DNA of 64,000 bases from Kutzneria sp. CA-103260 (lineage in GTDB: Bacteria; Actinomycetota; Actinomycetes; Mycobacteriales; Pseudonocardiaceae), in NCBI RefSeq assembly GCF_018263855.1, contig NZ_CP073318.1:3038001-3102000 (forward strand), given 5' to 3'. Shown here one piece after another: positions 1 to 64,000 of this stretch (the stretch's first letter is position 1; every line of letters begins with the position of its first letter). The translations under genes and the position numbers were made by a program. The notes under the pieces were generated by a model. That model was not told where the DNA came from. It did no database searches and worked only from the letters and a program-made list of their open reading frames with translations.

Positions 1-127
1 CGGCGACGATCCGGCCGGCGTCCAACGCCAGCAGGGTGAGCAGGGTGCGCACGCGGGGTCCGCCGACGGGGATCTGATCCCCGTCGGCGGACCACATCAG
101 GGTCGTGCCCAGAACGCCGAACCGCAC
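1..127 (-). CDS. SARP/AfsR-type transcriptional regulator, N-terminal fragment
   Basis: Only the first 42 codons are in the window; the gene runs off the left edge. Translation from the GTG at 127 begins MRFGVLGTTLMW and continues with IPVGGPRVRTLLTLLALDAG. This is the N-terminal strand and first helices of the winged-helix DNA-binding domain of SARP/AfsR regulators, where 'vggprvRalLalLll.aG' is typical. It lies 27 nt downstream of the mannosidase gene on the same strand, so the two may be co-transcribed. Whether BTAD, NB-ARC or TPR domains follow cannot be seen. Confidence 0.75.
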   Translation of the reverse strand, partial: MRFGVLGTTLMWSADGDQIPVGGPRVRTLLTLLALDAGRIVA

Positions 128-154
128 TGATCCATTATTCAGGCGGCTTCGTTG

Positions 155-2998
155 TCACATGGCTGACACCGCGAAGATGTGCATGGCCCCCTGGTCGGTC
201 GACGCCGGCAGGGTGACGCTGCGGACCTGCTTGCCGGCGGTGAGGCCGGCGGGTGTGGTGGCGAACAGGTAGGTCTGCAGGCTGGAGCCGTCGGCGGCGT
301 TCCAGTGCCCCAGGGTGGCGGCCACGGTGTCACCGGACTGGGGCGTGCCGACCGCCCAGTCGGTCATGGTGATCGACACCGACGAGGTGCTGCCGTCGGT
401 GTAGGTGACGGTCGCGGCGCCGGTGGCCGGGCCGTTGCTGGCCGAGCCGAGGAACGAGATCCGCGAGGCCGACCGGCCGCCGAGATCGATCACCTGCCCG
501 TTGACCAGCCAGTTGTCCGGCTTGCCGGCCGCCGCCGACGGCCAGGTGAAGCTCATCCCGTTGGCGCTGACGGTGCCGCCGGGGTTGATGCCGGCGGCGG
601 CCAGGGCCTGGGTGGAGTAGCTGTGCCCGGACGAGTCGAGGTTGGCGGTGGTGGCGCTGCCGTCGTTGGACGCGCCGATGTTGTTGAAGCCGTTCTGCCC
701 GTCGGAGAACGACGGCGGCGCGTCACCGGAGCCGGTTCCCCAGGAGGTGGGCGAGCCGGTCATGGTGAAGTCGACGGTGCCGCCGCCCGCCACGAACGAC
801 TCCGGCAGCCAGGTGCGGGACTGCCCGACCCCGTTGACCGCCAACGCGGACACGTACTGGTTGCTGTCCGAAGTGGACGGTGCATTGACCGTCAGCGTCC
901 GGCCGTTGTCGCGGGTGATCACCGTCTGGGTGAAGATCGGGCTGGCCAGCGCCAGCTCGGCCCGGCCGGTGATCGACGGATACATGCCCAGCGCGCCCCA
1001 GACGTAGCTGGCCGACAGCTCGCCGAGGTCGTCGTTGCCCTGCAAGCCGTTGGGGGCGTTGGTGAACAGGCCGGACAGCACCCGCCGGACCAGGGCCTGG
1101 GTCTTGCTGGGCGCGCCGACGAAGTCATACAGGTAGGGCGTGCCGATCGTCGGCTCGTTGGTCAGCCAGGCGTACGCGCCGTTGACCACGCCGGCATTGA
1201 GCTGGCCGAAGAAGGTGTCGAGCCGGCTGGAGACGGCCGCGTTGCCGCCCATCTTGGCCACCAGCGCGGCGATGTTCTGCGGCACCATCCAGCTGTACTG
1301 GGTGCCGGTGCCCTCCACGAACTGGTCGTTGTTGTCGGAGTTGAGGTTGTAGTCGGTGGCGAACAGGCCGTTCTGGTAGCGGGGCGTGATCGACTTGGTG
1401 GCCGGGCTGAACAGGTTCTGCCAGTTCTGGGCCCGCTGCATGAAGGCGGTGTAGTTCGCGGTGTCGCCGAGGCGGCCGGCCAGCTGGGCGATGCCGAAGT
1501 CGTCGATGGCGTACTCCAGCGTGGTGGCCGCCGGCCCCCACACGTTGCCGGTGCCGCGCGGGATGTAGCCGGTGCCGGCGTACTCGTAGAGGCCGCCGCG
1601 GATGGTCTTGGTCGCCGGCAGGGATTGGGTGCCGACCATGCTGGACAGCGCGCCGGCGGCGTCGAAGCTGGTGCCGCCGAAGGAGTAGATGCTGGAGACC
1701 ACCGACTCCAGCGAGTCGCCGTTCATGATGTTGACCGGCACGTTGGCGTACGGCCAGTTGTACCAGCTGCCGGCCTGCGAGGCGTCGTTGACCAGGGACT
1801 GGGCCATGTCGGAGCCGACGCTGGGGAACAGCAGGGTGATCAGCTGGACCTCGGAGCGGTAGACGTCCCAGCCGGAGAAGTTGGCGTACTGGTGGTGGCC
1901 CGCGGCGACGGTGTGGGACTTGCCGTCCATGCCGAGGTATTCGCCGTTGCTGTCGTCGAAGAGGTTGGGGTGCAGCAGCGCGTGGTAGAGGGCGGTGTAG
2001 AAGACGCTCTGCTGGGTCGCCGATCCGCCCGTGGTGCGGACCGCGCCGAGCTTGGCCGCCCACACGCTCGAAGCGTTGGCCGCCACGGTGTCGAAGCTCG
2101 CCGACGGGTTCTCGGCGGCCACATTGGCCGTGGCGTTGGCGGTGCGCACGTAGGACAGCCCAACCCGGACGGTGACGGTGGAACCGGCCGGAAAGGTCAG
2201 GTAGGTGCCGGTGTTCGTGCCCGAGGCGGACGTGCCGCGGGCGGACACCGTGCCGCCGTTCCAGGTGCCGTAGTTGCTGACGGCTTGGTCGAAGCGGGCC
2301 GAGAAGTACACGGTGTAGCTGCCGCCGCCGCAGGTGCCGGTGGTGCGGGCCGATCCGGTGACGGTGTTGCCGCTGATCGACACCGACGAGGCGCTGTCGC
2401 CGTTGGCCGAGCCGCCGGCGTTGATCAGCACGGTCGACGGCTGGCCGGCTGGGAAGGTGAAGCGGGCCATGCCGGTGCGGGCGGTGGCGGTCAGCTCCAC
2501 CTTGGCCCCGTTGGCCAGGGTCACGCCGTAGCGGCCGGGGCTGGCCGATTCGGTGCTGTGGCTGAAGCCGGAGCGGTAGGCGGCGGCGTTGGTCGCCGGG
2601 GAGGACGGCAGTGCGCCGTTGCTGTTCAGACTGCCGGTGTAGGGCATGAACGGCAGGTCGTGGAAGCCGAACGAGCCCTCGCAGCCGGTGCCGTCCAGGT
2701 GGGTGAGGCTGAAGCCGCGGATCTGGTTGGCCGGGTACTCGTAGCCGCCCCAGTTGTCCGCGCCCGAGGCCGTGTTGTAGGTGTCGGGGCTGAACTGGAC
2801 CATGCCGAACGGCGTGGTCGCGCCGGGGAAGGTGTTGCCGTAGCCCTTGCCGAACGGCGGGTAGCTGGCGTTGGGGTTGTTCTGGGTGCCGACGAACGGG
2901 TTGACCGAGCCGACCGGGTCGGCGCTCGCCGCCGCCGGCACGGCCACCAGCACCGACAGAGCCGTCAGGACCGAAACGATGAGTGCAGGGGGTCTCAT
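155..2998 (-). CDS. Secreted GH92 family alpha-mannosidase
   Basis: A 947-aa exported glycoside hydrolase of family 92, calcium-dependent exo-alpha-mannosidases that trim mannosides. A signal peptide (about residues 1-26, ending AAASA) precedes the mature start. Family motifs follow in order: THLDGTGCEG near residue 100, WDVYRSE near 376, EYAIDDFGIAQL, FVEGTGTQYSWMVPQN near 563 (containing the family's catalytic Glu), NEPTIGTPYLYDF, and GNDDLGELSASYVWGALGMYP near 656. The last 170 or so residues form an extra beta-rich domain of the kind found on streptomycete GH92 enzymes, probably carbohydrate-binding. The start ATG lies just below a LacI-type palindrome, which suggests sugar induction. Linkage specificity (alpha-1,2, 1,3 or 1,6) cannot be read from the sequence. 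Confidence 0.93.
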   Translation of the reverse strand: MRPPALIVSVLTALSVLVAVPAAASADPVGSVNPFVGTQNNPNASYPPFGKGYGNTFPGATTPFGMVQFSPDTYNTASGADNWGGYEYPANQIRGFSLTHLDGTGCEGSFGFHDLPFMPYTGSLNSNGALPSSPATNAAAYRSGFSHSTESASPGRYGVTLANGAKVELTATARTGMARFTFPAGQPSTVLINAGGSANGDSASSVSISGNTVTGSARTTGTCGGGSYTVYFSARFDQAVSNYGTWNGGTVSARGTSASGTNTGTYLTFPAGSTVTVRVGLSYVRTANATANVAAENPSASFDTVAANASSVWAAKLGAVRTTGGSATQQSVFYTALYHALLHPNLFDDSNGEYLGMDGKSHTVAAGHHQYANFSGWDVYRSEVQLITLLFPSVGSDMAQSLVNDASQAGSWYNWPYANVPVNIMNGDSLESVVSSIYSFGGTSFDAAGALSSMVGTQSLPATKTIRGGLYEYAGTGYIPRGTGNVWGPAATTLEYAIDDFGIAQLAGRLGDTANYTAFMQRAQNWQNLFSPATKSITPRYQNGLFATDYNLNSDNNDQFVEGTGTQYSWMVPQNIAALVAKMGGNAAVSSRLDTFFGQLNAGVVNGAYAWLTNEPTIGTPYLYDFVGAPSKTQALVRRVLSGLFTNAPNGLQGNDDLGELSASYVWGALGMYPSITGRAELALASPIFTQTVITRDNGRTLTVNAPSTSDSNQYVSALAVNGVGQSRTWLPESFVAGGGTVDFTMTGSPTSWGTGSGDAPPSFSDGQNGFNNIGASNDGSATTANLDSSGHSYSTQALAAAGINPGGTVSANGMSFTWPSAAAGKPDNWLVNGQVIDLGGRSASRISFLGSASNGPATGAATVTYTDGSTSSVSITMTDWAVGTPQSGDTVAATLGHWNAADGSSLQTYLFATTPAGLTAGKQVRSVTLPASTDQGAMHIFAVSAM

Positions 2999-3014
2999 GC
3001 GTAACCGCCTTCGC

Positions 3015-3028
3015 TGACATCGATGTCA
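3015..3028. promoter_or_regulatory. LacI-type operator upstream of the GH92 gene
   Basis: A perfect 14-bp palindrome, TGACATCGATGTCA, with the central CG typical of LacI/GalR-family operators. It ends 17 bp before the mannosidase ATG, so a bound repressor would block transcription or early elongation. No lacI-type gene is visible here; the regulator would be encoded elsewhere. Confidence 0.6.
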
Positions 3029-3064
3029 CACGCGTTGGCGGGACGCTACGGGCAGCGGATTGGT

Positions 3065-3538
3065 CTATACAAGGGCCAGACGGTAGGTCTGTCCAATCAA
3101 GTCAGCGCCGAAGCTGTGGTGGGGCTGTTCGTCGACGAGGGTGAAGCCGCGGGTCAGGTAGAGGTGCCGGGCGGCGTCCAGGCAGTCGTTGGTCCACAGA
3201 CGCACCCCGCGGAAGCCGTGGGAGCGGGCGTGCTCCAGACACGTGTCGACAAGCCGGCCGCCGACGCCGTGACCACGGCCGTCCGGGTGCACGAGCAGGA
3301 TGCGCAGCACCGCCTCGCCGTCGTCGCCGGCCACGCACAGCACGCAGCCGACCCGGCGACCGTCCAGCTCGGCGATCCAGCCGGTGTCCCGGGTCGGGTC
3401 GATGTCGCCGACGATCCCCGCCACCAGCCGCTCGAAGCTGACGTCCCAGCCATACTCGGCGGCGTAGGCCTCGCCGTGGGCCTGCACCATCCAGCCCAGG
3501 TCGCCGGGTCGGTCGGCGGTTCTGATCAGCACACTCAT
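3065..3538 (-). CDS. GNAT family N-acetyltransferase
   Basis: A 157-aa single-domain GNAT protein. Motif A is visible as LRILLVHPDGRGHGVGGRLVD (the acetyl-CoA pyrophosphate loop R-x-x-G-x-G/A), followed by a C-terminal ARHLYLTRGFTLVDE typical of motif B. I chose the ATG at 3538 because GGAGG lies 5 nt before it; the longer frame upstream crosses the TetR gene. It is divergent from that tetR gene, with a shared operator between, so it is the likely regulated target. The substrate is unknown. Confidence 0.85.
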   Translation of the reverse strand: MSVLIRTADRPGDLGWMVQAHGEAYAAEYGWDVSFERLVAGIVGDIDPTRDTGWIAELDGRRVGCVLCVAGDDGEAVLRILLVHPDGRGHGVGGRLVDTCLEHARSHGFRGVRLWTNDCLDAARHLYLTRGFTLVDEQPHHSFGADLIGQTYRLALV

Positions 3539-3548
3539 GCACGCCTCC

Positions 3549-3568
3549 ACTGAAACGACTGTTTCAGT
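3549..3568. promoter_or_regulatory. Inverted-repeat operator between gnat and tetR
   Basis: ACTGAAAC and GTTTCAGT flank GACT, giving perfect 8-bp arms in the 42-bp divergent intergenic region. The right arm abuts the -10 box of the tetR gene. This is the expected position and form for an autoregulatory TetR operator controlling both genes. Confidence 0.7.
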
Positions 3569-3573
3569 AGGAT
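3568..3573 (+). promoter_or_regulatory. -10 box of a leaderless promoter for tetR
   Basis: TAGGAT lies exactly 7 nt before the ATG at 3581 with no Shine-Dalgarno between, so transcription probably starts at or next to the start codon. The box overlaps the last base of the operator. Confidence 0.5.
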
Positions 3574-3580
3574 AGCGGCC

Positions 3581-4105
3581 ATGACCGACCGTCGCGACGA
3601 CCTTCTGCGCCAGGCCTACGCGTACGCGCTGGAACACGGCCTGGCCGACCTGTCGCTGCGCCCGCTGGCGGCGGCGATCGGCTCCAGCCCCCGGGTGCTG
3701 CTGTTCCTGTTCGGCAGCAAGGACGGCCTGGTCCGCGAGCTGCTGGCGCGGGCCCGAGCCGACGAGCTGGCGCTGCTGGACCAGGTGCGCGGCGGAGGCC
3801 TGGCCGAGGTCGCCGAGGCGGTGTGGGCGTGGCTGGCCGCGCCCGAGCACCGGGCACTGCTGACGCTGTGGCTGGAGGGCTACGGCCGTTCCCTGGTCGC
3901 TGCGGACGGCCCGTGGGCGGGGTTCGCCCGCGCCACCGTCGAGGACTGGCTGGCCGTGCTGGCCGACACCGGCGCGGACCGCACGGCGTGCACGCTCGTG
4001 CTCGCGGTGCTGCGGGGCGCGCTGCTGGACCTGCTGGCCACCGGCGACGTGGAGCGCACCACGGCGGCGATCCGTTCGATCATGACCGAATATGGCCAGA
4101 CCTGA
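3581..4105 (+). CDS. TetR family transcriptional regulator
   Basis: A 174-aa protein with an N-terminal TetR-type helix-turn-helix (residues 8-52: ALEHGLADLSLRPLAAAIG then SPRVLLFLFGSKDGLVRELL) and a helical ligand domain rich in Leu and Ala. The recognition-helix region lacks the usual YxYFxxKE and reads LLFLFGSKDG instead, a common variant. It is divergent from the GNAT gene and probably represses both genes through the palindrome between them. The ligand is unknown. Confidence 0.85.
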   Translation: MTDRRDDLLRQAYAYALEHGLADLSLRPLAAAIGSSPRVLLFLFGSKDGLVRELLARARADELALLDQVRGGGLAEVAEAVWAWLAAPEHRALLTLWLEGYGRSLVAADGPWAGFARATVEDWLAVLADTGADRTACTLVLAVLRGALLDLLATGDVERTTAAIRSIMTEYGQT

Positions 4106-4131
4106 GCGTCCCGGTCGGAAATCCTGGACGC

Positions 4132-4899
4132 ATGGAGAACAACAACGCGCTGCGTGCGCTGCCGACGCCGCTGGTGCTGCCCAATGCCTGGGACCCGGCG
4201 TCCGCGGCGGCGATCCAGGCCGCCGGCGCGAAGGCGATCGCCACCACCAGTGGCGGGGTGTCGTGGTCGCGGGGCGTGCCCGACGCCGGCGGCCTCGGGC
4301 GCACCGTCGCGCTGGAGGCGTTGCGCCGGATCGTGCGGGTGGTGACCGTGCCGGTGACCGCCGACATCGAGGGCGGCTACGGCGACACCCCCGAGGAAGT
4401 GGCGTGGACGGTCGCCGAGGTGGCCTCGACCGGGGCGCTCGGCGTGAACATCGAGGACAGCGCCGACGGCGCGCTGCTGGACGTGCAGGCGCAGGTCGAC
4501 CGGCTGGCGGCGGCTCGGGAGGCCGGCGACCTGGTGATCAACGCCCGCACCGACACCTTTCTGATGGGCTCGGGCGACGTGGCCGAGACGCTGGCGCGGG
4601 CCGAGCGGTACGCGGCGGCCGGCGCGGACTCGCTGTTCGTGCCGGGCGTGGTCGACCCGGCGGTGATCAAGGTGCTGGTGGACGGGCCGCTGCCGCTCAA
4701 CGTGATGGCCCATCCCGGCGCGCCGACGATCGCCGAGCTGGCCGCGCTGGGCGTGGCGCGGATCAGCGTCGGCACCGGAATCGCCCAGGCCGCCTACGGG
4801 TTGGCGGCCGCGGCGGCCCGGGAGCTGCTGACCACCGGCACCTACGACACGATGGCCGAGGGCCTGTCCTACGGGGAGCTCAACCAGCTGTTGGCGTGA
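4132..4899 (+). CDS. Isocitrate lyase/PEP mutase superfamily protein
   Basis: A 255-aa TIM-barrel protein of the ICL/PEP-mutase superfamily, which makes or breaks C-C or P-C bonds next to a carboxylate using Mg2+. Visible motifs are LPNAWDPASAAAIQAAGAKA near the N terminus, TADIEGGYGDTPEEV (metal-binding Asp and Glu), GVNIEDS and NARTDTFL. The catalytic Cys loop of true isocitrate lyase (KKCGH) is absent, so isocitrate lyase itself is unlikely. Homologues are often called 2-methylisocitrate lyase or carboxyvinyl-phosphonate mutase-like, but the substrate is undetermined. The ATG at 4132 gives a normal N terminus; the end overlaps the convergent gene by 20 bp. Confidence 0.85.
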   Translation: MENNNALRALPTPLVLPNAWDPASAAAIQAAGAKAIATTSGGVSWSRGVPDAGGLGRTVALEALRRIVRVVTVPVTADIEGGYGDTPEEVAWTVAEVASTGALGVNIEDSADGALLDVQAQVDRLAAAREAGDLVINARTDTFLMGSGDVAETLARAERYAAAGADSLFVPGVVDPAVIKVLVDGPLPLNVMAHPGAPTIAELAALGVARISVGTGIAQAAYGLAAAAARELLTTGTYDTMAEGLSYGELNQLLA

Positions 4900-5977
4900 G
4901 CCTGCGGGCGACCGTGCTCGCCGCCGGCTCCGGCACGCCCACGGCGGCCAGCGTGGCGAGCAGGTCGTCGCGTGGCTCGGCCCAGTCCAGCCGGAGCTTG
5001 CCGGCCACCACTGCCCGGGCCAGCTCGCCGACGACGCCCAGCTCGTCGGCGAGCACTTCCGCGGCCGGAAAGGCGTGGGTCAGCCCGTGGTCCAAGCCGT
5101 CGACCGGCGTGCCGTGCCGGCGAACCAGGTTGCCGATGTCCTCGGCGACGGCGTTGACGGCGATCTCCAGCGGCGCCCACGCGCCCGGCGTCTCACGGTC
5201 GATGCCGGCCAGCCGGGCCGCCCGCTCCGCGACGTGGATCACGCCTTCCCAGTACGGCAGATGGGCCCGCAGCAGCAGGTGGTCCGACCCGCCGGGGCCG
5301 ATCTCCAGCATCCCGGGATCGCCGTCCAGGGTGATCGTCCGCCGGTAGGTGTCGTCTACAATGGACTCCACGCCCGGCACCAGCCTGTTGTCGAGCTGAC
5401 CCAACGTGGCCGTCCAGTCGTAGTCGGGACCGAACGGCATCCGCAGCAGCAGCCCGCCGTCGGCGACCAGCCGGTCGGCCTTGCGGCGCCGGACCCGCAG
5501 GTCGCTGGGCGGCGACCGGAACACCTCCCGCATCGCGCGGTTGAACTGGCGCAGACTGCCGAACCCGGACGCGAACGCCACCTCGGCGATCGTCAGATCG
5601 GTGTCGTCCAGCAGCCGGCGGGCGAAGTGAGCCCGCCTCGACCGCGCGAACCCGTCCGGCGTCACGCCGAGGTGTTCGAGGAACAGCCGCCTCAGGTGTC
5701 GGGCCGACACGCCCAGCCGTGCCCCGACCGCCTCCTCGTTGGCCTCGTCCAACAGGCCGTTGATGATCAGCTGCACCGCTCGGCAGACCAGCTCCGGCGC
5801 GTCCGCGCGCACCGGCCCGGCCACCCGGTAGGGCCGGCACTTCAGGCACGCGCGATACCCGGCGGCCTCGGCCGACGCCGCCAGCTCGAACGTGCGGACG
5901 TTCTCCGCGAGGGGCTTGGCGCCGCAGCCGGGCCGGCAGTAGATGCCGGTCGTGCGCACGGCCGAGTACGTGGTCAC
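4880..5977 (-). CDS. Ada-type methyl-acceptor/AraC regulator with a truncated AlkA glycosylase domain
   Basis: A 365-aa DNA-alkylation repair regulator. The N terminus has the Ada methylphosphotriester zinc site, CRPGC then CLKC (residues about 13-17 and 40-43), whose first Cys would accept the methyl group. An AraC helix-turn-helix follows (ARLGVSARHLRRLFLEHLG, then LTIAEVAFASGFGSLRQFNR). The last part matches the AlkA N-terminal fold but is short: the helix-hairpin-helix with its LPGIGPWTA-like motif and catalytic Asp is not visible, where family fusions usually run to about 490 aa. It is probably a sensor/regulator without glycosylase activity. The start is a GTG at 5977; no upstream Met is in frame. 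Confidence 0.82.
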   Translation of the reverse strand: MTTYSAVRTTGIYCRPGCGAKPLAENVRTFELAASAEAAGYRACLKCRPYRVAGPVRADAPELVCRAVQLIINGLLDEANEEAVGARLGVSARHLRRLFLEHLGVTPDGFARSRRAHFARRLLDDTDLTIAEVAFASGFGSLRQFNRAMREVFRSPPSDLRVRRRKADRLVADGGLLLRMPFGPDYDWTATLGQLDNRLVPGVESIVDDTYRRTITLDGDPGMLEIGPGGSDHLLLRAHLPYWEGVIHVAERAARLAGIDRETPGAWAPLEIAVNAVAEDIGNLVRRHGTPVDGLDHGLTHAFPAAEVLADELGVVGELARAVVAGKLRLDWAEPRDDLLATLAAVGVPEPAASTVARRLTPTAG

Positions 5978-6034
5978 GGCCCAATGGTCGCAACCCGGTG
6001 ATCGGATGGGTGGCCGAACCGGCAGACTCGACGG

Positions 6035-6880
6035 GTGACCGAGAGCCTGCTGCTGACCCAGCCCGTGAACGCACCCGGTGTGCTGCTGCTCGGCGGGGCC
6101 GAGGGCGGCCTGCACGAACGGGACGCCCGGGCGCTGCACGCGGAGGGCTACAACGTGTTGGCGCTGGCCTACTTCGGCCTGCCGACGCTCCCGCCGGGGC
6201 TGGTGGACATCCCGCTGGAGTACTTCTTCGCCGCGGTGGACAAGATCGCCTCGCTGTCCAGCGGCAAGATCGGTGTCGTCGGCGGGTCCCGGGGCGGGGA
6301 GGCTGCGCTGCTGGTCGGCGCGCACGACGACCGGGTCGGGGCGGTGGTCGGCGTGGCCGGCGGCGGGCTGCTGACCCAGGGCGTCGACTACCGCGCCGGC
6401 ACGCTGCTGGACATCCTGGACACGCCGGCGGCGTCGTGGACGCTGCGCCGCAAGCCGCTGGACTACCTGCCCTACCAGGTGCGCGACGAGCTGCGGGAGC
6501 AGGTGGCCCAGGGGCAGCCGGTGCGGCTGCGGCTGGCGTTCCCGGACGTGCCGGTCGACGTGGCGCGGTTCCGGATCCCGGTGGAGCGCATTGACGGCCC
6601 GGTGCTGATGCTGTGCGGCAGCGACGACCAGAACTGGCCGACGGTGGAGTACTGCCAGGCCGCGGCCGACGGGGCCGACAATGTGGAGCTGCGCATCTAC
6701 GAGGGCGCGGGGCACCCGCTCAACGGCCCGCCCGGGCAGCCGTTCACCGACACGCTCTCGCCGGGGCCGGGAGTGATGTTCGAGATGGGCGGCTCGCCGG
6801 AGGTCAACACCAAGGCCCGGGCCGCGGCGTGGGCCGCCACGCTGGAGTTCCTCCAAGAGAACCTGGGCGTCACCCGATAG
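6035..6880 (+). CDS. Alpha/beta hydrolase, BAAT C-terminal/acyl-CoA thioesterase type
   Basis: A 281-aa alpha/beta-hydrolase. The nucleophile elbow is GGSRGGEAALL (Ser near residue 95). The acid loop is CGSDDQNWPT and the His loop is GAGHPLNGPP, the layout of the BAAT C-terminal domain of bile-acid or acyl-CoA:amino-acid acyltransferases and thioesterases. Bacterial members are generally thioesterases or dienelactone-hydrolase-like enzymes of unknown substrate. It is divergent from the Ada-like gene, and DUF3097 follows within 12 bp. Confidence 0.8.
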   Translation: MTESLLLTQPVNAPGVLLLGGAEGGLHERDARALHAEGYNVLALAYFGLPTLPPGLVDIPLEYFFAAVDKIASLSSGKIGVVGGSRGGEAALLVGAHDDRVGAVVGVAGGGLLTQGVDYRAGTLLDILDTPAASWTLRRKPLDYLPYQVRDELREQVAQGQPVRLRLAFPDVPVDVARFRIPVERIDGPVLMLCGSDDQNWPTVEYCQAAADGADNVELRIYEGAGHPLNGPPGQPFTDTLSPGPGVMFEMGGSPEVNTKARAAAWAATLEFLQENLGVTR

Positions 6881-6891
6881 GGTCCGGCGCT

Positions 6892-7698
6892 GTGCGTTCC
6901 CACGACTACGGCCGCGACGTGCTGGCCGGACCGAAGAAGCGCCGGGAAATCCCCGAGGTGGCCGCCGAGCCGGGTGTGGTGGTCGAGGACCCGGCGTCCG
7001 GGTTCTGCGGCGCTGTCGTCCGGTTCGAGTCCGGAAACGTGGTGCTGGAGGACCGGCACGGCCGCCACCGCCTGTTCCCGCTGACCCCGATCGGCTTCCT
7101 GCTCGACGGCCGGCCGGTCACGCTGGTCCGGCCCAAGGCCGAGGCCCCGAAGCGGCAGCTGTCGGCGTCGGGGTCGGTGAAGGTCGAGGGCCTGCGGGCC
7201 CGCACCGCCCGGGACAGCCGGATCTGGGTGGAGGGCCTGCACGACGCGACGCTGGTGGAGCGGGTGTGGGGGCACGACCTGCGGGTCGAGGGCGTGGTGG
7301 TGGAGCCGCTGGACGGCGTGGACGTGCTGGCCGGGCGGATCGAGGAGTTCGGCACCGGCCCCGGCCGTCGGCTGGGCGTGCTGGTGGACCACCTGGTCGA
7401 GGGCTCCAAGGAGTCGCGGCTGGTGTCGGCCATCCGCGACGAGCACGTGCTGGTGACCGGGCATCCCTACGTCGACATCTGGCAGGCGGTGAAGCCGGCC
7501 TCGGTGGGCATCCGGGCCTGGCCGGTGGTGCCGCGCGGCGTCCCGTGGAAGGAAGGCATCTGCGAAGCCCTCGGCTGGGGCGACCCGACCGACGGCTGGC
7601 GGCGGGTGCTGGCCGGCGTGAAGGGCTTCCGCGACCTGGAGACGCCGCTGCTCGGGGCGGTCGAGCGCTTGATCGACTTCGTCACGGAGCCGGCCTAG
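6892..7698 (+). CDS. DUF3097 family protein
   Basis: A 268-aa protein matching the actinobacterial DUF3097 family: SHDYGRDVLAGPKKRREIPEV at the N terminus, then RIWVEGLHDATLVERVWGHDLR, LVDHLVEGSKESR and VLVTGHPYVDIWQAVKP. The central part resembles a Toprim-like fold (E-G-x-H-D, then DHL and GHPYVD acidic positions), so a nucleic-acid role is possible, but no function is established. The GTG at 6892 follows a TAGGGT box by 8 nt, giving a possible own promoter inside the end of the previous gene. Confidence 0.85.
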   Translation: MRSHDYGRDVLAGPKKRREIPEVAAEPGVVVEDPASGFCGAVVRFESGNVVLEDRHGRHRLFPLTPIGFLLDGRPVTLVRPKAEAPKRQLSASGSVKVEGLRARTARDSRIWVEGLHDATLVERVWGHDLRVEGVVVEPLDGVDVLAGRIEEFGTGPGRRLGVLVDHLVEGSKESRLVSAIRDEHVLVTGHPYVDIWQAVKPASVGIRAWPVVPRGVPWKEGICEALGWGDPTDGWRRVLAGVKGFRDLETPLLGAVERLIDFVTEPA

Positions 7699-7765
7699 GT
7701 CACACGCGGGTCACGTGCGGCCCGGTCGCCCGATGGGGGCCGCCGGGTTCTGCCACGATGGAGGC

Positions 7766-8197
7766 ATGGCCGCTCTGCTGTGGCTCCTGTTCGGCGTCGC
7801 GCTGGTGCTCGCCGAGGTCCTGTCCGGGGACTTCGTCCTCGTGATGCTGGGCGTCGGGGGACTGGCGGCGGCGCTGGCCGACGTGGTCGGCGGCAGCCTG
7901 CTCGTCGACGCCATCGTGTTCGCCGCGACCACCCTGGTCGGCTTGTTCGCGGTCCGGCCGGTCCTGCGCAGCCGGCTGATGGCGGGCGGCCTCGACCACC
8001 GGACCGGGATCGAGGCGCTCAAGGGCGTGCAGGCCGTGGTGGTCTCGACCGTCGACGAGCACGACGGCCGGGTGCGCATCAAGGGCGAGGTGTGGTCGGC
8101 TCGGGCGTTCGAGCCGACGCAGCGGTTGGAGCCGGGCCGCCAGGTGATCGTCATGGACATCTCGGGAGCGACGGCAATCGTGTGGGCGGAGAACTGA
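7766..8197 (+). CDS. NfeD-like membrane protein
   Basis: A 143-aa NfeD-family protein. Two or three membrane helices (residues 3-22, about 28-46 and 48-66) are followed by an OB-fold tail (KGVQAVVVSTVDEHDGRVRIKGEVWSARA). NfeD proteins are encoded beside SPFH proteins and are thought to assemble with them in membrane microdomains. Here the stop TGA overlaps the next gene's ATG (ATGA-type), so the two are translationally coupled. Confidence 0.88.
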   Translation: MAALLWLLFGVALVLAEVLSGDFVLVMLGVGGLAAALADVVGGSLLVDAIVFAATTLVGLFAVRPVLRSRLMAGGLDHRTGIEALKGVQAVVVSTVDEHDGRVRIKGEVWSARAFEPTQRLEPGRQVIVMDISGATAIVWAEN

Positions 8198-9363
8198 TGG
8201 AGGCAGCGACAGTGACCACGCTTATCGTCGTGATCGTCATCATCCTGGTGGTGTTGACGATCGCGGTGAAGTCCGTGCTGATCATCCCGCAGGCGCAGGC
8301 TGCGGTGATCGAGCGGCTCGGCCGGTACCGGGCGACCGCGACGCCCGGCCCGAAGCTGCTGATGCCGTTCCTGGACCGGGTGCGGGCCCGCATCGACCTG
8401 CGCGAGCAGGTGGTGTCCTTCCCGCCGCAGCCGGTGATCACCGAGGACAACCTGACGGTCTCCATCGACACCGTCGTCTACTTCCAGGTGACCGACCCGC
8501 GGGCCGCGGTCTACGAGATCTCCAACTACATCGTCGGCGTGGAGCAGTTGACCACCACGACGCTGCGCAACGTGGTCGGCGGCATGAGCCTGGAGCAGAC
8601 GCTGACCTCCCGCGACTCGATCAACAACCAGCTGCGCGGGGTGCTGGACGAGGCGACCGGCCGGTGGGGCATCCGGGTGGCCCGGGTGGAGCTCAAGGCC
8701 ATCGACCCGCCGCCGTCCATCCAGGACTCGATGGAGAAGCAGATGCGCGCCGACCGGGAGAAGCGCGCGATGATCCTGACCGCCGAGGGCCAGCGGGAGT
8801 CGGCGATCAAGACGGCCGAGGGCCAGAAGCAGGGCCAGATCCTGGCGGCCGAGGGCGCCAAGCAGGCGGCGATCCTGGCCGCCGAGGCCGACCGGCAGTC
8901 CCGGATCCTGCGGGCCGAGGGCGAGCGGGCCGCCCGCTACCTGCAGGCCCAGGGCCAGGCCAAGGCGATCGAGAAGGTGTTCGCGGCGATCAAGGCGGGC
9001 CGCCCGACCCCGGAGGTGCTGGCCTACCAGTACCTGCAGACGCTGCCGCAGATGGCGCAGGGCGACGCCAACAAGGTGTGGATGATCCCCACCGACTACG
9101 GCAAGGCCCTGGAGGGTTTCGCCCGGATGCTGGGCGCGCCCGGCGAGGACGGCGTGTTCCGCTACGAGCCTCCGGCCCCGGACGCCGCGGCGCCGGCGCC
9201 GGAGGAGATGGACGAGACGGTGGCCAACTGGTTCGACCCGCCGGCCGAGACCGAGGCGACGCACGCGGTGCGGGCCGCGGAGCGGGCGGCGGCCGAGATC
9301 ACCTCGGACGAGCCCGGCCCCCAGACCGGTTACACCGAGTTGTCGGACGGCCCGCGGGCCTGA
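8197..9363 (+). CDS. SPFH/Band 7 (stomatin/prohibitin-like) protein
   Basis: A 388-aa membrane-anchored SPFH protein. An N-terminal helix (residues 7-28, mostly Val, Ile and Leu) leads into the Band 7 core (QAAVIERLGRYRATATPGPKLL through SIDTVVYFQVTDP and YEISNYIVGVEQL). A long Ala/Glu/Gln coiled coil follows (about 185-260, repeated AEGQ/AEGA units). The acidic tail after residue 320 is variable. It probably acts as a membrane scaffold with the coupled NfeD partner. A strong terminator follows. Confidence 0.9.
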   Translation: MEAATVTTLIVVIVIILVVLTIAVKSVLIIPQAQAAVIERLGRYRATATPGPKLLMPFLDRVRARIDLREQVVSFPPQPVITEDNLTVSIDTVVYFQVTDPRAAVYEISNYIVGVEQLTTTTLRNVVGGMSLEQTLTSRDSINNQLRGVLDEATGRWGIRVARVELKAIDPPPSIQDSMEKQMRADREKRAMILTAEGQRESAIKTAEGQKQGQILAAEGAKQAAILAAEADRQSRILRAEGERAARYLQAQGQAKAIEKVFAAIKAGRPTPEVLAYQYLQTLPQMAQGDANKVWMIPTDYGKALEGFARMLGAPGEDGVFRYEPPAPDAAAPAPEEMDETVANWFDPPAETEATHAVRAAERAAAEITSDEPGPQTGYTELSDGPRA

Positions 9364-9372
9364 TCTCGTTAT

Positions 9373-9405
9373 GGAGCCCCCGGACCGGTGCGGTCCGGGG
9401 GCTCC
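9373..9405 (+). terminator. Rho-independent terminator after the SPFH gene
   Basis: GGAGCCCCCGGACC and GGTCCGGGGGCTCC form a perfect 14-bp stem with loop GGTGC, 10 bp after the stop. There is only a short T-tract (GCATTT), as is common in actinobacteria. The opposing methyltransferase gene ends at 9496, so the hairpin may serve both strands. Confidence 0.8.
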
Positions 9406-9495
9406 GCATTTCCAAGATTTCCCGGCCGGTTCGCCCGGCCGGCCGCCTGAAAAGCGTTTCCTGAGATTTACGGCACACTGACCGTGGGTGGACGA

Positions 9496-10272
9496 CTACG
9501 TGTCGACGCGCTCCAGGACGAGCAGGTCCGCCGTTTGGATTACCGGAACGGCCGGCTCGCCTTCGGCCCGCTTCGCAGCCTCGGCCATCGCGGCCATGCC
9601 GGTGGTGATCTCCTCTTCCGACATATGCTGCAACGTCGAAAAGGAGCGATGTCGAAATCGCTCGAAATAGGCGGGCAGGCTGGCCGCGACCTGCTGGTCG
9701 ACCTGGTCGAGGCCGACGTAGGCCAGGCCGGCCTCGCTGAACTGGGCGATGACCTCGTCCAACCGGGGGAACACCATGTCGTCCACTTCGCGGGCACGCG
9801 CGAAGTAGCGGTACCACACGTGGTCGTGCATCTGGCCGGAGAAGCCGCTGTGCACGCACAGCCGGGCCCCCGGCCGCAGCACCCGGGCCAACTCCTTCAC
9901 GCCCAGCGCGCGGTGCTCCACGTGGTGCAGGACCAGGAACATGACCGCCAGGTCGCAGCTGTGATCGGCCAGCGGGATCGCCTCGGCGCGGCCGTCCAGA
10001 TAACTCACGGCGGGATGCGGGTGGCGGGCCTCGGCGACCTCCCGCATCCGGGCCGAGGGTTCTACGCCGTACACCGGGCCGCCGAACGTGTCGGCGATGG
10101 CGTCGCTGAATCGGCCGGTGCCCGAGCCCAGGTCGAGCACGGTCAGCGGGCGCCGTTCGGGGGCGTTGCGCGCAAGCGCGGCCATCCACGTGGCGACGGT
10201 CTCGGCCGGCAGCGCGCGTCCTCGTTCGTAGACTGCGTGCAGCCCCTCGTCGTAATCCACGCGATTATGCAT
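9496..10272 (-). CDS. Class I SAM-dependent methyltransferase
   Basis: A 258-aa methyltransferase. Motif I is VLDLGSGTGRFSDAIAD (residues 46-62), motif II is GVEPSARM, and later strands include LAVMFLVLHHVEH and LARVLRPGARLCVHSGF, the methyltransferase type 11 pattern. The C-terminal helical region would bind the substrate, which cannot be identified. The ATG at 10272 follows a TAGGGT box by 6 nt with no ribosome-binding site, indicating a leaderless transcript. Confidence 0.85.
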   Translation of the reverse strand: MHNRVDYDEGLHAVYERGRALPAETVATWMAALARNAPERRPLTVLDLGSGTGRFSDAIADTFGGPVYGVEPSARMREVAEARHPHPAVSYLDGRAEAIPLADHSCDLAVMFLVLHHVEHRALGVKELARVLRPGARLCVHSGFSGQMHDHVWYRYFARAREVDDMVFPRLDEVIAQFSEAGLAYVGLDQVDQQVAASLPAYFERFRHRSFSTLQHMSEEEITTGMAAMAEAAKRAEGEPAVPVIQTADLLVLERVDT

Positions 10273-10278
10273 GGAACA

Positions 10279-10284
10279 ACCCTA
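10279..10284 (-). promoter_or_regulatory. -10 box of a leaderless promoter (methyltransferase gene)
   Basis: Read on the minus strand, TAGGGT lies 6 nt before the ATG at 10272. The 276 bp between this box and the next gene (10561) are lower in GC than their surroundings, contain a TTGACA at 10375-10380 without a convincing partner box, and hold no other recognisable element. Confidence 0.5.
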
Positions 10285-10560
10285 GAGTTGCTCATATGCG
10301 GCCGCACTGCTCCGGTCGAGTGATAAGGCGCAATTGGTTGCATGCGCTTCACCTTCGTGACCGAACGGCAACAATTGACAGTTCTTCGCGGCCCGAAAAA
10401 CGCGTCACGATCGACCCACGCGTGCTATCGACGGGGTCCGGCCAATTCGATGGGTCACCGGACGTCCGCGGCCACGGTCGGTCACTCCCAGCGCCGTTTC
10501 GCGTCCGGGCGGTGATCGCACTGCTCCGAACGGTTCTTCCGCGTTCACCTGCCGTGTGAT

Positions 10561-11841
10561 GTGGGGTTTGATTGTGCGGTGATCAGCGGCCAACCCGGTG
10601 GCCCCGGGGCGGAGGAGGGCGGGGACGCGGTTCGCACCCGCGTCGCCGTGGAGGCCGCGCTCACCGGCGGTGACGATCCCGGGCAGGCGCTCACCGAAGT
10701 CGTGGCCGCGCTGGAGGGGCTGGTCCGCGCGGCCAAGGTCACCGACGCCGTCGAGCTGGCCGAGTACGTGGTGGAGTCGCTGGCCTCGGCGCTGGCGCGA
10801 CTGCCGGAGCGGGTCGTGGTGCTGCGGGGGCTGGCCGACCGGGCGCTGGCCGCGCACGCCACGGCGTGCCGGCTGCACCAGGGTGATCCGCTGCGGCTGG
10901 CCCGGTGGCTGCTGTCGTTGCAGGTGGAGCATCCCGAGGGGCCGCAGGTCCAGCTGACCGATTACGCCGGCGCGTTGGACACGGCCGGGCTGTCGGCGTA
11001 TCGGGAGGCGGCCGAGGCGTTGTGCGCGACGCTGCCGGTGCTGGAGTTCGGGCAGCGGCCCGTGTTCGACCGGCGCCGGTGGGCGGTGCTGCGGGTGGCC
11101 GAAGACCTCGCCGAGCACCTGGGTGATGTGGACCTGCACGTGGCGGCGCTGGCCAAGGACCTGTCCTCGGGCTGGCATTACCTGCGGATCGCCACGCTGC
11201 TGCAGGAGGCCGGGCGGTCCGAGCAGGTGCTGGAGTGGGTGGGGCGGGGTCTGAGCGCCAGCGGCTGGCGGGGCGTCGCCTCGCGGCTGGTCGACGTGGC
11301 CGTGGACGAGTGCGTGCGGATGGGCTGGTTCGACCGCGCGGTGTCGATGCGGATGCGGATCTTCAGCAACCAGCCGGCGATGGACACCTACTTGCGACTA
11401 CGCACCGTCGCCGAACATGCCGGCAGCTGGGCCGAGCAGCGCGACCTGGTGCTGCGGCGGCTGACCGAGGGAGCCGGCGACGTGACCGTGAACTCCGTGC
11501 TGGTGCGGGTGCTCATCCACGACGAGCAGCCCGAGGCGGCGTGGCAGACCGCCGTGGCGCACGGCTGCACCGAAGAGGTGTGGGCGGAGCTGGCGCGCGT
11601 GCGATCGGCGGATCATCCCGGCGACGCGATCGCGGTGTACCGGGGTCTGGTGGAGCAGGCCCTGGACGACGACACCCACGCGCACAATGAGGCGTTGGTG
11701 GTGGAGCTGCTGGCTCAGCTGCGCACCCTGTTCACGCGCACCGGCCGGCAGGACGCGTTCAACTCCTACCTGGACGGCGTGAAGGGCCGCCACGTCGCCG
11801 ACCGCCAACTCCTGGACGAACTCACCAAACGCGGCCTCTAA
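10561..11841 (+). CDS. Helical-repeat protein related to the C-terminal half of SWIM zinc-finger (DUF6880-like) proteins
   Basis: A 426-aa, almost entirely alpha-helical protein with TPR-like repeats (AGRSEQVLEWVGRGL, MGWFDRAVSMRMRIF, DHPGDAIAVYRGLVEQAL). It resembles the C-terminal two thirds of large SWIM zinc-finger proteins, ending in the family's 'LFTRTGRQDAFNSYLDGVK' module. The N-terminal CxC...CxH SWIM finger is absent, so this is either a stand-alone form or a truncated one. Function is unknown. The GTG at 10561 is the first in-frame start, but GTG 10579 is equally possible since neither has a ribosome-binding site. Confidence 0.7.
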   Translation: MGFDCAVISGQPGGPGAEEGGDAVRTRVAVEAALTGGDDPGQALTEVVAALEGLVRAAKVTDAVELAEYVVESLASALARLPERVVVLRGLADRALAAHATACRLHQGDPLRLARWLLSLQVEHPEGPQVQLTDYAGALDTAGLSAYREAAEALCATLPVLEFGQRPVFDRRRWAVLRVAEDLAEHLGDVDLHVAALAKDLSSGWHYLRIATLLQEAGRSEQVLEWVGRGLSASGWRGVASRLVDVAVDECVRMGWFDRAVSMRMRIFSNQPAMDTYLRLRTVAEHAGSWAEQRDLVLRRLTEGAGDVTVNSVLVRVLIHDEQPEAAWQTAVAHGCTEEVWAELARVRSADHPGDAIAVYRGLVEQALDDDTHAHNEALVVELLAQLRTLFTRTGRQDAFNSYLDGVKGRHVADRQLLDELTKRGL

Positions 11842-11847
11842 GTTTGG

Positions 11848-11960
11848 GTGTCTCCAAGACCAGCAAACCCGCCCTTCCGGGGTCTCTAACCGACCCAAAC
11901 CATGCCGGGTTTGGGTCGGTTAGAGACCCCGTGACCGGTGTTTGTAGGTCTTGGAGACAC
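11848..11960. terminator. Nested double inverted repeat (bidirectional terminator)
   Basis: The 124-bp gap between convergent genes is a two-tier dyad. The inner perfect 24-bp stem pairs 11878-11901 with 11908-11931 around a 6-nt loop. The outer perfect 14-bp stem pairs 11848-11861 (GTGTCTCCAAGACC) with 11947-11960. A further CAAAC/GTTTG pair (11864-11868 with 11940-11944) lies between. Its place between two facing stop codons makes bidirectional termination the simplest role. Confidence 0.75.
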
Positions 11961-11965
11961 ACGAA

Positions 11966-12487
11966 CTAGTCGCGTTGGCGGGAGCGGAAGGCGGCTACGT
12001 GGACGCGGTTGGCGCAGCGGGCTGAGCAGAACCGCTTGGCGCGGTTGGTGGAGGTGTCCAGGAAGAACTTGCCGCAGTCCTCGGCGGCGCAGCGGCCCCA
12101 GCGCTCGAGTCCGTAGTGGACGATGCCCTGGGCGACGCCCCACGCCGCCGCGGCGGCGACCTCGGTGGCGGGTGACTGGCCGGGGTCGGCCACGTGCACG
12201 TGCCAGTTCTGCTTCTTGTCGTGCCCGGAGGACAGCTGCGGCCGCAGCGGATGCGCGGCCAGCAGGGCGTTGGCCTCCTTCTCTACGGCCCGGCGGTCGG
12301 CGGCGACGGCCGCGGCCAGCACGCGGCGCAGGCCGTCGGCGACCGGGCGTAGGGCGTGCAGGTCGCGCTCCCCGGTGCGCTCGGCCCACCACGGCTCCTC
12401 GTAGAGGGCTTCGCGCAGGCCGTCGACCTCGGTCAGGTCGGCGTTGGCCAGCCGCAGCGCGACGTCCAGGTAAGCGGCGTTGTCCAT
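11966..12487 (-). CDS. CGNR zinc-finger regulator (ABATE domain)
   Basis: A 173-aa protein with a helical N-terminal stress-induced ABATE domain and a C-terminal CGNR treble-clef zinc finger: CAAEDCGKFFLDTSTNRAKRFC followed by SARCANRVHVAAFRSRQ, giving the C-x4-C...C-x3-C ligands and the CxNR signature in the form CANR. Such proteins are putative DNA-binding regulators in actinobacteria. It is divergent from the MATE exporter gene with 70 bp between, so it may control that exporter. Confidence 0.88.
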   Translation of the reverse strand: MDNAAYLDVALRLANADLTEVDGLREALYEEPWWAERTGERDLHALRPVADGLRRVLAAAVAADRRAVEKEANALLAAHPLRPQLSSGHDKKQNWHVHVADPGQSPATEVAAAAAWGVAQGIVHYGLERWGRCAAEDCGKFFLDTSTNRAKRFCSARCANRVHVAAFRSRQRD

Positions 12488-12493
12488 GAGCGG

Positions 12494-12499
12494 ACCTTA
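12494..12499 (-). promoter_or_regulatory. -10 box of a leaderless promoter (CGNR gene)
   Basis: Minus-strand TAAGGT lies 6 nt before the ATG at 12487, with no Shine-Dalgarno between. Confidence 0.45.
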
Positions 12500-12557
12500 C
12501 CGTAGGCTCCGGCCGTCAGGGGTGAAAGCGCATTTGGCTCATTACCGGAGGTTCGCC

Positions 12558-13850
12558 GTGCAGCTGCTGAGACTGGCCGTGCCGGCCTTGGGCGTGCTCG
12601 CCGCCGAACCCCTCTACCTGCTGGTGGACACTGCCGTGGTCGGGCATCTCGGGGCCGTGCAGTTGGCCGGGCTGTCGGTTGGCACGGTCGTGTTGTCGCA
12701 GGTCGCGCAACAGATGACCTTCCTGAGCTTCGGCACCACCGCCCGCGCCGCCCGCCTGCACGGGGCCGGTCGGCGGGCCGACGCCGTGGCCGAGGGCGTG
12801 CAGGCCACGTGGGTCGCCGTGCTCGCTGGGCTGGTGCTGCTCGGGTTAGGCCAGTTGCTGGCCGCGCCGGTCGCCGGGTTGCTCGCCGGCTCCGCGGAGT
12901 CGGCGGCCGCGGCCGTCGGGTGGCTGCGGATCGCCCTGTTCGGGGCGCCGCTGGTGCTGATCACCATGGCCGGCAACGGCTGGATGCGCGGCGTGCAGGA
13001 CATGCGCCGACCGCTGCGATTCGTGTTGGCCGGCAACGGCATCTCCGCTGTGCTGTGTCCGGTGCTCGTCTACGGGCTCGGATGGGGCCTGAACGGCTCG
13101 GCCATCGCCAACGTCCTCGCGCAACTCATCTCCGCGAGCCTGTTCGTACGGGCGCTGCGCGCGGAGGGCATGTCGCTGCGGCCGGTGCCGTCACAGCTAC
13201 GGGCGCAGCTGTCGTTCGGCCGTGAGGTCGCGATCATGGGGTTGGCGTTCCAGGCCTGCTGGGTCTCCGGCACCGCCGTGGCTGCCCACACCTCCGCCGC
13301 GGCCGTCGGCGCGCACCAGATCGTCTTCCAGCTCTGGATGTTCCTCGCCTTCGTGCTGGACGCCCTGGCCATCGCCGCCCAAGCCCTGGTCGGCTCCGCC
13401 CTCGGGGCCGGTGACCGCGACCTCGCGTCCCGGGTGGCCTGGCAGGTTACCCGCTATGGCCTGGTCTTCGGCCTAGCCCTGGCCGCGCTGTTCGCCGCCC
13501 TGACCTCCGTGCTGCCGCCGCTGTTCACCAGCGACCCGGCGGTGCTGGGCCAGATCCCACAGGCCTGGTGGTTCTTCGTCGCTCTCCAGCCTGTCGGCGG
13601 CATCGTCTTCGTGCTCGACGGTGTGCTGCTCGGCGCTGGCGACGCCAAGTTCCTGCGCACCGCCAACGCGCTGGCGGCGTTCCTCGGCTTCCTGCCCGTG
13701 GTGTGGACGTCGCTGAGCCTCGGGTGGGGTCTGGTCGGCATCTGGTGCGCGTTCACCGTGTTCCTGCTGGTCCGCCTGGGCAACAACCTGACGCGCCTGC
13801 GGTCGGGCCGGTGGGCGGTGCTGGGCGCTTCCGTACCTACAACAGCGTGA
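12558..13850 (+). CDS. MATE family efflux protein, DinF-type
   Basis: A 430-aa inner-membrane protein with about 12 hydrophobic helices, starting VQLLRLAVPALGVLAAEPLYLLVDTAVVGHLG, which is the DinF-subfamily N terminus. It would export drugs or toxic metabolites by Na+ or H+ antiport. I chose the GTG at 12558 because GGAGG at 12547-12551 is 6 nt upstream; in-frame starts from 12480 would add a hydrophilic tail and overlap the divergent CGNR gene. The 3' end overlaps the convergent dapA-like gene by 14 bp. Confidence 0.9.
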   Translation: MQLLRLAVPALGVLAAEPLYLLVDTAVVGHLGAVQLAGLSVGTVVLSQVAQQMTFLSFGTTARAARLHGAGRRADAVAEGVQATWVAVLAGLVLLGLGQLLAAPVAGLLAGSAESAAAAVGWLRIALFGAPLVLITMAGNGWMRGVQDMRRPLRFVLAGNGISAVLCPVLVYGLGWGLNGSAIANVLAQLISASLFVRALRAEGMSLRPVPSQLRAQLSFGREVAIMGLAFQACWVSGTAVAAHTSAAAVGAHQIVFQLWMFLAFVLDALAIAAQALVGSALGAGDRDLASRVAWQVTRYGLVFGLALAALFAALTSVLPPLFTSDPAVLGQIPQAWWFFVALQPVGGIVFVLDGVLLGAGDAKFLRTANALAAFLGFLPVVWTSLSLGWGLVGIWCAFTVFLLVRLGNNLTRLRSGRWAVLGASVPTTA

Positions 13851-14691
13851 GCGCGGCGGCCACGGACTGCTCGCTCGCGGGCAGCAGCGGCAGGCGGACG
13901 TCGGGCGTGGGGATGCGGCCCTGGGCGTGCAGCACGCCCTTGAGCACGGTGGGGTTGGGCTCGGCGAACAGCGCGGACGCCAGGCGGGCCAGGCTGTGGC
14001 CCAACGGGCGGGCGGTGTCGACGTCACCCTTGTGCCACGCCGACACCAGCCGGGCGAACCGCTCGGTGGCCAGGTGCGCGGAGGCGGTGATGCCGCCACG
14101 GGCGCCGAGGGCCAGCATCGGCGACAGGTAGGCGTCGTCGCCGGCGAACACGGCGAAGTCGGGGGCGCAGCCGCCGAGCAGCGCGACGGCGTCCTCGGTC
14201 ATGCCGCTGGCGACCTTGGCCCCGACGACGTTGGGGATGCGGCTGAGCGCCAGCAGTGTGGCGCCGCTGAGCGGCTGGGCGGTGCGGTGGGGCACGTGGT
14301 AAACGAGCAGCGGCACCGGGCTGTCCGCAGCAAGCTGCGTGAAGTGGGCGATGACGCCGGCCTCGCCGGGGCGCACGTAGTACGGCACCGGCACCAGCGC
14401 GGCGTCGACGTCGGGGTGCGCGGCCAGGGCGGCGGCGCTGGCGCGGGTGTCGCTGCCGCCCGCGCCGATGGCCAGCGCGGCCCCGTGCTCACGGCAGACC
14501 CGGGCGCAGACGTCGAGAACCAGGCGGCGCTCGTCGGCGTCGAGAGCGAAGGCCTCAGCGGTGGTGCCCAGTGCGACGACGCCGGTCGCGCCGTCGGTCA
14601 GCGCCTGGTCGGCCAGGGCCGCCAGCGCGTCGGCGGCCACGCTGCCGTCCGCGGCGAACGGGGTGATCAGCGGGAGCAGGATGCCATCCAT
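13837..14691 (-). CDS. Dihydrodipicolinate synthase (DapA)/N-acetylneuraminate lyase family aldolase
   Basis: A 284-aa class I aldolase. Visible are GVVALGTTAEAFALDADER (the GTTGE-like pyruvate-binding motif), the catalytic Tyr and Arg in YHVPHRT, and the Schiff-base Lys in GAKVASGM. It may be a true 4-hydroxy-tetrahydrodipicolinate synthase or a catabolic relative. The gene stands alone beside a LysR regulator rather than with other lysine genes, which favours a paralogue with another 2-keto-acid substrate. The ATG at 14691 (MDGILLPLITPF) fits the family N terminus; an in-frame ATG at 14718 is also possible. Confidence 0.82.
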   Translation of the reverse strand: MDGILLPLITPFAADGSVAADALAALADQALTDGATGVVALGTTAEAFALDADERRLVLDVCARVCREHGAALAIGAGGSDTRASAAALAAHPDVDAALVPVPYYVRPGEAGVIAHFTQLAADSPVPLLVYHVPHRTAQPLSGATLLALSRIPNVVGAKVASGMTEDAVALLGGCAPDFAVFAGDDAYLSPMLALGARGGITASAHLATERFARLVSAWHKGDVDTARPLGHSLARLASALFAEPNPTVLKGVLHAQGRIPTPDVRLPLLPASEQSVAAALTLL

Positions 14692-14750
14692 GCGGTCCAG
14701 CCTGCCGACCACGATCATGCAGGTCCAGTTCGCATTCGCACGGTAATACG

Positions 14751-14756
14751 TAAGCT
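14751..14756 (+). promoter_or_regulatory. -10 box of a leaderless promoter (lysR)
   Basis: TAAGCT lies 6 nt before the ATG at 14763. The shared intergenic region with the dapA-like gene is short enough for one LysR-bound site to act on both, but I see no clean T-N11-A dyad. Confidence 0.4.
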
Positions 14757-14762
14757 GGGCTG

Positions 14763-15641
14763 ATGCTCGACGTGCGCCGGCTGCGGCTGCTGCGGGAACT
14801 GGCCCATCGCGGCACCATCGCCGCGGTCGCCGAGGCGGTGGCGTTCACGCCCTCAGCGGTGTCCCAACAGCTCAGCGCCCTGGAACGGGAAGCCGGTGTG
14901 CCACTGCTGGCCCGCAGCGGCCGTCGGGTCGTGCTCACGCCGGCAGGCCGGGGCCTGGTCCGGCACACCGAGGCCGTGCTGGCCCAGCTGGAACGCGCCG
15001 CCGCCGAGCTGGACGGCGCGCGGCGGGGCCTGTCCGGGTCGCTGCGCATCGGCACGTTCCCCAGCGCCGGCCGCGCCATGGTGCCGGCGGCGCTGGCCGC
15101 GCTGGCGCGGCGGCATCCCGGGCTGGAACCCATGGTCGTGGAGCTCGATCCGGCCCTGGTCGCCGACGCCCTGCGCGCTGGCGACCTCGACGTCGCCCTC
15201 GTGCACGAGTACGACTTCGCCCCGGTTCCGCCCGAGCCCGGTATCGCGGTGATACCGCTGTGCCGGGAGGCGATGTACCTGGCCACCGCCGACCCCGCGC
15301 TCACCACCGTCGCCGACTGCCGCGACCAGCCGTGGATCCTGGCCGTCGAGGGCACGCTGTGCCACCGCATGACCGTGCACGCCGGCCAGGCCGCCGGCTT
15401 CACCCCGCACGCCCGCCACCAGGTCGACGACTTCGCCACCGTGCTCGCCCTGGTCGCCGCCGGCCAGGGCGTGGCGCTCGTGCCGCAGCTGGGCCTGGTC
15501 GACCGCCCCGACGGCGTCACGCTGACCCGTCTGTCCCTCGCCCGGCACACCAGCATCGCCCACCGCAGCGGCGCCGAGGGCCATCCCGCCGTGCTGGCCT
15601 TCGCCGACGCCCTGCGCACGGCCGTGCCGGCGGAACTCTAG
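14763..15641 (+). CDS. LysR family transcriptional regulator
   Basis: A 292-aa LysR-type regulator. Its winged helix-turn-helix covers residues 1-60 (LRELAHRGTIAAVAEAVAFTPSAVSQQLSALEREAGVPLL, split over about 45 residues), and an effector-binding domain starts near SGSLRIGTFPSAGRAMV. It is divergent from the dapA-like gene, the usual arrangement for a LysR regulator and its target. The coinducer is unknown. Its stop overlaps the stop of the convergent amidase gene. Confidence 0.9.
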   Translation: MLDVRRLRLLRELAHRGTIAAVAEAVAFTPSAVSQQLSALEREAGVPLLARSGRRVVLTPAGRGLVRHTEAVLAQLERAAAELDGARRGLSGSLRIGTFPSAGRAMVPAALAALARRHPGLEPMVVELDPALVADALRAGDLDVALVHEYDFAPVPPEPGIAVIPLCREAMYLATADPALTTVADCRDQPWILAVEGTLCHRMTVHAGQAAGFTPHARHQVDDFATVLALVAAGQGVALVPQLGLVDRPDGVTLTRLSLARHTSIAHRSGAEGHPAVLAFADALRTAVPAEL

Positions 15642-17044
15642 AAAGGCCGCTGGTCGGCCCAGGGACGCGCGGTCTCGATCTGGGACGAAAGGGACAGCAG
15701 CGTGCACTCGTCATGCGGGCGCCCGACCAGCTGCACGGCCAGCGGCAGACCATCAGGCGTGAAGCCGGCCGGCACGGAGGCGGCCGGGTTGCCGGCGATG
15801 TTCCACTGCGGCAGGAACGCCGTGTAGCGGTTGGCGGCCAGCAGGGTGGTGAGGGTGGAACGGTCCTGCCACTCGCCGACCCGGATCGGCGGGCGGGTCA
15901 GGGTGGGGGTGAGCAGCACGTCGGCGTGGGCGAAGACCTGGTTGGCGACCTGCGAGAACCGCTCCCCGAACCGCCGCGACCGCACGACCAGCCAGCGCGG
16001 CACGGCCCGGCCCAGCGCCGCGACCTGGCGGGTGCGGCGCTCCACGGCGTTCGGGCGGTCCAGCGCGGCCACGGCTTCGGCGGCGCTGGACAGGTAGCGC
16101 GGGGCCAGCGCGAGCTGCGTGGTCGGGTCGAGCAGCGTGGGGTCCCGCTCGATGACCTCGTGCCCCAGCTCCCGTAGCAGCCCGACGGTGCCCAGCACGG
16201 CCGCACGCACCTGCTCGTCCACCGGGGCCCCGGCAACCCAGGGCTTGAGCGACACGGCCACCCGCAACCGGCCGGGTGCGGTGGCGGCGGCGTCGACGAA
16301 GCTCATGCGAGGCGGGATCGCCGCGACCGGGTCGCTGGGCAGTGAGCCCCGGATCTGGTCGGCGACCAGGGCCCAGTCCCGCACGTGCCGGCTCAGCGGC
16401 CCGGCCACGACCATGCCCGTCCACAGCTCGCCGTTGGGGTGCAGCGACACCCGCCCGCGCTGCGGCTTGAGGCCGAACACACCGGTCGACGCGGCGGGGA
16501 TGCGGATCGAGCCGGCGCCGTCGGTGCCGATGGCCGCGCCGGCCAGGCCCGCGCACACGGCGCTCGCCGAGCCGCCGCTGGACCCGCCGGAGGTGTGCCC
16601 GAGCGACCACGGGTTGCGGGTCGCGCCCGCGAACGCCGACTCGGTGTACGGCCACAACCCCAGCTCCGGCATGCGGGTGCGGCCCACGATCACCGCGCCC
16701 GCGGCCCGTAGCCGCCGCACCACCTCCGAGTCCGCGGGCTCGGATCTGTCGACTGCGTAGGTGCCGGTGGTGGTCGGCAGGCCGGCGATCGCCAGGTCTT
16801 CCTTCACGGCGATCGGCACGCCCAGCAGCGACGCGTCCTCCCCGTGGGCCCGGCGCTCGTCGGCCGCCGCCGCGCACGCCATGGCCTGCTCGGCGAACAC
16901 CAGTCGGTAGGCGTTGAGCTCCCGGTCGTGCCGCTCGACGCGCCCCAGCGTGGCGGCCACCAGCTCCCGTGACGACAATTCGCCGGCGCGCAGCAGGTCG
17001 GCCTGGGCGGCGGCGCCGGCGAAACACACGTCGTCGAGGTCCAT
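15638..17044 (-). CDS. Amidase (amidase signature family)
   Basis: A 468-aa amidase-signature hydrolase. The catalytic Ser-cisSer-Lys triad is recognisable: Lys in VAVKEDLAI (about residue 80), the Gly/Ser-rich segment GHTSGGSSGGSASAV (about 155), and the nucleophile region GTDGAGSIRIPAASTG (about 178). It hydrolyses amide bonds in the cytoplasm; the substrate is not predictable. This looks like a free-standing amidase rather than GatA, since there are no gatB or gatC neighbours. Confidence 0.9.
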   Translation of the reverse strand: MDLDDVCFAGAAAQADLLRAGELSSRELVAATLGRVERHDRELNAYRLVFAEQAMACAAAADERRAHGEDASLLGVPIAVKEDLAIAGLPTTTGTYAVDRSEPADSEVVRRLRAAGAVIVGRTRMPELGLWPYTESAFAGATRNPWSLGHTSGGSSGGSASAVCAGLAGAAIGTDGAGSIRIPAASTGVFGLKPQRGRVSLHPNGELWTGMVVAGPLSRHVRDWALVADQIRGSLPSDPVAAIPPRMSFVDAAATAPGRLRVAVSLKPWVAGAPVDEQVRAAVLGTVGLLRELGHEVIERDPTLLDPTTQLALAPRYLSSAAEAVAALDRPNAVERRTRQVAALGRAVPRWLVVRSRRFGERFSQVANQVFAHADVLLTPTLTRPPIRVGEWQDRSTLTTLLAANRYTAFLPQWNIAGNPAASVPAGFTPDGLPLAVQLVGRPHDECTLLSLSSQIETARPWADQRPF

Positions 17045-17067
17045 GCCCTCGACAGTAGGGCTGTTCC

Positions 17068-17427
17068 TTACATACGGGCAGGCCCGCAGTGGCGCCACCG
17101 GCCGAACTTCGTCGCCACGACGGCCAGCACGATCAGCGGGAGGGCGAAGCCGTGGCTGAGCACGAGCACGCCGGCGATCACGGCCAGCGCCACGAGTAGG
17201 CGGGGGTCGAAGCCCGGCGCTCGACGGCGGCCGGGTTTCGGCTCGGGCCGTGGTGGCGGGGTGGGGTCGGGCAGGTCGGCGGTCAGCGGCGGCAGGTCGT
17301 CGAGGAACTTGGCGTCGTAGGCGGCGGCGATGCGCTCCTCGGCCTCGGCCAGGGTCAGCAGGCCCTTGCCGACGGCGTCGTTGAGCCGCTCGACGACCCG
17401 CTCCCGGTCCTCGTTGGACGCTCTCAT
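17068..17427 (-). CDS. DUF1707 (SHOCT-like) membrane protein
   Basis: A 119-aa protein. The DUF1707 domain at the N terminus (MRASNEDRERVVERLNDAVGKG, then LTLAEAEERIAAAYDAK) is followed by a Pro-rich linker and two membrane helices (about 75-90 and 92-105). Such proteins occur widely in actinobacteria with no settled function. The ATG at 17427 gives the family-standard start and has GGAGG 11 nt upstream; ATG 17436 is the alternative but leaves only 2 nt. Confidence 0.75.
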   Translation of the reverse strand: MRASNEDRERVVERLNDAVGKGLLTLAEAEERIAAAYDAKFLDDLPPLTADLPDPTPPPRPEPKPGRRRAPGFDPRLLVALAVIAGVLVLSHGFALPLIVLAVVATKFGRWRHCGPARM

Positions 17428-17493
17428 CTGGGTCATGACCTCCATGCTCCGCGCGCCCACCGCCACCGACGTCGGTTGGAAAGCGGCACCTGC

Positions 17494-17515
17494 GCGTACG
17501 TCGAGGGACGTACGC
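17494..17515. promoter_or_regulatory. Inverted repeat operator upstream of the SDR gene
   Basis: GCGTACGT and ACGTACGC are perfect 8-bp arms around CGAGGG, ending 12 bp before the SDR ATG. The size and position suggest a repressor site. The TetR regulator encoded just downstream of the SDR is one candidate, although its own upstream dyad has a different sequence. Confidence 0.5.
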
Positions 17516-17527
17516 CATGATCAAGGC

Positions 17528-18265
17528 ATGACACTGGAGGGGAAGACCGCGCTGGTCACCGGCGCGGGACGGGGGATCGGTCGGGCGCTGGCGGTCGGGC
17601 TGGCCGCCGAGGGCGCGAACGTGGTGCTGGTGGCCCGGTCGCGGGACCAATTGGAGGAGACCGCGGCGCTGGTGTCGACCGCCGCCACGGTCATCCCCGC
17701 TGACCTGGGCGATCTGGCTCAGGTCGCGGCGGTGGCCAAGCAGGCCGGCGAGGTCGACATCTTGATTAACAACGCCGCCGTGCCGTGGCCGGTCGGCCCG
17801 ACCGCCGAGCTCGATCCGGCCGAGGTGGCGGCGGCGGTCAACGTGAATGTCACGGGCGTGATCGCGCTGACCGTCGGCCTGCTGCCGGGCATGCTGGCCC
17901 GGGGCTGGGGCCGGATCGTGAACCTGTCCAGCGGGGCCGCCAGCATCCCCACGTTCATGATCGGCGGCAACCTCTACACCACGACCAAGGTGGCGGTGGA
18001 GGGGCACACCGTGAACCTGGCCGCCGAGCTCGCCGGCACCGGCGTGACCGCGAACATCTACCAGCCCGGCACCGTCGACACCTCGATGCAGACCTGGGTG
18101 CGGGAGGAGGCCGGCGCACGGATGGACCCCCGGACCAGGGCGTTCTTCACCGACGCCAAGGACAGCGGCCGACTGCTGACGCCCGAGCACAGCGCGGGGC
18201 GGCTGATCTCGCGGCTGGCCGGCGAGGACAACGGGCAGACCTGGTCGGCGGCCGATCCGCGGTAG
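17528..18265 (+). CDS. Short-chain dehydrogenase/reductase
   Basis: A 245-aa classical SDR. The cofactor motif is TGAGRGIG (residues 11-18), with NNAA (79-82), the catalytic Ser in NLSSGAAS, and Y-x3-K as YTTTK near 150. The residue after the second strand is ARS, suggesting NADPH preference. It reduces or oxidises an unknown carbonyl/alcohol. A strong terminator follows. Confidence 0.9.
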   Translation: MTLEGKTALVTGAGRGIGRALAVGLAAEGANVVLVARSRDQLEETAALVSTAATVIPADLGDLAQVAAVAKQAGEVDILINNAAVPWPVGPTAELDPAEVAAAVNVNVTGVIALTVGLLPGMLARGWGRIVNLSSGAASIPTFMIGGNLYTTTKVAVEGHTVNLAAELAGTGVTANIYQPGTVDTSMQTWVREEAGARMDPRTRAFFTDAKDSGRLLTPEHSAGRLISRLAGEDNGQTWSAADPR

Positions 18266-18269
18266 CCCG

Positions 18270-18307
18270 GGTGGCGGGCAGTCGACCCGGGCCGACTGCC
18301 CGCCACC
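18270..18307 (+). terminator. Terminator hairpin after the SDR gene
   Basis: GGTGGCGGGCAGTCG and CGACTGCCCGCCACC form a perfect 15-bp stem with an 8-nt loop, starting 5 bp past the stop codon. No T-tract follows. Confidence 0.7.
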
Positions 18308-18375
18308 GCGCTCTCCATTCCCTCCGAGTGATCCTCGAACTGTGATCCACATAGCTGCTGGCCTGCGGCGCGTCG

Positions 18376-18413
18376 TGATCACCACAGGCGTGGTACCACA
18401 GCTAGGGTGATCA
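18376..18413. promoter_or_regulatory. Composite dyad operator and -10 box of a tetR gene
   Basis: Outer arms TGATCACC (18376-18383) and GGTGATCA (18406-18413) share the same dyad axis as the perfect palindrome GTGGTACCAC (18390-18399). The -10 box TAGGGT (18403-18408) overlaps the right arm and lies 6 nt before the GTG at 18415. This layout strongly suggests an autorepressor site over a leaderless promoter. Confidence 0.6.
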
Positions 18414-18414
18414 T

Positions 18415-19038
18415 GTGGGTGATCGACGTCCGGGGTCCCGGCGGGCGCTGCTGGGTGACGCCGCCATCGCGATACTGGCGCGGGAGGGCGGCCGCGGGCT
18501 GACCCATCGCGCGGTGGACCGCGAGGCGGAGGTGCCGCAGGGCACCACCAAGAACTACTTCCCGACCAGGGAGTCCCTGCTGGAGGCGGCGGCCGCGCGA
18601 ATGGCCGAGGAGCATCGGGCGGCGGTGCAACGGCTGCGGGACACGACGCCGGCGCAGGTGTCGCCGAGCCAACTGGGGGAGCTGTACCCGGCGCTGCTGC
18701 GCCGCGCGGTCAACGGGGACCCGACGCAGCTGCTGGCGATGGCCGAGCTGTACCTGGAGGCGGTACGCCGCCCCGGAGTGCGGCAGGCGCTGGGAGAAAT
18801 GGCGATCGCCAATGCCGAGTCGGCGGTGGCGCTGCACCAGGTCGCCGGACTGGACAGCTCGACCCGGGATGTCGGGGTGCTCGACGCCTATCTGTTGGGA
18901 ATCTCGTTGTCCCTTCTGGCATTGCCGCCCGACGCGCTGCGCCAGATCGGTCTCGACGACCCCTATTCGCTCGGTCTCGGCGTGTTCGCGGCGGCCGTCT
19001 CCACGCCCGCGCGGAGCGTCGAGCAGGAATGCTCCTAA
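18415..19038 (+). CDS. TetR family transcriptional regulator
   Basis: A 207-aa TetR regulator. Its helix-turn-helix lies at residues 10-55 (AILAREGGRGLTHRAVDREAEVPQGTTKNYFPTRESLLEAAA in segments) with NYFPTRESLL in the position of the usual YYHFxxKxxLL. The C-terminal helices resemble the TetR_C group with an 'ELYLEAVRRPGVR' segment. It is likely self-regulated through the dyad overlapping its promoter. The target may be the SDR upstream or genes elsewhere. Confidence 0.88.
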   Translation: MGDRRPGSRRALLGDAAIAILAREGGRGLTHRAVDREAEVPQGTTKNYFPTRESLLEAAAARMAEEHRAAVQRLRDTTPAQVSPSQLGELYPALLRRAVNGDPTQLLAMAELYLEAVRRPGVRQALGEMAIANAESAVALHQVAGLDSSTRDVGVLDAYLLGISLSLLALPPDALRQIGLDDPYSLGLGVFAAAVSTPARSVEQECS

Positions 19039-19112
19039 ACGCGTTTCACCCGGCTGGACGAATTGTTTTCCGGTATTCGTGTGTCATCCTGGCGTTTGTG
19101 CGAGACCGGCGG

Positions 19113-19385
19113 GTGAGCACGTCCGTGCTGGTGGACGTGGTCTACGTGCTGGGCGGGGACGTGGCGATGGCCGCGAACGCCCAGCCGATGTGCGATGCCG
19201 AGACCGCGGAGCGACTGCTGGCCGCGGCGGCCCTGATGGGCATTGCCCGTCAGATTATGCATGAAATCGTCGTGACGAACGGACTACCGATCGAACAGGC
19301 TCGCCGACTGGCCGCGGAGGCGGCGGCCGCAGCCGGGTGGATTTCCGGTGAAGACGGCGGAACGGAATGGTTGCGCGCCGGCTGA
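19113..19385 (+). CDS. Small hypothetical protein
   Basis: A 90-aa predicted protein of unrecognised family, rich in Ala, with an amphipathic helical C-terminal half (ETAERLLAAAALMGIARQIM and EQARRLAAEAAAAAG). Codon third positions are GC-rich throughout, which supports coding. GTG 19113 and GTG 19098 are both in frame and neither has a clear ribosome-binding site. The upstream extension to 19029 has poorer codon usage. Confidence 0.45.
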   Translation: MSTSVLVDVVYVLGGDVAMAANAQPMCDAETAERLLAAAALMGIARQIMHEIVVTNGLPIEQARRLAAEAAAAAGWISGEDGGTEWLRAG

Positions 19386-20261
19386 TCAGCGGGTGCGAAC
19401 AACGGTGTCGGCGACAAAGGCGCTCGGCACCGAAGGCGACTTGCCACAACTGGCCGGGCGGGCCGGCGGCTGGGGTTGTTCCGTCACGGTGACGGCCCAT
19501 TCCCGGCCATCCGAATGAGTGACGACGGCGCCGTTGGGGGATACCGACAACAACTCCGGGTGCAGTTCCCCGTGCTGTTCCCGGACCGCCAGCTCGGCCA
19601 CCTGCCCCGGCCGTGACCAGCAGGAACGTCCCCGATTGCCGGCCAGCACGACGTCGGCGGAATCGAGCAGCCGCTGTCCGTCGGCCGGCGTGACCCGGCC
19701 GTAGAGATAACCGGTCGGCAGCAGCACGGCCGTCGGCGCGAAACGGTGGCCGCCGGTGTGCGTGGTCTCCCAGACCCGCCCCGGATTGGCCGCCGCCAGC
19801 GCGCCCGCCACCGGGCGGCCCCGCACCGCGCAGCACACGTCCCGCCGGCCGTTGGTGCACACCAGCAGCAGTGACTCCTCGACCCGGCTGCCCAGGCCCA
19901 CGTGCCGGCCGGCGGCGGCCGCGTGGAAGTCCAGGTCCAGCAGCTGCTTGGGGTCGGTCAGCACCGTCGACTCCAGCCAGCACGCCCCCGGCCGCGTGGA
20001 CGCCAGGTACACCTGCCGGGGCTGGGCGTGGTGGTGATCGGCGTGTTGGCCCGGCCGTCGGATCAGCACGATCCGCACGCCGCTGCCTTCCGCGTGGCGG
20101 GACAACTCAGCGGCCAGGCCGTCGTCCAGGTGGCTGTCGCGCAGGGCGTCCGACCCCCACGGACCAGGCTGTTCGACACACAGCCAGGCGGTGGCCACGG
20201 ACGCGGTGCCGGCGGGCGGCTCAGCCAGCGCGGCGGACAGTGCCGAGCAGCTGCCGGACAT
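19386..20261 (-). CDS. Sucrase/ferredoxin-like (Apd1-type thioredoxin-like) protein
   Basis: A 291-aa protein of the sucrase/ferredoxin-like family: CTNGRRDVCCAVRGRP and the downstream WETTHTGGHRFAPT match the family's thioredoxin-like fold, which in Apd1 holds a [2Fe-2S] cluster through Cys and His. Function in bacteria is unknown; redox or metal resistance is suggested by the yeast relative. ATG 20261 has GAAGG 9 nt upstream and a 35-bp gap to the preceding gene. ATG 20312 is also in frame and would overlap that gene. Confidence 0.78.
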   Translation of the reverse strand: MSGSCSALSAALAEPPAGTASVATAWLCVEQPGPWGSDALRDSHLDDGLAAELSRHAEGSGVRIVLIRRPGQHADHHHAQPRQVYLASTRPGACWLESTVLTDPKQLLDLDFHAAAAGRHVGLGSRVEESLLLVCTNGRRDVCCAVRGRPVAGALAAANPGRVWETTHTGGHRFAPTAVLLPTGYLYGRVTPADGQRLLDSADVVLAGNRGRSCWSRPGQVAELAVREQHGELHPELLSVSPNGAVVTHSDGREWAVTVTEQPQPPARPASCGKSPSVPSAFVADTVVRTR

Positions 20262-20296
20262 GTCGTGCACCTTCGCCAGGTTACATCCGGTGATCC

Positions 20297-20734
20297 TCAC
20301 TGTGGCGGCCATGGACCCCGCGTGACGTGTCGCGGCGTGTCCGGCTCCCGCCACGCGAACTCGGTGACCAGATCGTCGGAATCCCGCACGTAGAGCGTGT
20401 CGCCGTGCAGGGCGATGTCGTCGATGATCTCGCCCGGGACCTCCCGCACCCGGACGGTGGCGTGCAGCCGCAGTCGACCGCCCACGACCTCCGCGACGGC
20501 CAGCACGTGCGGGTCGTCGCCGATGTTCGCGGCGAGCGCCACCGCGTCGCCGTCGTGGGCGAAGAACACGCCCTCAGCCCAGTCCGGCAGCTGCCCGTCG
20601 CCGAAGCGCACGGGCAGCTCGTCGACGCGGTCCAGGACGGCGTCGGTGGCCGGGTCACGCAGCTCCAACCGGGCCGGGCCGGTCAGGCCGACCAGCAGGA
20701 ACTCGCCGACGGGCGTCTGCCATTCACGGGACAC
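20297..20734 (-). CDS. Hypothetical protein, probable beta-rich sensor-like fold
   Basis: A 145-aa protein without a family I recognise. It reads as short beta strands alternating with Asp/Gly turns (GEFLLVGLTGPARLELRDP, VAEVVGGRLRLHATVRV, DIALHGDTLYVRDSDDLV), as in part of a beta-propeller. It directly precedes the sucrase/ferredoxin-like gene on the same strand, so the two are likely co-transcribed. Confidence 0.6.
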   Translation of the reverse strand: MSREWQTPVGEFLLVGLTGPARLELRDPATDAVLDRVDELPVRFGDGQLPDWAEGVFFAHDGDAVALAANIGDDPHVLAVAEVVGGRLRLHATVRVREVPGEIIDDIALHGDTLYVRDSDDLVTEFAWREPDTPRHVTRGPWPPQ

Positions 20735-20744
20735 GCCGTCACCC

Positions 20745-20750
20745 TAGGCT
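20745..20750 (+). promoter_or_regulatory. -10 box of a leaderless promoter (carboxylase gene)
   Basis: TAGGCT ends 7 nt before the ATG at 20758. A weak -35-like TTCACG lies at 20722-20727. Confidence 0.45.
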
Positions 20751-20757
20751 GGCGGTC

Positions 20758-22299
20758 ATGATCGAGGACTGGTCGGACGAGGTCGCCCGGATCCAGCGCC
20801 GCCGCGAGCTGGCCACCGGCCTCGGCGGACCGGACAAGATCGCCCGCCAGCACGCCAGCGGCCGCATGACCGTGCGCGAACGCATCGACGCCCTCGCCGA
20901 CCAGAGCAGCTTCGCCGAGATCGGGGCGCTGGCCGGATTCGCCAACTCCGACGGCACCGTCACCCCGGCCAACCTCGTCGCCGGCACCGCCCGGCTGGAC
21001 GGCCGCAAGGTCGTGCTCGGGGCCGACGACTTCACCGGCCGCGGCGGCTCCGGTGACGCCGCCATCCACGCCAAGCAGGTCTACGCCGAGCAGCTGGCCG
21101 GCCAGTTCCGACTGCCGATGATCCGGCTGCTGGACGGGGCCAGCGGCGGCGGCAGCGTCAAGATGATCGAACAGGCCGGCTACAGCTACGTGCCGGTCAA
21201 CCCGGGTTGGGACCACGTGGTCGACAACCTGTCCACGGTGCCGGTCGTGTCGGCCTGTCTGGGGCCCGTGGTCGGCCTCGGCGCGGCACGGGCGGTCATG
21301 TCGCACCTGTGCGTGCTGGTCGAGGGCCTGGCGCAGCTGTTCGTCGCCGGCCCGCCGGTCGTGCGCGGCGGCATCGGCGAGGACGTGGACAAGGAACAGC
21401 TCGGCGGCGCGGAGGTGCACCGCCGCAACGGCAACGTGGACCGCTTCGTGGCCACCGAGGCCGAGGCCTTCGCCGTGATCCGCCAGTTCCTGTCCTACCT
21501 GCCGTCCAGCGTGCACGAGCTGCCACCCGTCACGAACTGCGACGATCCGCGCGACCGCGCCGAGGAGAGCCTGCTGTCGGCCATCCCGCGCAACCCCCGC
21601 CGCCCGTACCGGATCACGCCGATCCTGGACGCCGTCTTCGACACGGGCTCCGTGTTCCGCTACGCCGACTACGGCGGCGCCACCGTCACCGCCCTGGCCC
21701 GCCTCGACGGCCACCCCGTCGGCGTGGTCGCCACCGACCCGTACCGCGGCAACACCCTGTCCGCCGCCGGCGCGCTGGCCCTCACCCGGCTGGTCGACCT
21801 GTGCGAGACGTTCCACCTGCCGCTGGTCAGCCTCACCGACCAGGGCGGCATGACCATCGGCACCGCCGCCGAACGCGCCGGCACCCTGCGCGCCGGAGCC
21901 CGCGCCATCAGCGCCGTCTACCAGGCCCGGGTGCCGCAGGCCGAGCTCATCCTGCGCCGTGTGTACGGGGTCGGCGGCGCCGGCATCGTCAACCGGCACC
22001 GCGGCGGCCGCAGCTGGGCGTGGCCCTCGGGTGACTGGGGCTCGCTGCCGGCCAAGGGCGGCATCGAAGCCGCCTACCGCGCCGAACTCGCCCGCTCCGC
22101 CGACCCCGAGGCCGACCTGGCCGCCATCCAGGACCGCCTGGCCACCCTCACCTCGCCGTTCCGCACCGCGGAGCATTTCGGCGTGCAGGACATCATCGAC
22201 CCGCGCGAGAGCCGGGCCCTGCTGTGCGAGTGGGCGCACGACGCGTACCGGCTACTGCCCGCACAGGTGGGGCCACCCAACTGGGGAACCCGGCCCTAG
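20758..22299 (+). CDS. Acyl-CoA carboxylase beta (carboxyltransferase) subunit
   Basis: A 513-aa carboxyltransferase of the PccB/AccD family, which moves CO2 from carboxybiotin to an acyl-CoA. The N-terminal half has KIARQHASGRMTVRERIDAL, and the oxyanion region RLLDGASGGGSVKMIEQAGY. The C-terminal half has VGVVATDPYRGNTLSAAGALALTR and SLTDQGGMTIGTAAERAG. The usual 'FxDxxGFxxG' biotin pocket is altered to LTDQGGMTIG, so substrate preference may be non-standard. No biotin-carboxylase alpha subunit lies nearby; it would have to be supplied in trans. Confidence 0.85.
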   Translation: MIEDWSDEVARIQRRRELATGLGGPDKIARQHASGRMTVRERIDALADQSSFAEIGALAGFANSDGTVTPANLVAGTARLDGRKVVLGADDFTGRGGSGDAAIHAKQVYAEQLAGQFRLPMIRLLDGASGGGSVKMIEQAGYSYVPVNPGWDHVVDNLSTVPVVSACLGPVVGLGAARAVMSHLCVLVEGLAQLFVAGPPVVRGGIGEDVDKEQLGGAEVHRRNGNVDRFVATEAEAFAVIRQFLSYLPSSVHELPPVTNCDDPRDRAEESLLSAIPRNPRRPYRITPILDAVFDTGSVFRYADYGGATVTALARLDGHPVGVVATDPYRGNTLSAAGALALTRLVDLCETFHLPLVSLTDQGGMTIGTAAERAGTLRAGARAISAVYQARVPQAELILRRVYGVGGAGIVNRHRGGRSWAWPSGDWGSLPAKGGIEAAYRAELARSADPEADLAAIQDRLATLTSPFRTAEHFGVQDIIDPRESRALLCEWAHDAYRLLPAQVGPPNWGTRP

Positions 22300-22315
22300 T
22301 GGCAAGATCGAGCCG

Positions 22316-25300
22316 GTGCGCTTCTACGCCGACCTGCACATCCACTCGAAGTACTCCCGGGCATGCAGCCGAGACTGCGATCTCGAGCACCTGACCTGGT
22401 GGGCCCAGCGCAAGGGCATCAGCCTGGTCGGCACCGGTGACTTCACCCATCCCGCCTGGTACGACCACCTGCGCGAGAACCTGGTGCCGGCCGAACCCGG
22501 CCTGTTCCGGCTGCGCCCCGAGCTGGACCGCGACATCGCCCGCACGCTGCCGGCCAGCTGCGTCGGCGACGTCCGGTTCATGCTCAGCGTGGAGATCTCG
22601 ACGATCTACAAGCGGGACGACCGCACCCGCAAGGTGCACCACCTGATCTACATGCCCGACTTCGACGCCGCCGCCGAGTTCAACAAACGGCTGGGCAAGA
22701 TCGGCAACCTCGGCTCCGACGGCCGCCCCATCCTCGGCCTGGACTCCCGCGACCTGCTGGAGATCACCCTGGAGAGCGGCGAGGGCTCCTACCTGGTGCC
22801 GGCCCACGTGTGGACGCCGTGGTTCGCGGTGCTCGGCTCCAAGTCCGGCTTCGACGCCATCGCCGACTGCTACGCCGACCTCGCCGACCACGTGTTCGCC
22901 GCCGAGACCGGCCTGTCCAGCGACCCCGAGATGAACTGGCGCGTCTCCGGCCTGGACCGCTACACCCTGGTCAGCAACTCCGACGCGCACTCGCCGCCGA
23001 TGCTGGGCCGCGAGGCCACCATGTTCGACACCGACCTGGACTACTACGCCGTGCGCCGCGCCCTGGAGACCCGGGAGGGCTTCGCCGGCACCGTCGAGTT
23101 CTTCCCCGAGGAGGGCAAGTACCACTCCGACGGGCACCGCAAGTGCGACGTCCGGTTCGGCCCGGCCGAGACCATCGCCCACAACGGCCTGTGCCCGGCC
23201 TGCGGCAAACCGCTCACCGTCGGCGTGCTCAGCCGCATCCAGGAGCTGGCCGACCGCGAGATCGGCTACCGCCCGGCCGACCCCGTCGACTTCCGCAGCC
23301 TCATCCCGCTGCCGGAGATCATGAGCGAGCTGCTCGGCGTCGGCCCCAAGAGCAAGAAGGTCCTGGCCGAGATCGCCGGCCTGACCGCCGCGCACGGCCC
23401 TGAGCTGGGCATTCTCGACGACGTGCCGCTCGACGACCTCACCGCCTCCAACACCCTGCTCGGCGAGGCCATCGGCCGGCTGCGCCGCGGTGCGGTGATC
23501 CGCGAGGCCGGCTACGACGGCGAGTACGGCGTGATCCGCCTGTTCGAGCCGGGGGAGCTGGCCAAGGCCTCCGGGTCGGTGTCGCTGTTCGACGACGACC
23601 TGTTCGCGGCGCCGGCCAAGCCCAAGCGGGTGGCGCCGGTCGTGGTGGCCGACGAGGAGGGCCTGTTCTCCGGGGAGGACGAACTCGCCACTGCCGCGGC
23701 GCAGGTGGAGAAGCCGGCCGGCCTGTTCGAGCCCGCGCCACCGCTACCCGAGCCTGCCCCGGTGGCCGCCGAGCCCGGGTTGATCGAGACCGAGCCGGTC
23801 GGCCCCGTCCTGTTCGAGGAGCCGGAGCTCCCGCTCATCGACCCCGCGCCCTCCCTGCTCGACGGCCTGGATCCCGACCAGCGCGCCGCCGCGGCCGTGC
23901 CCGCCGGCCCGTTGCTGATCATCGCCGGCCCGGGCACCGGCAAGACCCGCACCCTGACCCACCGCATCGCCCATCTCGTCACCGAACGCGGCGTGCTGGC
24001 CTCGCAGTGCCTGGCCATCACCTTCACCCGCCGCGCCGCCGCCGAGCTGGCCGAGCGCCTGGAAGCCCTGGTCGGGCCGCAGGCGCGGGACCTGACCGTG
24101 GCGACCTTCCACTCACTCGGCGTCCGGATCCTGCGCGAGCAGCACGCCCGCGTCGGCCTCACGGCCCGGTTCGGCATCGCCGACGAGACCGTCGTCCAGG
24201 AGCTGCGCGACGAGCACGGCGAGACGTACAAGAAGGAGCTGCACGCCCGCGACCTGGTCGACTTCGACGACCTGGTGGAGATGCCGGTCGACCTGCTGGC
24301 CGGCGACACCGCCCTGATCGAGCACTACCGGACCCGCTGGCCCTGGGTCAGCGTCGACGAGTACCAGGACGTCGACGAGACCCAGTACCGCCTGCTGCGC
24401 CTGCTCTGCGCCGCCGACGGCAACCTCACCGCCATCGGCGACCCCGACCAGGCCATCTACCGGTTCCGCGGCGCGGACGTCGGCTTCTTCCTACGCTTCG
24501 AGACCGACTTCCCCGAGGCGACCCGGGTGCAGCTGGGCCGCAACTACCGCTCCGGCCGGCACATCCTGGCCGGCGCGGTGCAGGCCATCACCCCGACCAC
24601 CCTGGTCTCCGACCGCGCCCTGCAACCCTGTGGCCCGCACACCGAGCACTCCCTCATCGGCCTGCACCACGCCATCGACGAGCAGGCCGAGGCCAGTTTC
24701 GTGGCCCGCACCATCGACCAGCTGCTCGGCGGCTCCTCGTTCCACTCCCTCGACAGCGGCCGGGTCGCCGGCGACGGCACGCAGGGCCTGTCGTTCAGCG
24801 ACTTCGCCGTCCTGTACCGGACCAGCAGCCAGGCCAAGGCCGTGATGGAGGCGCTGACCCGCGCCGGCCTGCCGTTCCAGAAGCGGTCCCACGACCGGCT
24901 CACCGACCGCCCCGGCGTCCGCGCCCTGGCCTGGGAGCTGGGTCTGGTCGGGCTACACGGCTCCGTGGTCGAACGAGTCCGGCAGGCGGCGCACGCCGTC
25001 GACGACGAGGACGCCTTCACGGCCCTGGAACTGCTCATGCCGCTGGCCACACGCTTCGGCGACGACGTGGCCGGCTTCCTGTCCGAGCTGGCCCTCGGCG
25101 CCGAGGTCGACACCTGGGATCCCCGGGCCGACCGCGTGTCGCTGCTGACCCTGCACGCCTCCAAGGGCCTGGAGTTCCCGGTGGTGTTCCTGGTCGGCTG
25201 CGAGGACGGGCTGCTGCCGATGCGGTGGCCGGGGGAGGATCCCGACCCCGAGGCCGTCAACGAGGAACGCCGCCTGTTCTTCGTCGGCATGACCCGGGCC

Positions 25301-25465
25301 CAGCAACACCTCTACCTCAGCCACGCCACCTCCCGCGTCCGCCACGGCGCGGTCCGCCAGGCCAGGCCCTCCCCGTTCCTGTCCTCCATCAGCCCCTCAG
25401 TCACCGAACGTATCGGCGAACCGGTCCCCAAGAAGCGCAAACCCAAGCAAGAAAGCCTTTTCTAA
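22316..25465 (+). CDS. Endonuclease Q-UvrD/PcrA helicase fusion protein
   Basis: A 1049-aa fusion. Residues 1 to about 395 match endonuclease Q, the PHP-domain enzyme that nicks 5' of deaminated bases: FYADLHIHSKYSRACSRDCDLE at the start, GTGDFTHPAW, NSDAHSPPMLGRE, a zinc site CDVRF...CPAC near 276-296, and an HhH-like LGVGPKSKKVLAEI near 340. After an acidic Pro-rich linker (about 400-510), a complete SF1 helicase follows: GPGTGKTRTLT, DEYQDVDETQ, GDPDQAIYRFRGA, LGRNYRS, LHASKGLEFPVVF and RRLFFVGMTRAQ. The last five residues, QESLF, fit a beta-clamp-binding motif. The GTG at 22316 matches the EndoQ N terminus, 16 bp after the carboxylase stop. It probably acts in repair of deaminated DNA. 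Confidence 0.9.
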   Translation: MRFYADLHIHSKYSRACSRDCDLEHLTWWAQRKGISLVGTGDFTHPAWYDHLRENLVPAEPGLFRLRPELDRDIARTLPASCVGDVRFMLSVEISTIYKRDDRTRKVHHLIYMPDFDAAAEFNKRLGKIGNLGSDGRPILGLDSRDLLEITLESGEGSYLVPAHVWTPWFAVLGSKSGFDAIADCYADLADHVFAAETGLSSDPEMNWRVSGLDRYTLVSNSDAHSPPMLGREATMFDTDLDYYAVRRALETREGFAGTVEFFPEEGKYHSDGHRKCDVRFGPAETIAHNGLCPACGKPLTVGVLSRIQELADREIGYRPADPVDFRSLIPLPEIMSELLGVGPKSKKVLAEIAGLTAAHGPELGILDDVPLDDLTASNTLLGEAIGRLRRGAVIREAGYDGEYGVIRLFEPGELAKASGSVSLFDDDLFAAPAKPKRVAPVVVADEEGLFSGEDELATAAAQVEKPAGLFEPAPPLPEPAPVAAEPGLIETEPVGPVLFEEPELPLIDPAPSLLDGLDPDQRAAAAVPAGPLLIIAGPGTGKTRTLTHRIAHLVTERGVLASQCLAITFTRRAAAELAERLEALVGPQARDLTVATFHSLGVRILREQHARVGLTARFGIADETVVQELRDEHGETYKKELHARDLVDFDDLVEMPVDLLAGDTALIEHYRTRWPWVSVDEYQDVDETQYRLLRLLCAADGNLTAIGDPDQAIYRFRGADVGFFLRFETDFPEATRVQLGRNYRSGRHILAGAVQAITPTTLVSDRALQPCGPHTEHSLIGLHHAIDEQAEASFVARTIDQLLGGSSFHSLDSGRVAGDGTQGLSFSDFAVLYRTSSQAKAVMEALTRAGLPFQKRSHDRLTDRPGVRALAWELGLVGLHGSVVERVRQAAHAVDDEDAFTALELLMPLATRFGDDVAGFLSELALGAEVDTWDPRADRVSLLTLHASKGLEFPVVFLVGCEDGLLPMRWPGEDPDPEAVNEERRLFFVGMTRAQQHLYLSHATSRVRHGAVRQARPSPFLSSISPSVTERIGEPVPKKRKPKQESLF

Positions 25466-25478
25466 GGGCTTTGGATGA

Positions 25479-25527
25479 TGGGAAAGGACCATTCCTGACG
25501 TTGAACGTGTGGAATGGTCCTTTCCCA
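25479..25527. terminator. Bidirectional terminator between endoQ-uvrD and the kinase gene
   Basis: Perfect 17-bp arms pair 25479-25495 with 25511-25527 in the gap between two facing stop codons. The 15-nt loop itself contains the inverted repeat ACGTT-G-AACGT. Confidence 0.8.
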
Positions 25528-25541
25528 ACAACTACCCAGCG

Positions 25542-26942
25542 TCATTGGGACAGCGTCGTGCAGGTGAGCTTGGGCTCCGCCGGGGAGGAACCAGGGGAGC
25601 CCGCGACCAGGCCGAAGCTGGTGGAGGTGTTGGCGGCCAGCACCGCGTTCCACGACGCGTTGCGCACCACCAGCACCGAACCCTGCTGGGAGAAGGTGCC
25701 GTTCCACAGGCTCGTCACCCGCTGACCGCCGGGTAGTCGCCAGGTGACCTGCCAACCCGTGAGCTGCGAACTGGTCAGGTTGGTGATCGTCACCGCCGCC
25801 TGGTAGCCCGACGACCAACTGTTCATCACGTCGTAGCGAGCCGAGCACGCCCCACCGGTGGACACCGGATCGGCGGCGCTCGACGTGGTCGTAGGCGGGG
25901 CCGACACGACCACCGACGACGAGCCGGTCGACCGCGCCGGCGAGGCCACCGGGCGGACACCGAACTGCTGCGCGACCAGCAGACTGACCGCCACCACCGC
26001 GGCCACCACTGGCACCCCCAACGCCAGCCACCGACCCACCGGCGAACCCCGCCGCTGTTCCGGCAACGCCGGCATCCGCTGCGTGCCCGGCGGCACCGGC
26101 GCGGCCGGCGGAGGTGGCGAACCGGCCAGGACCTGCTCGAACCGGCTCGCCACCTCCGCCATCGTCGGACGCTTCTCCGGATCGCGCCCCAGCATCTCCA
26201 CCAGCAGATCCGCCACGGCGCCGCCGCGCCTCGGCGGCGTGATCTCCCCGTAGGCGACCTGGTGCAGCAGCGCGATCGTGTTCTGGTCGATCCCGTACGG
26301 CGGCTTGCCCTCGAAAGCCGCGTACAGCGTCGAACCCAGCGAGAACACGTCCGACCGCGGGCTGCTCTCCGACCCGGTCGCCACCTCCGGCGCGAGGTAG
26401 GCCGGAGTGCCCGCGAGAATGCCCGCCGCGGTCACCGCCCCATCGTCGGACGCCCGCGCGATCCCGAAATCCGTGATCTTGGCCGTGCCGTCGTCGGCCA
26501 ACAGGATGTTGTCCGGCTTCACGTCCCGGTGCACGATGCCCAGCTCATGGGCCGCGGCCAGCGCCGAGGCCACCTGGAAGCCGATCGTGGCCACCTCGGT
26601 TGGCTGCAGCACACCCTTGGTCTCCACGACCTCGGACAGGCTCTTCGAGGGCAGGTACTCCATCACCAGGCACGGCCGTCCGTCGTGCTCGACCACGTCG
26701 TGCACCGAGATCGCGTTGGGATGCTGCAGCCGCGCGGTGATCCGGCCCTCCCGCTTGGCCCGGTCCACCGCCTCCTGCTCCGAGGCGTCGTCGGGCGACA
26801 GCCCACGCACCACCACCAGCTTCAGCGCGACCACCCGGTCCAGCCGCTCGTCGCGCGCCCGCCAGACCGCGCCCATCGAGCCACGGCCGATGCACGACAC
26901 CAAGCGGTAGCGCCCGTCGATCAACTCACCACTGTCCGGCAC
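25542..26942 (-). CDS. Membrane Ser/Thr protein kinase with extracellular CBM2-like domain
   Basis: A 466-aa PknB-type kinase. The cytoplasmic catalytic domain (residues 10-270) has GRGSMGAVWRA, the catalytic Lys in ALKLVVV, HRDVKPDN, DFGIAR and APEVATG. A Pro-rich juxtamembrane region and one membrane helix (about 310-330) lead to a Ser/Thr linker. A C-terminal family 2 carbohydrate-binding module follows (about 365-460): it begins CSARYDV, has the surface Trp positions NSWSSGYQ, SLWNGTF and ASWNAVL, and ends LTCTTL so that two Cys can form the CBM2 disulfide. The kinase probably senses polysaccharide at the cell surface. GTG 26942 has AGGAAG 5 nt upstream. Confidence 0.9.
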   Translation of the reverse strand: MPDSGELIDGRYRLVSCIGRGSMGAVWRARDERLDRVVALKLVVVRGLSPDDASEQEAVDRAKREGRITARLQHPNAISVHDVVEHDGRPCLVMEYLPSKSLSEVVETKGVLQPTEVATIGFQVASALAAAHELGIVHRDVKPDNILLADDGTAKITDFGIARASDDGAVTAAGILAGTPAYLAPEVATGSESSPRSDVFSLGSTLYAAFEGKPPYGIDQNTIALLHQVAYGEITPPRRGGAVADLLVEMLGRDPEKRPTMAEVASRFEQVLAGSPPPPAAPVPPGTQRMPALPEQRRGSPVGRWLALGVPVVAAVVAVSLLVAQQFGVRPVASPARSTGSSSVVVSAPPTTTSSAADPVSTGGACSARYDVMNSWSSGYQAAVTITNLTSSQLTGWQVTWRLPGGQRVTSLWNGTFSQQGSVLVVRNASWNAVLAANTSTSFGLVAGSPGSSPAEPKLTCTTLSQ

Positions 26943-27081
26943 ACCGCTTCCTACGCGGCGATCGGCAAACCGGATCAGTGAACCCGAAGCGGGCCTCGGA
27001 CGTCTCCCTCACAGAGACCCATCACGCACGTCCGCTAGCATTCGCCCACCCCGACACCGACTGCGAGACGGCCGACCCCCC

Positions 27082-27738
27082 ATGCCCGAGCACATGACGG
27101 TCCACCTGCCCGCACCACTGGCCCTGTTACGCCGTGGCCTCCAGCACCTGCTGGAGTCGACACTGGTCCCGCTCGGCCTGTTCTACATCGTGTTCACCCT
27201 CGTCGGCCTCCAGGGCGCGCTGTTCGCCGCCCTCGGCTGGTCGCTGGCGGCGCTCGCGCGCCGCGTCGTGCTGCGCAAGGAGATCCCCGCCGTGCTGTGG
27301 GTGACCACGGCACTGCTCTGCGTGCGCACGCTCATCGGCTACCTCACCGGCAGCGTCTTCCTCTACTTCCTGCAGCCGACCGTGCAGAACTTCGCCTTCG
27401 CCGCGATCCTGCTGGCCACCCTGCCGCTCAACCGGCCGCTGCTGGCCAAGCTGGCCGACGACTTCTGCGCGTTCCCCACCACCATCAGCGGCCACCCGCA
27501 CGTGCAGCGCTTCTTCCGCCAGGTCTCGTTCCTGTGGGCGCTGGTGTTCATCACCAACGGCGTCACCACGCTGTGGGCCCTGGCCAGCGCCACCGTCGGC
27601 AACTTCCTGATGGTCAGCACCGCCGGCTCCTACAGCATGGTCGCCCTCGGCATCGCCGTGTCCCTGCTCTGGTTCCGCCGCCTGCTGAAGGCCCACGGCA
27701 TCACGCTGCGCCTGGGCAACAAGACCGTCACCGCCTAG
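27082..27738 (+). CDS. VC0807-family integral membrane protein
   Basis: A 218-aa protein with about six hydrophobic helices. The pattern VPLGLFYIVFTLVGLQGALFAALGW, then a loop RRVVLRKEIP and later QRFFRQVSFLWALVFITNGV, is like the VC0807 family, distantly related to septation protein A. Function is unknown. The start may be ATG 27082 or ATG 27094; neither has a clear ribosome-binding site. The end overlaps the convergent acetyltransferase by 4 bp. Confidence 0.75.
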   Translation: MPEHMTVHLPAPLALLRRGLQHLLESTLVPLGLFYIVFTLVGLQGALFAALGWSLAALARRVVLRKEIPAVLWVTTALLCVRTLIGYLTGSVFLYFLQPTVQNFAFAAILLATLPLNRPLLAKLADDFCAFPTTISGHPHVQRFFRQVSFLWALVFITNGVTTLWALASATVGNFLMVSTAGSYSMVALGIAVSLLWFRRLLKAHGITLRLGNKTVTA

Positions 27739-28214
27739 ACCAGGCGCTTCTCGAACCAGTGATCCGCGTACGGCGAGTCGTTGAACGCCGGGATCTCGAC
27801 ATAACCATGGCGCGCGTACAACCGGCGCGCCTCGACCAGGTCCTTCCGCGTGTCCAGGCGGGCGGTCGTCAGGCCAAGGCCGACGGCCGCCCGTTCCAGT
27901 TCCGCCAGCAGCGCCGCGCCGCCACCTCGGCCCCGTAGCGACGGACGCAGGAACACCCGGGTCAGCTCGGCGATGCCGGGGGAGAGGACCCGGAAACCGC
28001 CGCAGCCGGCCAACTCGCCGTCGTAGGAGGCGGCCAGCAGCAGGCCGGTCGGCGGCACCAGGTCGTGGCTGGGCTCCTCGACCAGCACCTGGTCCACCAC
28101 CTCGGGCGCCTGCGGCCGGCCCCAGTAGCGGTCGACGATCTCCGTGTAGTACTCCCGCAGCAGGCCGAGACCCACCGGCCCGTCCGGGTCCACCGCCTCG
28201 ACTGTCCACGCCAC
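27735..28214 (-). CDS. GNAT family N-acetyltransferase
   Basis: A 159-aa GNAT enzyme. The acetyl-CoA motif is LTRVFLRPSLRGRGGGAALLAELE, followed by LDTRKDLVEARRLYARHGYVEI. The GTG at 28214 is the only reasonable start (no in-frame ATG near) and has AGGA 7 nt upstream. It is divergent from the SRPBCC gene at 28305. The substrate is unknown. Confidence 0.85.
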   Translation of the reverse strand: MAWTVEAVDPDGPVGLGLLREYYTEIVDRYWGRPQAPEVVDQVLVEEPSHDLVPPTGLLLAASYDGELAGCGGFRVLSPGIAELTRVFLRPSLRGRGGGAALLAELERAAVGLGLTTARLDTRKDLVEARRLYARHGYVEIPAFNDSPYADHWFEKRLV

Positions 28215-28291
28215 GGCGGCATCCTGACCGATCTTCGTCCGTCGGACCAGCGGATTTCGCGCATGCCGTTGCCAGCATATTCCTCTACGGC

Positions 28292-28297
28292 TATATT
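28292..28297 (+). promoter_or_regulatory. -10 box of a leaderless promoter (SRPBCC gene)
   Basis: TATATT lies 7 nt before the ATG at 28305 with no ribosome-binding site between, in a short AT-rich stretch. Confidence 0.5.
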
Positions 28298-28304
28298 CGC
28301 CGCC

Positions 28305-29045
28305 ATGGACCCGACACTCGGCACCCACCACGACGGCCGCCCGGCCCTGCGCATCGAACGCCACCTCAAGCACCCGCCCGAGCTCGTCTGGCGCGCCATC
28401 ACCGAACCCGAGCAGCTCAACGCCTGGTACCCGATGAAGGCGCTGTCCATCGACCTGCGGGTGGGCGGCCGCATCGAGTTCGACGGCATGCACGCCGTGG
28501 TCACCCAGCTCGACCCGCCCAAGGTCTTCGCCTTCTCCGAACACGCCCCGCCCCAGATGACCCGGGAGAGCGACGACCTCATCCACTTCGAGCTCACCGC
28601 CGACGGCTCCGGCTGCCGGCTCGTGTTCACCCACGTCTTCGACGACCGCCCCGCCGCCGCCAGCTACGCCAGCGGCTGGACCGTCTGCCTCAACGCCCTC
28701 GAAGCCCTCGTGCACGGCGACTCGGAATTCCGCATGGAACGGCCCTCCGACGCCCATCACGAGCAGCTCATCCACCAGTTCGGGCTGGACCAGGGGACCG
28801 TCTCCCGGATCGGCGACGGCTGGCAGGTGCGGTTCGAACGCCAGCTCACCCGGCCCGTCGACGTCGTCCAGGCGGCACTGGGGGAGTTGGACGCCGATCC
28901 CTCCGTGCACATCGAACTCTCCCAAGGCACCGGGCACGGCGCGCGGCTCGAACTCACCCGGACCATCGCCAGCGAAGCCGACGCCGACCTCTACGGCTGG
29001 CGGCAGCGCATCGAAGACCTGGTCCTCCGGATCACAGCCGGCTGA
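28305..29045 (+). CDS. SRPBCC (AHSA1-like) domain protein
   Basis: A 246-aa protein. The N-terminal AHSA1/START-like domain has LRIERHLKHPPELVWRAITEPEQLNAWYP and SGWTVCLNALEALVHG. A second domain of similar length starts near 150 (GDGWQVRFERQLTRPVDVVQAALGEL), suggesting two tandem SRPBCC folds, the second degenerate. These domains bind hydrophobic ligands; no enzyme activity is implied. The 3' end overlaps the convergent kinase-like gene by 14 bp. Confidence 0.82.
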   Translation: MDPTLGTHHDGRPALRIERHLKHPPELVWRAITEPEQLNAWYPMKALSIDLRVGGRIEFDGMHAVVTQLDPPKVFAFSEHAPPQMTRESDDLIHFELTADGSGCRLVFTHVFDDRPAAASYASGWTVCLNALEALVHGDSEFRMERPSDAHHEQLIHQFGLDQGTVSRIGDGWQVRFERQLTRPVDVVQAALGELDADPSVHIELSQGTGHGARLELTRTIASEADADLYGWRQRIEDLVLRITAG

Positions 29046-29871
29046 GCGCCGCCTCCAGGAACTCGTCCCGACGCGCGTTCAGGGTCGGCCCGTCCAGGTC
29101 GTCCCGACCCTGATCCGCGGCCACCGCCAGCCACGCCGACACGTCCGGCGGCGTGCTCAGGGACGCCACCACATCCCAATACGCCAGGTCCGGGGCCGAG
29201 CGACCGGCCTCGTCCTGCCAGCCGGCCAGCACCAGATCGGCCGCCTCCGCGCCGTACATCAGGTTGACCTCGCACCGCAGCTCGCCGAAGTCCACACCGG
29301 GATGGCCGACGCCGGCGCAGTCCCAGTCGACGACCGCCGTCAGCTCGCCGTCGTGCCACATCGTGTTGCCCTGCCACAGATCCCCATGCAGCAGAACGGT
29401 CGGATGCGGCGGCACACGACGCTCCCGGACGGCCTGTGCCGCCGCCAACAGCAGGGGAGAGGCGCCTTCACGCGCCCGCCACGCCTCGAAGTCCTCGCCC
29501 TCGATCGGACGGCGCCGGACCGGCAAATCCTTGGTGGGGGCCAACTCCACGGCATGGATCTTCGCCGCGGCGACACCGAGCGCGTGCAGTCGGGTCGGAG
29601 ACGGTGTGCGCGGAATCTTGCTGGTACCGACAACCACCGACATCAACAGGCCCTGGTCGCCGAGGTCGAGCACCCGTGGCGCCGGCACGCCGTGCTCGGC
29701 GGCGGCCGTCAGCGCCGCGACCTCCGTGTCGAAGGGACCCCGGTCGTTGAGCACGGCCTGTCGGCCGTCGGCGAACGTCAACAGCCACGGCGAGCCGCCT
29801 TCGCGCAGACCCTCGCGCGAGACCACGTCGGATTCCGGCCACATGATCGCGAACCGTAGGGGAGAGCCCAT
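29032..29871 (-). CDS. Aminoglycoside phosphotransferase-family kinase
   Basis: A 279-aa APH-fold phosphotransferase. The catalytic loop is LLHGDLWQGNTMWH, the metal motif is VVDWDCAGVGHP, and the N-lobe is short (LLTFADGRQAVLNDRG). Such enzymes phosphorylate antibiotics, sugars or other small hydroxyl compounds; this one cannot be assigned a substrate or called a resistance gene. The ATG at 29871 is chosen over ATG 29844 and TTG 29883; none has a strong ribosome-binding site. Confidence 0.82.
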   Translation of the reverse strand: MGSPLRFAIMWPESDVVSREGLREGGSPWLLTFADGRQAVLNDRGPFDTEVAALTAAAEHGVPAPRVLDLGDQGLLMSVVVGTSKIPRTPSPTRLHALGVAAAKIHAVELAPTKDLPVRRRPIEGEDFEAWRAREGASPLLLAAAQAVRERRVPPHPTVLLHGDLWQGNTMWHDGELTAVVDWDCAGVGHPGVDFGELRCEVNLMYGAEAADLVLAGWQDEAGRSAPDLAYWDVVASLSTPPDVSAWLAVAADQGRDDLDGPTLNARRDEFLEAALSRL

Positions 29872-29909
29872 ACTGACGGCCAACCATTTCCACCCAGGGG
29901 AGTCGTCCC

Positions 29910-30704
29910 ATCGACATCGTCACCAGGCTTCGTCATGCCGGCTGCGTCTTCGCCGAGGACGAGGCCGCGCTGTTGCTGGCAGCCGCCGCTTCGCCCGCCG
30001 AGCTGGAGTCCATGGTGGACAGACGCGTCGGGGGAGAGCCATTGGAGTACATCGTCGGCTGGGCCGAGTTCCGCGGCCTCCGCATCGCCGTCGAGCCCGG
30101 CGTGTTCGTCCCGCGCCGCCGGACCGAGTTCATGGTGGAGCGGGCGTCGGCGCTGGTGTCACCCGGCGGGGTGATCGTCGACCTGTGCTGCGGCACCGGG
30201 GCGATCGGCGTTGCCGTAGCGACCGATATGTCCGAATTCGAGTTGTACGCGGGGGAGATCGACCCAGCAGCCGTCCGCTGCGCCCGCCGTAATGTCGAGC
30301 CGGTTGGCGGACAGGTGTTCCAGGGCGATCTGTACGACGCCTTGCCGGCGGAGATCCGCGGCCGGGTCGACGTGCTGCTGGTGAACGCCCCGTACGTGCC
30401 GACCGACGAGATCGGGATGATGCCGCCCGAGGCACGTGAGCATGAGGCCCGGGTGGCCCTGGACGGCGGCTCGGACGGCCTGGATCTGCATCGCCGAGTC
30501 GCCGCCGACGCCTCAGCGTGGCTCAGGCCCGGCGGACACGTGCTCATCGAGACCAGCGTTCGCCAGGCGGCCTCCACAGCGCGTTTGCTCACCGCCGCCG
30601 GCCTGACCGCCGGGGTAGCGCACTCAGAAGACGTCGACGGCACGATCGCGGTGGGCCGCCGCCCGGTCAGCTCCGCCTACGACGGGGACCCGTCAGAGCA
30701 CTGA
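29910..30704 (+). CDS. PrmC/HemK-like protein N5-glutamine methyltransferase, apparent ATC start
   Basis: A 264-aa class I methyltransferase of the actinobacterial PrmC-related group. It has a short helical N domain (TRLRHAGCVFAEDEAALLLAA), GEPLEYIVGWAEFRGLRIAVE, motif I VDLCCGTGAIGVAVA, and the active-site motif as NAPY (VLLVNAPYVPTDE) where PrmC has NPPY. Between the in-frame stop at 29874 and TTG 29973 there is no ATG, GTG or TTG. A start at TTG 29973 would delete the conserved first helices. AGGGGAG (29896-29902) sits 7 nt before ATC 29910, exactly where homologues start with Met. The start is therefore inferred to be ATC, unless there is a sequence error. Confidence 0.8.
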   Translation: MDIVTRLRHAGCVFAEDEAALLLAAAASPAELESMVDRRVGGEPLEYIVGWAEFRGLRIAVEPGVFVPRRRTEFMVERASALVSPGGVIVDLCCGTGAIGVAVATDMSEFELYAGEIDPAAVRCARRNVEPVGGQVFQGDLYDALPAEIRGRVDVLLVNAPYVPTDEIGMMPPEAREHEARVALDGGSDGLDLHRRVAADASAWLRPGGHVLIETSVRQAASTARLLTAAGLTAGVAHSEDVDGTIAVGRRPVSSAYDGDPSEH

Positions 30705-31245
30705 GGTCGATCGTGACCTCATGGCCGCCAACGACGCCGGTGTAGGTGCCGGTGATCGGTGACGTGAAGTGGTACTGACCGGTGTCGTCGAGGGTGTAGA
30801 CGGTCAGACTGTGCGGGTTCTCCTGGAGGTCGATCACCCAAGTGGTCGGGATGCCGTTGGCCGCGTATTCGGCGGGCTTCTTGATGTAGTCACGAGCAGC
30901 CGACTCGCCGGGCGACACGATCTCGACAGCGAGCAGAATCTCGTCGCCACGCACGCGCACCTGGTCACCGACCTCCGACGAGCACACCACGAGGTCTGGA
31001 ATCCGCCGAGGCGACGGGCCGGTCAGTTCGGCCTCGAACTCCACCATCGCTTCCAGCTCATCTGGCAGCTGTTCGTCCAGGCAGTTCGCCAGGCGACGGG
31101 CCGCTTTGATGTGCGGGCCAGCAAGGCGGATCATCACGAGCAGTCGACCGTCCTCGATCTCCAAGCGGTGCGAGCTGTCGGTAGGCAGCCCGTCGAATTC
31201 CTCGATGCTGATCGGCAGGCCCTCACGCGCGAGTCCTGAGCTCAC
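30667..31245 (-). CDS. Uma2 family (DUF820) putative endonuclease
   Basis: A 192-aa protein of the Uma2/DUF820 group, which has a PD-(D/E)XK restriction-like fold. Visible are LPISIEEFDGLPTDSSHRLEIEDGRLLVM, then RIPDLVVCSSE (Asp) and EILLAVEIVSPGESAARDYIKKPAEYAANGI (the E-x-V-S-P...D-x-x-K-x-x-x-Y signature). Its cellular role is unknown; copies are often numerous in actinobacteria and cyanobacteria. The GTG at 31245 has GGAG 8 nt upstream. Its end overlaps the convergent methyltransferase by 38 bp. Confidence 0.85.
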   Translation of the reverse strand: MSSGLAREGLPISIEEFDGLPTDSSHRLEIEDGRLLVMIRLAGPHIKAARRLANCLDEQLPDELEAMVEFEAELTGPSPRRIPDLVVCSSEVGDQVRVRGDEILLAVEIVSPGESAARDYIKKPAEYAANGIPTTWVIDLQENPHSLTVYTLDDTGQYHFTSPITGTYTGVVGGHEVTIDLSALTGPRRRRS

Positions 31246-31332
31246 TGGGCACGCTCCGATCGGTTGGGTCAACGGGGACGCCCTCAGCATGCCGCAACTC
31301 TGACGACAGGACTGAGCCGAATGGCCTAGCGG

Positions 31333-31366
31333 GTGATCTTTGACGCCGGAGGAGGGTCAAGATCAC
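31333..31366. repeat. Imperfect inverted repeat next to the dif-like site
   Basis: GTGATCTTTGAC (31333-31344) pairs with GTCAAGATCAC (31356-31366) with one bulged T. It ends 4 bp before the dif-like site at 31371, so it could be an accessory protein site or a terminator. Confidence 0.5.
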
Positions 31367-31370
31367 TACT

Positions 31371-31398
31371 ACTTAACATAATGTAGATTATCGGCCTT
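31371..31398 (-). other. XerC/XerD recombination site (dif-like)
   Basis: Read on the minus strand the 28 bp are AAGGCCGATAA, a 6-bp centre TCTACA, and TTATGTTAAGT. The last arm matches 10 of 11 positions of the E. coli dif XerD arm (TTATGTTAAAT). The first matches 6 of 11 of the XerC arm, including the terminal ATAA. The arm/6-bp/arm geometry is that of dif. If it is the chromosomal dif, this window lies at the replication terminus. Otherwise it is a core site of the neighbouring recombinase. Confidence 0.6.
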
Positions 31399-31626
31399 AT
31401 GTCTCACGGCGTCTCAGCCTGGACTGAAGGCGTCTGAAACGGCCGCCTGGGCGTCAGATTCGCCCGTACGGACAACCTGCTCCGTGGCGTGTGCGCCGAC
31501 GGCTGTCGTCGGCGTGATGGCGTCCGGGACAGGCCGGACGGGTCGACAGGGCGCTCAGTGGCGGTGTGAGCACGGCAGATCCCCCAGGAGAGACCGCCGA
31601 GTAGCCCGCCCTAGGCAAGCGGACTT

Positions 31627-31654
31627 TTCATGCATAATGGCGATTATGCAGCAA
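31627..31654. other. Second dif-like/recombinase core site
   Basis: TTCATGCATAA, spacer TGGCGA, TTATGCAGCAA. Its core CATAATGGCGATTAT (31633-31647) differs from the first site's CATAATGTAGATTAT (31377-31391) at only two of 15 positions, in the same orientation and 256 bp away. It also forms an 8-bp-arm palindrome, TGCATAAT-GGCG-ATTATGCA. Confidence 0.5.
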
Positions 31655-31705
31655 AACGGACAGTGAACGGTCCAGTGTAGATCAGCGGACCCAGGGGAGT
31701 CACGC

Positions 31706-31894
31706 ATGTCGGACGAGGCCGCCGTGACACCTTCGCCGCACTGGATGGACGGGAGCGAGGAGCGACTGCTTGGACCACTCCCCGGCTCGCGGTATCGCCC
31801 CACTGCCCCGCCCTGGACGAGCGCAGCGGTCGGACCTGCTCGCCGAGGCCGGCTCCCCCGTGCCGCTTCCCTGGACGCCCATGGCCCGGGCTGA
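31706..31894 (+). CDS. Possible small protein upstream of the recombinase
   Basis: A 62-aa reading frame starting MSDEAAVTPSPHWMDGSEERL. AGGGGAG sits 6 nt before its ATG, the best ribosome-binding site in this region. The second half has poor coding character, and an overlapping frame (about 31770-31973) looks equally plausible, so this may be a frameshifted remnant. Its position just upstream of a recombinase would suit a directionality factor, but nothing in the sequence shows that. Confidence 0.3.
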   Translation: MSDEAAVTPSPHWMDGSEERLLGPLPGSRYRPTAPPWTSAAVGPARRGRLPRAASLDAHGPG

Positions 31895-31969
31895 CACGAC
31901 CGGCGGGAAGAACTCCAAGATCACCATCGTGCGCGCAAAACTGTCAGAGGTGTGCTGTACAAGATCCAC

Positions 31970-32959
31970 ATGAGGCTTGTGGACGCGCAGCAGGCGTTCT
32001 TCGCGGCCCGGCGGCCGCGCAAGGACTCGCCGCACACGACCGACGCCTACCGGCGCGACCTGGCGGGGATCACGGCGCTGCTGGTGGAGGAGATCGGCGG
32101 CGAGCCGGAGATGCTGCTGGTGGAGGACCTGACGGCGCAGTCGTTGCGGACAGCGTTCGGCGCGTTCGCGGACACCCACGCCAAGTCCTCGGTGCTGCGG
32201 GCCTGGTCGACCTGGAACCAGTTCCTGACCTTCTGCGTGGCCGACGGCCTGCTGCCGGGCAACCCGATCGGCGCGGTGGCCCGCCCGCGCACCCCTCCCC
32301 TGTCACCCAAGCCGTTGCGCGGCGAGGACACGCCGGAGCAGCTGCTGAAGGCGGCGGCGCACGGCGACCGCAAGGCCCGGGACCCGTGGCCGGAGCGGGA
32401 CGTGCTGGTGATCGCACTGGGCCTGCTGGCCGGTCTGCGCAGCGCGGAGATGCGCACTCTCACGGTGAACTCCCTGGTGGGGCGGCCGGGTGAGATGCGG
32501 CTGCACGTCCACGGCAAGGGCAGCCGGGACCGGTCGATCCCGGTGGAGCCGTCGATGGAGAAGGTGATCGACGCCTACCTGGCGTCGTGCCGGACCCGGT
32601 TCCCACAGGAACGGTTCGGGCGCGGCGCTCCCCTGCTGCGGGACCGTTCGGGCGGGGCGATCGGTCGCGGGGCGCTGGAGTACCTGGTGAAGTCGTGTTA
32701 CCGGTGGGCGGGTCTGCACGACCGGGTGCCGGTGGGAGCGAGTCTGCACGCGCTGCGCCACACCTTCGCGACGCGGTTGGCCGAGGACGGGGCGACGGCG
32801 TCGGAGATCATGGCTCTGCTGGGCCACGCGAGCCTGGCCACGAGCCAGAACTACATCGAGGCCACCGGTCGGGAGCAGCGGGCGGCGGTGGCGAGCAACC
32901 GGACGTACCGTGCGCTCGAGGATGTCGAGACTCCCCCGTCGGCGTCGACCCCATCGTGA
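31970..32959 (+). CDS. Tyrosine recombinase (XerC/XerD-like)
   Basis: A 329-aa site-specific recombinase. The N-terminal SAM-like core-binding domain (residues 1-100) includes SPHTTDAYRRDLAGITALL. The catalytic domain has the full set: Arg in GLLAGLRSAEMRTL, Lys in HVHGKGSRDRSIPV, HxxR in LHALRHTFATRL, His in LLGHASL, and the nucleophile Tyr in SQNYIEATG. The size and layout fit XerC/D or an integrase of a small element. No phage or conjugation genes are nearby. It lies downstream of two dif-like sites, so they are its likely substrates. ATG 31970 fits the fold; an in-frame GTG at 31952 would add 6 residues. Confidence 0.88.
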   Translation: MRLVDAQQAFFAARRPRKDSPHTTDAYRRDLAGITALLVEEIGGEPEMLLVEDLTAQSLRTAFGAFADTHAKSSVLRAWSTWNQFLTFCVADGLLPGNPIGAVARPRTPPLSPKPLRGEDTPEQLLKAAAHGDRKARDPWPERDVLVIALGLLAGLRSAEMRTLTVNSLVGRPGEMRLHVHGKGSRDRSIPVEPSMEKVIDAYLASCRTRFPQERFGRGAPLLRDRSGGAIGRGALEYLVKSCYRWAGLHDRVPVGASLHALRHTFATRLAEDGATASEIMALLGHASLATSQNYIEATGREQRAAVASNRTYRALEDVETPPSASTPS

Positions 32960-32989
32960 GTCGACACCGTGTGACACGAGGAGGAGCGA

Positions 32990-33352
32990 GTGAAGTACCT
33001 GCTGATGATCTACATGAACGACGAGACGTGGGCCGGGCTGTCGGCGGCGGAGCGGGACGCGGTGATGGCCGGGCACGACGAGTTCCAGCGGATCACCCGG
33101 GAGACCGGGGAGCTGTTGAACACCCACGCGCTGGGCTCGCCGTCGACGACCGCGGTGGTGCGGGTGCGGGACGGGGAGCCGGTGGTGACCGACGGCCCTT
33201 TTCTGGAGGCGAAGGAGTATCTGGCGGGGTATTACCTGATGGACTGTGAGTCGCGCGAGCGGGCGGTGGAGTTGGCGGGGATGATTCCGGACGCCCGGTA
33301 CAGCGCGACGGAGGTGTGGCCGGTCATGTTCTCGTCGGGGGTGGATGTGTGA
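32990..33352 (+). CDS. DGPF/YCII-related protein, ECF42 partner
   Basis: A 120-aa YCII-like protein: KYLLMIYMNDETW at the N terminus and the diagnostic VTDGPFLEAKEYLAGYYLMD, giving the DGPF motif. DGPF proteins are encoded next to ECF42 sigma factors and are thought to accompany their signalling in a way not yet resolved. The GTG at 32990 has GAGGAGGAG just upstream. The stop overlaps the sigma-factor start (GTGA), so the pair is translationally coupled. Confidence 0.9.
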   Translation: MKYLLMIYMNDETWAGLSAAERDAVMAGHDEFQRITRETGELLNTHALGSPSTTAVVRVRDGEPVVTDGPFLEAKEYLAGYYLMDCESRERAVELAGMIPDARYSATEVWPVMFSSGVDV

Positions 33353-34557
33353 GTGGTGAGGTCGAGGGCCTGCTGCGCGAGTTGGCGCCGCAGGTCCTGG
33401 CCGCGTTGACGCGGCGGCACGGGCAGTTCGACGCGTGTGAGGACGCCGTGCAGGAGGCGTTGCTGGCGGCGTCGCAGCAGTGGCCGGCGGAGGGTGTGCC
33501 GGACAACCCCCGTGGCTGGCTGTTGACGGTGGGATCGCGGCGGCTGGCGGACGTGTGGCGCAGTGAGAGCGCGCGGCGGCGGCGTGAGGAGGCGGTGTTC
33601 GCCACCGAGGTCGAAGACGCGGAGGTGCCGGCGAAGGACGACACGTTGACGTTGTTGTTCCTGTGCTGCCATCCGGAGTTGACGGCGGCGTCGCAGGTGG
33701 CGTTGACGGTGCGGGCGGTGGGCGGGTTGACCACGGCTCAGGTGGCGCGGGCGTTCCTGGTGCCGGAGGCGACGATGGCCCAGCGGATCTCGCGGGCCAA
33801 GCAGAAGATCAAGAAGGCTGGGGCGCAGTTCTCGATGCCGCCGGAGGGTGAGCGGGACGAGCGGCTGCGGGCAGTGCTGCACGTGCTGTACCTGATCTTC
33901 AACGAGGGCTACACGGCCACCGCCGGGGACCAGTTGTTGCAGGGTGAGCTGACCGGTGAGGCGATCCGGCTGACGCGGGCCGTGCGCACGCTGCTGCCCG
34001 ATGACGGCGAGGTGGCGGGTCTGTTGTCGTTGATGTTGCTGACGGAGTCGCGGCGGGCGGCGCGGTCGCGGCCGGACGGGTCGTTGGTGCCGTTGGCCGA
34101 GCAGGATCGGTCGTCGTGGGATGCGGCGGCGATCGCCGAGGGTGTGAAGCTGGTCAGCGAGGCCTTGTCCACTTCCCGGTTGGGGCCGTTCCAGTTGCAG
34201 GCGGCGATCGCGGCGGTGCATGCGGAGGCGCCGTCGTCGGAGGAGACGGACTGGGCGGAGATCGTCGGCCTGTACGGGTTGTTGGCGCGGATGGCGCCGA
34301 ATCCGATGGTGACGTTGAACCACGCGGTGGCGGTGGCGATGGTGCGCGGGCCGCGGGCGGGGTTGGCGATGTTGGCCGAGCTGGAGGGTGACGAGCGGGT
34401 GTCGGAGCATCACCGGGTGGCGGCGGTGCGGGCGCATCTGCTGGAGATGGACGGGGATGCGGTCGGGGCGCGGGAGTCGTATCTGGCGGCGGCGCGGTTG
34501 ACGTTGAGCATGCCGGAGCAGCGTTATCTGCTGGCGAGGGCCGACCGCCTCTCTTGA
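33349..34557 (+). CDS. ECF42-type RNA polymerase sigma factor
   Basis: A 402-aa extracytoplasmic-function sigma factor. Region 2 (residues about 10-75: FDACEDAVQEALLAASQQW, then PRGWLLTVGSRRLADVWRSE) and region 4 (about 110-165: GLTTAQVARAFLVPEATMAQRISRAKQKI) are followed by a 220-residue helical C-terminal extension. That extension (LYLIFNEGYTATAGD, LTRAVRTLLPDDGEVAGLL, VTLNHAVAVAMVRGP) is typical of ECF42. There is no anti-sigma gene; the extension and the coupled DGPF protein take its place in this group. Confidence 0.92.
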   Translation: MSGEVEGLLRELAPQVLAALTRRHGQFDACEDAVQEALLAASQQWPAEGVPDNPRGWLLTVGSRRLADVWRSESARRRREEAVFATEVEDAEVPAKDDTLTLLFLCCHPELTAASQVALTVRAVGGLTTAQVARAFLVPEATMAQRISRAKQKIKKAGAQFSMPPEGERDERLRAVLHVLYLIFNEGYTATAGDQLLQGELTGEAIRLTRAVRTLLPDDGEVAGLLSLMLLTESRRAARSRPDGSLVPLAEQDRSSWDAAAIAEGVKLVSEALSTSRLGPFQLQAAIAAVHAEAPSSEETDWAEIVGLYGLLARMAPNPMVTLNHAVAVAMVRGPRAGLAMLAELEGDERVSEHHRVAAVRAHLLEMDGDAVGARESYLAAARLTLSMPEQRYLLARADRLS

Positions 34558-34615
34558 CAGGATCTTCGCCCGGGTCGCGGACGCGTTGGAGAAGCTGACC
34601 GTGGCGCTCGACGGG

Positions 34616-35209
34616 CTATGACGGGCGGGTGGCGCGGTCGAAGGTGTCGGCGAACTCGCGGCCGGCCAGGGTGGCGTCGATGTCGGGGTTGTGCACGAGG
34701 CCGGTGACCATGGCGTCGATGCCACCGATGATGGTGACGGCCATGGCTTCGACGTGGAACGGGCCGAACTCCCCCGCCGCCTGGCCCTCGCGCAGGTGGT
34801 TGGCGAACAGGGTGACGCGTTCGTCGACGAACTGGGGCCTGGTGGGGGCGTTGCGGGCGATCTCGATGATGGTCTTGACGTGGTCGGGGTGCGCGCGGAC
34901 GAGTTCCATGTTGGATTCGAGGCGGACCCGGAGCTTGGCGGCGTAGCCGGTGACCGCCTCCATGCGTGGGCTGATGTAGTTGTACGCGACGGTGGTGGCC
35001 TCGGTGAGCACTTCGCGGATGAGGTCGTCCTTGTTTGCGAAGTGGTAGGAGATCATGCCCGTGCTGGACAGGCCGGCCTGCTTGGCGATGCGGGTGAAGG
35101 AGGCGGCGGCGTAGCCGTGCTCGGCGATCACGGCGATGGCCGCGGCGACGATCTGGGCGCGGCGGGCGCTCTCGGTGAAGGTCCTCCCCTTCGCGGCGTT
35201 TGCAGGCAT
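34616..35209 (-). CDS. TetR family transcriptional regulator
   Basis: A 197-aa TetR regulator. The helix-turn-helix (residues 15-60) is AAIAVIAEHGYAAASFTRIAKQAGLSSTGMISYHFANKDDL in two segments, a canonical SYHFxNKDDL end. The ATG at 35209 lacks a ribosome-binding site. It is divergent from the methyltransferase gene over an AT-rich gap containing AGCAATATTTAGC, where a TetR site would be expected but no clean palindrome is present. The end lies 58 bp from the ECF42 gene. Confidence 0.88.
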   Translation of the reverse strand: MPANAAKGRTFTESARRAQIVAAAIAVIAEHGYAAASFTRIAKQAGLSSTGMISYHFANKDDLIREVLTEATTVAYNYISPRMEAVTGYAAKLRVRLESNMELVRAHPDHVKTIIEIARNAPTRPQFVDERVTLFANHLREGQAAGEFGPFHVEAMAVTIIGGIDAMVTGLVHNPDIDATLAGREFADTFDRATRPS

Positions 35210-35245
35210 GAGCAATATTTAGCACGAGTGAGCTAGGAGGTGCCG

Positions 35246-35860
35246 TTGGAGGCGTTCGTGCGGGAGCACACGACAGCCCGGGCGACCCGGTTCGTGCCGG
35301 AGATCACGCTGCGGATGGCCGAGGACGTGACGCCGCTGTGGGAGCTGACCGGCGGGTCGGAGCCGCCGTTCTGGGCTTTCCCGTGGGCCGGTGGGCAGGG
35401 TGTGGCCCGGTATGTGCTGGACAATCCCGCGTCGGTTGCTGGGAAGCGGGTGTTCGACCTGGCGTGTGGGTCGGGGCTGGTGGCGATCGCCGCCGCGCTG
35501 GCCGGGGCGTCGGCGGTGACGGCGTGCGATGTGGACGAGTTGGCGTTGGTGGCCGCCGGGATCAACGCCGCCGCCAACGACATCGTGCTGACCCCGCTGG
35601 TGGCCGACGTCCTGGCGACCACGGTCGATGCCGAGGTGGTGTTGGCCGGGGATGTGTTCTACGACCAGGACATGGCCGCCGCGATGCTGCCCTTCCTGCA
35701 CCGGGCCGCCGCCAATGGCTCGTTGGTGCTGGTCGGCGATCCGAGCCGGCCGTACCTGCCCAAGGACCAGTTCGACCTGCTCGCCCGCTACGACGTGCCG
35801 GTGCCGCGGTCGTTGGAGGGTGTGACCGTGTTGGCGACGTCGGTGTGGCGGCCTAGGTGA
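35246..35860 (+). CDS. Class I methyltransferase, ETFB-lysine/nicotinamide-N-methyltransferase-like
   Basis: A 204-aa methyltransferase. An N-terminal RFVPEITLRMAEDVTPLWELT is followed by motif I VFDLACGSGLVAIAAALAGA, CDVDELALVAAGINAAAN and VLAGDVFYDQDMAAAMLPFL, the pattern of the METTL20-like (electron-transfer flavoprotein lysine methyltransferase) branch. The real target is unknown. TTG 35246 is chosen as start because AGGAGG at 35235-35240 lies 5 nt upstream; the GTG at 35240 overlaps that ribosome-binding site. Confidence 0.8.
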   Translation: MEAFVREHTTARATRFVPEITLRMAEDVTPLWELTGGSEPPFWAFPWAGGQGVARYVLDNPASVAGKRVFDLACGSGLVAIAAALAGASAVTACDVDELALVAAGINAAANDIVLTPLVADVLATTVDAEVVLAGDVFYDQDMAAAMLPFLHRAAANGSLVLVGDPSRPYLPKDQFDLLARYDVPVPRSLEGVTVLATSVWRPR

Positions 35861-36218
35861 CCGGGCCGGTGCGGACGAAGCTGAGCGAGGCCAGCAGCCG
35901 CTCCGAGGGTGTGTTGCCGTCGGTGACGCCGGCGAACACGGCCGTGCCGGGCAGCGCCTCCAGCGAGGCGGCGACGACTGCGGCGCCGAGTCCGCGGCCC
36001 TTCCAGGCCGGATCGGTGATCACGTAGGCGATCATGGTCGACCCGTTGCGCCCGAGGGCGACCAGCGAGGCGGCGACCGGCCGGTCGTCGGCCCCGACTG
36101 CGACGACGCTCGCGTGGGCCATCGCCCGCCGTCGCCAGTCAGCGATCTCCACCGCCCCGTCGTCCACCCGCCGTGCCGGTACGGGGCCGGGTTCGCGGCG
36201 GTACAGGCTTCGGTTCAC
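35853..36218 (-). CDS. Small GNAT family acetyltransferase
   Basis: A 121-aa protein holding mainly the C-terminal GNAT core: MIAYVITDPAWKGRGLGAAVVAASLEAL, then VTDGNTPSERLLASLSFVRTG. It is shorter than usual, lacking most of the first strand and helix, though the acetyl-CoA loop is intact. The GTG at 36218 is the best start; no ATG is in frame. The tail overlaps the convergent methyltransferase by 8 bp. Confidence 0.75.
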   Translation of the reverse strand: MNRSLYRREPGPVPARRVDDGAVEIADWRRRAMAHASVVAVGADDRPVAASLVALGRNGSTMIAYVITDPAWKGRGLGAAVVAASLEALPGTAVFAGVTDGNTPSERLLASLSFVRTGPVT

Positions 36219-36265
36219 GCTTCCATCGTGGCGGCGGTGTCGAGCGGTATTGCCCCGCCACGGCT

Positions 36266-36271
36266 TAGGGT
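36266..36271 (+). promoter_or_regulatory. -10 box of a leaderless promoter (PPOX gene)
   Basis: TAGGGT lies 7 nt before the ATG at 36279 with no ribosome-binding site between. Confidence 0.5.
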
Positions 36272-36278
36272 CTAGATC

Positions 36279-36734
36279 ATGGCTGTTGCGACCAACCAGG
36301 CGGTGGACCGCGCCGCGCTCACGGAGTTCCTGCGCACGCGGCACCGGGCGATCATCATCACCACGCGGGCCGACGGCAGCCCGCAGTCCTCGCCGGTGAC
36401 GTGCGGGGTGGACGGGCAGGGCCGGATCGTGGTGTCGACCTATCCGGAGCGGGCCAAGGTCCGCAACGCGCGGCGGGACCCCCGGGTGTCGTTCTGCGTG
36501 CTGTCGGACGAGTGGGACGGCCCGTACGTGCACGTGGAGGGGCGGGCCGAGGTGCTGGACCTGCCGGAGGCGCTGGAGCCGCTGGTGGAGTACTTCCGGG
36601 GCATCTCCGGCGAGCACCCGGACTGGGACGAGTACCGGGCGGCGATGGCGAAGCAGGGCAAGTGCCTGATCCGGGTGGAGCCGACCCGGTGGGGCCCGGT
36701 GTCCACCGGCGGTTTCCCGGCGCGGCTGGCCTAG
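36279..36734 (+). CDS. PPOX-class F420-dependent oxidoreductase
   Basis: A 151-aa split-barrel flavin/deazaflavin reductase of the Rv1155 type. Motifs are RHRAIIITTRADGSPQSSPVTCGVD, STYPERAKVRNARRDPRVSFCVL, VHVEGRAEVL and the C-terminal CLIRVEPTRWGPVSTGG. Members use F420 to reduce small electron-poor substrates. The natural substrate here is unknown. Confidence 0.9.
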   Translation: MAVATNQAVDRAALTEFLRTRHRAIIITTRADGSPQSSPVTCGVDGQGRIVVSTYPERAKVRNARRDPRVSFCVLSDEWDGPYVHVEGRAEVLDLPEALEPLVEYFRGISGEHPDWDEYRAAMAKQGKCLIRVEPTRWGPVSTGGFPARLA

Positions 36735-36804
36735 GTAGTTCTGCGCTGTCTCCCCTCCCCTGTCCTGTCGATCCTTGACGGTGACACGGGGAGGGGTGGT
36801 GGCG

Positions 36805-37245
36805 ATGCGCCCGATCTGGGCGGTGGGAGTGTCGGTCGCCGCGGTGGCGGCGTTCTGGTGGCTGCGCTGGGTGGTCGACGGCTGGGACGTCATGCTCCTG
36901 ATCGTCGGTGTCCAGCAGCTGGCGCAGTTGGTGCCGGTGGTGATGGCGCTGTGCTTGCTGGGGCGGGAGCGGTTGGGGCGGTGGACGTCGGTCTGCTTCG
37001 TCGTGCAGGCGGGGCTGTTGGCGTTGGAGAGCCTGGTGATGACGGCGAACGTGCCGGATGGCGCGAACCCGGAGTGGCCGCCGGTGGTGGTGTTGTTGGG
37101 GCTGCGGTCGGTGTCGAGCCAGACTGTCGGCGGCCTGGCGTTGGTGTCGGTGGCGGCGTTCGCGTTGTGGCTGCTGCTCATTCCGGTGACGGGCGTGTGC
37201 GCGTGGTGGTTCGAGCGAAAGCCGGTGGGGGCGGGCGCCCGGTGA
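36805..37245 (+). CDS. Hypothetical membrane protein
   Basis: A 146-aa protein with four predicted membrane helices (about 5-23, 31-52, 60-80 and 110-135) and a short positively charged tail. No family was recognised. The ATG at 36805 is supported by GGGGAGGGG 8 nt upstream. The frame is open to 36775, but those codons cover the ribosome-binding site. Confidence 0.65.
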   Translation: MRPIWAVGVSVAAVAAFWWLRWVVDGWDVMLLIVGVQQLAQLVPVVMALCLLGRERLGRWTSVCFVVQAGLLALESLVMTANVPDGANPEWPPVVVLLGLRSVSSQTVGGLALVSVAAFALWLLLIPVTGVCAWWFERKPVGAGAR

Positions 37246-37269
37246 GGGGGCACCCGCCCCGGGGTCGGG

Positions 37270-37986
37270 CTAGCGGCGGGCGACCGCCAGCAGGCGGTGG
37301 CTGCCGAGGCGGAAGTCGCCCCGGTCGGTGTCGGCGTAGCGGTCGACGTGCCGGTAGCCGGCGGCGATGAGCATGCGGGTGAGCTCGGCGGCGGTGTAGA
37401 CGTGCTGGACGGCGGTCGCCTGCTGGGTGCGCTCCCCCTGGGTGAAGGTGAAGGCGGTCAGCAGGCGGGCCTCGGCCACGTCGTAGGTGTTGTCGGCGAT
37501 CATGTCGACGCCGCCGGCGGTCATGCGCAGCTCTCCCGGCAGGTTGGGCAGGATCGCCTCGGCCGAGCAGCCGTAGTCGACGACGAGCGTGGGTGCGGCC
37601 CCGGCGAGGTCGGCCAGGAACCGCTGGTTGGCGGTGTGGTCGAGGTAGCCGAAGCTGTTGCCCAGGCAGATCGCCAGGTCGGCGGTCAGGCCCAGCGAAG
37701 CCAGGTCCTGGATGTCGGCCCCGATCCAGGTGACGTCGGACCTGGCGTCGCGGGCGTGGCCGAGGGCCTCGGTGGAGATGTCGAGGCCGGTGACGCGGTA
37801 GCCGCGCCGGGCCAGGTCGAGGCTGTGTCGGCCGCTGCCGCACGGCACGTCCAGCACCCGGGCGCCGGGGGCCAGGTCGGCGACGTCGAGGACGAAGTCG
37901 ATCTCGGCGGTGGTCTGCTCAGGTGTGACGGCCCCGCGCCAGAAGGCGTTGGCGAGGTCGGTGAAGAAATCCGTGTACCACGGCAA
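37270..37986 (-). CDS. Class I SAM-dependent methyltransferase
   Basis: A 238-aa methyltransferase: VLDVPCGSGRHSLDLARRGY (motif I), GLDISTEALGHAR (motif II), and AICLGNSFGYLDHTAN. It resembles small-molecule methyltransferases with an 'FxxYxxxxY' N-terminal helix (WYTDFFTDLANAFW). The start is TTG 37986, with AGGAG 8 nt upstream. The 145 bp upstream contain no clear promoter. The substrate is unknown. Confidence 0.82.
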   Translation of the reverse strand: MPWYTDFFTDLANAFWRGAVTPEQTTAEIDFVLDVADLAPGARVLDVPCGSGRHSLDLARRGYRVTGLDISTEALGHARDARSDVTWIGADIQDLASLGLTADLAICLGNSFGYLDHTANQRFLADLAGAAPTLVVDYGCSAEAILPNLPGELRMTAGGVDMIADNTYDVAEARLLTAFTFTQGERTQQATAVQHVYTAAELTRMLIAAGYRHVDRYADTDRGDFRLGSHRLLAVARR

Positions 37987-38131
37987 GGTGAGAACTCCTG
38001 GTGAGTGCGAAGAAACGGTTCGCAGAAGTCACCGGGCAGGCTCTGGCGCACGCCCGGTGGGTCCGGGGGTGCCCATGGCATCGACCTTGTCTGTGTGGAC
38101 GTTCAAGTTCGGACGAATCATACCTTGAGTG

Positions 38132-38845
38132 CTACACGGCGGCCCAGGCGCCGCCCCACCCGATGGGGTCCTCCAGCAGGGTGCAGACGGCGCCGAAGGG
38201 GTCGGCGACGGCGGCGATGACGCCGGTGGGGACCTCGCGGGGGTCGATGAGCACGGTGCCGCCGCCCTCGACCGCGGTGTCGGTGACGAGCTTGATGTCG
38301 GTGGCGGCGAGGTAGCACATCCAGGTGGCGCCGACGTCGGTGGCGGTGGCCTCGTCGACGAGCAGCCGGCTGGCGACGGAGCGGGCGGCGGAGCCGTCGT
38401 CGGGGGCGTCGAACAGGGCGAACGGTTTGATGTCGGAGCCCTCCCCCGGGGCCCGCAGGGTCCAGCCGAGGTGCTGGGCCCAGTAGTCGTCGGTGGTGTC
38501 GGCGGTCATCAGCTCCACCCAGCACGGTTCGCCGTGCCGGGGCGGCGGGGCCCACGGGCCGTGGCGGACGCGGCCGGGGTCGAGGGTGGCGGTGACGCCG
38601 GCCGGGTCGGCCAGCAGCGCGGTGGGGCGGCCGCCGAGCACGAGGTGCCAGCCGGGGGTCTCCCAGTCCGCCGGCCGCCGGATCAGGGCGGCCAGCCGGT
38701 CGCCGACCCAGCAGCGCAGGGTGCCGTCGTCGGCGGGCATGACGATCCAGCCGAACAGCCGGCGGTAGTACTCGGCCGACCCGGCCGGATCGTTGCTGCG
38801 CAGCTCCACGCGGCGCAGCCCCTTGACGGGGACGTCCTCGGACAC
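38132..38845 (-). CDS. VOC superfamily protein (two glyoxalase-like domains)
   Basis: A 237-aa protein with two beta-alpha-beta-beta-beta modules. The first is VELRSNDPAGSAEYYRRLFGW, ending LLADPAGV. The second is VELMTADTTDDYWAQHLGWTL, ending VADPFGAVCTLL. It starts at GTG 38845. VOC proteins include glyoxalases, dioxygenases and drug-binding proteins; the metal-ligand pattern is too weak here to choose. Confidence 0.8.
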   Translation of the reverse strand: MSEDVPVKGLRRVELRSNDPAGSAEYYRRLFGWIVMPADDGTLRCWVGDRLAALIRRPADWETPGWHLVLGGRPTALLADPAGVTATLDPGRVRHGPWAPPPRHGEPCWVELMTADTTDDYWAQHLGWTLRAPGEGSDIKPFALFDAPDDGSAARSVASRLLVDEATATDVGATWMCYLAATDIKLVTDTAVEGGGTVLIDPREVPTGVIAAVADPFGAVCTLLEDPIGWGGAWAAV

Positions 38846-38893
38846 GGGGCGTGGACCCTCTCTCGGGTGCGTGGCGGCGAACCGGATGGAGGT

Positions 38894-40960
38894 CTAGGAA
38901 CGACCATCCTCTGCCGTGGGCAGTTGGTCGGACAATGCCCCATCCGGCCGCTTCAGCACGCTGCCCAGGGGTTTCGGCTTGCCGAGGTGGAAACCCTGGC
39001 CGACCGAGACGCCGAGCTTGGACAGCATCTCGACCTGGGCCGGGCGTTCCACCCATTCGGCGACCACCGAGAGGTCGAAGCCGCGGGCGATCTCCAGGAT
39101 GCCGGAGACCAGCACCGCGTCGCGGGTGCCGGAGTCGATGCCGCGGACGAACTCGCCGTCGATCTTGAGGCCGGTGATGGGCAGGTGCTTGAGGTGCACG
39201 AAGGAGCCGAAGCCGGCGCCGAAGTCGTCCAGGGCGATGCGGCAGCCGGTGGCGCGGACCTGGTGGGCGAGGCTGCGGGCGGCGTCGAGGTTGGTGACGG
39301 CCGCGGTCTCGGTGATCTCGAAGCCGAGCCGGCCGGGCGCGACGCCGGAGGAGGCGAGGCGGTCCAGCACGAAGTCGGCGAAGTCCTCGTCCTCCAGGGT
39401 TCGCCCGGAGACGTTGACGTCGAAGCGGAGGTTGGGGTCGGGGTGGGCGACCAGCGTGTCGATGGCCTTGCCGAACACCCAGCGGTCGATCTCCAGCACC
39501 AGGTCGCTGCGTTCGGCCGCGGGCAGGAAGTCGGCCGGGCCCAGCAGCGGGAGCTGGCCGTCCTCCAGGCGCAACAGCAGCTCGTAGCCGAGGGTACGGC
39601 CCGAGGATAGGGCGACGATGGGCATGGCGTGCAGGGCCAGGTCGCCGTGTTCCAGCGCCTTGCGCAGCCGGTCCTGCACGGACACGCGCTTGGCGGTGTC
39701 GGCGTAGTGGCCGGGGTCGTAGACGGTGACCCGGTTGCGGCCGGCCGCCTTGGACGCGTACAGCGCGAGGTCGGCGTTGGCCAGCACGGCCTCCCAGCCC
39801 TCGCCGGAGGTGAAGCCGGCGACACCGGTGCTGACGGTCATGCGGGTGGTGGCCCCGCCGGCGACCAGGGGCAGGCCGGCAACGGCGTCGCGCAGCCGGC
39901 CGGCGACCTCGGCGGCGTCCTGTTCCTCGCAGCCGGGCAGCACGACAGCGAACTCGTCGCCGCCGAGCCGGCCGAGCAGCTGGCCGGGGTCGAGGCGTTC
40001 GCGCAGGGCCGCGGCCATGGTGCGCATCAGGCGGTCGCCGACGGCGTGCCCGCGCAGGTCGTTGACGTCCTTGAAGTTGTCCAGGTCGAGCAGCAGCAGG
40101 GAGCCGGTGCCGCCGGTGGCCAGGTGCCGTTCCAGCTCACGGGTCAGCGCGCGGCGGTTGGGCAGGCCGGTGAGGGGGTCCTCCTCGGCGAGCTGGCGCA
40201 GCTCGTCCTGCAGGCGGCGGTCCTGGGTGACGTCGTGGCAGGTGCCCATCATGCGGACGGGGGTGCCGTCCTCGTCGCAGATGACCTCGCCGAAGCACTC
40301 GAAGTAGCGCTGGGTGTCGTTGCCGACGAACATGCGGTGGGAGTAGGTGAACCGGTCGCCGGTGGCCCGGGCCACGGCCAGCGCGGTCTCGATCATCTCC
40401 CGGTCGTCGGGGTGCACGCGGGCCATGTAGCCGGCGTAGTCGAGTTCGGTGCCGGGTTCGAGGCCGAACATCTCCAGCAGGGCGTCCGACCACAGCACGC
40501 GGTCGGTGGTGATGTCCCACTCCCAGTTGCCCATGCGGCCCAGCACCTGGGCCCGGCGCAGGGCGTTGGCCTGTTGGGTGGCCTCCAGCTCGCGGTCGCG
40601 CCACGAGGTGATGTCCATGATCCGGTAGAGCAGCCGCTCGCCGCCGGGCAGCGGGGTGCAGCTGATCTCCAGCCACCGGTGCTCGCCGTCGACCGGGCCG
40701 GCGGCCTGCACCACCAGCCCGGGTTGCGGGCTCTCCGGCGCGCCCGGCACCAGGGCCGGCAGCGACCGCCCCAGCGCCTGGTCGGCGGGCACGCCGATGA
40801 GCGTGCCCAGCGCCGGGTTCGCCCAGCTCAGTTTGCCGTGCAGGTCCGTGACCCCGAATCCGACGTCCGCCCAGCGCAGGACGTGGTTGTGCACGGCGCC
40901 GTGGTCCGCCACCAGCTCCTCCTTGCCACCCGGCGCCATAGTTGTCGGTTTACCGGCCAC
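38894..40960 (-). CDS. PAS-PAS-GGDEF-EAL cyclic-di-GMP turnover protein
   Basis: A 688-aa soluble protein without a membrane helix. Two PAS domains (about 20-125 and 130-250; the second has GNWEWDITTDRVLWSDALLEMFG) are followed by GGDEF (255-415) and EAL (430-675). The cyclase signature is intact (GRLGGDEFAVVLPG), without an upstream RxxD inhibitory site. The EAL signature reads ELL (LGYELLLRLEDG), but the catalytic Glu, Asn (FDVNVSGR), ITETAA, DDFGAG and LKIDGEF residues are present, so phosphodiesterase activity remains possible. It probably adjusts c-di-GMP in response to a PAS-bound signal. Confidence 0.9.
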   Translation of the reverse strand: MAGKPTTMAPGGKEELVADHGAVHNHVLRWADVGFGVTDLHGKLSWANPALGTLIGVPADQALGRSLPALVPGAPESPQPGLVVQAAGPVDGEHRWLEISCTPLPGGERLLYRIMDITSWRDRELEATQQANALRRAQVLGRMGNWEWDITTDRVLWSDALLEMFGLEPGTELDYAGYMARVHPDDREMIETALAVARATGDRFTYSHRMFVGNDTQRYFECFGEVICDEDGTPVRMMGTCHDVTQDRRLQDELRQLAEEDPLTGLPNRRALTRELERHLATGGTGSLLLLDLDNFKDVNDLRGHAVGDRLMRTMAAALRERLDPGQLLGRLGGDEFAVVLPGCEEQDAAEVAGRLRDAVAGLPLVAGGATTRMTVSTGVAGFTSGEGWEAVLANADLALYASKAAGRNRVTVYDPGHYADTAKRVSVQDRLRKALEHGDLALHAMPIVALSSGRTLGYELLLRLEDGQLPLLGPADFLPAAERSDLVLEIDRWVFGKAIDTLVAHPDPNLRFDVNVSGRTLEDEDFADFVLDRLASSGVAPGRLGFEITETAAVTNLDAARSLAHQVRATGCRIALDDFGAGFGSFVHLKHLPITGLKIDGEFVRGIDSGTRDAVLVSGILEIARGFDLSVVAEWVERPAQVEMLSKLGVSVGQGFHLGKPKPLGSVLKRPDGALSDQLPTAEDGRS

Positions 40961-40978
40961 TGGGCAAGCCCGTGCCGG

Positions 40979-41329
40979 TCACCGAAGGCGTTCCAACCCG
41001 GTGGCGGTGCCCAGCAGTGCCCGCGCCATCGAGTGCAGTTCGTCCGGTTGCGCGCCGTCGGCGGCCGCGGTCGCGATGTCCTCGGCGGCGCAGCGCAGCT
41101 GGAACAGCCGGTCCTGGAGGTTGGCCAGCTCGGTGCTGGACAGCACCACGGCGTCCTCGGGCAGGCCGCCGCGCTGCACGGCGCTGCGCCGCTCGTAGGC
41201 GCGTTGCCGGCAGGTCTGCGCGCAGTACTGGCGGCGTCGGCCGTACTGGCCGTCCGCAGGCAGCCGTTGGCCGCACCAGGCGCAGTGCCGGGCCGCCTCC
41301 CGTCGCCGGGTGCTGGTGGTGACCTCCAT
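40979..41329 (-). CDS. Small zinc-ribbon-like protein
   Basis: A 116-aa protein. Residues 14-42 hold two Cys pairs, CAWCGQRL and YCAQTCRQRAYERR, probably a zinc ribbon of the type found in hypothetical actinobacterial DNA-binding proteins. A helical C terminus follows (LSSTELANLQDRLFQLRCAAEDI). It precedes the GGDEF-EAL gene on the same strand by 18 bp. Function is unknown. Confidence 0.7.
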   Translation of the reverse strand: MEVTTSTRRREAARHCAWCGQRLPADGQYGRRRQYCAQTCRQRAYERRSAVQRGGLPEDAVVLSSTELANLQDRLFQLRCAAEDIATAAADGAQPDELHSMARALLGTATGLERLR

Positions 41330-41411
41330 GGCCGCGGAGGTTATCCGTACATCTGATGGTCATCGAAAGCGCCACGCCGCTACGGCGGACTGGGCTGACA
41401 GACTGGGCCCT

Positions 41412-42194
41412 GTGCGAAGTGGACATCCCTACCTGGCCGACGGCCCGCATCCGCGCGCGCTGGCGCACCGGGGCTGGCACGTCGGCGAGCTGGCCGGCAT
41501 GGAGAACTCGATGAGCGCGTTCCGGCGGGCGGTCGAGGAGGGCTACCGGTACATCGAGACGGACGTGCAGGCCACCACGGATGGGGTGGTCGTGGTGCAG
41601 CACGACGACGTGCTGGACCGGACCACCGACCGGCAGGGGGTGATCGCCAAGCTGCCGTGGTCGGAGGTGGGCCAGGCCAACGTGGGCGGGCGGGAGCCGA
41701 TTCCGACGCTGGAGGCGGTGCTGGAGGAACTGCCGACGGCGCTGCTCAACGTAGACGTGAAGGCCGACAACGCCGCTGGTCCGGTGCTGCGGGTGCTGGA
41801 GCGGTGCAACGCGTGGGACCGGGTGTGTCTGGCGTCGTTCTCCGACGCGCGGCTGGCCCGGCTGCGGAAGGCGGCGGGGCCGAAGCTGGTGACGTCGATG
41901 GGTCCGGGGACGGTGGCGGCGCTGTGGGCGTCGGGGCGGTGGCCGTGGCTGGGCACGGCCCGGTTCGTGCGGGGCCAGATGGCGCAGGTGCCCGAGCAGC
42001 AGGGGCCGCTGCGGGTGGTGGATCACCGGTTCGTGGCGGCCGCGCACCAGCGGGGGCTGGAGGTGCACGTGTGGACCGTCGACGAGGAGCCCGAGATGCG
42101 GCAGCTGCTCGACATCGGCGTGGACGGCATCGTCACCGACCGTCCGGACGTGTTGCGGGACGTGTTGAAGTCGCGCGGTGAATGGGCCGTCTAG
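41412..42194 (+). CDS. Glycerophosphodiester phosphodiesterase
   Basis: A 260-aa TIM-barrel GDPD. Catalytic motifs are LAHRGW with the following ENSMSAFRRAVEEGYRYIETDV, then VVVVQHDDVLDRTTD and, at the end, VHVWTVDEEPEMRQLLDIGVDGIVTDRPD. It hydrolyses glycerophosphodiesters to glycerol-3-phosphate and an alcohol. There is no signal peptide, so it is cytoplasmic. The GTG at 41412 is chosen because the upstream frame to 41310 reads through the divergent gene's start region. Confidence 0.9.
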   Translation: MRSGHPYLADGPHPRALAHRGWHVGELAGMENSMSAFRRAVEEGYRYIETDVQATTDGVVVVQHDDVLDRTTDRQGVIAKLPWSEVGQANVGGREPIPTLEAVLEELPTALLNVDVKADNAAGPVLRVLERCNAWDRVCLASFSDARLARLRKAAGPKLVTSMGPGTVAALWASGRWPWLGTARFVRGQMAQVPEQQGPLRVVDHRFVAAAHQRGLEVHVWTVDEEPEMRQLLDIGVDGIVTDRPDVLRDVLKSRGEWAV

Positions 42195-42212
42195 CTGGGG
42201 GCACGTCACAAG

Positions 42213-42243
42213 TTGACAACCCGCGTCGCCGTGTCGCCATGAT
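42213..42243 (+). promoter_or_regulatory. Possible sigma-A-type promoter of the MFS gene
   Basis: TTGACA at 42213-42218 and CATGAT at 42238-42243 are 19 bp apart, 49 bp before the ATG of the transporter. The spacing is long, so this is tentative. Confidence 0.35.
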
Positions 42244-42291
42244 CACAAGTACTGTCCGGCCACACCCGACGAGCGACGCCGGAAGGCAGCG

Positions 42292-43650
42292 ATGACACAG
42301 GCCCCCACCCAGGCCGCCGGCGACCCGGCGATCAAGCGGCTCCGGTTCGGTTGGTACAGCTACGGCTGGTCGGCACAGGTGTTCGAGACCACGGTGCTGG
42401 CCGTGTTCATGAGCCGCTACCTGCCGTTCGTGGCGGGCAAGGCGGTCGGTGAGAGCGGCCGGCTGCACATCCTGGGCATCCCGATCGCGCCGGGCTCGCT
42501 GTTCACCTACACGGTGTCGCTGGGCTCGGTGCTGCTGATCGTGCTGATGCCGATCGTCGGGGCGTTCGCCGACCGGACCGGGCGCAAGCGGCAGATGCTG
42601 TTCGCGTTCGCCTACCTGGGCGCGCTGGCCTGTGCGGCGATGGTGTTCGTGGGCATCACCGACTGGGTGCTGGGCTCGGTGCTGTTCATGGTGGCGTTCC
42701 TGACGTACAAGTGCGCGCGGGTGGTCTACAACTCACTGCTGCCGGACCTGGCTGGTTCGGACGAGCGGGACGCGGTGTCCTCGGTCGGCTGGGCCGCCGG
42801 CTATCTGGGCGGCGGCGTGCTGCTGGCGCTGAACTTCGTCGCCTCGTTCTTCATCGCGGACAGCTCGGTGCTGGCCCGGCTGTCGCTGTGCAGCGCGGGT
42901 GTGTGGTGGGCGGCGTTCATGATCGTGCCGGCGGTGATCCTGCGGAAGATGCCGATGTCGGCCGACGCCCACGCGCCGAAGGCCGGCTCGGCGTTCACGG
43001 CGGGCTTCAAGGAGCTGGGCGACACGCTCAGGCATCTGCGGCTGTACCCGTGGACGTTGCTGTTCCTGCTGGCCTACCTCGTCTACTACGACGGCATCGC
43101 GACCACCACGACGCTGGCCGCCGACTACGGGCAGAACGAGCTGGGGCTCACGGACAACATCCTGCTCTCGGCGATCCTGCTGGTGCAGTTCGCCTCGTTC
43201 GGCGGGGTGCTGCTGCTGGGCAGGCTGTCCGAGCGGTGGGGCGCCAAGCGGGTCGTGGTGTGGTCGCTGGTGGTGTGGTCGGTGCTGATCACGCTGGCGT
43301 ACTTCCTGCAGGCCGGGCAGCCGGTGCAGTTCTACCTGCTGGCCGTCGGGATCTCGCTGGTGCTGGGTGGCAGCCAGGCGTTGTCCCGGTCGATGTTCGC
43401 CAGCATGATCCCGACCGGCAAGGAGGCGGAGTACTTCAGCCTGTTCGAGATCTCCAGCTCCGGCACCTCGGCGCTGGGGCCACTGGTGTTCGGGCTGGTG
43501 CTGCAGAACACCGGCAGCTACCGGTCGGCGATCTTCTCGCTGATCGCCTTCTTCGTGCTCGGGCTGATCCTGCTGCTGCTGGTCAACGTGCGCAAGGCGA
43601 TCACCGCGGCCGGCAACGAGCTGCCCGCCACCCTCCGCCGTGAGCGATAA
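42292..43650 (+). CDS. MFS transporter, UMF1/Atg22-like
   Basis: A 452-aa major facilitator with about 12 membrane helices. Features include FGWYSYGWSAQVFETTVLAVFMSRYLP at the N terminus, the loop ADRTGRKRQ, YNSLLPDLAGSDERDAVSSVGWAAGYLGGG, and MIPTGKEAEYFSLFEISSSGTS, all diagnostic for the UMF1/Atg22 branch. Fungal Atg22 exports amino acids from the vacuole; bacterial substrates are unknown. It lies just before the hydrogenase operon, with a regulated-looking promoter in between, so it is probably a separate unit. Confidence 0.88.
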   Translation: MTQAPTQAAGDPAIKRLRFGWYSYGWSAQVFETTVLAVFMSRYLPFVAGKAVGESGRLHILGIPIAPGSLFTYTVSLGSVLLIVLMPIVGAFADRTGRKRQMLFAFAYLGALACAAMVFVGITDWVLGSVLFMVAFLTYKCARVVYNSLLPDLAGSDERDAVSSVGWAAGYLGGGVLLALNFVASFFIADSSVLARLSLCSAGVWWAAFMIVPAVILRKMPMSADAHAPKAGSAFTAGFKELGDTLRHLRLYPWTLLFLLAYLVYYDGIATTTTLAADYGQNELGLTDNILLSAILLVQFASFGGVLLLGRLSERWGAKRVVVWSLVVWSVLITLAYFLQAGQPVQFYLLAVGISLVLGGSQALSRSMFASMIPTGKEAEYFSLFEISSSGTSALGPLVFGLVLQNTGSYRSAIFSLIAFFVLGLILLLLVNVRKAITAAGNELPATLRRER

Positions 43651-43654
43651 CATA

Positions 43655-43666
43655 TTGAACGTTCAA
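43655..43666. promoter_or_regulatory. Perfect palindrome at the head of the hydrogenase promoter region
   Basis: TTGAACGTTCAA, a 12-bp perfect palindrome, sits 4 bp past the transporter stop inside the most AT-rich stretch of this area (43650-43690). It is a candidate regulator-binding site 15 bp upstream of the hydrogenase -35 box. Confidence 0.5.
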
Positions 43667-43680
43667 AATCAATTCTCTTG

Positions 43681-43709
43681 TTGTGTGATGTCTGTGACAG
43701 TTCTAGGCT
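43681..43709 (+). promoter_or_regulatory. Promoter of the hydrogenase operon
   Basis: TTGTGT (43681-43686) and TAGGCT (43704-43709) are exactly 17 bp apart, 49 bp before the first gene. This is the only good sigma-A-like pair upstream of the operon. Confidence 0.5.
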
Positions 43710-43723
43710 GAGACAGTTCTGTC
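43696..43723. repeat. Direct repeats overlapping the hydrogenase promoter
   Basis: GACAGTTCT occurs at 43696-43704 and 43712-43720, a period of 16 bp, flanking the -10 box. The second copy extends to the interrupted palindrome GACAG-TT-CTGTC. Two equal boxes across a -10 region suggest a repressor that controls the operon. Confidence 0.5.
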
Positions 43724-43758
43724 CGCTCTATCTCTCACCGCGAGGGAAGTGACCCCCG

Positions 43759-44361
43759 ATGGCGCGGGCACCCGGCAGCGTCACGCCCCGTGCGCTGTTC
43801 GACCGCCGCACCGCCCCCGTCGACGACCTGGCCGCGCAGGCCGAGGACGTGGCCCGGGCCTGCCACGCCATGGCCGTGCGCTTCCACCGCGGCGGCAAGC
43901 TGGTGGTGTTCGGCAACGGCGGGTCCGCGACCGACGCCCAGCACGTGGCCGTGGAGTTCGTGCACCCGGTGATCGTCGGCAAGCGGGCCCTGCCGGCGGT
44001 GTCGCTGGCCTCGGACGTGGCCACGCTCACCGGCGTCGGCCTGGACCAGGCCTTCGCCCACCAGATCCGGTTCCTGGCCGAACCCGCCGACGTCGCGCTG
44101 GCGCTGTCGGTCGACGGCCACTGTCCCAACGTCCTGAGCGGCCTGGCCGAGGCGCGCGCGCTGGGCATGTTGACGGTGGCACTGGTCGGCGGGGACGGCG
44201 GCCAGGTCGCGGAGCAGCGGGCGGCCGACCACGTGCTGGTCGCCCGCTCCGATGACCCGCGTGTGGTCAAAGAGGTGCACGTCACCGCGTACCACGTGCT
44301 GTGGGAGCTGGTGCACGTGTTCTTCGAACAACCCGGGGTCCTCGATCCGACGGTGCTCTGA
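43759..44361 (+). CDS. SIS-domain protein, phosphoheptose isomerase (GmhA)-like, first in the hydrogenase operon
   Basis: A 200-aa SIS-fold protein with the GmhA signature GGKLVVFGNGGSATDAQHVAVEF (residues 47-69), followed by LASDVATLTGVGLD and VDGHCPNVLSGLAEAR. GmhA isomerises sedoheptulose-7-phosphate for heptose synthesis, but no heptose genes are near. This copy is the first gene of the hydrogenase operon and overlaps the HypC-like gene by one base. The usual phosphate-binding STSGNS reads SVDGHCPN here, so phosphosugar binding may be altered. A role in hydrogenase maturation is inferred from context alone. Confidence 0.85.
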   Translation: MARAPGSVTPRALFDRRTAPVDDLAAQAEDVARACHAMAVRFHRGGKLVVFGNGGSATDAQHVAVEFVHPVIVGKRALPAVSLASDVATLTGVGLDQAFAHQIRFLAEPADVALALSVDGHCPNVLSGLAEARALGMLTVALVGGDGGQVAEQRAADHVLVARSDDPRVVKEVHVTAYHVLWELVHVFFEQPGVLDPTVL

Positions 44362-44591
44362 TGATCACCGGATCGGGTGAGGATCCCCCCTGCGCCGCTA
44401 ACGGGTGCATCACCTGTGGCGACACCGCGGTGGTGGTCACCGTGGTGAAGCTGCTGCCCGACGGGCTGGCGGTCGTGGACACCGGCGCCGGGCGCGAGGA
44501 GATCAGCGTCGCCCTGGTCGACGCCGTGGTCGGCACGAGCGTGCTGGCCCACGCCGGCGAGGCCATCGCCGTGATCGAGGACCAGCCATGA
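44361..44591 (+). CDS. HypC/HupF-like protein without the N-terminal Met-Cys
   Basis: A 76-aa protein of the HypC/HupF beta-barrel family: CITCGDTAVVVTVVKLLPDGLAVVD, then ISVALVDAVVGTSVLAHAGEAIAVI. True HypC needs Cys at position 2 to carry the Fe(CN)2CO precursor; here the chain starts MITGSG and its Cys residues are at 11, 16 and 19 (CAANGCITC). A canonical HypC is encoded further down (51850), so this is a second, divergent paralogue. It is coupled on both sides (TGATG and ATGA) to the two SIS genes. Confidence 0.82.
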   Translation: MITGSGEDPPCAANGCITCGDTAVVVTVVKLLPDGLAVVDTGAGREEISVALVDAVVGTSVLAHAGEAIAVIEDQP

Positions 44592-45241
44592 CCGGCGTCG
44601 AATCGCTCTACCCGTTCCTCTACGCCGACCAGGTCGACGTGGCCGCGGTGCTGGCGCAGGTCAGCGCCTCGACGGTGGCCAAGGCCCGGGAGATCACCGA
44701 GCTGCGGCAGCGGGTGCTCGCCGAGCAGGGCGAGCGGCTGGACCGCTGCGCGGCGCAGATGGCCGAGCGGTTCGCCGCGGGCGGGCGGCTGCTGTCGTTC
44801 GGCAACGGCGGCTCCTCCACCGACGCCCAGGAGGTCGCTGGGCTGTTCCTGTCCCCCGGCGGCGGGCATCGGCCGCTGCCGGCGCTGTGCCTGACCAACG
44901 ACATCGCCGTGGTCACCGCGCTGACCAACGACATCGGCTTCGACGTGGTGTTCGCCCGGCAGCTGGCCGCGCTGTCCCGGCCCGGCGACATCGCGGTGGG
45001 GCTGTCCACCAGCGGCAACTCGGCCAATCTGCTGGCCGCGTTCGACGAGGCGGCCCGGCGCGGGCTGCTCACCGTGGGCGTGGCCGGCTACGACGGCGGG
45101 CGGATGGCCGAGCTGGACTCGGTCGACCACCTGTTCACCGTGCCCTCGGCCTCCGTGCACCGGGTGCAGGAGGCGCAGACCACCGTCTACCACGTGCTGT
45201 GGGAACTCGTTCTCGACCGGCTCAGGGGTGACAACACATGA
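44588..45241 (+). CDS. Second SIS-domain protein of the hydrogenase operon
   Basis: A 217-aa SIS protein: GGRLLSFGNGGSSTDAQEVAGLFLSP, then a canonical phosphosugar loop LSTSGNSANLLAAFDEA. Unlike the first copy, its STSGNS is intact, so the two may form a heteromeric pair with one catalytic-type and one altered site. Helices at the N terminus (about 1-50) are longer than in GmhA. Its stop overlaps the small-subunit start (ATGA), showing tight coupling of this module to the hydrogenase itself. Confidence 0.85.
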   Translation: MTGVESLYPFLYADQVDVAAVLAQVSASTVAKAREITELRQRVLAEQGERLDRCAAQMAERFAAGGRLLSFGNGGSSTDAQEVAGLFLSPGGGHRPLPALCLTNDIAVVTALTNDIGFDVVFARQLAALSRPGDIAVGLSTSGNSANLLAAFDEAARRGLLTVGVAGYDGGRMAELDSVDHLFTVPSASVHRVQEAQTTVYHVLWELVLDRLRGDNT

Positions 45242-46281
45242 GCACCACCGAAGAGCAGCCCATCCACATCCTCTGGATCAACGCCGGCCTGAGCTGCGAC
45301 GGGGACTCTGTCGCGCTGACCGCGGCGACCCAGCCGTCCATCGAGGAGATCGTGCTCGGCGCCCTACCTGGGCTGCCGAAGATCGCCGTGCACTGGCCGC
45401 TGATCGACTTCGAGTGCGGTCCGGTGCAGGGCGCGGACAACTTCATCGACTGGTTCCACCGAGCCGACGCCGGCGAGCTGGAGCCGTTCGTGCTCGTCGT
45501 CGAGGGCTCCATCCCCAACGAGTCGATCAAGTCCGAGGGCTACTGGTGCGGGTTCGGCAACAACCCCGAGACCGGGCAGCCGATGACCACCAGCGAGTGG
45601 CTGGACCGGTTGGCCCCCAAGGCGTTGGCGGTGCTGGCGGTCGGCACGTGCGCCGCCTACGGCGGGATCCACGCCATGGCCGGCAACCCGACCGGGGCGA
45701 TGGGGGTGCCGGACTACCTGGGCTGGGACTGGAAGTCCAAGGCCGGCATCCCGATCGTGTGCGTGCCGGGCTGCCCCATCCACCCGGACAACCTGTCCGA
45801 GACGATCCTGTACCTGCTGTACCTGGCGGCCGGGCAGGCCCCGATGATCCCGCTCGACGAGCAGCTGCGGCCGCAGTGGCTGTTCGGCAACACCGTGCAC
45901 GAGGGCTGCGACCGGGCCGGCTACTACGAGCAGGGCCAGTTCGCCGCCGAGTACGGCGACCCCAAGTGCCTGGTCAAGATCGGCTGCTGGGGGCCGGTGG
46001 TCAAGTGCAACGTGCCCAAGCGGGGCTGGATCAACGGCATCGGCGGCTGCCCCAACGTGGGCGGCATCTGCATCGGCTGCACCATGCCCGGATTCCCGGA
46101 CCAGTTCATGCCGTTCATGGACGAGCCGCCCGGCGCGCGGGTGTCGGCCGCGGCCAGCGGCGCCTACGGGTCGGTGATCCGCCGGCTGCGCGGCATCACG
46201 CTGCGCAAGGCCGACCGCGAGCCCAAGTGGCGCGCGAAAGGCAAGGAGCTGCACACCGGCTACACCTCGTCCTGGCGCTAG
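45238..46281 (+). CDS. hhyS: Group 1h-type [NiFe]-hydrogenase small subunit
   Basis: A 347-aa iron-sulfur subunit that carries electrons from the active site. The proximal-cluster motif is AGLSCDGDSVALT, where Asp replaces the second Cys of the standard CxxC, as in the actinobacterial-type hydrogenase of Ralstonia eutropha. Later ligands lie in VGTCAAYGG, VPGCPIHPDN, HEGCDRAG, KIGCWGPVVKCN and GGCPNVGGICIGC. There is no Tat signal or membrane anchor, so the enzyme is cytoplasmic. This class oxidises atmospheric H2 in starved aerobic actinobacteria and tolerates O2. It is coupled to the upstream SIS gene and followed after 10 bp by the large subunit. Confidence 0.95.
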   Translation: MSTTEEQPIHILWINAGLSCDGDSVALTAATQPSIEEIVLGALPGLPKIAVHWPLIDFECGPVQGADNFIDWFHRADAGELEPFVLVVEGSIPNESIKSEGYWCGFGNNPETGQPMTTSEWLDRLAPKALAVLAVGTCAAYGGIHAMAGNPTGAMGVPDYLGWDWKSKAGIPIVCVPGCPIHPDNLSETILYLLYLAAGQAPMIPLDEQLRPQWLFGNTVHEGCDRAGYYEQGQFAAEYGDPKCLVKIGCWGPVVKCNVPKRGWINGIGGCPNVGGICIGCTMPGFPDQFMPFMDEPPGARVSAAASGAYGSVIRRLRGITLRKADREPKWRAKGKELHTGYTSSWR

Positions 46282-46291
46282 GGAGACCCCG

Positions 46292-48049
46292 ATGACAACC
46301 TCTGACAACCTCGTCGAGATGTCGTGGGACCCGATCACCCGGATCGTGGGCAGCCTGGGCATCTACACGAAGATCGACTGGGCGGCCAAACGCGTCGTCG
46401 AGTGCCACTCCACGTCCTCGGTGTTCCGCGGCTACAGCATCTTCATGAAGGGCAAGGACCCCCGCGACGCGCACTTCATCACCAGCCGGATCTGCGGGAT
46501 CTGCGGCGACAACCACGCCACCTGCTCGGTCTACACCCAGAACATGGCCTACGGCGTGCGGCCGCCGCACCTGGGCGAGTGGATCATCAACCTGGGCGAG
46601 GCCGCCGAGTACATGTTCGACCACAACATCTTCCAGGAGAACCTGGTCGGCGTGGACTACTGCGAGCGCATGGTCCGCGAGACCAACCCGGGCGTGCTGG
46701 AGCAGGCCGACCGCACCGAGGCCCCGCACGCCGGCGAGCACGGCTACCGCACCATCGGCGACATCATGCGCTCGCTCAACCCGCTGGAGGGCGAGTTCTA
46801 CCGCGAGGCGCTGCAGGTGTCCCGGTCCACGCGGGAGATGTTCTGCCTGATGGAGGGCCGGCACGTGCACCCGTCCACGCTGTACCCGGGCGGGGTCGGC
46901 ACGGTGGCGACGGTGCAGCTGTTCACCGACTACCTGACCCGGCTGATGCGGTACGTGGAGTTCATGAAGCGAGTCGTGCCCATGCACGACGACCTGTTCG
47001 ACTTCTTCTACGAGGCGCTGCCCGGCTACGAGGAGGTCGGCCGCCGCCGGGTGCTGCTGGGCTGCTGGGGCTCGCTCAACGACCCGGCGTTCTGCGACTT
47101 CTCCTACCGGAACATGGCCGACTGGGGCCGCAAGATGTTCGTCACGCCCGGGGTGGTGGTGGACGGCAAGCTGGTGACCACCAACCTGGTCGACATCAAC
47201 CTGGGCATCCGGATCCTGCTGGGCTCCTCGTTCTACGAGGACTGGGAGGACCAGGAGATGTTCGTGACGCAGGACCCGCTGGGCAACCCGGTGGACCGCC
47301 GCCACCCCTGGAACCAGCACACCATTCCCCGGCCGGCCAAACGGGACTTCGACGACAAGTACTCGTGGACGATGTCGCCGCGCTGGTTCGACGGCACCGA
47401 CCACCTCGCCCTGGACACCGGCGGCGGCCCCATCGCCCGGCTGTGGACCACGGCGCTGGCCAACCTGGTGCACACGCCGTACGTGAACGCCACCGGGCAC
47501 TCGGTGCGGATCGACCTGCCGCGCACCGCGACCAAGCCCGAGGCCAGCTTCGAGTGGACGATTCCCCGGTGGAGCAACGCCCTGGAGCGCAACCGGGCCC
47601 GCACCTACTTCCAGGCCTACGCCGCCGGTCTGGCCCTGCACTTCGTGGAGCAGGCGCTGGCCGAGATCCGCGGCGGCCACACCAAGACGTGGGAGAAGTT
47701 CACCGTGCCCGACGAGGCCATCAGCTGCGGCTTCACCGAGGCCGTGCGGGGTGTGCTGTCGCACCACATGGTGGTCCGCGGCGGGAAGATCGCCAACTAC
47801 CACCCGTACCCGCCGACGCCGTGGAACGGCAGCGTGCGGGACTCGTTCGGCACGGCCGGCCCGTACGAGGACGCCGTGCAGAACACGCCGATCTTCGAGG
47901 AGAACAGCCAGGAGAACTTCAAGGGCATCGACATCATGCGGGCGGTGCGCAGCTTCGACCCGTGCCTGCCGTGCGGGGTCCACATGAACCTGTCGACCGG
48001 CCGGGTGATCGACACCGTGCACACCCCGCACGCGTTCCTCGGGGCGTGA
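46292..48049 (+). CDS. hhyL: Group 1h-type [NiFe]-hydrogenase large subunit
   Basis: A 585-aa catalytic subunit. The first pair of nickel ligands is in SRICGICGDNHATCS (about residue 67). The second is in DPCLPCGVH near the C terminus, followed by a 21-residue tail that the maturation protease should remove. A segment of about 50 residues between TPGVVVDGK and RPAKRDFDDKYSW is the actinobacterial insertion. It oxidises H2 and passes electrons through HhyS. AGGGAGA lies 8 nt before the ATG. Confidence 0.95.
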   Translation: MTTSDNLVEMSWDPITRIVGSLGIYTKIDWAAKRVVECHSTSSVFRGYSIFMKGKDPRDAHFITSRICGICGDNHATCSVYTQNMAYGVRPPHLGEWIINLGEAAEYMFDHNIFQENLVGVDYCERMVRETNPGVLEQADRTEAPHAGEHGYRTIGDIMRSLNPLEGEFYREALQVSRSTREMFCLMEGRHVHPSTLYPGGVGTVATVQLFTDYLTRLMRYVEFMKRVVPMHDDLFDFFYEALPGYEEVGRRRVLLGCWGSLNDPAFCDFSYRNMADWGRKMFVTPGVVVDGKLVTTNLVDINLGIRILLGSSFYEDWEDQEMFVTQDPLGNPVDRRHPWNQHTIPRPAKRDFDDKYSWTMSPRWFDGTDHLALDTGGGPIARLWTTALANLVHTPYVNATGHSVRIDLPRTATKPEASFEWTIPRWSNALERNRARTYFQAYAAGLALHFVEQALAEIRGGHTKTWEKFTVPDEAISCGFTEAVRGVLSHHMVVRGGKIANYHPYPPTPWNGSVRDSFGTAGPYEDAVQNTPIFEENSQENFKGIDIMRAVRSFDPCLPCGVHMNLSTGRVIDTVHTPHAFLGA

Positions 48050-48053
48050 GGCG

Positions 48054-48884
48054 GTGGCATCCGCAGGTGAGGTGGGCGACCGGGTCGAGCGGCTGCTGGC
48101 CGAGTTCGAGGCGGTCGCCGACCCGACCCTGGCCGCCCGCGCCGAGGAGCTGGTCCGCACGGTCGTGGAGTTCTACGGGGCCGCGCTGGAACGGGTCGTG
48201 GAGTTGGCGCCGGAGCCGGTGCTGGAGCGGCTGGCCGCCGACGGGCTGGTGTCGAGTGTGCTGGTGGTGCACGACCTGCACCCGCACAGCCTCCAGCAGC
48301 GGGTGCAGCACGCCCTGGACGCGGTGCGGCCCTACCTGGGGTCGCACTCCGGGGACGTCAGCCTGGTGGAGATCACCGACGACGGGGTGCTGCGGCTGGC
48401 GCTGGGCGGCAGCTGCAACGGATGCCCGTCGTCGATGGTGACGGTGAAGCTGGCGATCGAGCAGGCCATCGAGCACGCCGCCCCGGAGATCGTGCGCATC
48501 GACGTGGCGGGGGTGGTGCCGGAGGCGACCGGACCGGGCGGGCGGCCGCTGCTGCCGCTGGCGACGGCGGAGAAGGCGTCGTGGGTGGAGCTGGGCGAGG
48601 CCGACATGGTCGCCCCGGGCACCGTCTCCTCGGCGCGGGCGCAGGGCGCGGCGACGGTGGTGTGCAACGCCGAGGGGACGCTGTACGCGTATCGGGACCA
48701 GTGCTTCCGGTGCCGGGAACCGTTGTCCGGCGGGCATTTCGACGGGCGGATCCTGTCCTGCCCGTCGTGCGGCGCGGGCTACGACGTGGTGCTGGCCGGC
48801 CGGGCCGTGGACGGGAACGGGCACCTGGATCCGCTGCCCCTGCTGACCGAGGACGGCATGATCCGGGTGGCGGTGCCGGCATGA
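48054..48884 (+). CDS. NifU-domain/Rieske-like fusion protein of the hydrogenase operon
   Basis: A 276-aa protein. Residues 75-150 form a NifU C-terminal scaffold (LALGGSCNGCPSSMVTVK, with CxxC). Residues 185-275 have the Rieske fold (DQCFRCREPLSGGHFDGRILSCPSCGAGYDV), but both His ligands are missing: the motif is C-x2-C...C-x2-C instead of C-x-H...C-x2-H. It may hold a rubredoxin-like iron or a four-Cys cluster. A role as iron-sulfur donor or electron acceptor for the hydrogenase is inferred from position. GTG 48054 follows the large-subunit stop by 4 bp; the end overlaps the next gene (ATGA). Confidence 0.85.
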   Translation: MASAGEVGDRVERLLAEFEAVADPTLAARAEELVRTVVEFYGAALERVVELAPEPVLERLAADGLVSSVLVVHDLHPHSLQQRVQHALDAVRPYLGSHSGDVSLVEITDDGVLRLALGGSCNGCPSSMVTVKLAIEQAIEHAAPEIVRIDVAGVVPEATGPGGRPLLPLATAEKASWVELGEADMVAPGTVSSARAQGAATVVCNAEGTLYAYRDQCFRCREPLSGGHFDGRILSCPSCGAGYDVVLAGRAVDGNGHLDPLPLLTEDGMIRVAVPA

Positions 48885-49471
48885 CTTCAGGCTTGCGGCG
48901 GTTCGCCCAGCGACGTCCCGTGGACCGGCGGGAACGGTGCGAGATGTGCGCGCGGCCCATCGAGTCCGAGCACTCGCACGTGGTCAACGTGGAGTCGCGG
49001 GCCATCCTGTGCGCCTGCCGGCCCTGCTACCTGCTGTTCACCCACGACGGCGCGGGCAAGCACCGGGCCATCCCCTCCCGCCACGTCCACGTGCCGGACC
49101 TGGTCGGCGGCCGCGCGTGGTGGGAGTCGGCCGGGATTCCGGTGCGGATGGCGTTCGTGTTCACCAACTCCGAGCTCGGCGCGCCGGTGGCGTTCTATCC
49201 CAGTCCGGCCGGGGCGACCGAGTGCCTGCTGGCCCTGGAGTCGTGGACGCAGCTGCTGGCCGACAACCCGGCGGTGACCGATCTCGCGCCGGATGTGGAG
49301 GCGCTGCTGCTGAACCTGTCCGACGACCAGTGCGAGGGGTTCCTCGTGCCGATCGACGCCTGCTACCGGCTGGTGGGCCTGGTGCGGCTGCACTGGAAGG
49401 GCTTCGACGGCGGCACCGAGGCGTGGCAGGCGATCGACCGGTTCTTCACGGAGCTGCGGGCCCATGGCTGA
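48881..49471 (+). CDS. DUF5947 family hydrogenase-associated protein
   Basis: A 196-aa protein of the DUF5947 family. The N terminus has a zinc site, CEMCARPIESEHSHVVN and later CACRPCYLLF. The body includes RMAFVFTNSELGAPVAFYPSPAG and ALLLNLSDDQCEGFLVPIDACYRLVGLVR. Found with group 1h hydrogenases; function unknown. It overlaps both neighbours by 4-8 bp. Confidence 0.82.
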   Translation: MTSGLRRFAQRRPVDRRERCEMCARPIESEHSHVVNVESRAILCACRPCYLLFTHDGAGKHRAIPSRHVHVPDLVGGRAWWESAGIPVRMAFVFTNSELGAPVAFYPSPAGATECLLALESWTQLLADNPAVTDLAPDVEALLLNLSDDQCEGFLVPIDACYRLVGLVRLHWKGFDGGTEAWQAIDRFFTELRAHG

Positions 49472-50111
49472 GCTGGCCTTCGACTGCCTGGACGTGCGGC
49501 CCCTGCGCTACGGGGTCGGGCCCGCGCTGGTGTTCCGGCTGCGCATCGCCGAGGTCACCGCGGCCGCGGTGCACGCCATCGCGTTGCGGGTGCAGATCCG
49601 TATCGAGCCGCAGCTGCGGCACTACGCCGAGCATGAGGCGGAGCTGCTGACCTACCTGTTCGGGGAGCGGGCCCGGTGGGGCGAGACGCTCAAGCCGATG
49701 CAGTTCACCACCGCTTCGCTGATGGTCCCCAGCTTCACCGGCGCCACCGAGGTGGACCTGGAGGTGCCGTGCACCTATGACCTGGAGGTGGCGGCCGGCA
49801 AGTACTTCCACGCCCTGGACGAGGGCGCGGTGCCGATGGTGCTGCTGTTCTCCGGGACGGTGTTTGCCAAGGGAGACAGTCCTGATCAACCTCGGGGCTT
49901 CTGGGTGCACCCGATCCCGTGGCACCAGCAGGCGTCGTACCGGATGCCGGTGTCGGTGTGGCGGGAGCTGATGGACGCCTACTTCCCGCACGAGGCGTGG
50001 ATCCGGCTGGACCGGGACACCGTGGACGCGATGCTGCGCTACAAGTCCGCGCACGCCATCCCCACCTGGGACGAGGCCATCCGGGCCTTGTTGAAGGAGT
50101 ACTCGCCGTGA
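49464..50111 (+). CDS. DUF6084 family hydrogenase-associated protein
   Basis: A 215-aa protein, beta-rich in its first half (ALVFRLRIAEVTAAAVHAIALRVQIRIEPQ), then GETLKPMQFTTASLMVPSFTG and a C-terminal PIPWHQQASYRMPVSVWRELMD. It fits DUF6084, which occurs with group 1h hydrogenases and DUF5947. Function is unknown. The stop TGA overlaps the next GTG (GTGA). Confidence 0.8.
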   Translation: MAELAFDCLDVRPLRYGVGPALVFRLRIAEVTAAAVHAIALRVQIRIEPQLRHYAEHEAELLTYLFGERARWGETLKPMQFTTASLMVPSFTGATEVDLEVPCTYDLEVAAGKYFHALDEGAVPMVLLFSGTVFAKGDSPDQPRGFWVHPIPWHQQASYRMPVSVWRELMDAYFPHEAWIRLDRDTVDAMLRYKSAHAIPTWDEAIRALLKEYSP

Positions 50112-51325
50112 GCGTCGAGCAGGCGCGGCAAGTGGCCGACGCCGTGCTGTACGAGGGCTATCTGCTCTATCCGTACCGGGCGTCCGCGACCAAGAATCAG
50201 CTGCGCTGGCAGTTCGGGGTGCTCATGCCTCCGGGGTTCCCCGAGGAGAACAGCTCCTGTGTCACCCAGCTGCTGGTGGAGCCGTCTCTGCACACGGTGC
50301 TGCACCTGCGGGTCCGGTTCTTGCAGGTCCAGGCCCGCACGGTCCTCGTGAACGGCGTCGAGACGCCGTCGGCGGTCGTGGACGGCACGGAGTGGACCAG
50401 TTGGGACGAGGCCGTGCAGCAGGAGGTCGACGCCGTGCTGCGGTTCGCCGACCTGCTGGCTGGCGACAACACCGTGCCGTTCACGGTCGACGGCGGTGTC
50501 GAGCGTGAGCAGGTATCGACGGAGGTCTGCGTTGTGCGCCGGCGGTGGCCGCTGTCCGGCTCCATCGAGCTGCGGGCCGACGCCTTGCCCGGGCCCTATG
50601 GGGCATCCCGGCTTTCCGTCACCGTGGCGAATGTCTCCGGGTGGGCGGGCTCCAGCCGGGACGAAGCTCTGCGGCATGCGTTGATCGCCGCGCACACCGT
50701 GATGTCGGTGTCCCCGGGGCGGTTCGTGTCCATGGTGGATCCGCCGGAGTGGGCCAAGCCGGCCGTGCGGGAGTGCCGGTGCGAGCGGACGTGGCCGGTG
50801 CTGGTCGGGGACGCCGCCACGGCGCTGTCCTCGCCGATCATCCTCTACGACTACCCGTCGATCGCCCCCGAGAGCGCCGGGGAGCTGTTCGACGGGCTGG
50901 AGATCGACGAGATCCTCACCCTGCGCACCATGGCGTTGACCGACGAGGAGAAGCGGGAAGTCCGCGCCACCGATCCCCGGGCGGCGGCGATCGTGGACCG
51001 GGTGGACGCCATGCCGCCGGAGCTGCTGGACCGCCTGCACGGCGCGATTCGCTCTCTGACGCCGGCCCGCTCGGTGACGCCGGTCGAACCGAGCGTGGTC
51101 GTGGCCGGCGTGCGGGTGGCCAAGGGCTCGCGGGTGCGGCTGAAGCCGGGGATCCGGCGTGCTGACGCGCAGGACATGTTCCTGGCCGGGCGGTCGGCGA
51201 CCGTGCAGGCCGTGCTGCACGACATCGACGGCGACCTGCACCTGGCCGTCGCCGTGGACGACGACCTCGACCCCGACTACGGGCGGTTCCGCTACTTCTC
51301 GGCCGAGGAGGTGGAGCCGCTGTGA
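50108..51325 (+). CDS. Conserved hydrogenase-operon protein of unknown function
   Basis: A 405-aa protein I cannot assign to a named family. The N-terminal 120 residues (VLYEGYLLYPYRASATKNQLRWQFGVL) are followed by a mixed domain with SVSPGRFVSMVDPP and CRCERTWPVLVGD. A C-terminal SH3-like or KOW-like module comes last (VRVAKGSRVRLKPGIRRADAQDMFLAGRSATVQAV in segments). The phrases ILYDYPSIAPESAGELFDGLEIDEILTLR and MALTDEEKREVRATDPRAA are striking and should be easy to search. Coupling by GTGA to DUF6084 indicates a shared role with the hydrogenase. Confidence 0.75.
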   Translation: MSVEQARQVADAVLYEGYLLYPYRASATKNQLRWQFGVLMPPGFPEENSSCVTQLLVEPSLHTVLHLRVRFLQVQARTVLVNGVETPSAVVDGTEWTSWDEAVQQEVDAVLRFADLLAGDNTVPFTVDGGVEREQVSTEVCVVRRRWPLSGSIELRADALPGPYGASRLSVTVANVSGWAGSSRDEALRHALIAAHTVMSVSPGRFVSMVDPPEWAKPAVRECRCERTWPVLVGDAATALSSPIILYDYPSIAPESAGELFDGLEIDEILTLRTMALTDEEKREVRATDPRAAAIVDRVDAMPPELLDRLHGAIRSLTPARSVTPVEPSVVVAGVRVAKGSRVRLKPGIRRADAQDMFLAGRSATVQAVLHDIDGDLHLAVAVDDDLDPDYGRFRYFSAEEVEPL

Positions 51326-51405
51326 GCGAGCTTGCGAGCGAACCATTCAACACAGCGAGCCGGCTCAGCGAGCCGCCGAGCGTCAGCGAGGTGGCTCGGT
51401 GAGCG
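51322..51405 (+). repeat. 77-bp GC-rich repeat inserted at a coupled gene junction
   Basis: GTGAGCG at 51322-51328 and again at 51399-51405 bracket a 77-bp unit full of GCGAG/CGAGC words. Removing one copy plus the insert restores a perfect GTGA stop/start overlap between the upstream gene and the protease gene. In the present sequence the insert is itself an in-frame 26-codon GTG...TGA reading frame, so ribosomes terminating upstream could be handed on. This looks like a mobile or amplified repeat that kept the coupling. Confidence 0.6.
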
Positions 51406-51872
51406 TGCTGGTCGCGGGTGTCGGCAACATCTTCCTCGGCGACGACGGCTTCGGCGTCGAGGTCGCCCACCGACTGTCCACTGTGGACCTGCCGACGTCG
51501 GTCCACGTCCGCGACTACGGCGTGTCCGGCATGCACCTGGCGTTCGACCTGTTGGCGGGCTACGACACCACCATCCTGGTCGACGCCACCTCCCGCGGCG
51601 GGGCCCCCGGCACCGTGTACGTCGTCGAACTCGACCCGGTCAGCGAGCCCACCGGCGCCATCGACGCCCACGGCATGCAGCCGGAACTGGTGATGCAGCT
51701 GCTGGCGATGCTGGGCGGCTCGGCCGGGCGGGTGCTGCTGGTGGGCTGCGAGCCGGCCAGCGTGACCGACCACATCGGACTGTCCCCGCCGGTCGCGGCG
51801 GCGGTGGACACGGCCGTGCGCAAGGTGATCGAACTCGTGGAGGTGTGCGATGTGCCTGGGCATTCCCGGTGA
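51399..51872 (+). CDS. [NiFe]-hydrogenase maturation protease (HyaD/HupD family)
   Basis: A 157-aa endopeptidase that removes the large-subunit C-terminal tail after nickel insertion. Motifs are LVAGVGNIFLGDDGFGVEV, VDATSRGGAPGTVYVVE and AIDAHGMQPELVM; the metal-binding Glu of HybD is replaced by Asp in GDDG, as in some relatives. The GTG at 51399 is chosen because it starts exactly at the family N terminus. The 3' end overlaps hypC by 23 bp. Confidence 0.9.
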   Translation: MSVLVAGVGNIFLGDDGFGVEVAHRLSTVDLPTSVHVRDYGVSGMHLAFDLLAGYDTTILVDATSRGGAPGTVYVVELDPVSEPTGAIDAHGMQPELVMQLLAMLGGSAGRVLLVGCEPASVTDHIGLSPPVAAAVDTAVRKVIELVEVCDVPGHSR

Positions 51873-52125
51873 GGTGATCGAGATCCTGGCCGACCGGCCC
51901 GACCTCGCCCGGGTCGACGTGTCCGGGGTGAAGCGGGCCATCAACATCGGCCTGCTGGAGGGCGAGGAGCTGGCGCCCGGCGACTGGGTGCTCATCCACG
52001 TCGGCTTCGCCCTGTCCAAGATCGACGAGGACGAGGCCCGGGCGGCGCTGGAGTTCCTGGAGTCGATCGGCAAGGCCTACGAGGACGAGATGGCCGCGCT
52101 GGCCGCGTCCCGGATCGAGGAGTGA
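51850..52125 (+). CDS. hypC: Hydrogenase maturation chaperone HypC
   Basis: A 91-aa canonical HypC. It starts MCLGIPGEVIEI, with the essential Cys2, and continues VDVSGVKRAINIGLLEGEELAPGDWVLIHVGFALSKID. It carries the iron precursor between HypD and the large subunit. It overlaps the protease gene and is followed 3 bp later by hypD. Confidence 0.95.
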   Translation: MCLGIPGEVIEILADRPDLARVDVSGVKRAINIGLLEGEELAPGDWVLIHVGFALSKIDEDEARAALEFLESIGKAYEDEMAALAASRIEE

Positions 52126-52128
52126 GCC

Positions 52129-53256
52129 GTGCGTTTCGTCGACGAGTTCCGCGACGCCGACAAGGCCCGCGCGCTGGCATCCAAGATCGCCGGGCTGTGT
52201 GAGCCGGGGCGGCGCTACAAGTTCATGGAGGTCTGCGGCGGGCACACCCACACCATCTACAAGCACGGCCTGGAGGACTACCTGCCCGAGCAGGTGCAGC
52301 TGGTCCACGGGCCGGGCTGTCCGGTGTGCGTGATCCCGATGGGCCGGGTCGACGACGCCATCCACATCGCCCGCCAGCCGGACGTGCTGATGACCTCGTT
52401 CGGGGACATGATGCGGGTGCCCGGCTCCGGCGGGAACTTCTTCGACTCCAACGCCGAGGGCACCAGCATCCGCATGGTCTACTCGCCGCTGGACTCGTTG
52501 AAGCTGGCCCGGCAGCACCCGGACCGGCAGGTGGTGTTCATGGCCATCGGCTTCGAGACCACCGCCCCGTCCACGGCCATGACCCTGCTCCGGGCGGCCG
52601 CCGAGGGGCTGGAGAACTTCTCGGTGTTCGCCAACCACGTCACGATCGTGCCGGCGATCAAGGCCATCCTGGACTCCCCCGACCTGCGGCTGGACGGCTT
52701 CATCGGGCCCGGTCACGTGTCCACCGTAATCGGCTGCCGGCCGTATGAGTTCATCGCCTCGGTGTACGGCAAACCCGTTGTGGTGTCCGGGTTCGAGCCG
52801 CTGGACATCCTCCAGTCCATCTACATGCTGATGCTCCAGCTGCACGAGGACCGCGCGGTGGTGGAGAACCAGTACTCGCGGGTCGTGCCGTGGGACGGCA
52901 ACCCGGTGGCGCTGCGGGTGATCAACCAGACCATGCAGCTGCGGCCCTACTTCGAGTGGCGGGGCCTGGGCTTCATCTCCCACTCCGCGCTGCGCATCCG
53001 GGACGAGTACGCCTCCTTCGACGCCGAGACCCGCTTCTCGGTGCCCGGTGTGCGGGTGGCCGACCCCAAGGCCTGCCAGTGCGGCGAGGTCCTCAAGGGC
53101 GTGCTGAAACCGTGGGAGTGCAAGGTCTTCGGCACCGCCTGCACGCCCGAGACCCCCATCGGCACCTGCATGGTCTCCCCCGAGGGCGCCTGCGCCGCCT
53201 ACTACAACTTCGGCCGCTTCAGCCGCAAACGAGTCCAGGAGGTGTCGATCGGATGA
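52129..53256 (+). CDS. hypD: Hydrogenase maturation protein HypD
   Basis: A 375-aa iron-sulfur scaffold where CN and CO are attached to iron. Signature motifs are FMEVCGGHTHTIYKHG, HGPGCPVCVIP and FGDMMRVPGSGG. The [4Fe-4S] ligands lie in CQCGEVLKG, WECKVFGTAC and GTCMVSPEGACAAYY. The start is GTG 52129; the stop overlaps hypE (ATGA). Confidence 0.96.
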   Translation: MRFVDEFRDADKARALASKIAGLCEPGRRYKFMEVCGGHTHTIYKHGLEDYLPEQVQLVHGPGCPVCVIPMGRVDDAIHIARQPDVLMTSFGDMMRVPGSGGNFFDSNAEGTSIRMVYSPLDSLKLARQHPDRQVVFMAIGFETTAPSTAMTLLRAAAEGLENFSVFANHVTIVPAIKAILDSPDLRLDGFIGPGHVSTVIGCRPYEFIASVYGKPVVVSGFEPLDILQSIYMLMLQLHEDRAVVENQYSRVVPWDGNPVALRVINQTMQLRPYFEWRGLGFISHSALRIRDEYASFDAETRFSVPGVRVADPKACQCGEVLKGVLKPWECKVFGTACTPETPIGTCMVSPEGACAAYYNFGRFSRKRVQEVSIG

Positions 53257-54326
53257 TCGACCGGGAGCAGCAGGTGCTGGACCGGATCGAGCGGCAGCGG
53301 CGGCGGCCGGCCAAGATCCGGGAAGAGCGGATCACCCTCTCGCACGGCTCCGGCGGCAAGGCCAGCCACACGCTGATCGAGGCGGTGTTCCTGGAGGCGT
53401 TCGGCAATCCGCTGCTGGCGCCCCTGGAGGACGCGGCACGGCTGCGCGTCGGGGACGCCAGGCTGGCGTTGACCACGGACTCCTACGTGGTGTCGCCGCT
53501 GTTCTTCCCGGGCGGGGACATCGGGGATCTGGCGGTGAACGGGACCGTGAACGACCTGGCCGTGTCCGGAGCGACGCCGCTGTACCTGACCTGCGGGTTC
53601 ATCCTGGAGGAGGGGTTCCCGGTCGCCGACCTGACCCGGATCGCCGCCTCCATGCGGGCCGCGGCCGACCGGGCCGGGGTCGTGATCGTCACCGGCGACA
53701 CCAAGGTGGTGGAGCGCGGCAAGGCCGACGGTTGTTACGTCAACACCGCCGGGATCGGGGTCGTGGAAGGCGCTTCGGAGTTCGGCGTTTCCGCGGTTCA
53801 GCCCGGAGATGCGATCGTGGTTTCCGGGCCGATCGGTGAGCACGGCGTGACGATCATGCTGGCCCGCGGGGAGCTGGACATCGAGGCCGACCTGGTCTCG
53901 GACACCGCGCCGCTGAACGGGCTGATCTCGGAGCTGCTGGCGGCCACGTCAGGCGTGCACGCGATGCGGGACGCCACGCGGGGCGGGGTGGCGACGATCC
54001 TCAACGAGATCGCCGCCGACGCACAGGTGTCGGTGGTCGTCGACGAGGACGCCATCCCGGTGCGGGCCGAGGTCCGGGGCGCCAGCGAGCTGTTGGGCAT
54101 CGATCCGCTGTACGTGGCCTGCGAGGGCCGGTTCGTCGCGGCCGTCGCCGGTGATCAGGCCGCCGCGGCGTTGGCGGCGCTGCGCAAGCATCCGTTGGGC
54201 GCTGAGGCGGCGATCATCGGGCGGGTCGGCGCCGATCAGCCCGGCATGGTGTTGCTCAACACCGCGTTCGGCGGGACCCGGATCGTGGACATGCTGGTCG
54301 GCGACCCGTTGCCGCGGATCTGTTGA
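53253..54326 (+). CDS. hypE: Hydrogenase maturation protein HypE
   Basis: A 357-aa PurM/AIR-synthase-like protein that dehydrates the HypF-made thiocarbamate on its C-terminal Cys to a cyanide donor. It has HGSGGKASHTLIE, ALTTDSYVVSPLFFPGGDIG, NDLAVSGATPLYLTCGFILEEG and MRDATRGGVATILNE, and ends in the required PRIC. It has a longer N terminus than E. coli HypE (about 20 extra residues rich in Arg). Confidence 0.96.
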   Translation: MIDREQQVLDRIERQRRRPAKIREERITLSHGSGGKASHTLIEAVFLEAFGNPLLAPLEDAARLRVGDARLALTTDSYVVSPLFFPGGDIGDLAVNGTVNDLAVSGATPLYLTCGFILEEGFPVADLTRIAASMRAAADRAGVVIVTGDTKVVERGKADGCYVNTAGIGVVEGASEFGVSAVQPGDAIVVSGPIGEHGVTIMLARGELDIEADLVSDTAPLNGLISELLAATSGVHAMRDATRGGVATILNEIAADAQVSVVVDEDAIPVRAEVRGASELLGIDPLYVACEGRFVAAVAGDQAAAALAALRKHPLGAEAAIIGRVGADQPGMVLLNTAFGGTRIVDMLVGDPLPRIC

Positions 54327-54327
54327 C

Positions 54328-54681
54328 ATGCATGAGCTGTCGCTGACCCAGGGCATCGTGGAGACGATCACCGACCGGCTCGGCGAGCGCCGGGTGGTGA
54401 TGGTGAGGCTGGAGATCGGGAAGCTGGCCGGGGTGGTGGTCGACTCGGTGCGGTTCTGCTTCGACCTGGTCGTGGCCGGCACGCCACTGGAGGGCGCACG
54501 GCTGGAGGTGCTGGAGCCCGGCGGCAGGGCGCGCTGCCGGGACTGCTCGGTGGAGTTCCGGTGCGACGACCCGATCCTGTTGTGCCCGTGCGGTTCCAGC
54601 GACGTCGAGATCCTGGCCGGGATGGAACTGCTGATCAAAGCCGTGGAGGTGGAACCCGATGTGCGGGACGTGCGGGTGTGA
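54328..54681 (+). CDS. hypA: Nickel insertion protein HypA
   Basis: A 117-aa nickel chaperone. It starts MHELSLTQGIVE, with the nickel-binding His2. Its zinc loop is CRDCSVEFRC and, later, CPCGSSD; the second Cys pair is C-x-C rather than C-x2-C, a minor variation. It delivers Ni with HypB. It overlaps hypB by 23 bp. Confidence 0.93.
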   Translation: MHELSLTQGIVETITDRLGERRVVMVRLEIGKLAGVVVDSVRFCFDLVVAGTPLEGARLEVLEPGGRARCRDCSVEFRCDDPILLCPCGSSDVEILAGMELLIKAVEVEPDVRDVRV

Positions 54682-55348
54682 GTCCGGCGGCGGCGTGGTC
54701 ATCGACCTGGAGGAACGGCTGCTGTCCCGCAACGACCACCTGGCCGCGCACAACCGGGAGTGGCTGGCCTCGGTGGACGTGCGGGCCTACAACCTGATGA
54801 GCTCCCCCGGCTCCGGCAAGACCACCCTGCTGGAGCGGACCGTGCGTGAGCTCGACGTGCCGTGCTCGGTGGTGGAGGGCGACCAGGAGACCACCTTCGA
54901 CGCCGACCGCATCCGGGCCGCCGGGGTGCCGGCCGTGCAGGTCAACACCGGGGCCGGCTGCCACCTCGACGCCGTCATGGTGCGCAGCGCCCTGGCCGAG
55001 CTCGACCCGCCCGCCGGCTCCCTGGTGTTCATCGAGAACGTCGGCAACCTGGTCTGCCCCGCCCTGTTCGACCTGGGCGAGACCGCCCGGGTCGTGATCG
55101 TCTCCGTCACCGAGGGCGAGGACAAGCCGCTGAAGTACCCACACCTGCTGCGCACCGGCGACGTCGTGCTGCTCAACAAGGTGGACCTGCTGCCGTACGT
55201 GGACTTCTCCGTGGACCGCTTCCTGCACTGCCTGCGCCAGATCAACCCGCACGCCCCGGTGCTGCCGGTCTCGGCGCGCACCGGGGAGGGACTGCCCGAC
55301 TTCTACGCGTGGCTCAGGACCGCAGGAACTCCAGCAGGTCGGCGTTGA
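54659..55348 (+). CDS. hypB: Nickel-inserting GTPase HypB
   Basis: A 229-aa SIMIBI GTPase. The N terminus is [12 protein letters not shown], a possible metal site, with no poly-His stretch, so nickel storage is unlikely. The P-loop is [14 protein letters not shown], with [11 protein letters not shown], the metal-site Cys-His in [29 protein letters not shown] and [11 protein letters not shown]. It is the last gene of the operon. Its 3' end overlaps the convergent hydrolase by 35 bp, leaving no space for a separate terminator. Confidence 0.95.
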
Positions 55349-56138
55349 TCGTCTCGGCCTCGGTCGTCGGCATGCCGTGTGGGAACCCGGGATAGGACTT
55401 CAGCGTGCCGTTCTGGAGCAGCTTGGCCGACAGCGGCGCGGAGTCGGCGTAGGGCACGATCTGGTCGTCCTCGCCGTGCATCACCAGCACCGGCACGGTG
55501 ATCTTGCGCAGGTCCTCGGTGAAGTCGGTCTGGGAGAAGGCCACGATGCCGTCGTAGTGGGCTTTCGCGCCGCCCATCATGCCCTGGCGCCACCAGTTCT
55601 GGATGATCGCCTCCGACGGCTCATGGTCGGGCCGGTTGAAGCCGTAGAACGGGCCGGCCGGCAGCGCCCGGTAGAACTCCGACCGGTTGGCCGCCAATTG
55701 AGCCTGCAGGTCGTCGAACACGCTCTTGGGCAGGCCTCCCGGATTCGCGTCGGTCTGCACCATCAACGGCGGGACCGCGCTGATCAGCACCGCCTTGGCG
55801 ACGCGGCTCTCCCCGTGCCGGGCGATGTAGTGCACCACCTCGCCGCCACCGGTCGAGTGCCCCACGTGCACAGCGTCGCGCAGGTCGAGGTGCTCGGTCA
55901 CCGCGGCCAGGTCGTCCGCGTAGTGGTCCATGTCGTGGCCGTCGCCGGTCTGCGTGGACCGGCCGTGCCCGCGCCGGTCGTGGGCGATGACGCGAAAGCC
56001 GTGCTGTAGGAAGAACAGCATCTGGGTGTCCCAGTCGTCGGCCGACAGCGGCCACCCGTGACTGAACACGATCGGCTGGCCGGACCCCCAGTCCTTGTAG
56101 AAGATCTCCGTGCCATCGCTGGTGGTGACGGTGCCCAT
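55314..56138 (-). CDS. Alpha/beta hydrolase, non-heme chloroperoxidase-like
   Basis: A 274-aa hydrolase: [22 protein letters not shown], the nucleophile in [15 protein letters not shown] (Ser near 97), the acid in [14 protein letters not shown] and His in [11 protein letters not shown]. Enzymes of this group are called chloroperoxidases, but their natural role is usually esterase or perhydrolase. AGGCCGGCGA precedes the ATG. The 159-bp gap upstream holds a palindrome GGCCAA-AGTGC-TTGGCC (56224-56240) and nothing else recognised. Confidence 0.88.
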
Positions 56139-56297
56139 TCGCCGGCCTCCGGTTGTCTACGGCTCAGGAGTCCCCCTTGCCCGCAGGCTAGCGCCGGTCC
56201 GGCAGCACGGGCAGGGCCGCAGCGGCCAAAGTGCTTGGCCAGAACCGGTCGCTGCCCGTTCGGGCGGCTTAATCCCGTGCGGCCGCGACCGGTGGTG

Positions 56298-56909
56298 ATG
56301 TTCGATACCCGGATGAGCCCTTTGGAGTCCTTGCGGCAGGCCGTGGTCCGCACCAGCGAGCTGACCCGGGACCGGCCGGCCACCGGGTTGAGCCACGACG
56401 ACGCGGACGACCAGGCCGGCACCATCGACACCGACAGCGCCCGCGGCTTCGACCCGTTCCCGCTGCTGCGGGCCCTGCAAACGGCCGGTGCCCGGGTGGC
56501 GGCGATCGGGCAGGTCGCCGGCATCCTGCACGGCTCACAAGAGCTGACCGGGGACCTCGACCTGCTCTGGGACGGCGACCCCGGCCAGTCGTCCGCGCTG
56601 GTCCAGGCCTTCACCGCCGTCGGCGCTCACCTGCTCGACGACGACCGCCAGCCGGTTTCCCTGGCCCCATCGGCATTCCTGCTGCCCAAGGTCCAGTTCG
56701 AGTCGGCAACGGCCAGCGGCGACCTCTGCACGCCGGAGCTGCCGTGGGGTTCACTCGATGTGCGGGAGTTCCTGTCCCGGGCGCTGACCGTGTCCGATGT
56801 GGACGGTCTGGAGGTGCACTACCTGCGGCGCGCGGACCTGGTGTCAATGCGCCGCGCCGTCGGCCGTCCCAAGGACCTGCGCCGCGCTGCCGAGCTCGAA
56901 CTCCTGTAG
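56298..56909 (+). CDS. Hypothetical protein, possibly nucleotidyltransferase-like
   Basis: A 203-aa protein. The segment VAAIGQVAGILHGSQELTGDLDLLWDGDP has the Gly-Ser...Asp-x-Asp spacing of a minimal nucleotidyltransferase fold, and the end LEVHYLRRADLVSMRRAVGRPKDLRRAAELELL matches tails of AbiEii-like or DUF proteins involved in such folds. The resemblance is weak. ATG 56298 and ATG 56313 are both possible starts. It is followed after 14 bp by the next gene. Confidence 0.55.
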   Translation: MFDTRMSPLESLRQAVVRTSELTRDRPATGLSHDDADDQAGTIDTDSARGFDPFPLLRALQTAGARVAAIGQVAGILHGSQELTGDLDLLWDGDPGQSSALVQAFTAVGAHLLDDDRQPVSLAPSAFLLPKVQFESATASGDLCTPELPWGSLDVREFLSRALTVSDVDGLEVHYLRRADLVSMRRAVGRPKDLRRAAELELL

Positions 56910-56923
56910 AAAGGCGGCCTGTC

Positions 56924-57877
56924 GTGGCTGTCCCGGTAGATCAGTGGCTCGCCGTGCGCCGTCGGCTCAACCAGTCCCGCGGGCCGCTCACCCGCAGCGC
57001 CGCCCTGTGGTATCCCACCGAGTGGTCCGTGGCCGGGACTCCGTTCCTGGCCTTGTGGCTGCCCGATCGGCCCGTTCCGGTCGACGATCTCCGCCTGGTG
57101 TGGTCGCTGTCGCCGCGCGTTCCCGCGCCGGCGCTGGATTTCCTGCCCGAGGGCCACTCCTCCTACAGCGCGGCCATCGGCGGCGTGGACCGGCCCGCGC
57201 TGTTCGAGGACCGTCCCTGCTACCGGCTGTTGGCGGTCGCCGATGGCCGTCTCACCTTCGGTCCCGGCCGCTACTTCGACAAGCTCGACTCCGCCGAGGC
57301 CCTGGCCCATGAGTACTGCGCCGGCGGCTCGTCGCTTCGCTCCCAGATCAACGACCCGTTCGATTTGCTGGCCCGGTCGGTCATCCCCGACGTGCAGACC
57401 TTGGTCATCAGCCGGGACGGCCGGTTCCTGGTGCAGTGGCGCGATCCCATGAAGGTCGCCACCAACGGCGGCGTCCACGGTCTCGTGCCCACTGGCGAGT
57501 TCCAGCCCTCCGGCAGCGACGTCCTCGGCGACCTCAACCTCCGCCGTCTGGTCGCCCGCGAGTACGCCGAGGAGATCCGGGGCGTTCCCGAGCTCGTCGA
57601 CCCGCCCGCCTCCTTCTACGAGCCGTTCCGCTTGATGCCCCTGCACGTCCTGGGCATCGGCCTCGATCCGTTGACGCTGGCCGCCAGTATCCTGACCGTG
57701 GCCGTCGTCGATTCGCTGGATGACGCCGTGGATGCCAACGCCGAGGGCCGTGTCGTCCGCTCGGGCCTGCCGTTCGACGCCGCGACGGTGGGCCGGTTCG
57801 TCCGCCGCGAAGCCATGACGCCGGCGGGAGCGGCCGCCCTTGCCCTGGCCTGGCGGGCGCGAGCCAACAGCCGCTAG
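56924..57877 (+). CDS. Uncharacterised protein with Nudix-like features
   Basis: A 317-aa protein. The segment TLVISRDGRFLVQWRDPMKVATNGGVHGLVPTGEFQPSG, continuing to LVAREYAEEIRGV, resembles a degenerate Nudix fold in which the REx2EE box survives only as REYAEEI. No ligand or activity can be proposed. The GTG at 56924 has AAGG 10 nt upstream. It is probably co-transcribed with the preceding gene. Confidence 0.55.
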   Translation: MAVPVDQWLAVRRRLNQSRGPLTRSAALWYPTEWSVAGTPFLALWLPDRPVPVDDLRLVWSLSPRVPAPALDFLPEGHSSYSAAIGGVDRPALFEDRPCYRLLAVADGRLTFGPGRYFDKLDSAEALAHEYCAGGSSLRSQINDPFDLLARSVIPDVQTLVISRDGRFLVQWRDPMKVATNGGVHGLVPTGEFQPSGSDVLGDLNLRRLVAREYAEEIRGVPELVDPPASFYEPFRLMPLHVLGIGLDPLTLAASILTVAVVDSLDDAVDANAEGRVVRSGLPFDAATVGRFVRREAMTPAGAAALALAWRARANSR

Positions 57878-58452
57878 TCCTGCAGCGCCGTGAACAGGCC
57901 GAGCAGCAGAGTGGCGCCGATGCCGTAGGCGGCGATGGTGAGGGCGGTGTGCGGGTCGGCGACGTCCCGGGTCAGCGTTGGCACCGCGTTGCCGACGGGG
58001 TCGTAGCGGATGCTGATCCGCTGCCCCTGCTCGACGTCGTCGTAGCGCGAGGGGTTGGTGATCATCGAGGGCTGGCCGCCGTCGCAGTGCAGGCCGTACT
58101 CGAACCAACTGCCGTCGTCGTCGGACCGCTCGGTGATCGAGGTGACCCGGCAGGCCACGTCGCGGCCCCGTTCGGCCAGCAGCCACTGGTTCACGCCGAT
58201 CAGGCCGGCGACCAGGATCACCGCGGCGGCCACCCCGAACACCAGCGAGCCGCCATCGTCGGTGCCGTGGTCGACCATGAACAGCCAGAACCAGAAGCAG
58301 ACCAGCCCGCCGGCGACGATGATCACCGCGCCCAGCAGCCAGTTCCACGGTGCGCCGGGACCGTCGAAGACGTCCCAGCCCAGCGCCAGCACGCACGCCA
58401 CGAACCCGAGCGGCAGTCCCAGGCCGAGCGCGATGTATCCCAGATACCGCAC
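57874..58452 (-). CDS. Hypothetical membrane protein, DUF3592-like
   Basis: A 192-aa protein with helices at about 3-22, 38-60, 68-88 and 170-190. A soluble loop between (VACRVTSITERSDDDGSWFEYGLHCDG, then ISIRYDPVGNAVPTL) is the DUF3592 pattern. Function is unknown. The start is GTG 58452. Confidence 0.65.
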   Translation of the reverse strand: MRYLGYIALGLGLPLGFVACVLALGWDVFDGPGAPWNWLLGAVIIVAGGLVCFWFWLFMVDHGTDDGGSLVFGVAAAVILVAGLIGVNQWLLAERGRDVACRVTSITERSDDDGSWFEYGLHCDGGQPSMITNPSRYDDVEQGQRISIRYDPVGNAVPTLTRDVADPHTALTIAAYGIGATLLLGLFTALQD

Positions 58453-58480
58453 GGCCCCAGGGTGGCATCCGGCACAGCGG

Positions 58481-60667
58481 TCACGGGTCCGTTTGCCCGA
58501 AACCGGCCACGGCAATCTGGCCGAGGCTGACGCCGCCGTCGTTGGTCGGCACGCGGTGATGGGTCAGCACCCGGAAGCCGCTGTCGGCCAACGACTTCAC
58601 GACCCGGGTGAGGAGCAGCGCGTTCTGGAAGACGCCGCCGGACAGGGCGACGGTGGTCAGGCCGGCGCGGTCGCGGGCCTGCTGGCAGCCGGCGACGATG
58701 GCGGCGGCGACGCCGTTGTGGAAGCGGGCGGCGATCACCGGACGGGGCGTGCCCTGGTCGCCGAGGATGCCGCGCAGGAGGTCGACGCCTTGCACGATCA
58801 GCTCATCGACCCGGACGGGATAGGCGTCCTCGACCGTGGGATCGGCGAGTTGTTCGAGCTCGACGGCGGCCTGACCCTCGTAGTTGATCTCGTCGCGGAC
58901 GCCCAGCAGCGCGGCTGCGGCGTCGAACAGCCGACCGGCGCTGGAGGTCAGCGGCGAGTTGATTCCCTTGCGGGCCATGGCGACAACGGTGTCCCACTCG
59001 GGCCGCCAGCCGGGCGCCGAGGTGCCGAGGTAGGCGGCGGCCATCCGCCACGGCTGGCGGATCGCGGCCGCGCCGCCGGGCATGGGCACGGTGGCCAGAT
59101 GCCCGATCCGCTCAAAGCCGGCCAACGAGGCGATGAGGAACTCGCCGCCCCAGATGGTGCCGTCGGGCCCGTAGCCGGTGCCGTCGAACGCCACGCCGAT
59201 CACCGGCCCGGACTCCCGGTTGTCGGCCAGGCAGGAGGCGATGTGGGCGTGGTGGTGCTGCACGCCCACGAGCTCCACCCCGTCGAGGCCCAGGGCGTGC
59301 TTGGTGGACAGGTACTCGGGGTGCAGGTCATGGGCGACGATCCGCGGCGTGATCTCGAACAGCCGGCTGAAGTGCTCGATTCCCTCGGTGAACGACCGGT
59401 AGGTCTGCGCGTTCTCCAGGTCGCCGATGTGGTGGGAGACGAAGGCGTGGTCGTCCTTGGCCAGGCAGAACGTGTTCTTCAGCTCGGCCCCGCAGGCCAG
59501 CACTGGCCGTTGGCAGCGAAACGCCAGGGACACCGGCTCGGGGGCGTAGCCGCGGGAGCGGCGCAGCAGAGCCCCGGCGCGGACCACGGAGTCGTCGGTG
59601 CGGATGTGGATGGGCCGGTCGTGGTCGAGCACGGCGTCGGCGATGCCGGCCAGGGGTGTGCTGTCGCGGTAGGCGATGGGCTCGTCGGACAGGTTGCCGC
59701 TGGTCAACACGATGGGCTCGCCGAGGTCCCGCAGCAGCAGGTGGTGCAGCGGCGTGTATGGGAGCAGCACGCCCAGCTGCCGGTTGCCGGGCGCGACCGC
59801 TTCGGCGACCGGGGCGTCGGCCAGGCGTGGCATGAGGACGATCGGGCGGCGATGGCCGGTGAGGTCGCGCGCCGACTGCTCGTCCACCTCGCACAGCAGC
59901 CGAGCCTGGTCGAGGTCGGCGGCCATGACCGCGAACGGCTTGTCCTCGCGGTGCTTGCGGGACCGCAGCACGGCCGCCGCCGACGGGTGAAAAGCCGCCA
60001 CGGCCAGGTGATATCCGCCGAGACCCTTGATGGCCAGCACCTCGCCGCCACGCAGGCGGCGGACGGCCTCGGCCAGCGGATCGCGGGCGTCACCGAGCGC
60101 CAGCCGGGGTCCGCAGGCGGGGCAGCAGGTGGGTTGGGCGTGGAAGCGGCGGTCGGCGGGGTCCTCGTACTCGGCCCGGCACAGCGCACAGAGCGTGAAG
60201 CCGGCCATGGTGGTCAGCGGCCGGTCGTAGGGGACGTCGCGGACGATGGTGAAGCGCGGGCCGCAGTTGGTGCAGTTCACGAACGGATACCGGTACCGGC
60301 GGTCGTGTGGGTCGAACAGTTCCCGCAGGCAGTCCTCGCAGGTCGCCGAGTCCGCCGACACGAGGGTGTTCCGCACGCCGTGTGCGTCGCTGGCGGCGAT
60401 CTGGAAGCCGGCGGCGCCGCGCAGGGCGGCCTCGCGGACGTGGATGTGCTCGATGCGGGCCAGAGGCGGGGCGTCGCGGGGCAGCGCGGCCAGGAACTCC
60501 CCCACGTCCTCCGGCGCGCCCTCGACCTCGACGAACACGCCGGCGACGTCGTTGCCGACCCGGCCGGCCAGGCGCAGGCGGGTGGCCAGCGCGTGCACAT
60601 AGGGGCGGAAGCCGACCCCCTGCACGACTCCGTCGACCCGAACGTCCCTGCGGATACGCCGGTCCAC
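58481..60667 (-). CDS. hypF: Hydrogenase maturation carbamoyltransferase HypF
   Basis: A 728-aa HypF that makes the cyanide ligand precursor from carbamoyl-phosphate. Domains in order: acylphosphatase-like (VDGVVQGVGFRPYVHALA, residues 10-95), two zinc fingers (CEDCLREL...CTNCGP and CALCRAEY...CCPACGP), a YrdC-like domain (KGLGGYHLAV, SRKHREDKPFAVM, TSGNLSDEPIAY) and the Kae1-like domain (VGVQHHHAHIASCLADN, AFDGTGYGPDGTIWGGEF, LSGGVFQNALL). It lies 3.1 kb from hypB on the opposite strand. Start GTG 60667 and the divergent thymidine-kinase GTG 60702 are only 34 bp apart. Confidence 0.96.
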   Translation of the reverse strand: MDRRIRRDVRVDGVVQGVGFRPYVHALATRLRLAGRVGNDVAGVFVEVEGAPEDVGEFLAALPRDAPPLARIEHIHVREAALRGAAGFQIAASDAHGVRNTLVSADSATCEDCLRELFDPHDRRYRYPFVNCTNCGPRFTIVRDVPYDRPLTTMAGFTLCALCRAEYEDPADRRFHAQPTCCPACGPRLALGDARDPLAEAVRRLRGGEVLAIKGLGGYHLAVAAFHPSAAAVLRSRKHREDKPFAVMAADLDQARLLCEVDEQSARDLTGHRRPIVLMPRLADAPVAEAVAPGNRQLGVLLPYTPLHHLLLRDLGEPIVLTSGNLSDEPIAYRDSTPLAGIADAVLDHDRPIHIRTDDSVVRAGALLRRSRGYAPEPVSLAFRCQRPVLACGAELKNTFCLAKDDHAFVSHHIGDLENAQTYRSFTEGIEHFSRLFEITPRIVAHDLHPEYLSTKHALGLDGVELVGVQHHHAHIASCLADNRESGPVIGVAFDGTGYGPDGTIWGGEFLIASLAGFERIGHLATVPMPGGAAAIRQPWRMAAAYLGTSAPGWRPEWDTVVAMARKGINSPLTSSAGRLFDAAAALLGVRDEINYEGQAAVELEQLADPTVEDAYPVRVDELIVQGVDLLRGILGDQGTPRPVIAARFHNGVAAAIVAGCQQARDRAGLTTVALSGGVFQNALLLTRVVKSLADSGFRVLTHHRVPTNDGGVSLGQIAVAGFGQTDP

Positions 60668-60687
60668 GCCGGTAGTGTCGCACCCGT

Positions 60688-60693
60688 TAGGGT
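60688..60693 (+). promoter_or_regulatory. -10 box of a near-leaderless promoter (tdk)
   Basis: TAGGGT lies 8 nt before the GTG at 60702, within the 34-bp gap shared with hypF. Confidence 0.4.
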
Positions 60694-60701
60694 CACCCGC
60701 C

Positions 60702-61415
60702 GTGAGCGAACCCGGATCGATCATCGACGCCACCGACGCGCTGTCCTCGGTGCCCGCGGCGGGCGCGCGCCGCTGCGCCCCGCAGACCGGCCGGATCCGC
60801 TGGTACTTCGGGCCGATGGACTGCGGCAAGTCCACGCTGGCCCTGCAAATCGACCACAACCAGGCCCGGCAGGGCCGGCACGGCCTGGTGCTGGTGCGGC
60901 ACGACCGGTCGGGCCGGCCGCAGATCTCCAGCCGGATCGGCATCTCCCGGCAGGCCACCGAGGTCGCCGACGACGCCGACCTGCGGCTGCTGGTGCGGTC
61001 GCGGTGGGCGGCCGGGCTGCGGGTGGACTACCTGGTGGTCGACGAGGCGCAGTTCCTGTCCGCCGCGCAGGTGGAGCAGCTGGCCGAGTTGGCCGACGAC
61101 AGCCAGGTGGACGTGTACTGCTTCGGCATCGCCACCGACTTCCGCAGCCGCATGTTCCCGGGCGCGCGGCGGCTGTTCGAGCTGGCCGACGAGCTGCACC
61201 CGGTGCAGGTGGAGGTGCTGTGCTGGTGCGGGCTGCCGGGGCGGTTCAACGCCCGGGTCAACGGCGGGCGGGTGATCCGCGAGGGCGACACCGTAATGGT
61301 CGCCGACACCGACCACGCTGACGAGGTGCGGTACCAGGTGCTGTGCCGGCGGCACTTCCGCACTGGGGAGCTGGCCGAGGACCTGGTGTCGCCGCAGCAG
61401 CTGAGCCTGACCTGA
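60702..61415 (+). CDS. tdk: Thymidine kinase (type II)
   Basis: A 237-aa nucleotide-salvage kinase. The P-loop is YFGPMDCGKSTLALQ (family norm GPMFSGKT), the catalytic Glu is in VVDEAQFLS, and a zinc ribbon uses CWCGLPGRFNARV and CRRHF. A 26-residue N-terminal extension precedes the P-loop strand. GTG 60702 is preferred over GTG 60675 because a -10 box sits directly before it and the longer frame would overlap hypF. Confidence 0.85.
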   Translation: MSEPGSIIDATDALSSVPAAGARRCAPQTGRIRWYFGPMDCGKSTLALQIDHNQARQGRHGLVLVRHDRSGRPQISSRIGISRQATEVADDADLRLLVRSRWAAGLRVDYLVVDEAQFLSAAQVEQLAELADDSQVDVYCFGIATDFRSRMFPGARRLFELADELHPVQVEVLCWCGLPGRFNARVNGGRVIREGDTVMVADTDHADEVRYQVLCRRHFRTGELAEDLVSPQQLSLT

Positions 61416-61545
61416 GGTGCGCCTCACAACGGCCCGCCCGGCGGTTGCAGAACGCGTCGATCGGGTACTCGCCGGACGGAGTCGGGATGCCGTTCGGGCA
61501 GGTTCTGCGGTCACCACGGACCGTGAACAGCTTCGCGTTGGCCAC
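61258..61545 (-). CDS. Possible small protein antisense to the tdk end
   Basis: A 95-aa minus-strand frame from GTG 61545. Only its first 43 codons lie outside tdk, and there the third positions are strongly GC-biased (MANAKLFTVRGDRRTCPNG, then IPTPSGEYPIDAFCNRRAGRC), with three Cys. The rest overlaps tdk on the other strand and looks like shadow. It may be a short genuine gene, a 5' gene remnant, or chance. Confidence 0.25.
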   Translation of the reverse strand: MANAKLFTVRGDRRTCPNGIPTPSGEYPIDAFCNRRAGRCEAHLRSGSAAAATPGPRPAPQCGSAAGTAPGTAPRQRGRCRRPLRCRPRGSPARR

Positions 61546-61883
61546 ATATGCTACGCTCTGTCATCGAAAGTCCGAGAAAATGTCACTCATTGAGGTCTTG
61601 TCGGCACGCCTGGTTGCGGAATGCAGTCAGATGAGTCGGCCGTGTCGGCTGGAAGCGGCACGGACTAGGCCATTCGTGTGATAGTTGCACTCGGTAGCTG
61701 GATAACGCGTCACGACGTCCGACCGATTGCATCTCTGAGACGGGACACTCTGGTTGACACGTGAACGACGTCACCCTGGGTGCCGAAACCCCTCGCCGGG
61801 GAACGATTGGACCAGTCCCGTCGTTGCACTCGGTAAGCACAACCCGGGGCGTGATGCCCCGAGCCGAGCGAAAGGACACCGTC
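61416..61883. other. Intergenic region between tdk and rbpA
   Basis: 468 bp without a plus-strand gene. It holds the possible minus-strand frame from 61545, a lower-GC stretch (61550-61760), and the SigR/SigH-like promoter of rbpA at 61800-61825. A TGAGG-TGCG-CCTCA mini-hairpin follows the tdk stop. Confidence 0.7.
61800..61825 (+). promoter_or_regulatory. SigR/SigH-type promoter of rbpA
   Basis: GGAAC (61800-61804) and GTT (61823-61825) are separated by exactly 18 nt, matching the actinobacterial thiol-stress consensus GGAAT/C-N18-GTT. RbpA is a known SigR target in Streptomyces coelicolor. The element is 58 bp before the rbpA ATG. Confidence 0.7.
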
Positions 61884-62228
61884 ATGGCGGACCGCGTTCT
61901 GCGTGGTAGCCGGCTCGGTGCGGTCAGCTACGAGACTGACCGCAACCACGACCTCGCGCCGCGCCGGTCGGTGCGGTACGCGTGCCCGAAGGGGCACGAC
62001 TTCGAGGTGCCGTTCTCCGACGACGCCGAGATCCCGCCGGTGTGGGAGTGCCGACTGCACGGCCTTGAGTCGAAGATCATGGACGGCAACGAGCCGGAGC
62101 AGAAGAAGATCAAGGCCCCGCGCACACACTGGGACATGCTGCTGGAGCGCCGCAGCATCCCGGAGCTGGAGGAGCTGCTCACCGAGCGTCTGGAAGAGCT
62201 CAAAGGCCGCCGCACCCGCACTGCGTAG
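61884..62228 (+). CDS. rbpA: RNA polymerase-binding protein RbpA
   Basis: A 114-aa actinobacterial transcription activator that binds the beta subunit and principal sigma factors. It starts MADRVLRGSRLGAVSYETDR, with the basic N-terminal tail, core RYACPKGHDFEVPFSDDAEIPPVWEC and sigma-interacting helices THWDMLLERRSIPELEELL. Chosen start ATG 61884 has AAAGGA 7 nt upstream. Expression is likely raised by oxidative stress through the SigR-type promoter. A large hairpin and then a terminator follow. Confidence 0.96.
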   Translation: MADRVLRGSRLGAVSYETDRNHDLAPRRSVRYACPKGHDFEVPFSDDAEIPPVWECRLHGLESKIMDGNEPEQKKIKAPRTHWDMLLERRSIPELEELLTERLEELKGRRTRTA

Positions 62229-62253
62229 GATGGCGCCGCCTCCGGCGTCGCGG

Positions 62254-62380
62254 CTCGGCCGCTCGTGACCGCTGCCTTCCCTGGCCGGATTTAACCCGCC
62301 GCATCGGCTCGGGTGGGTGGTTGCCTCGAGTGGCGGCGGGTGAAATCCGGCGACGGTCCAGGCAGCGGCGCGGCCGAGCA
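62254..62380. repeat. Three-tier long hairpin downstream of rbpA
   Basis: Three nested arm pairs share one axis: GCTCGGCCGC (62254-62263) with 62371-62380; CGCTGCCT (62271-62278) with AGGCAGCG (62361-62368); and a 19-bp stem (62285-62303 with 62334-62352) with one mismatch around a 30-nt loop. The folded RNA would be a rod of about 127 nt with internal bulges. It could be a processed 3' UTR, a small RNA, or a MITE-like element whose ends are the outer inverted repeat. Confidence 0.6.
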
Positions 62381-62404
62381 CTCTCTTGGCCCACCACGAA
62401 GTAA

Positions 62405-62440
62405 GAAAGACCCCCTGGCCTCGTGGCCAGGGGGTCTTTC
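62405..62440. terminator. Bidirectional terminator between rbpA and the mannosyltransferase gene
   Basis: GAAAGACCCCCTGGCC and GGCCAGGGGGTCTTTC form a perfect 16-bp stem with loop TCGT. Each strand's hairpin ends in TTTC, a short T-tract. It is placed 16 bp from the stop of the opposing gene. Confidence 0.85.
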
Positions 62441-62455
62441 GCCGTCTGCACCAAG

Positions 62456-63217
62456 CTAGCGCTTGATGATGCCGACCTGCTCCAGGCGGCGGCGCACGCC
62501 CCACTTGGTGACCCGCCACAGCGCCTCGCGCACGATGGAGCCGCTCATCTTGGACTCGCCGACGGCGCGTTCGGTGAAGGTGATGGGCACCTCCACGACC
62601 TCGAAGCCGGCCTCGATGGTGCGCCAGGTCAGGTCGATCTGGAAGCAGTAGCCCTGCGAGGCCACCGAGGTGATGTTGATCTTCTCCAGGACCTCGCGGC
62701 GGAACGCCTTGAAGCCGCCGGTGATGTCGCGGATCTTGGCGCCCAGCGCGATGCGCGAGTACAGACCGCCGCCGCGGGAGATCAGCTCGCGGTACTTGGG
62801 CCAGTTCACCACCCGGCCGCCGGGCACGTAGCGGGAGCCCAGCGCCAGGTCGGCGTCGGTGAGGGCGTCCAGCAGCCGGGGCAGGTCCTCGGGCGCGTGC
62901 GAGCCGTCGGCGTCCATCTCGACGACCACGCCGTAGTCGCGGTCCAGCGCCCAGCCGAAGCCGGCCACGTAGGCCGCGCCGAGGCCGGCCTTCTCGGTGC
63001 GGTGCATCACGTGCACCCGCTCGTCGGCCGCGGCCATCTCGTCGGCGAGCTGCCCGGTGCCGTCGGGGCTGCCGTCGTCCACCACGAGCGCGTGCACCTC
63101 GGGCAGCGCCTCGTGCAGCCGTGCGACGATGGGGCCCAGGTTCTCCCGCTCGTTGTAGGTCGGGATCACCACCAGCACCTGGCCGAGCTCCGCGCGGCTG
63201 TCCCGCTGGTCCGCCAT
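62456..63217 (-). CDS. Polyprenol monophosphomannose synthase (GT2, Ppm1 D2-like)
   Basis: A 253-aa GT2 glycosyltransferase that makes polyprenyl-phosphate-mannose from GDP-mannose, the donor for lipoglycan and protein mannosylation. Motifs are [86 protein letters not shown] and [11 protein letters not shown]. It follows the lnt gene by 30 bp on the same strand; in mycobacteria the two are fused as Ppm1. There are no membrane helices, so it probably works with the Lnt membrane domain. Confidence 0.93.
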
Positions 63218-63247
63218 CTAAGATCCTCTTCCGGTGTTCTCGTGTCG

Positions 63248-64000
63248 TCAGGTCGTGCGTTCCCGGCTCCTGGCCGAGCGGTCGCGCAGTCGTGCGCCGA
63301 CCGCCAGCGCCAGAGCCGCCAGACCGGCCAGCGACGCCACCCATTCGGGCCAAGCGCCGAGCCGGGTGGCCAGCGTAGCGGTCGTGCGCAGCGGCACTTT
63401 CGCCACCAGCGTGGCCGCGGTGTAGAGGCCACTCTGGCGGGTGATGGAGCCGTCGGGCTGGACAACGGCGCTCACGCCGCTGGTCGCCGAGACGGCCACC
63501 GCGCGCCCGTACTCCACCGCCGACACCCGGGACATTGCTAGCTGCTGGTAGCTCATCTCGCCGGGCCCGTACCACGCATTGTTGGTGGGAACCGCCAGCA
63601 TTGTCGCACCGGCCCGGACCGCGTCGCCGACCACCTGGTCGTAGGCGATCTCGTAGCAGATCGCGACGCCGACCGTGGTGTTGTCGATGGGCAGCGCGCC
63701 GGGCTTGTCGCCGGGGACCATGTCGCGGGTGTCGGCGACGAACGGGGTGACCGCGGCGGAGATGGAGCGCAGCGGGATGAACTCGGCGAACGGCACCAGC
63801 TTCTGCTTGGCGTAGCGGGGGCCGGGGCCGGTGTTCGGGTCCCACACCTGCACCACGTTCTGGATGGTGGTGGGGTTCTGGATGAGCCGGCCGCCGATCA
63901 GGAACGGCACGCCGACATCGGCGATGGCCCTGGACAGCTCGGGGTCGTCGGTGGGGTCGGGGTCCAGGTCGGTGGCGACCTCCGGCCACACCACGATGTC
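63248..64000 (-). CDS. lnt: Apolipoprotein N-acyltransferase, C-terminal fragment
   Basis: The last 250 codons of a gene that runs off the right edge. The nitrilase-like catalytic domain is visible: Glu in DIVVWPEVATD, Lys in AKQKLVPFAEFIP, and the nucleophile Cys in VGVAICYEIAYD. One terminal membrane helix (about 30 residues before the end, WVASLAGLAALALAVGA) follows. It acylates the N-terminal Cys of lipoproteins. It lies next to the mannosyltransferase, matching the two halves of mycobacterial Ppm1. Confidence 0.92.
   Translation of the reverse strand, partial: DIVVWPEVATDLDPDPTDDPELSRAIADVGVPFLIGGRLIQNPTTIQNVVQVWDPNTGPGPRYAKQKLVPFAEFIPLRSISAAVTPFVADTRDMVPGDKPGALPIDNTTVGVAICYEIAYDQVVGDAVRAGATMLAVPTNNAWYGPGEMSYQQLAMSRVSAVEYGRAVAVSATSGVSAVVQPDGSITRQSGLYTAATLVAKVPLRTTATLATRLGAWPEWVASLAGLAALALAVGARLRDRSARSRERTT

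Follow-up and report, generated by a model that had tools for sequence, protein, structure and literature searches.

At the replication terminus of the Kutzneria sp. CA-103260 chromosome, the canonical dif site is accompanied by a palindromic 28-bp site of the same layout and by the gene of a third Xer-like tyrosine recombinase. We propose, with a probability of roughly 70%, that this recombinase (31952-32959) and the palindrome constitute a plasmid-type single-recombinase resolution system that stands beside XerCD/dif and would be able to replace it. The sites, their conservation, the matched changes in their arms, the co-occurrence of gene and palindrome, the nearness to dif and the pattern of loss are all read directly from sequence, and the proposed function is a prediction drawn from them. 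The window, that is the whole stretch of 64,000 bp that was analysed, covers positions 3,038,001-3,102,000 of NZ_CP073318.1, the single contig (11,609,901 bp) of a Kutzneria-group genome; among named organisms, the closest matches to its recombinase come from Kutzneria, with 92-93% identity. The following features (window positions) are relevant here:

31371-31398, minus strand: chromosomal dif of the canonical actinobacterial type, assigned by its sequence, its single copy, its near-antipodal position to dnaA and the presence of dif in the loci of recombinase relatives

31399-31626, no strand: spacer of 228 bp between dif and the palindrome, with no listed ORF of at least 100 aa inside

31627-31654, no strand: 11-6-11 palindrome, the proposed recombination site of the adjacent recombinase, assigned by the palindromes in relatives' loci, the matched arm changes and its staying by dif

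31952-32959, plus strand: gene of the third Xer-like tyrosine recombinase, a complete ORF (Phage_integrase, 65.3 bits) with a GTG start and an alternative ATG at 31970

The site at 31371-31398 reads AAGGCCGATAATCTACATTATGTTAAGT on the minus strand, and one of its arms is presumably identical to the XerD arm of Escherichia coli dif at 10 of 11 positions. It is the one match to a dif pattern (up to 3 mismatches) in the window, where shuffled sequences let us expect 0, and the sole match when the dif-type pattern was searched genome-wide. Its distance to dnaA is 5.712 Mb, half of the genome being 5.805 Mb. The supposition of an earlier note on this DNA that the site is the chromosomal dif and that the window lies at the replication terminus was thereby confirmed. 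The site also agrees with the dif of Frankia alni as quoted in PMC3025954. GC skew in 40 stretches of 20 kb has the expected signs on the left (mean +0.0075) and on the right (mean -0.0115), a difference that is not significant (p = 0.10 by t-test and 0.06 by rank test; 0.12-0.14 for the 20 evenly spread stretches alone), and counts of GGGNAGGG in the same 40 stretches revealed no clear pattern when judged by eye. The search for canonical xerC and xerD that had been recommended found both of them elsewhere in the genome: a XerD gene at 31,476 (347 bits, cut-off 330), followed by a gene whose translation reads as parA, and a XerC gene at 10,337,424, for which XerC is the best model with 289 bits, below the cut-off of 335, and whose neighbours read from their translations as dprA and a sigma factor. 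Since both enzymes are encoded elsewhere, the dif at 31371-31398 presumably serves XerC and XerD.

The second site (31627-31654) reads TTCATGCATAA TGGCGA TTATGCAGCAA and is symmetric at 9 of 11 arm positions. It lies 256 bp from dif, and the cores of the two sites are identical at 13 of 15 positions; both values had been given correctly before. The initial description as two dif-like sites holds in so far as both sites are real and the first one is dif. The second one, however, is a palindrome and not a copy of dif, and is most likely to be read as the site of the adjacent third Xer-like enzyme. That the two sites share one orientation, as had been pointed out, has little meaning for an almost symmetric sequence. 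In the 11,609,901-bp genome, the motif ATAAT-N4-ATTAT is present at two places only, namely in dif and in the second site, compared to 0.063 occurrences expected from base composition, and a chance origin of the pair was rejected for this reason. No further copy of dif or of the palindrome was found by exact core in the whole Kutzneria genome, and 760 kb of this genome that were scanned for such palindromes contained one weak candidate (8/11). Excision of the 256-bp segment, which had been considered, is not supported in view of the different 6-bp centres of the two sites (TGTAGA in dif, TGGCGA in the palindrome) and of the presence of both sites in the six other genomes of the genus in our sample (G001-G006). 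Neither did the assumption of an integrated element that exploits Xer (IMEX) stand up: neither the arms nor the centres of the two sites agree, there is no matching second site and no extra exact-core copy of either site in the genome, the enclosed 228-bp spacer holds no listed ORF of at least 100 aa, and the arrangement is conserved across several families.

The complete tyrosine recombinase gene nearby had been recognised correctly, and the distance of 315 bp reported for it fits the ATG at 31970. Its product of 335 residues misses the cut-offs of both canonical models (143 of 335 bits for XerC, 112 of 330 bits for XerD) and reaches 54 bits with the XerS model (cut-off 267). We class the enzyme as neither canonical XerC nor canonical XerD; because the genome's own XerC also scores below its cut-off, the phylogenetic tree described below weighs more in this assignment than the cut-offs. 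Residues R163, K189, H266, R269, H292 and Y301, which we take to be the catalytic R-K-H-R-H-Y set, are invariant in all 17 rows of the alignment, and dN/dS values of 0.15 and 0.10 were determined in comparison to two close relatives. These results are in agreement with a gene under purifying selection and an intact catalytic set. An AlphaFold model of the recombinase is of modest quality (pLDDT 74.5, pTM 0.54); Foldseek ranks XerA and XerH nearest to it and Cre lower, which supports the fold only. By sequence, XerD is the solved structure nearest to the family, and the family profile also matches the structure of XerH. Adjacent to the locus are a Uma2-family gene on one side and, on the other, a YCII-domain gene and then a sigma-70-like gene (window positions 30667-31290 and 32990-34557).

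In the loci of recombinase relatives (the best 80 of 145, with flanks) the palindrome lies upstream of the gene in 79 cases, and 78 loci contain a dif-like site when 6 mismatches in 25 positions are tolerated. Wherever dif is present, the palindrome is located between dif and the gene (78/78). The distance from dif to the palindrome ranges from 255 to 4216 bp with a median of 471 bp in these 78 loci and falls between 250 and 650 bp in 75 of them; the gene match begins at a distance of 50-4613 bp from the palindrome. A comparison of 60 relatives gives the same picture: 24 of them have the recombinase (identity of about 50% or more). Each of these 24 also has a palindrome in the vicinity of dif, the maximum distance being about 3.3 kb; 15 show exact ATAATN4ATTAT pairs, and 9 were read by a looser rule. 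Two exact ATAATN4ATTAT sites were found in none of the 36 relatives without the recombinase, among which we count G042 with a 40%-identical copy on a plasmid, and the looser rule revealed no palindrome within about 5 kb on either side of dif in 11 of these 36. Additional candidate palindromes in recombinase-bearing genomes (L209 with 7/11; L226 with 9/11 and other arms) were left uncounted, and at L046 merely 175 bp precede the gene. An integron-like cassette platform was rejected, as the loci with an upstream candidate palindrome have a single one, except for L093 with two.

The sole locus of the 80 that lacks both sites is that of Actinoalloteichus caeruleus (L104; genome G028). A recombinase with neither site nearby, which the earlier note had named as a refuting case, thus does occur, yet the dif/palindrome pair is intact in this genome at a distance of 531 kb from the gene. 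The pair lies 1.57 Mb from the gene in G018, and in G011, G016 and G030 the gene is on one contig and the pair on another. No upstream palindrome is present at L104, L164, L167, L169, L171, L172 and L173; among the genomes concerned, G011, G016, G018, G023, G028 and G030 have dif/palindrome pairs elsewhere. We conclude from these comparisons that the palindrome appears to track dif rather than the gene. In Saccharothrix luteola the dif/palindrome/recombinase locus is present on two contigs (L096, L097) that are identical over positions 1-6077 and then diverge abruptly; this doubled locus may be due to a duplication of the terminus, to a large inverted repeat or to an artefact of the assembly.

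The position of the palindrome relative to the gene could also mean that it is only an operator of the recombinase gene, bound by the recombinase itself or by another dimeric regulator, and that it came to lie near dif by historical chance. Being symmetric and located 50-70 bp ahead of the gene match in many Amycolatopsis and Lentzea loci and 30-102 bp upstream of the gene in 7 of the 17 plasmid regions described below, the palindrome would be well placed for such a function. However, in the five genomes with a remote gene, hundreds of kb off or on another contig, the palindrome is found 0.4-0.6 kb from dif, and its 11-6-11 layout with ATAA/TTAT inner edges is like that of dif. A simple operator was rejected because the palindrome remains by dif where the gene is remote, and we consider it unlikely that regulation is the only function of the site; autoregulation may take place alongside recombination at the palindrome.

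The arms of the palindrome provide further support for the resolution system. The 143 loci yielded 96 distinct 28-mers, or 88 with strand disregarded, a few genomes being represented twice via two loci. Across these 88 sites the outer arm positions are symmetric in 499 of 616 cases, compared to 422 ± 8 in arm shuffles with a maximum of 452 in 5000 shuffles; as the sites had been preselected (exact inner ATAA/TTAT and at least 7/11 symmetric) and the rows are related, this excess is descriptive and carries no formal probability. Arm positions 3, 4, 6 and 7 show paired substitutions, as in GCATAA/TTATGC and GGATAA/TTATCC, and the symmetry drops off beyond the arms. The palindrome arms thus appear to change in a matched way across the 88 distinct sites. 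The Lentzea sites are among the least symmetric (7/11), and the sites of G472 and G271 are symmetric at 7/11 and 8/11. Self-complementary centres are absent from the 88 sites, a number too small to be informative.

A search at 1e-25 gave 60 plasmid records with homologues of the recombinase (32-41% identity), which come from Mycobacterium, Mycolicibacterium, Rhodococcus, Dietzia, Prescottella and Corynebacterium, and 13 of the 15 nameable rows have only tyrosine-type recombinase/integrase or a similar term as product label. Seventeen plasmid regions were fetched by choice out of the 60 records: a clear palindrome is present 30-879 bp upstream of the gene in 12, a marginal one in 1, and none that is clear in 4. 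In a phage collection, the identity amounts to 26-30% among the 15 matches listed of 172 records. On a Mycolicibacterium crocinum plasmid (G042:C2), two palindromes that differ in their centres are separated by about 17 kb (L227:2709 and L195, the latter 46 bp upstream of the gene). In the tree, plasmid and chromosomal members of this third family group in a single clade that is separate from the canonical XerC and XerD (100/100); the tree is midpoint-rooted, two long plasmid branches are flagged, and the canonical rows comprise about 200-230 residues. The inner order of the third-family clade is poorly resolved, so that a plasmid source, and with it the direction from plasmid to chromosome, is presumed. 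The lone Kribbella row in the tree is placed inside the Kutzneria/Amycolatopsis group (98/93), which suggests a transfer between orders.

Given homologues on mycobacterial, rhodococcal and corynebacterial plasmids, the Kribbella placement and a patchy presence (24 of 60 relatives and 22 of 61 genomes in the family f31 discussed below), one might regard the locus as what is left of a mobile element or plasmid after its integration near dif, kept by drift or as an attachment site. This is improbable in our opinion, since the Kutzneria genome has no other copy of either site by exact core and the recombinase combines dN/dS values of 0.10-0.15 with invariant catalytic residues. Moreover, gene and site are retained over several families, even when they are apart, and also where dif and XerC were not found.

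The latter situation became apparent from the wider distribution of the presumed resolution system. The family profile at 1e-40 matches 35 of 394 genomes of the class, and 27 of the 35 belong to one family, f31, perhaps the Micromonosporaceae, in a sample of which 22 of 61 genomes are positive at 1e-60. There are 26 f31 positives at E < 1e-100; G177 and G418 were left out of inspection, and G461 is known from 14-mers only. In f31 genomes with dif the palindrome lies 300-951 bp from dif in all 18 that were read, and the site pair is present in 15 of the 15 f31 genomes among the matches listed. The palindrome is found on the opposite side of dif in 4 of the 18 f31 genomes and at L177, L178 and L231, which fall outside the usual pattern of both main families; in these seven genomes the nearness is kept and the side is not.

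Ten f31 genomes (G112, G207, G271, G315, G363, G379, G425, G470, G472 and G490) belong to one subclade in which dif was not found (termed dif-less here). All exact ATAA-N6-TTAT sites of these genomes were read with their flanks and none is dif: the best one has 5 mismatches of 21 scored positions, compared to a yardstick of 0-3 mismatches in 113 of 116 loci. The absence comes from a motif search that included drafts, in which a strongly diverged dif could escape outside the 400 kb read in G472; within these 400 kb around the G472 palindrome there is no dif-like site. Each of the ten genomes has one match to canonical Xer (227-280 bits), whereas two were found in each of 12 comparison genomes (216-316 bits, the lowest value being a partial match in G049). 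The retained canonical Xer fits the XerD model better than the XerC model in both of the two tested, and all ten are located outside the XerC clade in the tree. In G472 (L335, 454-2391) the XerD-like gene adjoins a gene reading as parA; its retention in a genome in which XerC and dif were not found hints at a role apart from dif recombination.

Recombinase and palindrome are kept in all ten genomes, with the centre GTGCGA in eight of them; centres are variable elsewhere. On the complete chromosome of G472, half of which amounts to 3.752 Mb, the palindrome and dnaA are separated by about 3.748 Mb. No dnaA was detected in those stretches of G490 that were read, so that the mid-contig palindrome of G490 proves nothing. 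The seven of the ten dif-less genomes that are included in the tree form one clade (100/100). One subclade therefore appears to have lost dif and XerC and to keep the recombinase and its palindrome at the terminus. A putative dif is reported for Actinoplanes SE50/110, a strain outside our sample, in PMC3364876; the loss is thus not universal among Actinoplanes-like bacteria. Other XerC-like genes with upstream 11-6-11 palindromes that have different arms and are 9-11/11 symmetric occur in G207 and G112 (L385:1351, L393:1386, L386:1324), which suggests further recombinase/palindrome pairs in these genomes, and another XerC-like recombinase (G472:C1:3783268-3784125, 126 bits) is located about 0.7 kb from the third recombinase in G472.

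A recombinase that acts at the palindrome could also perform another task at the terminus, such as the unlinking of catenated sisters, the positioning of termination or the unloading of condensin. The terminus location, the coexistence with XerCD/dif and the retention of the XerD-like gene alone in the dif-less clade would suit such tasks. XerH has been suggested to aid decatenation (PMC5357621), and according to a statement cited in PMC13342612, SMC is unloaded by XerD at the dif site of Bacillus subtilis. However, plasmid homologues with the same type of site would fit multimer resolution, and the loss of dif and XerC would be explained most simply by a takeover of dimer resolution. We therefore hold another task to be very unlikely.

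A symmetric site, one enzyme and one copy per chromosome where the sisters last separate correspond to the design of a dimer-resolution system, and this contribution proposes the following model for the resolution system. At the palindrome (31627-31654), each of the two near-identical 11-bp arms would be bound by one monomer of the recombinase. The complexes assembled in this way on the two sister chromosomes would then synapse, and strands would be exchanged across the 6-bp centre, possibly with a dependence on FtsK. A dimeric chromosome would in this way be converted to two monomers by the third recombinase, in parallel to XerCD at the neighbouring dif. The module presumably descends from, or has common ancestry with, an actinobacterial plasmid module, and could fully take over, as in the dif-less subclade. 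It speaks against our model that dif is present in the genomes apart from the ten dif-less ones, and that the 12 of them checked also have XerC and XerD, which leaves the need for a second system unexplained; it is a guess that both systems are kept for a particular stage of hyphal or sporulation division.

Among known systems, XerL/dif of the Legionellales is similar by description: as characterised in PMC9765430, it has one recombinase, a site with long uninterrupted inverted-repeat arms near the terminus, a gene that is sometimes far away and a plasmid-borne orthologue in Coxiella, all of which have counterparts here. According to the same paper, however, the Legionellales have no recognised XerCD or dif, whereas our palindrome lies beside a canonical dif in a genome with XerC and XerD. 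XerH/difH and XerS/difSL also combine a single recombinase with a site near its gene but, as described in PMC5357621, stand in for XerCD and have less symmetric sites. The resemblance to single-recombinase systems that the earlier note had seen is valid for the arrangement; XerC and XerD are nevertheless encoded elsewhere, and the adjacent enzyme most likely acts on the second site. As a candidate member of the class of single-recombinase Xer systems, the locus offers a complete catalytic set and a putative terminus site, with XerCD still present in the same genome. With XerCD/dif it shares a 28-bp site of 11-6-11 layout, inner ATAA/TTAT, the terminus location and the enzyme fold, but XerCD/dif uses two enzymes on an asymmetric site, and the third family is a separate clade. 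Cre/loxP of plasmid P1 employs one recombinase and a palindromic site for dimer resolution and is similar in these features and in the plasmid-borne homologues. loxP has an 8-bp spacer and 13-bp arms, in contrast to the 6-bp centre and 11-bp arms found here, and Cre ranks below XerA and XerH in Foldseek.

We found no earlier description of a recombinase/palindrome system beside dif in the open-licence PMC literature. Single-recombinase Xer systems have so far been described as alternatives to XerCD/dif, whereas here both kinds adjoin. It appears rather probable from the compared genomes that many actinobacteria run XerCD/dif together with an independent, plasmid-derived single-recombinase/palindrome system at the terminus and that one lineage has abandoned XerC and dif and relies on the second system. 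If this is true, the annotation of the plasmid homologues would be sharpened, GC-rich bacteria would provide a new family of recombinases with palindromic sites, and the swap of a core chromosome-maintenance system would be directly testable, with the coexisting and the replaced state both present in living lineages.
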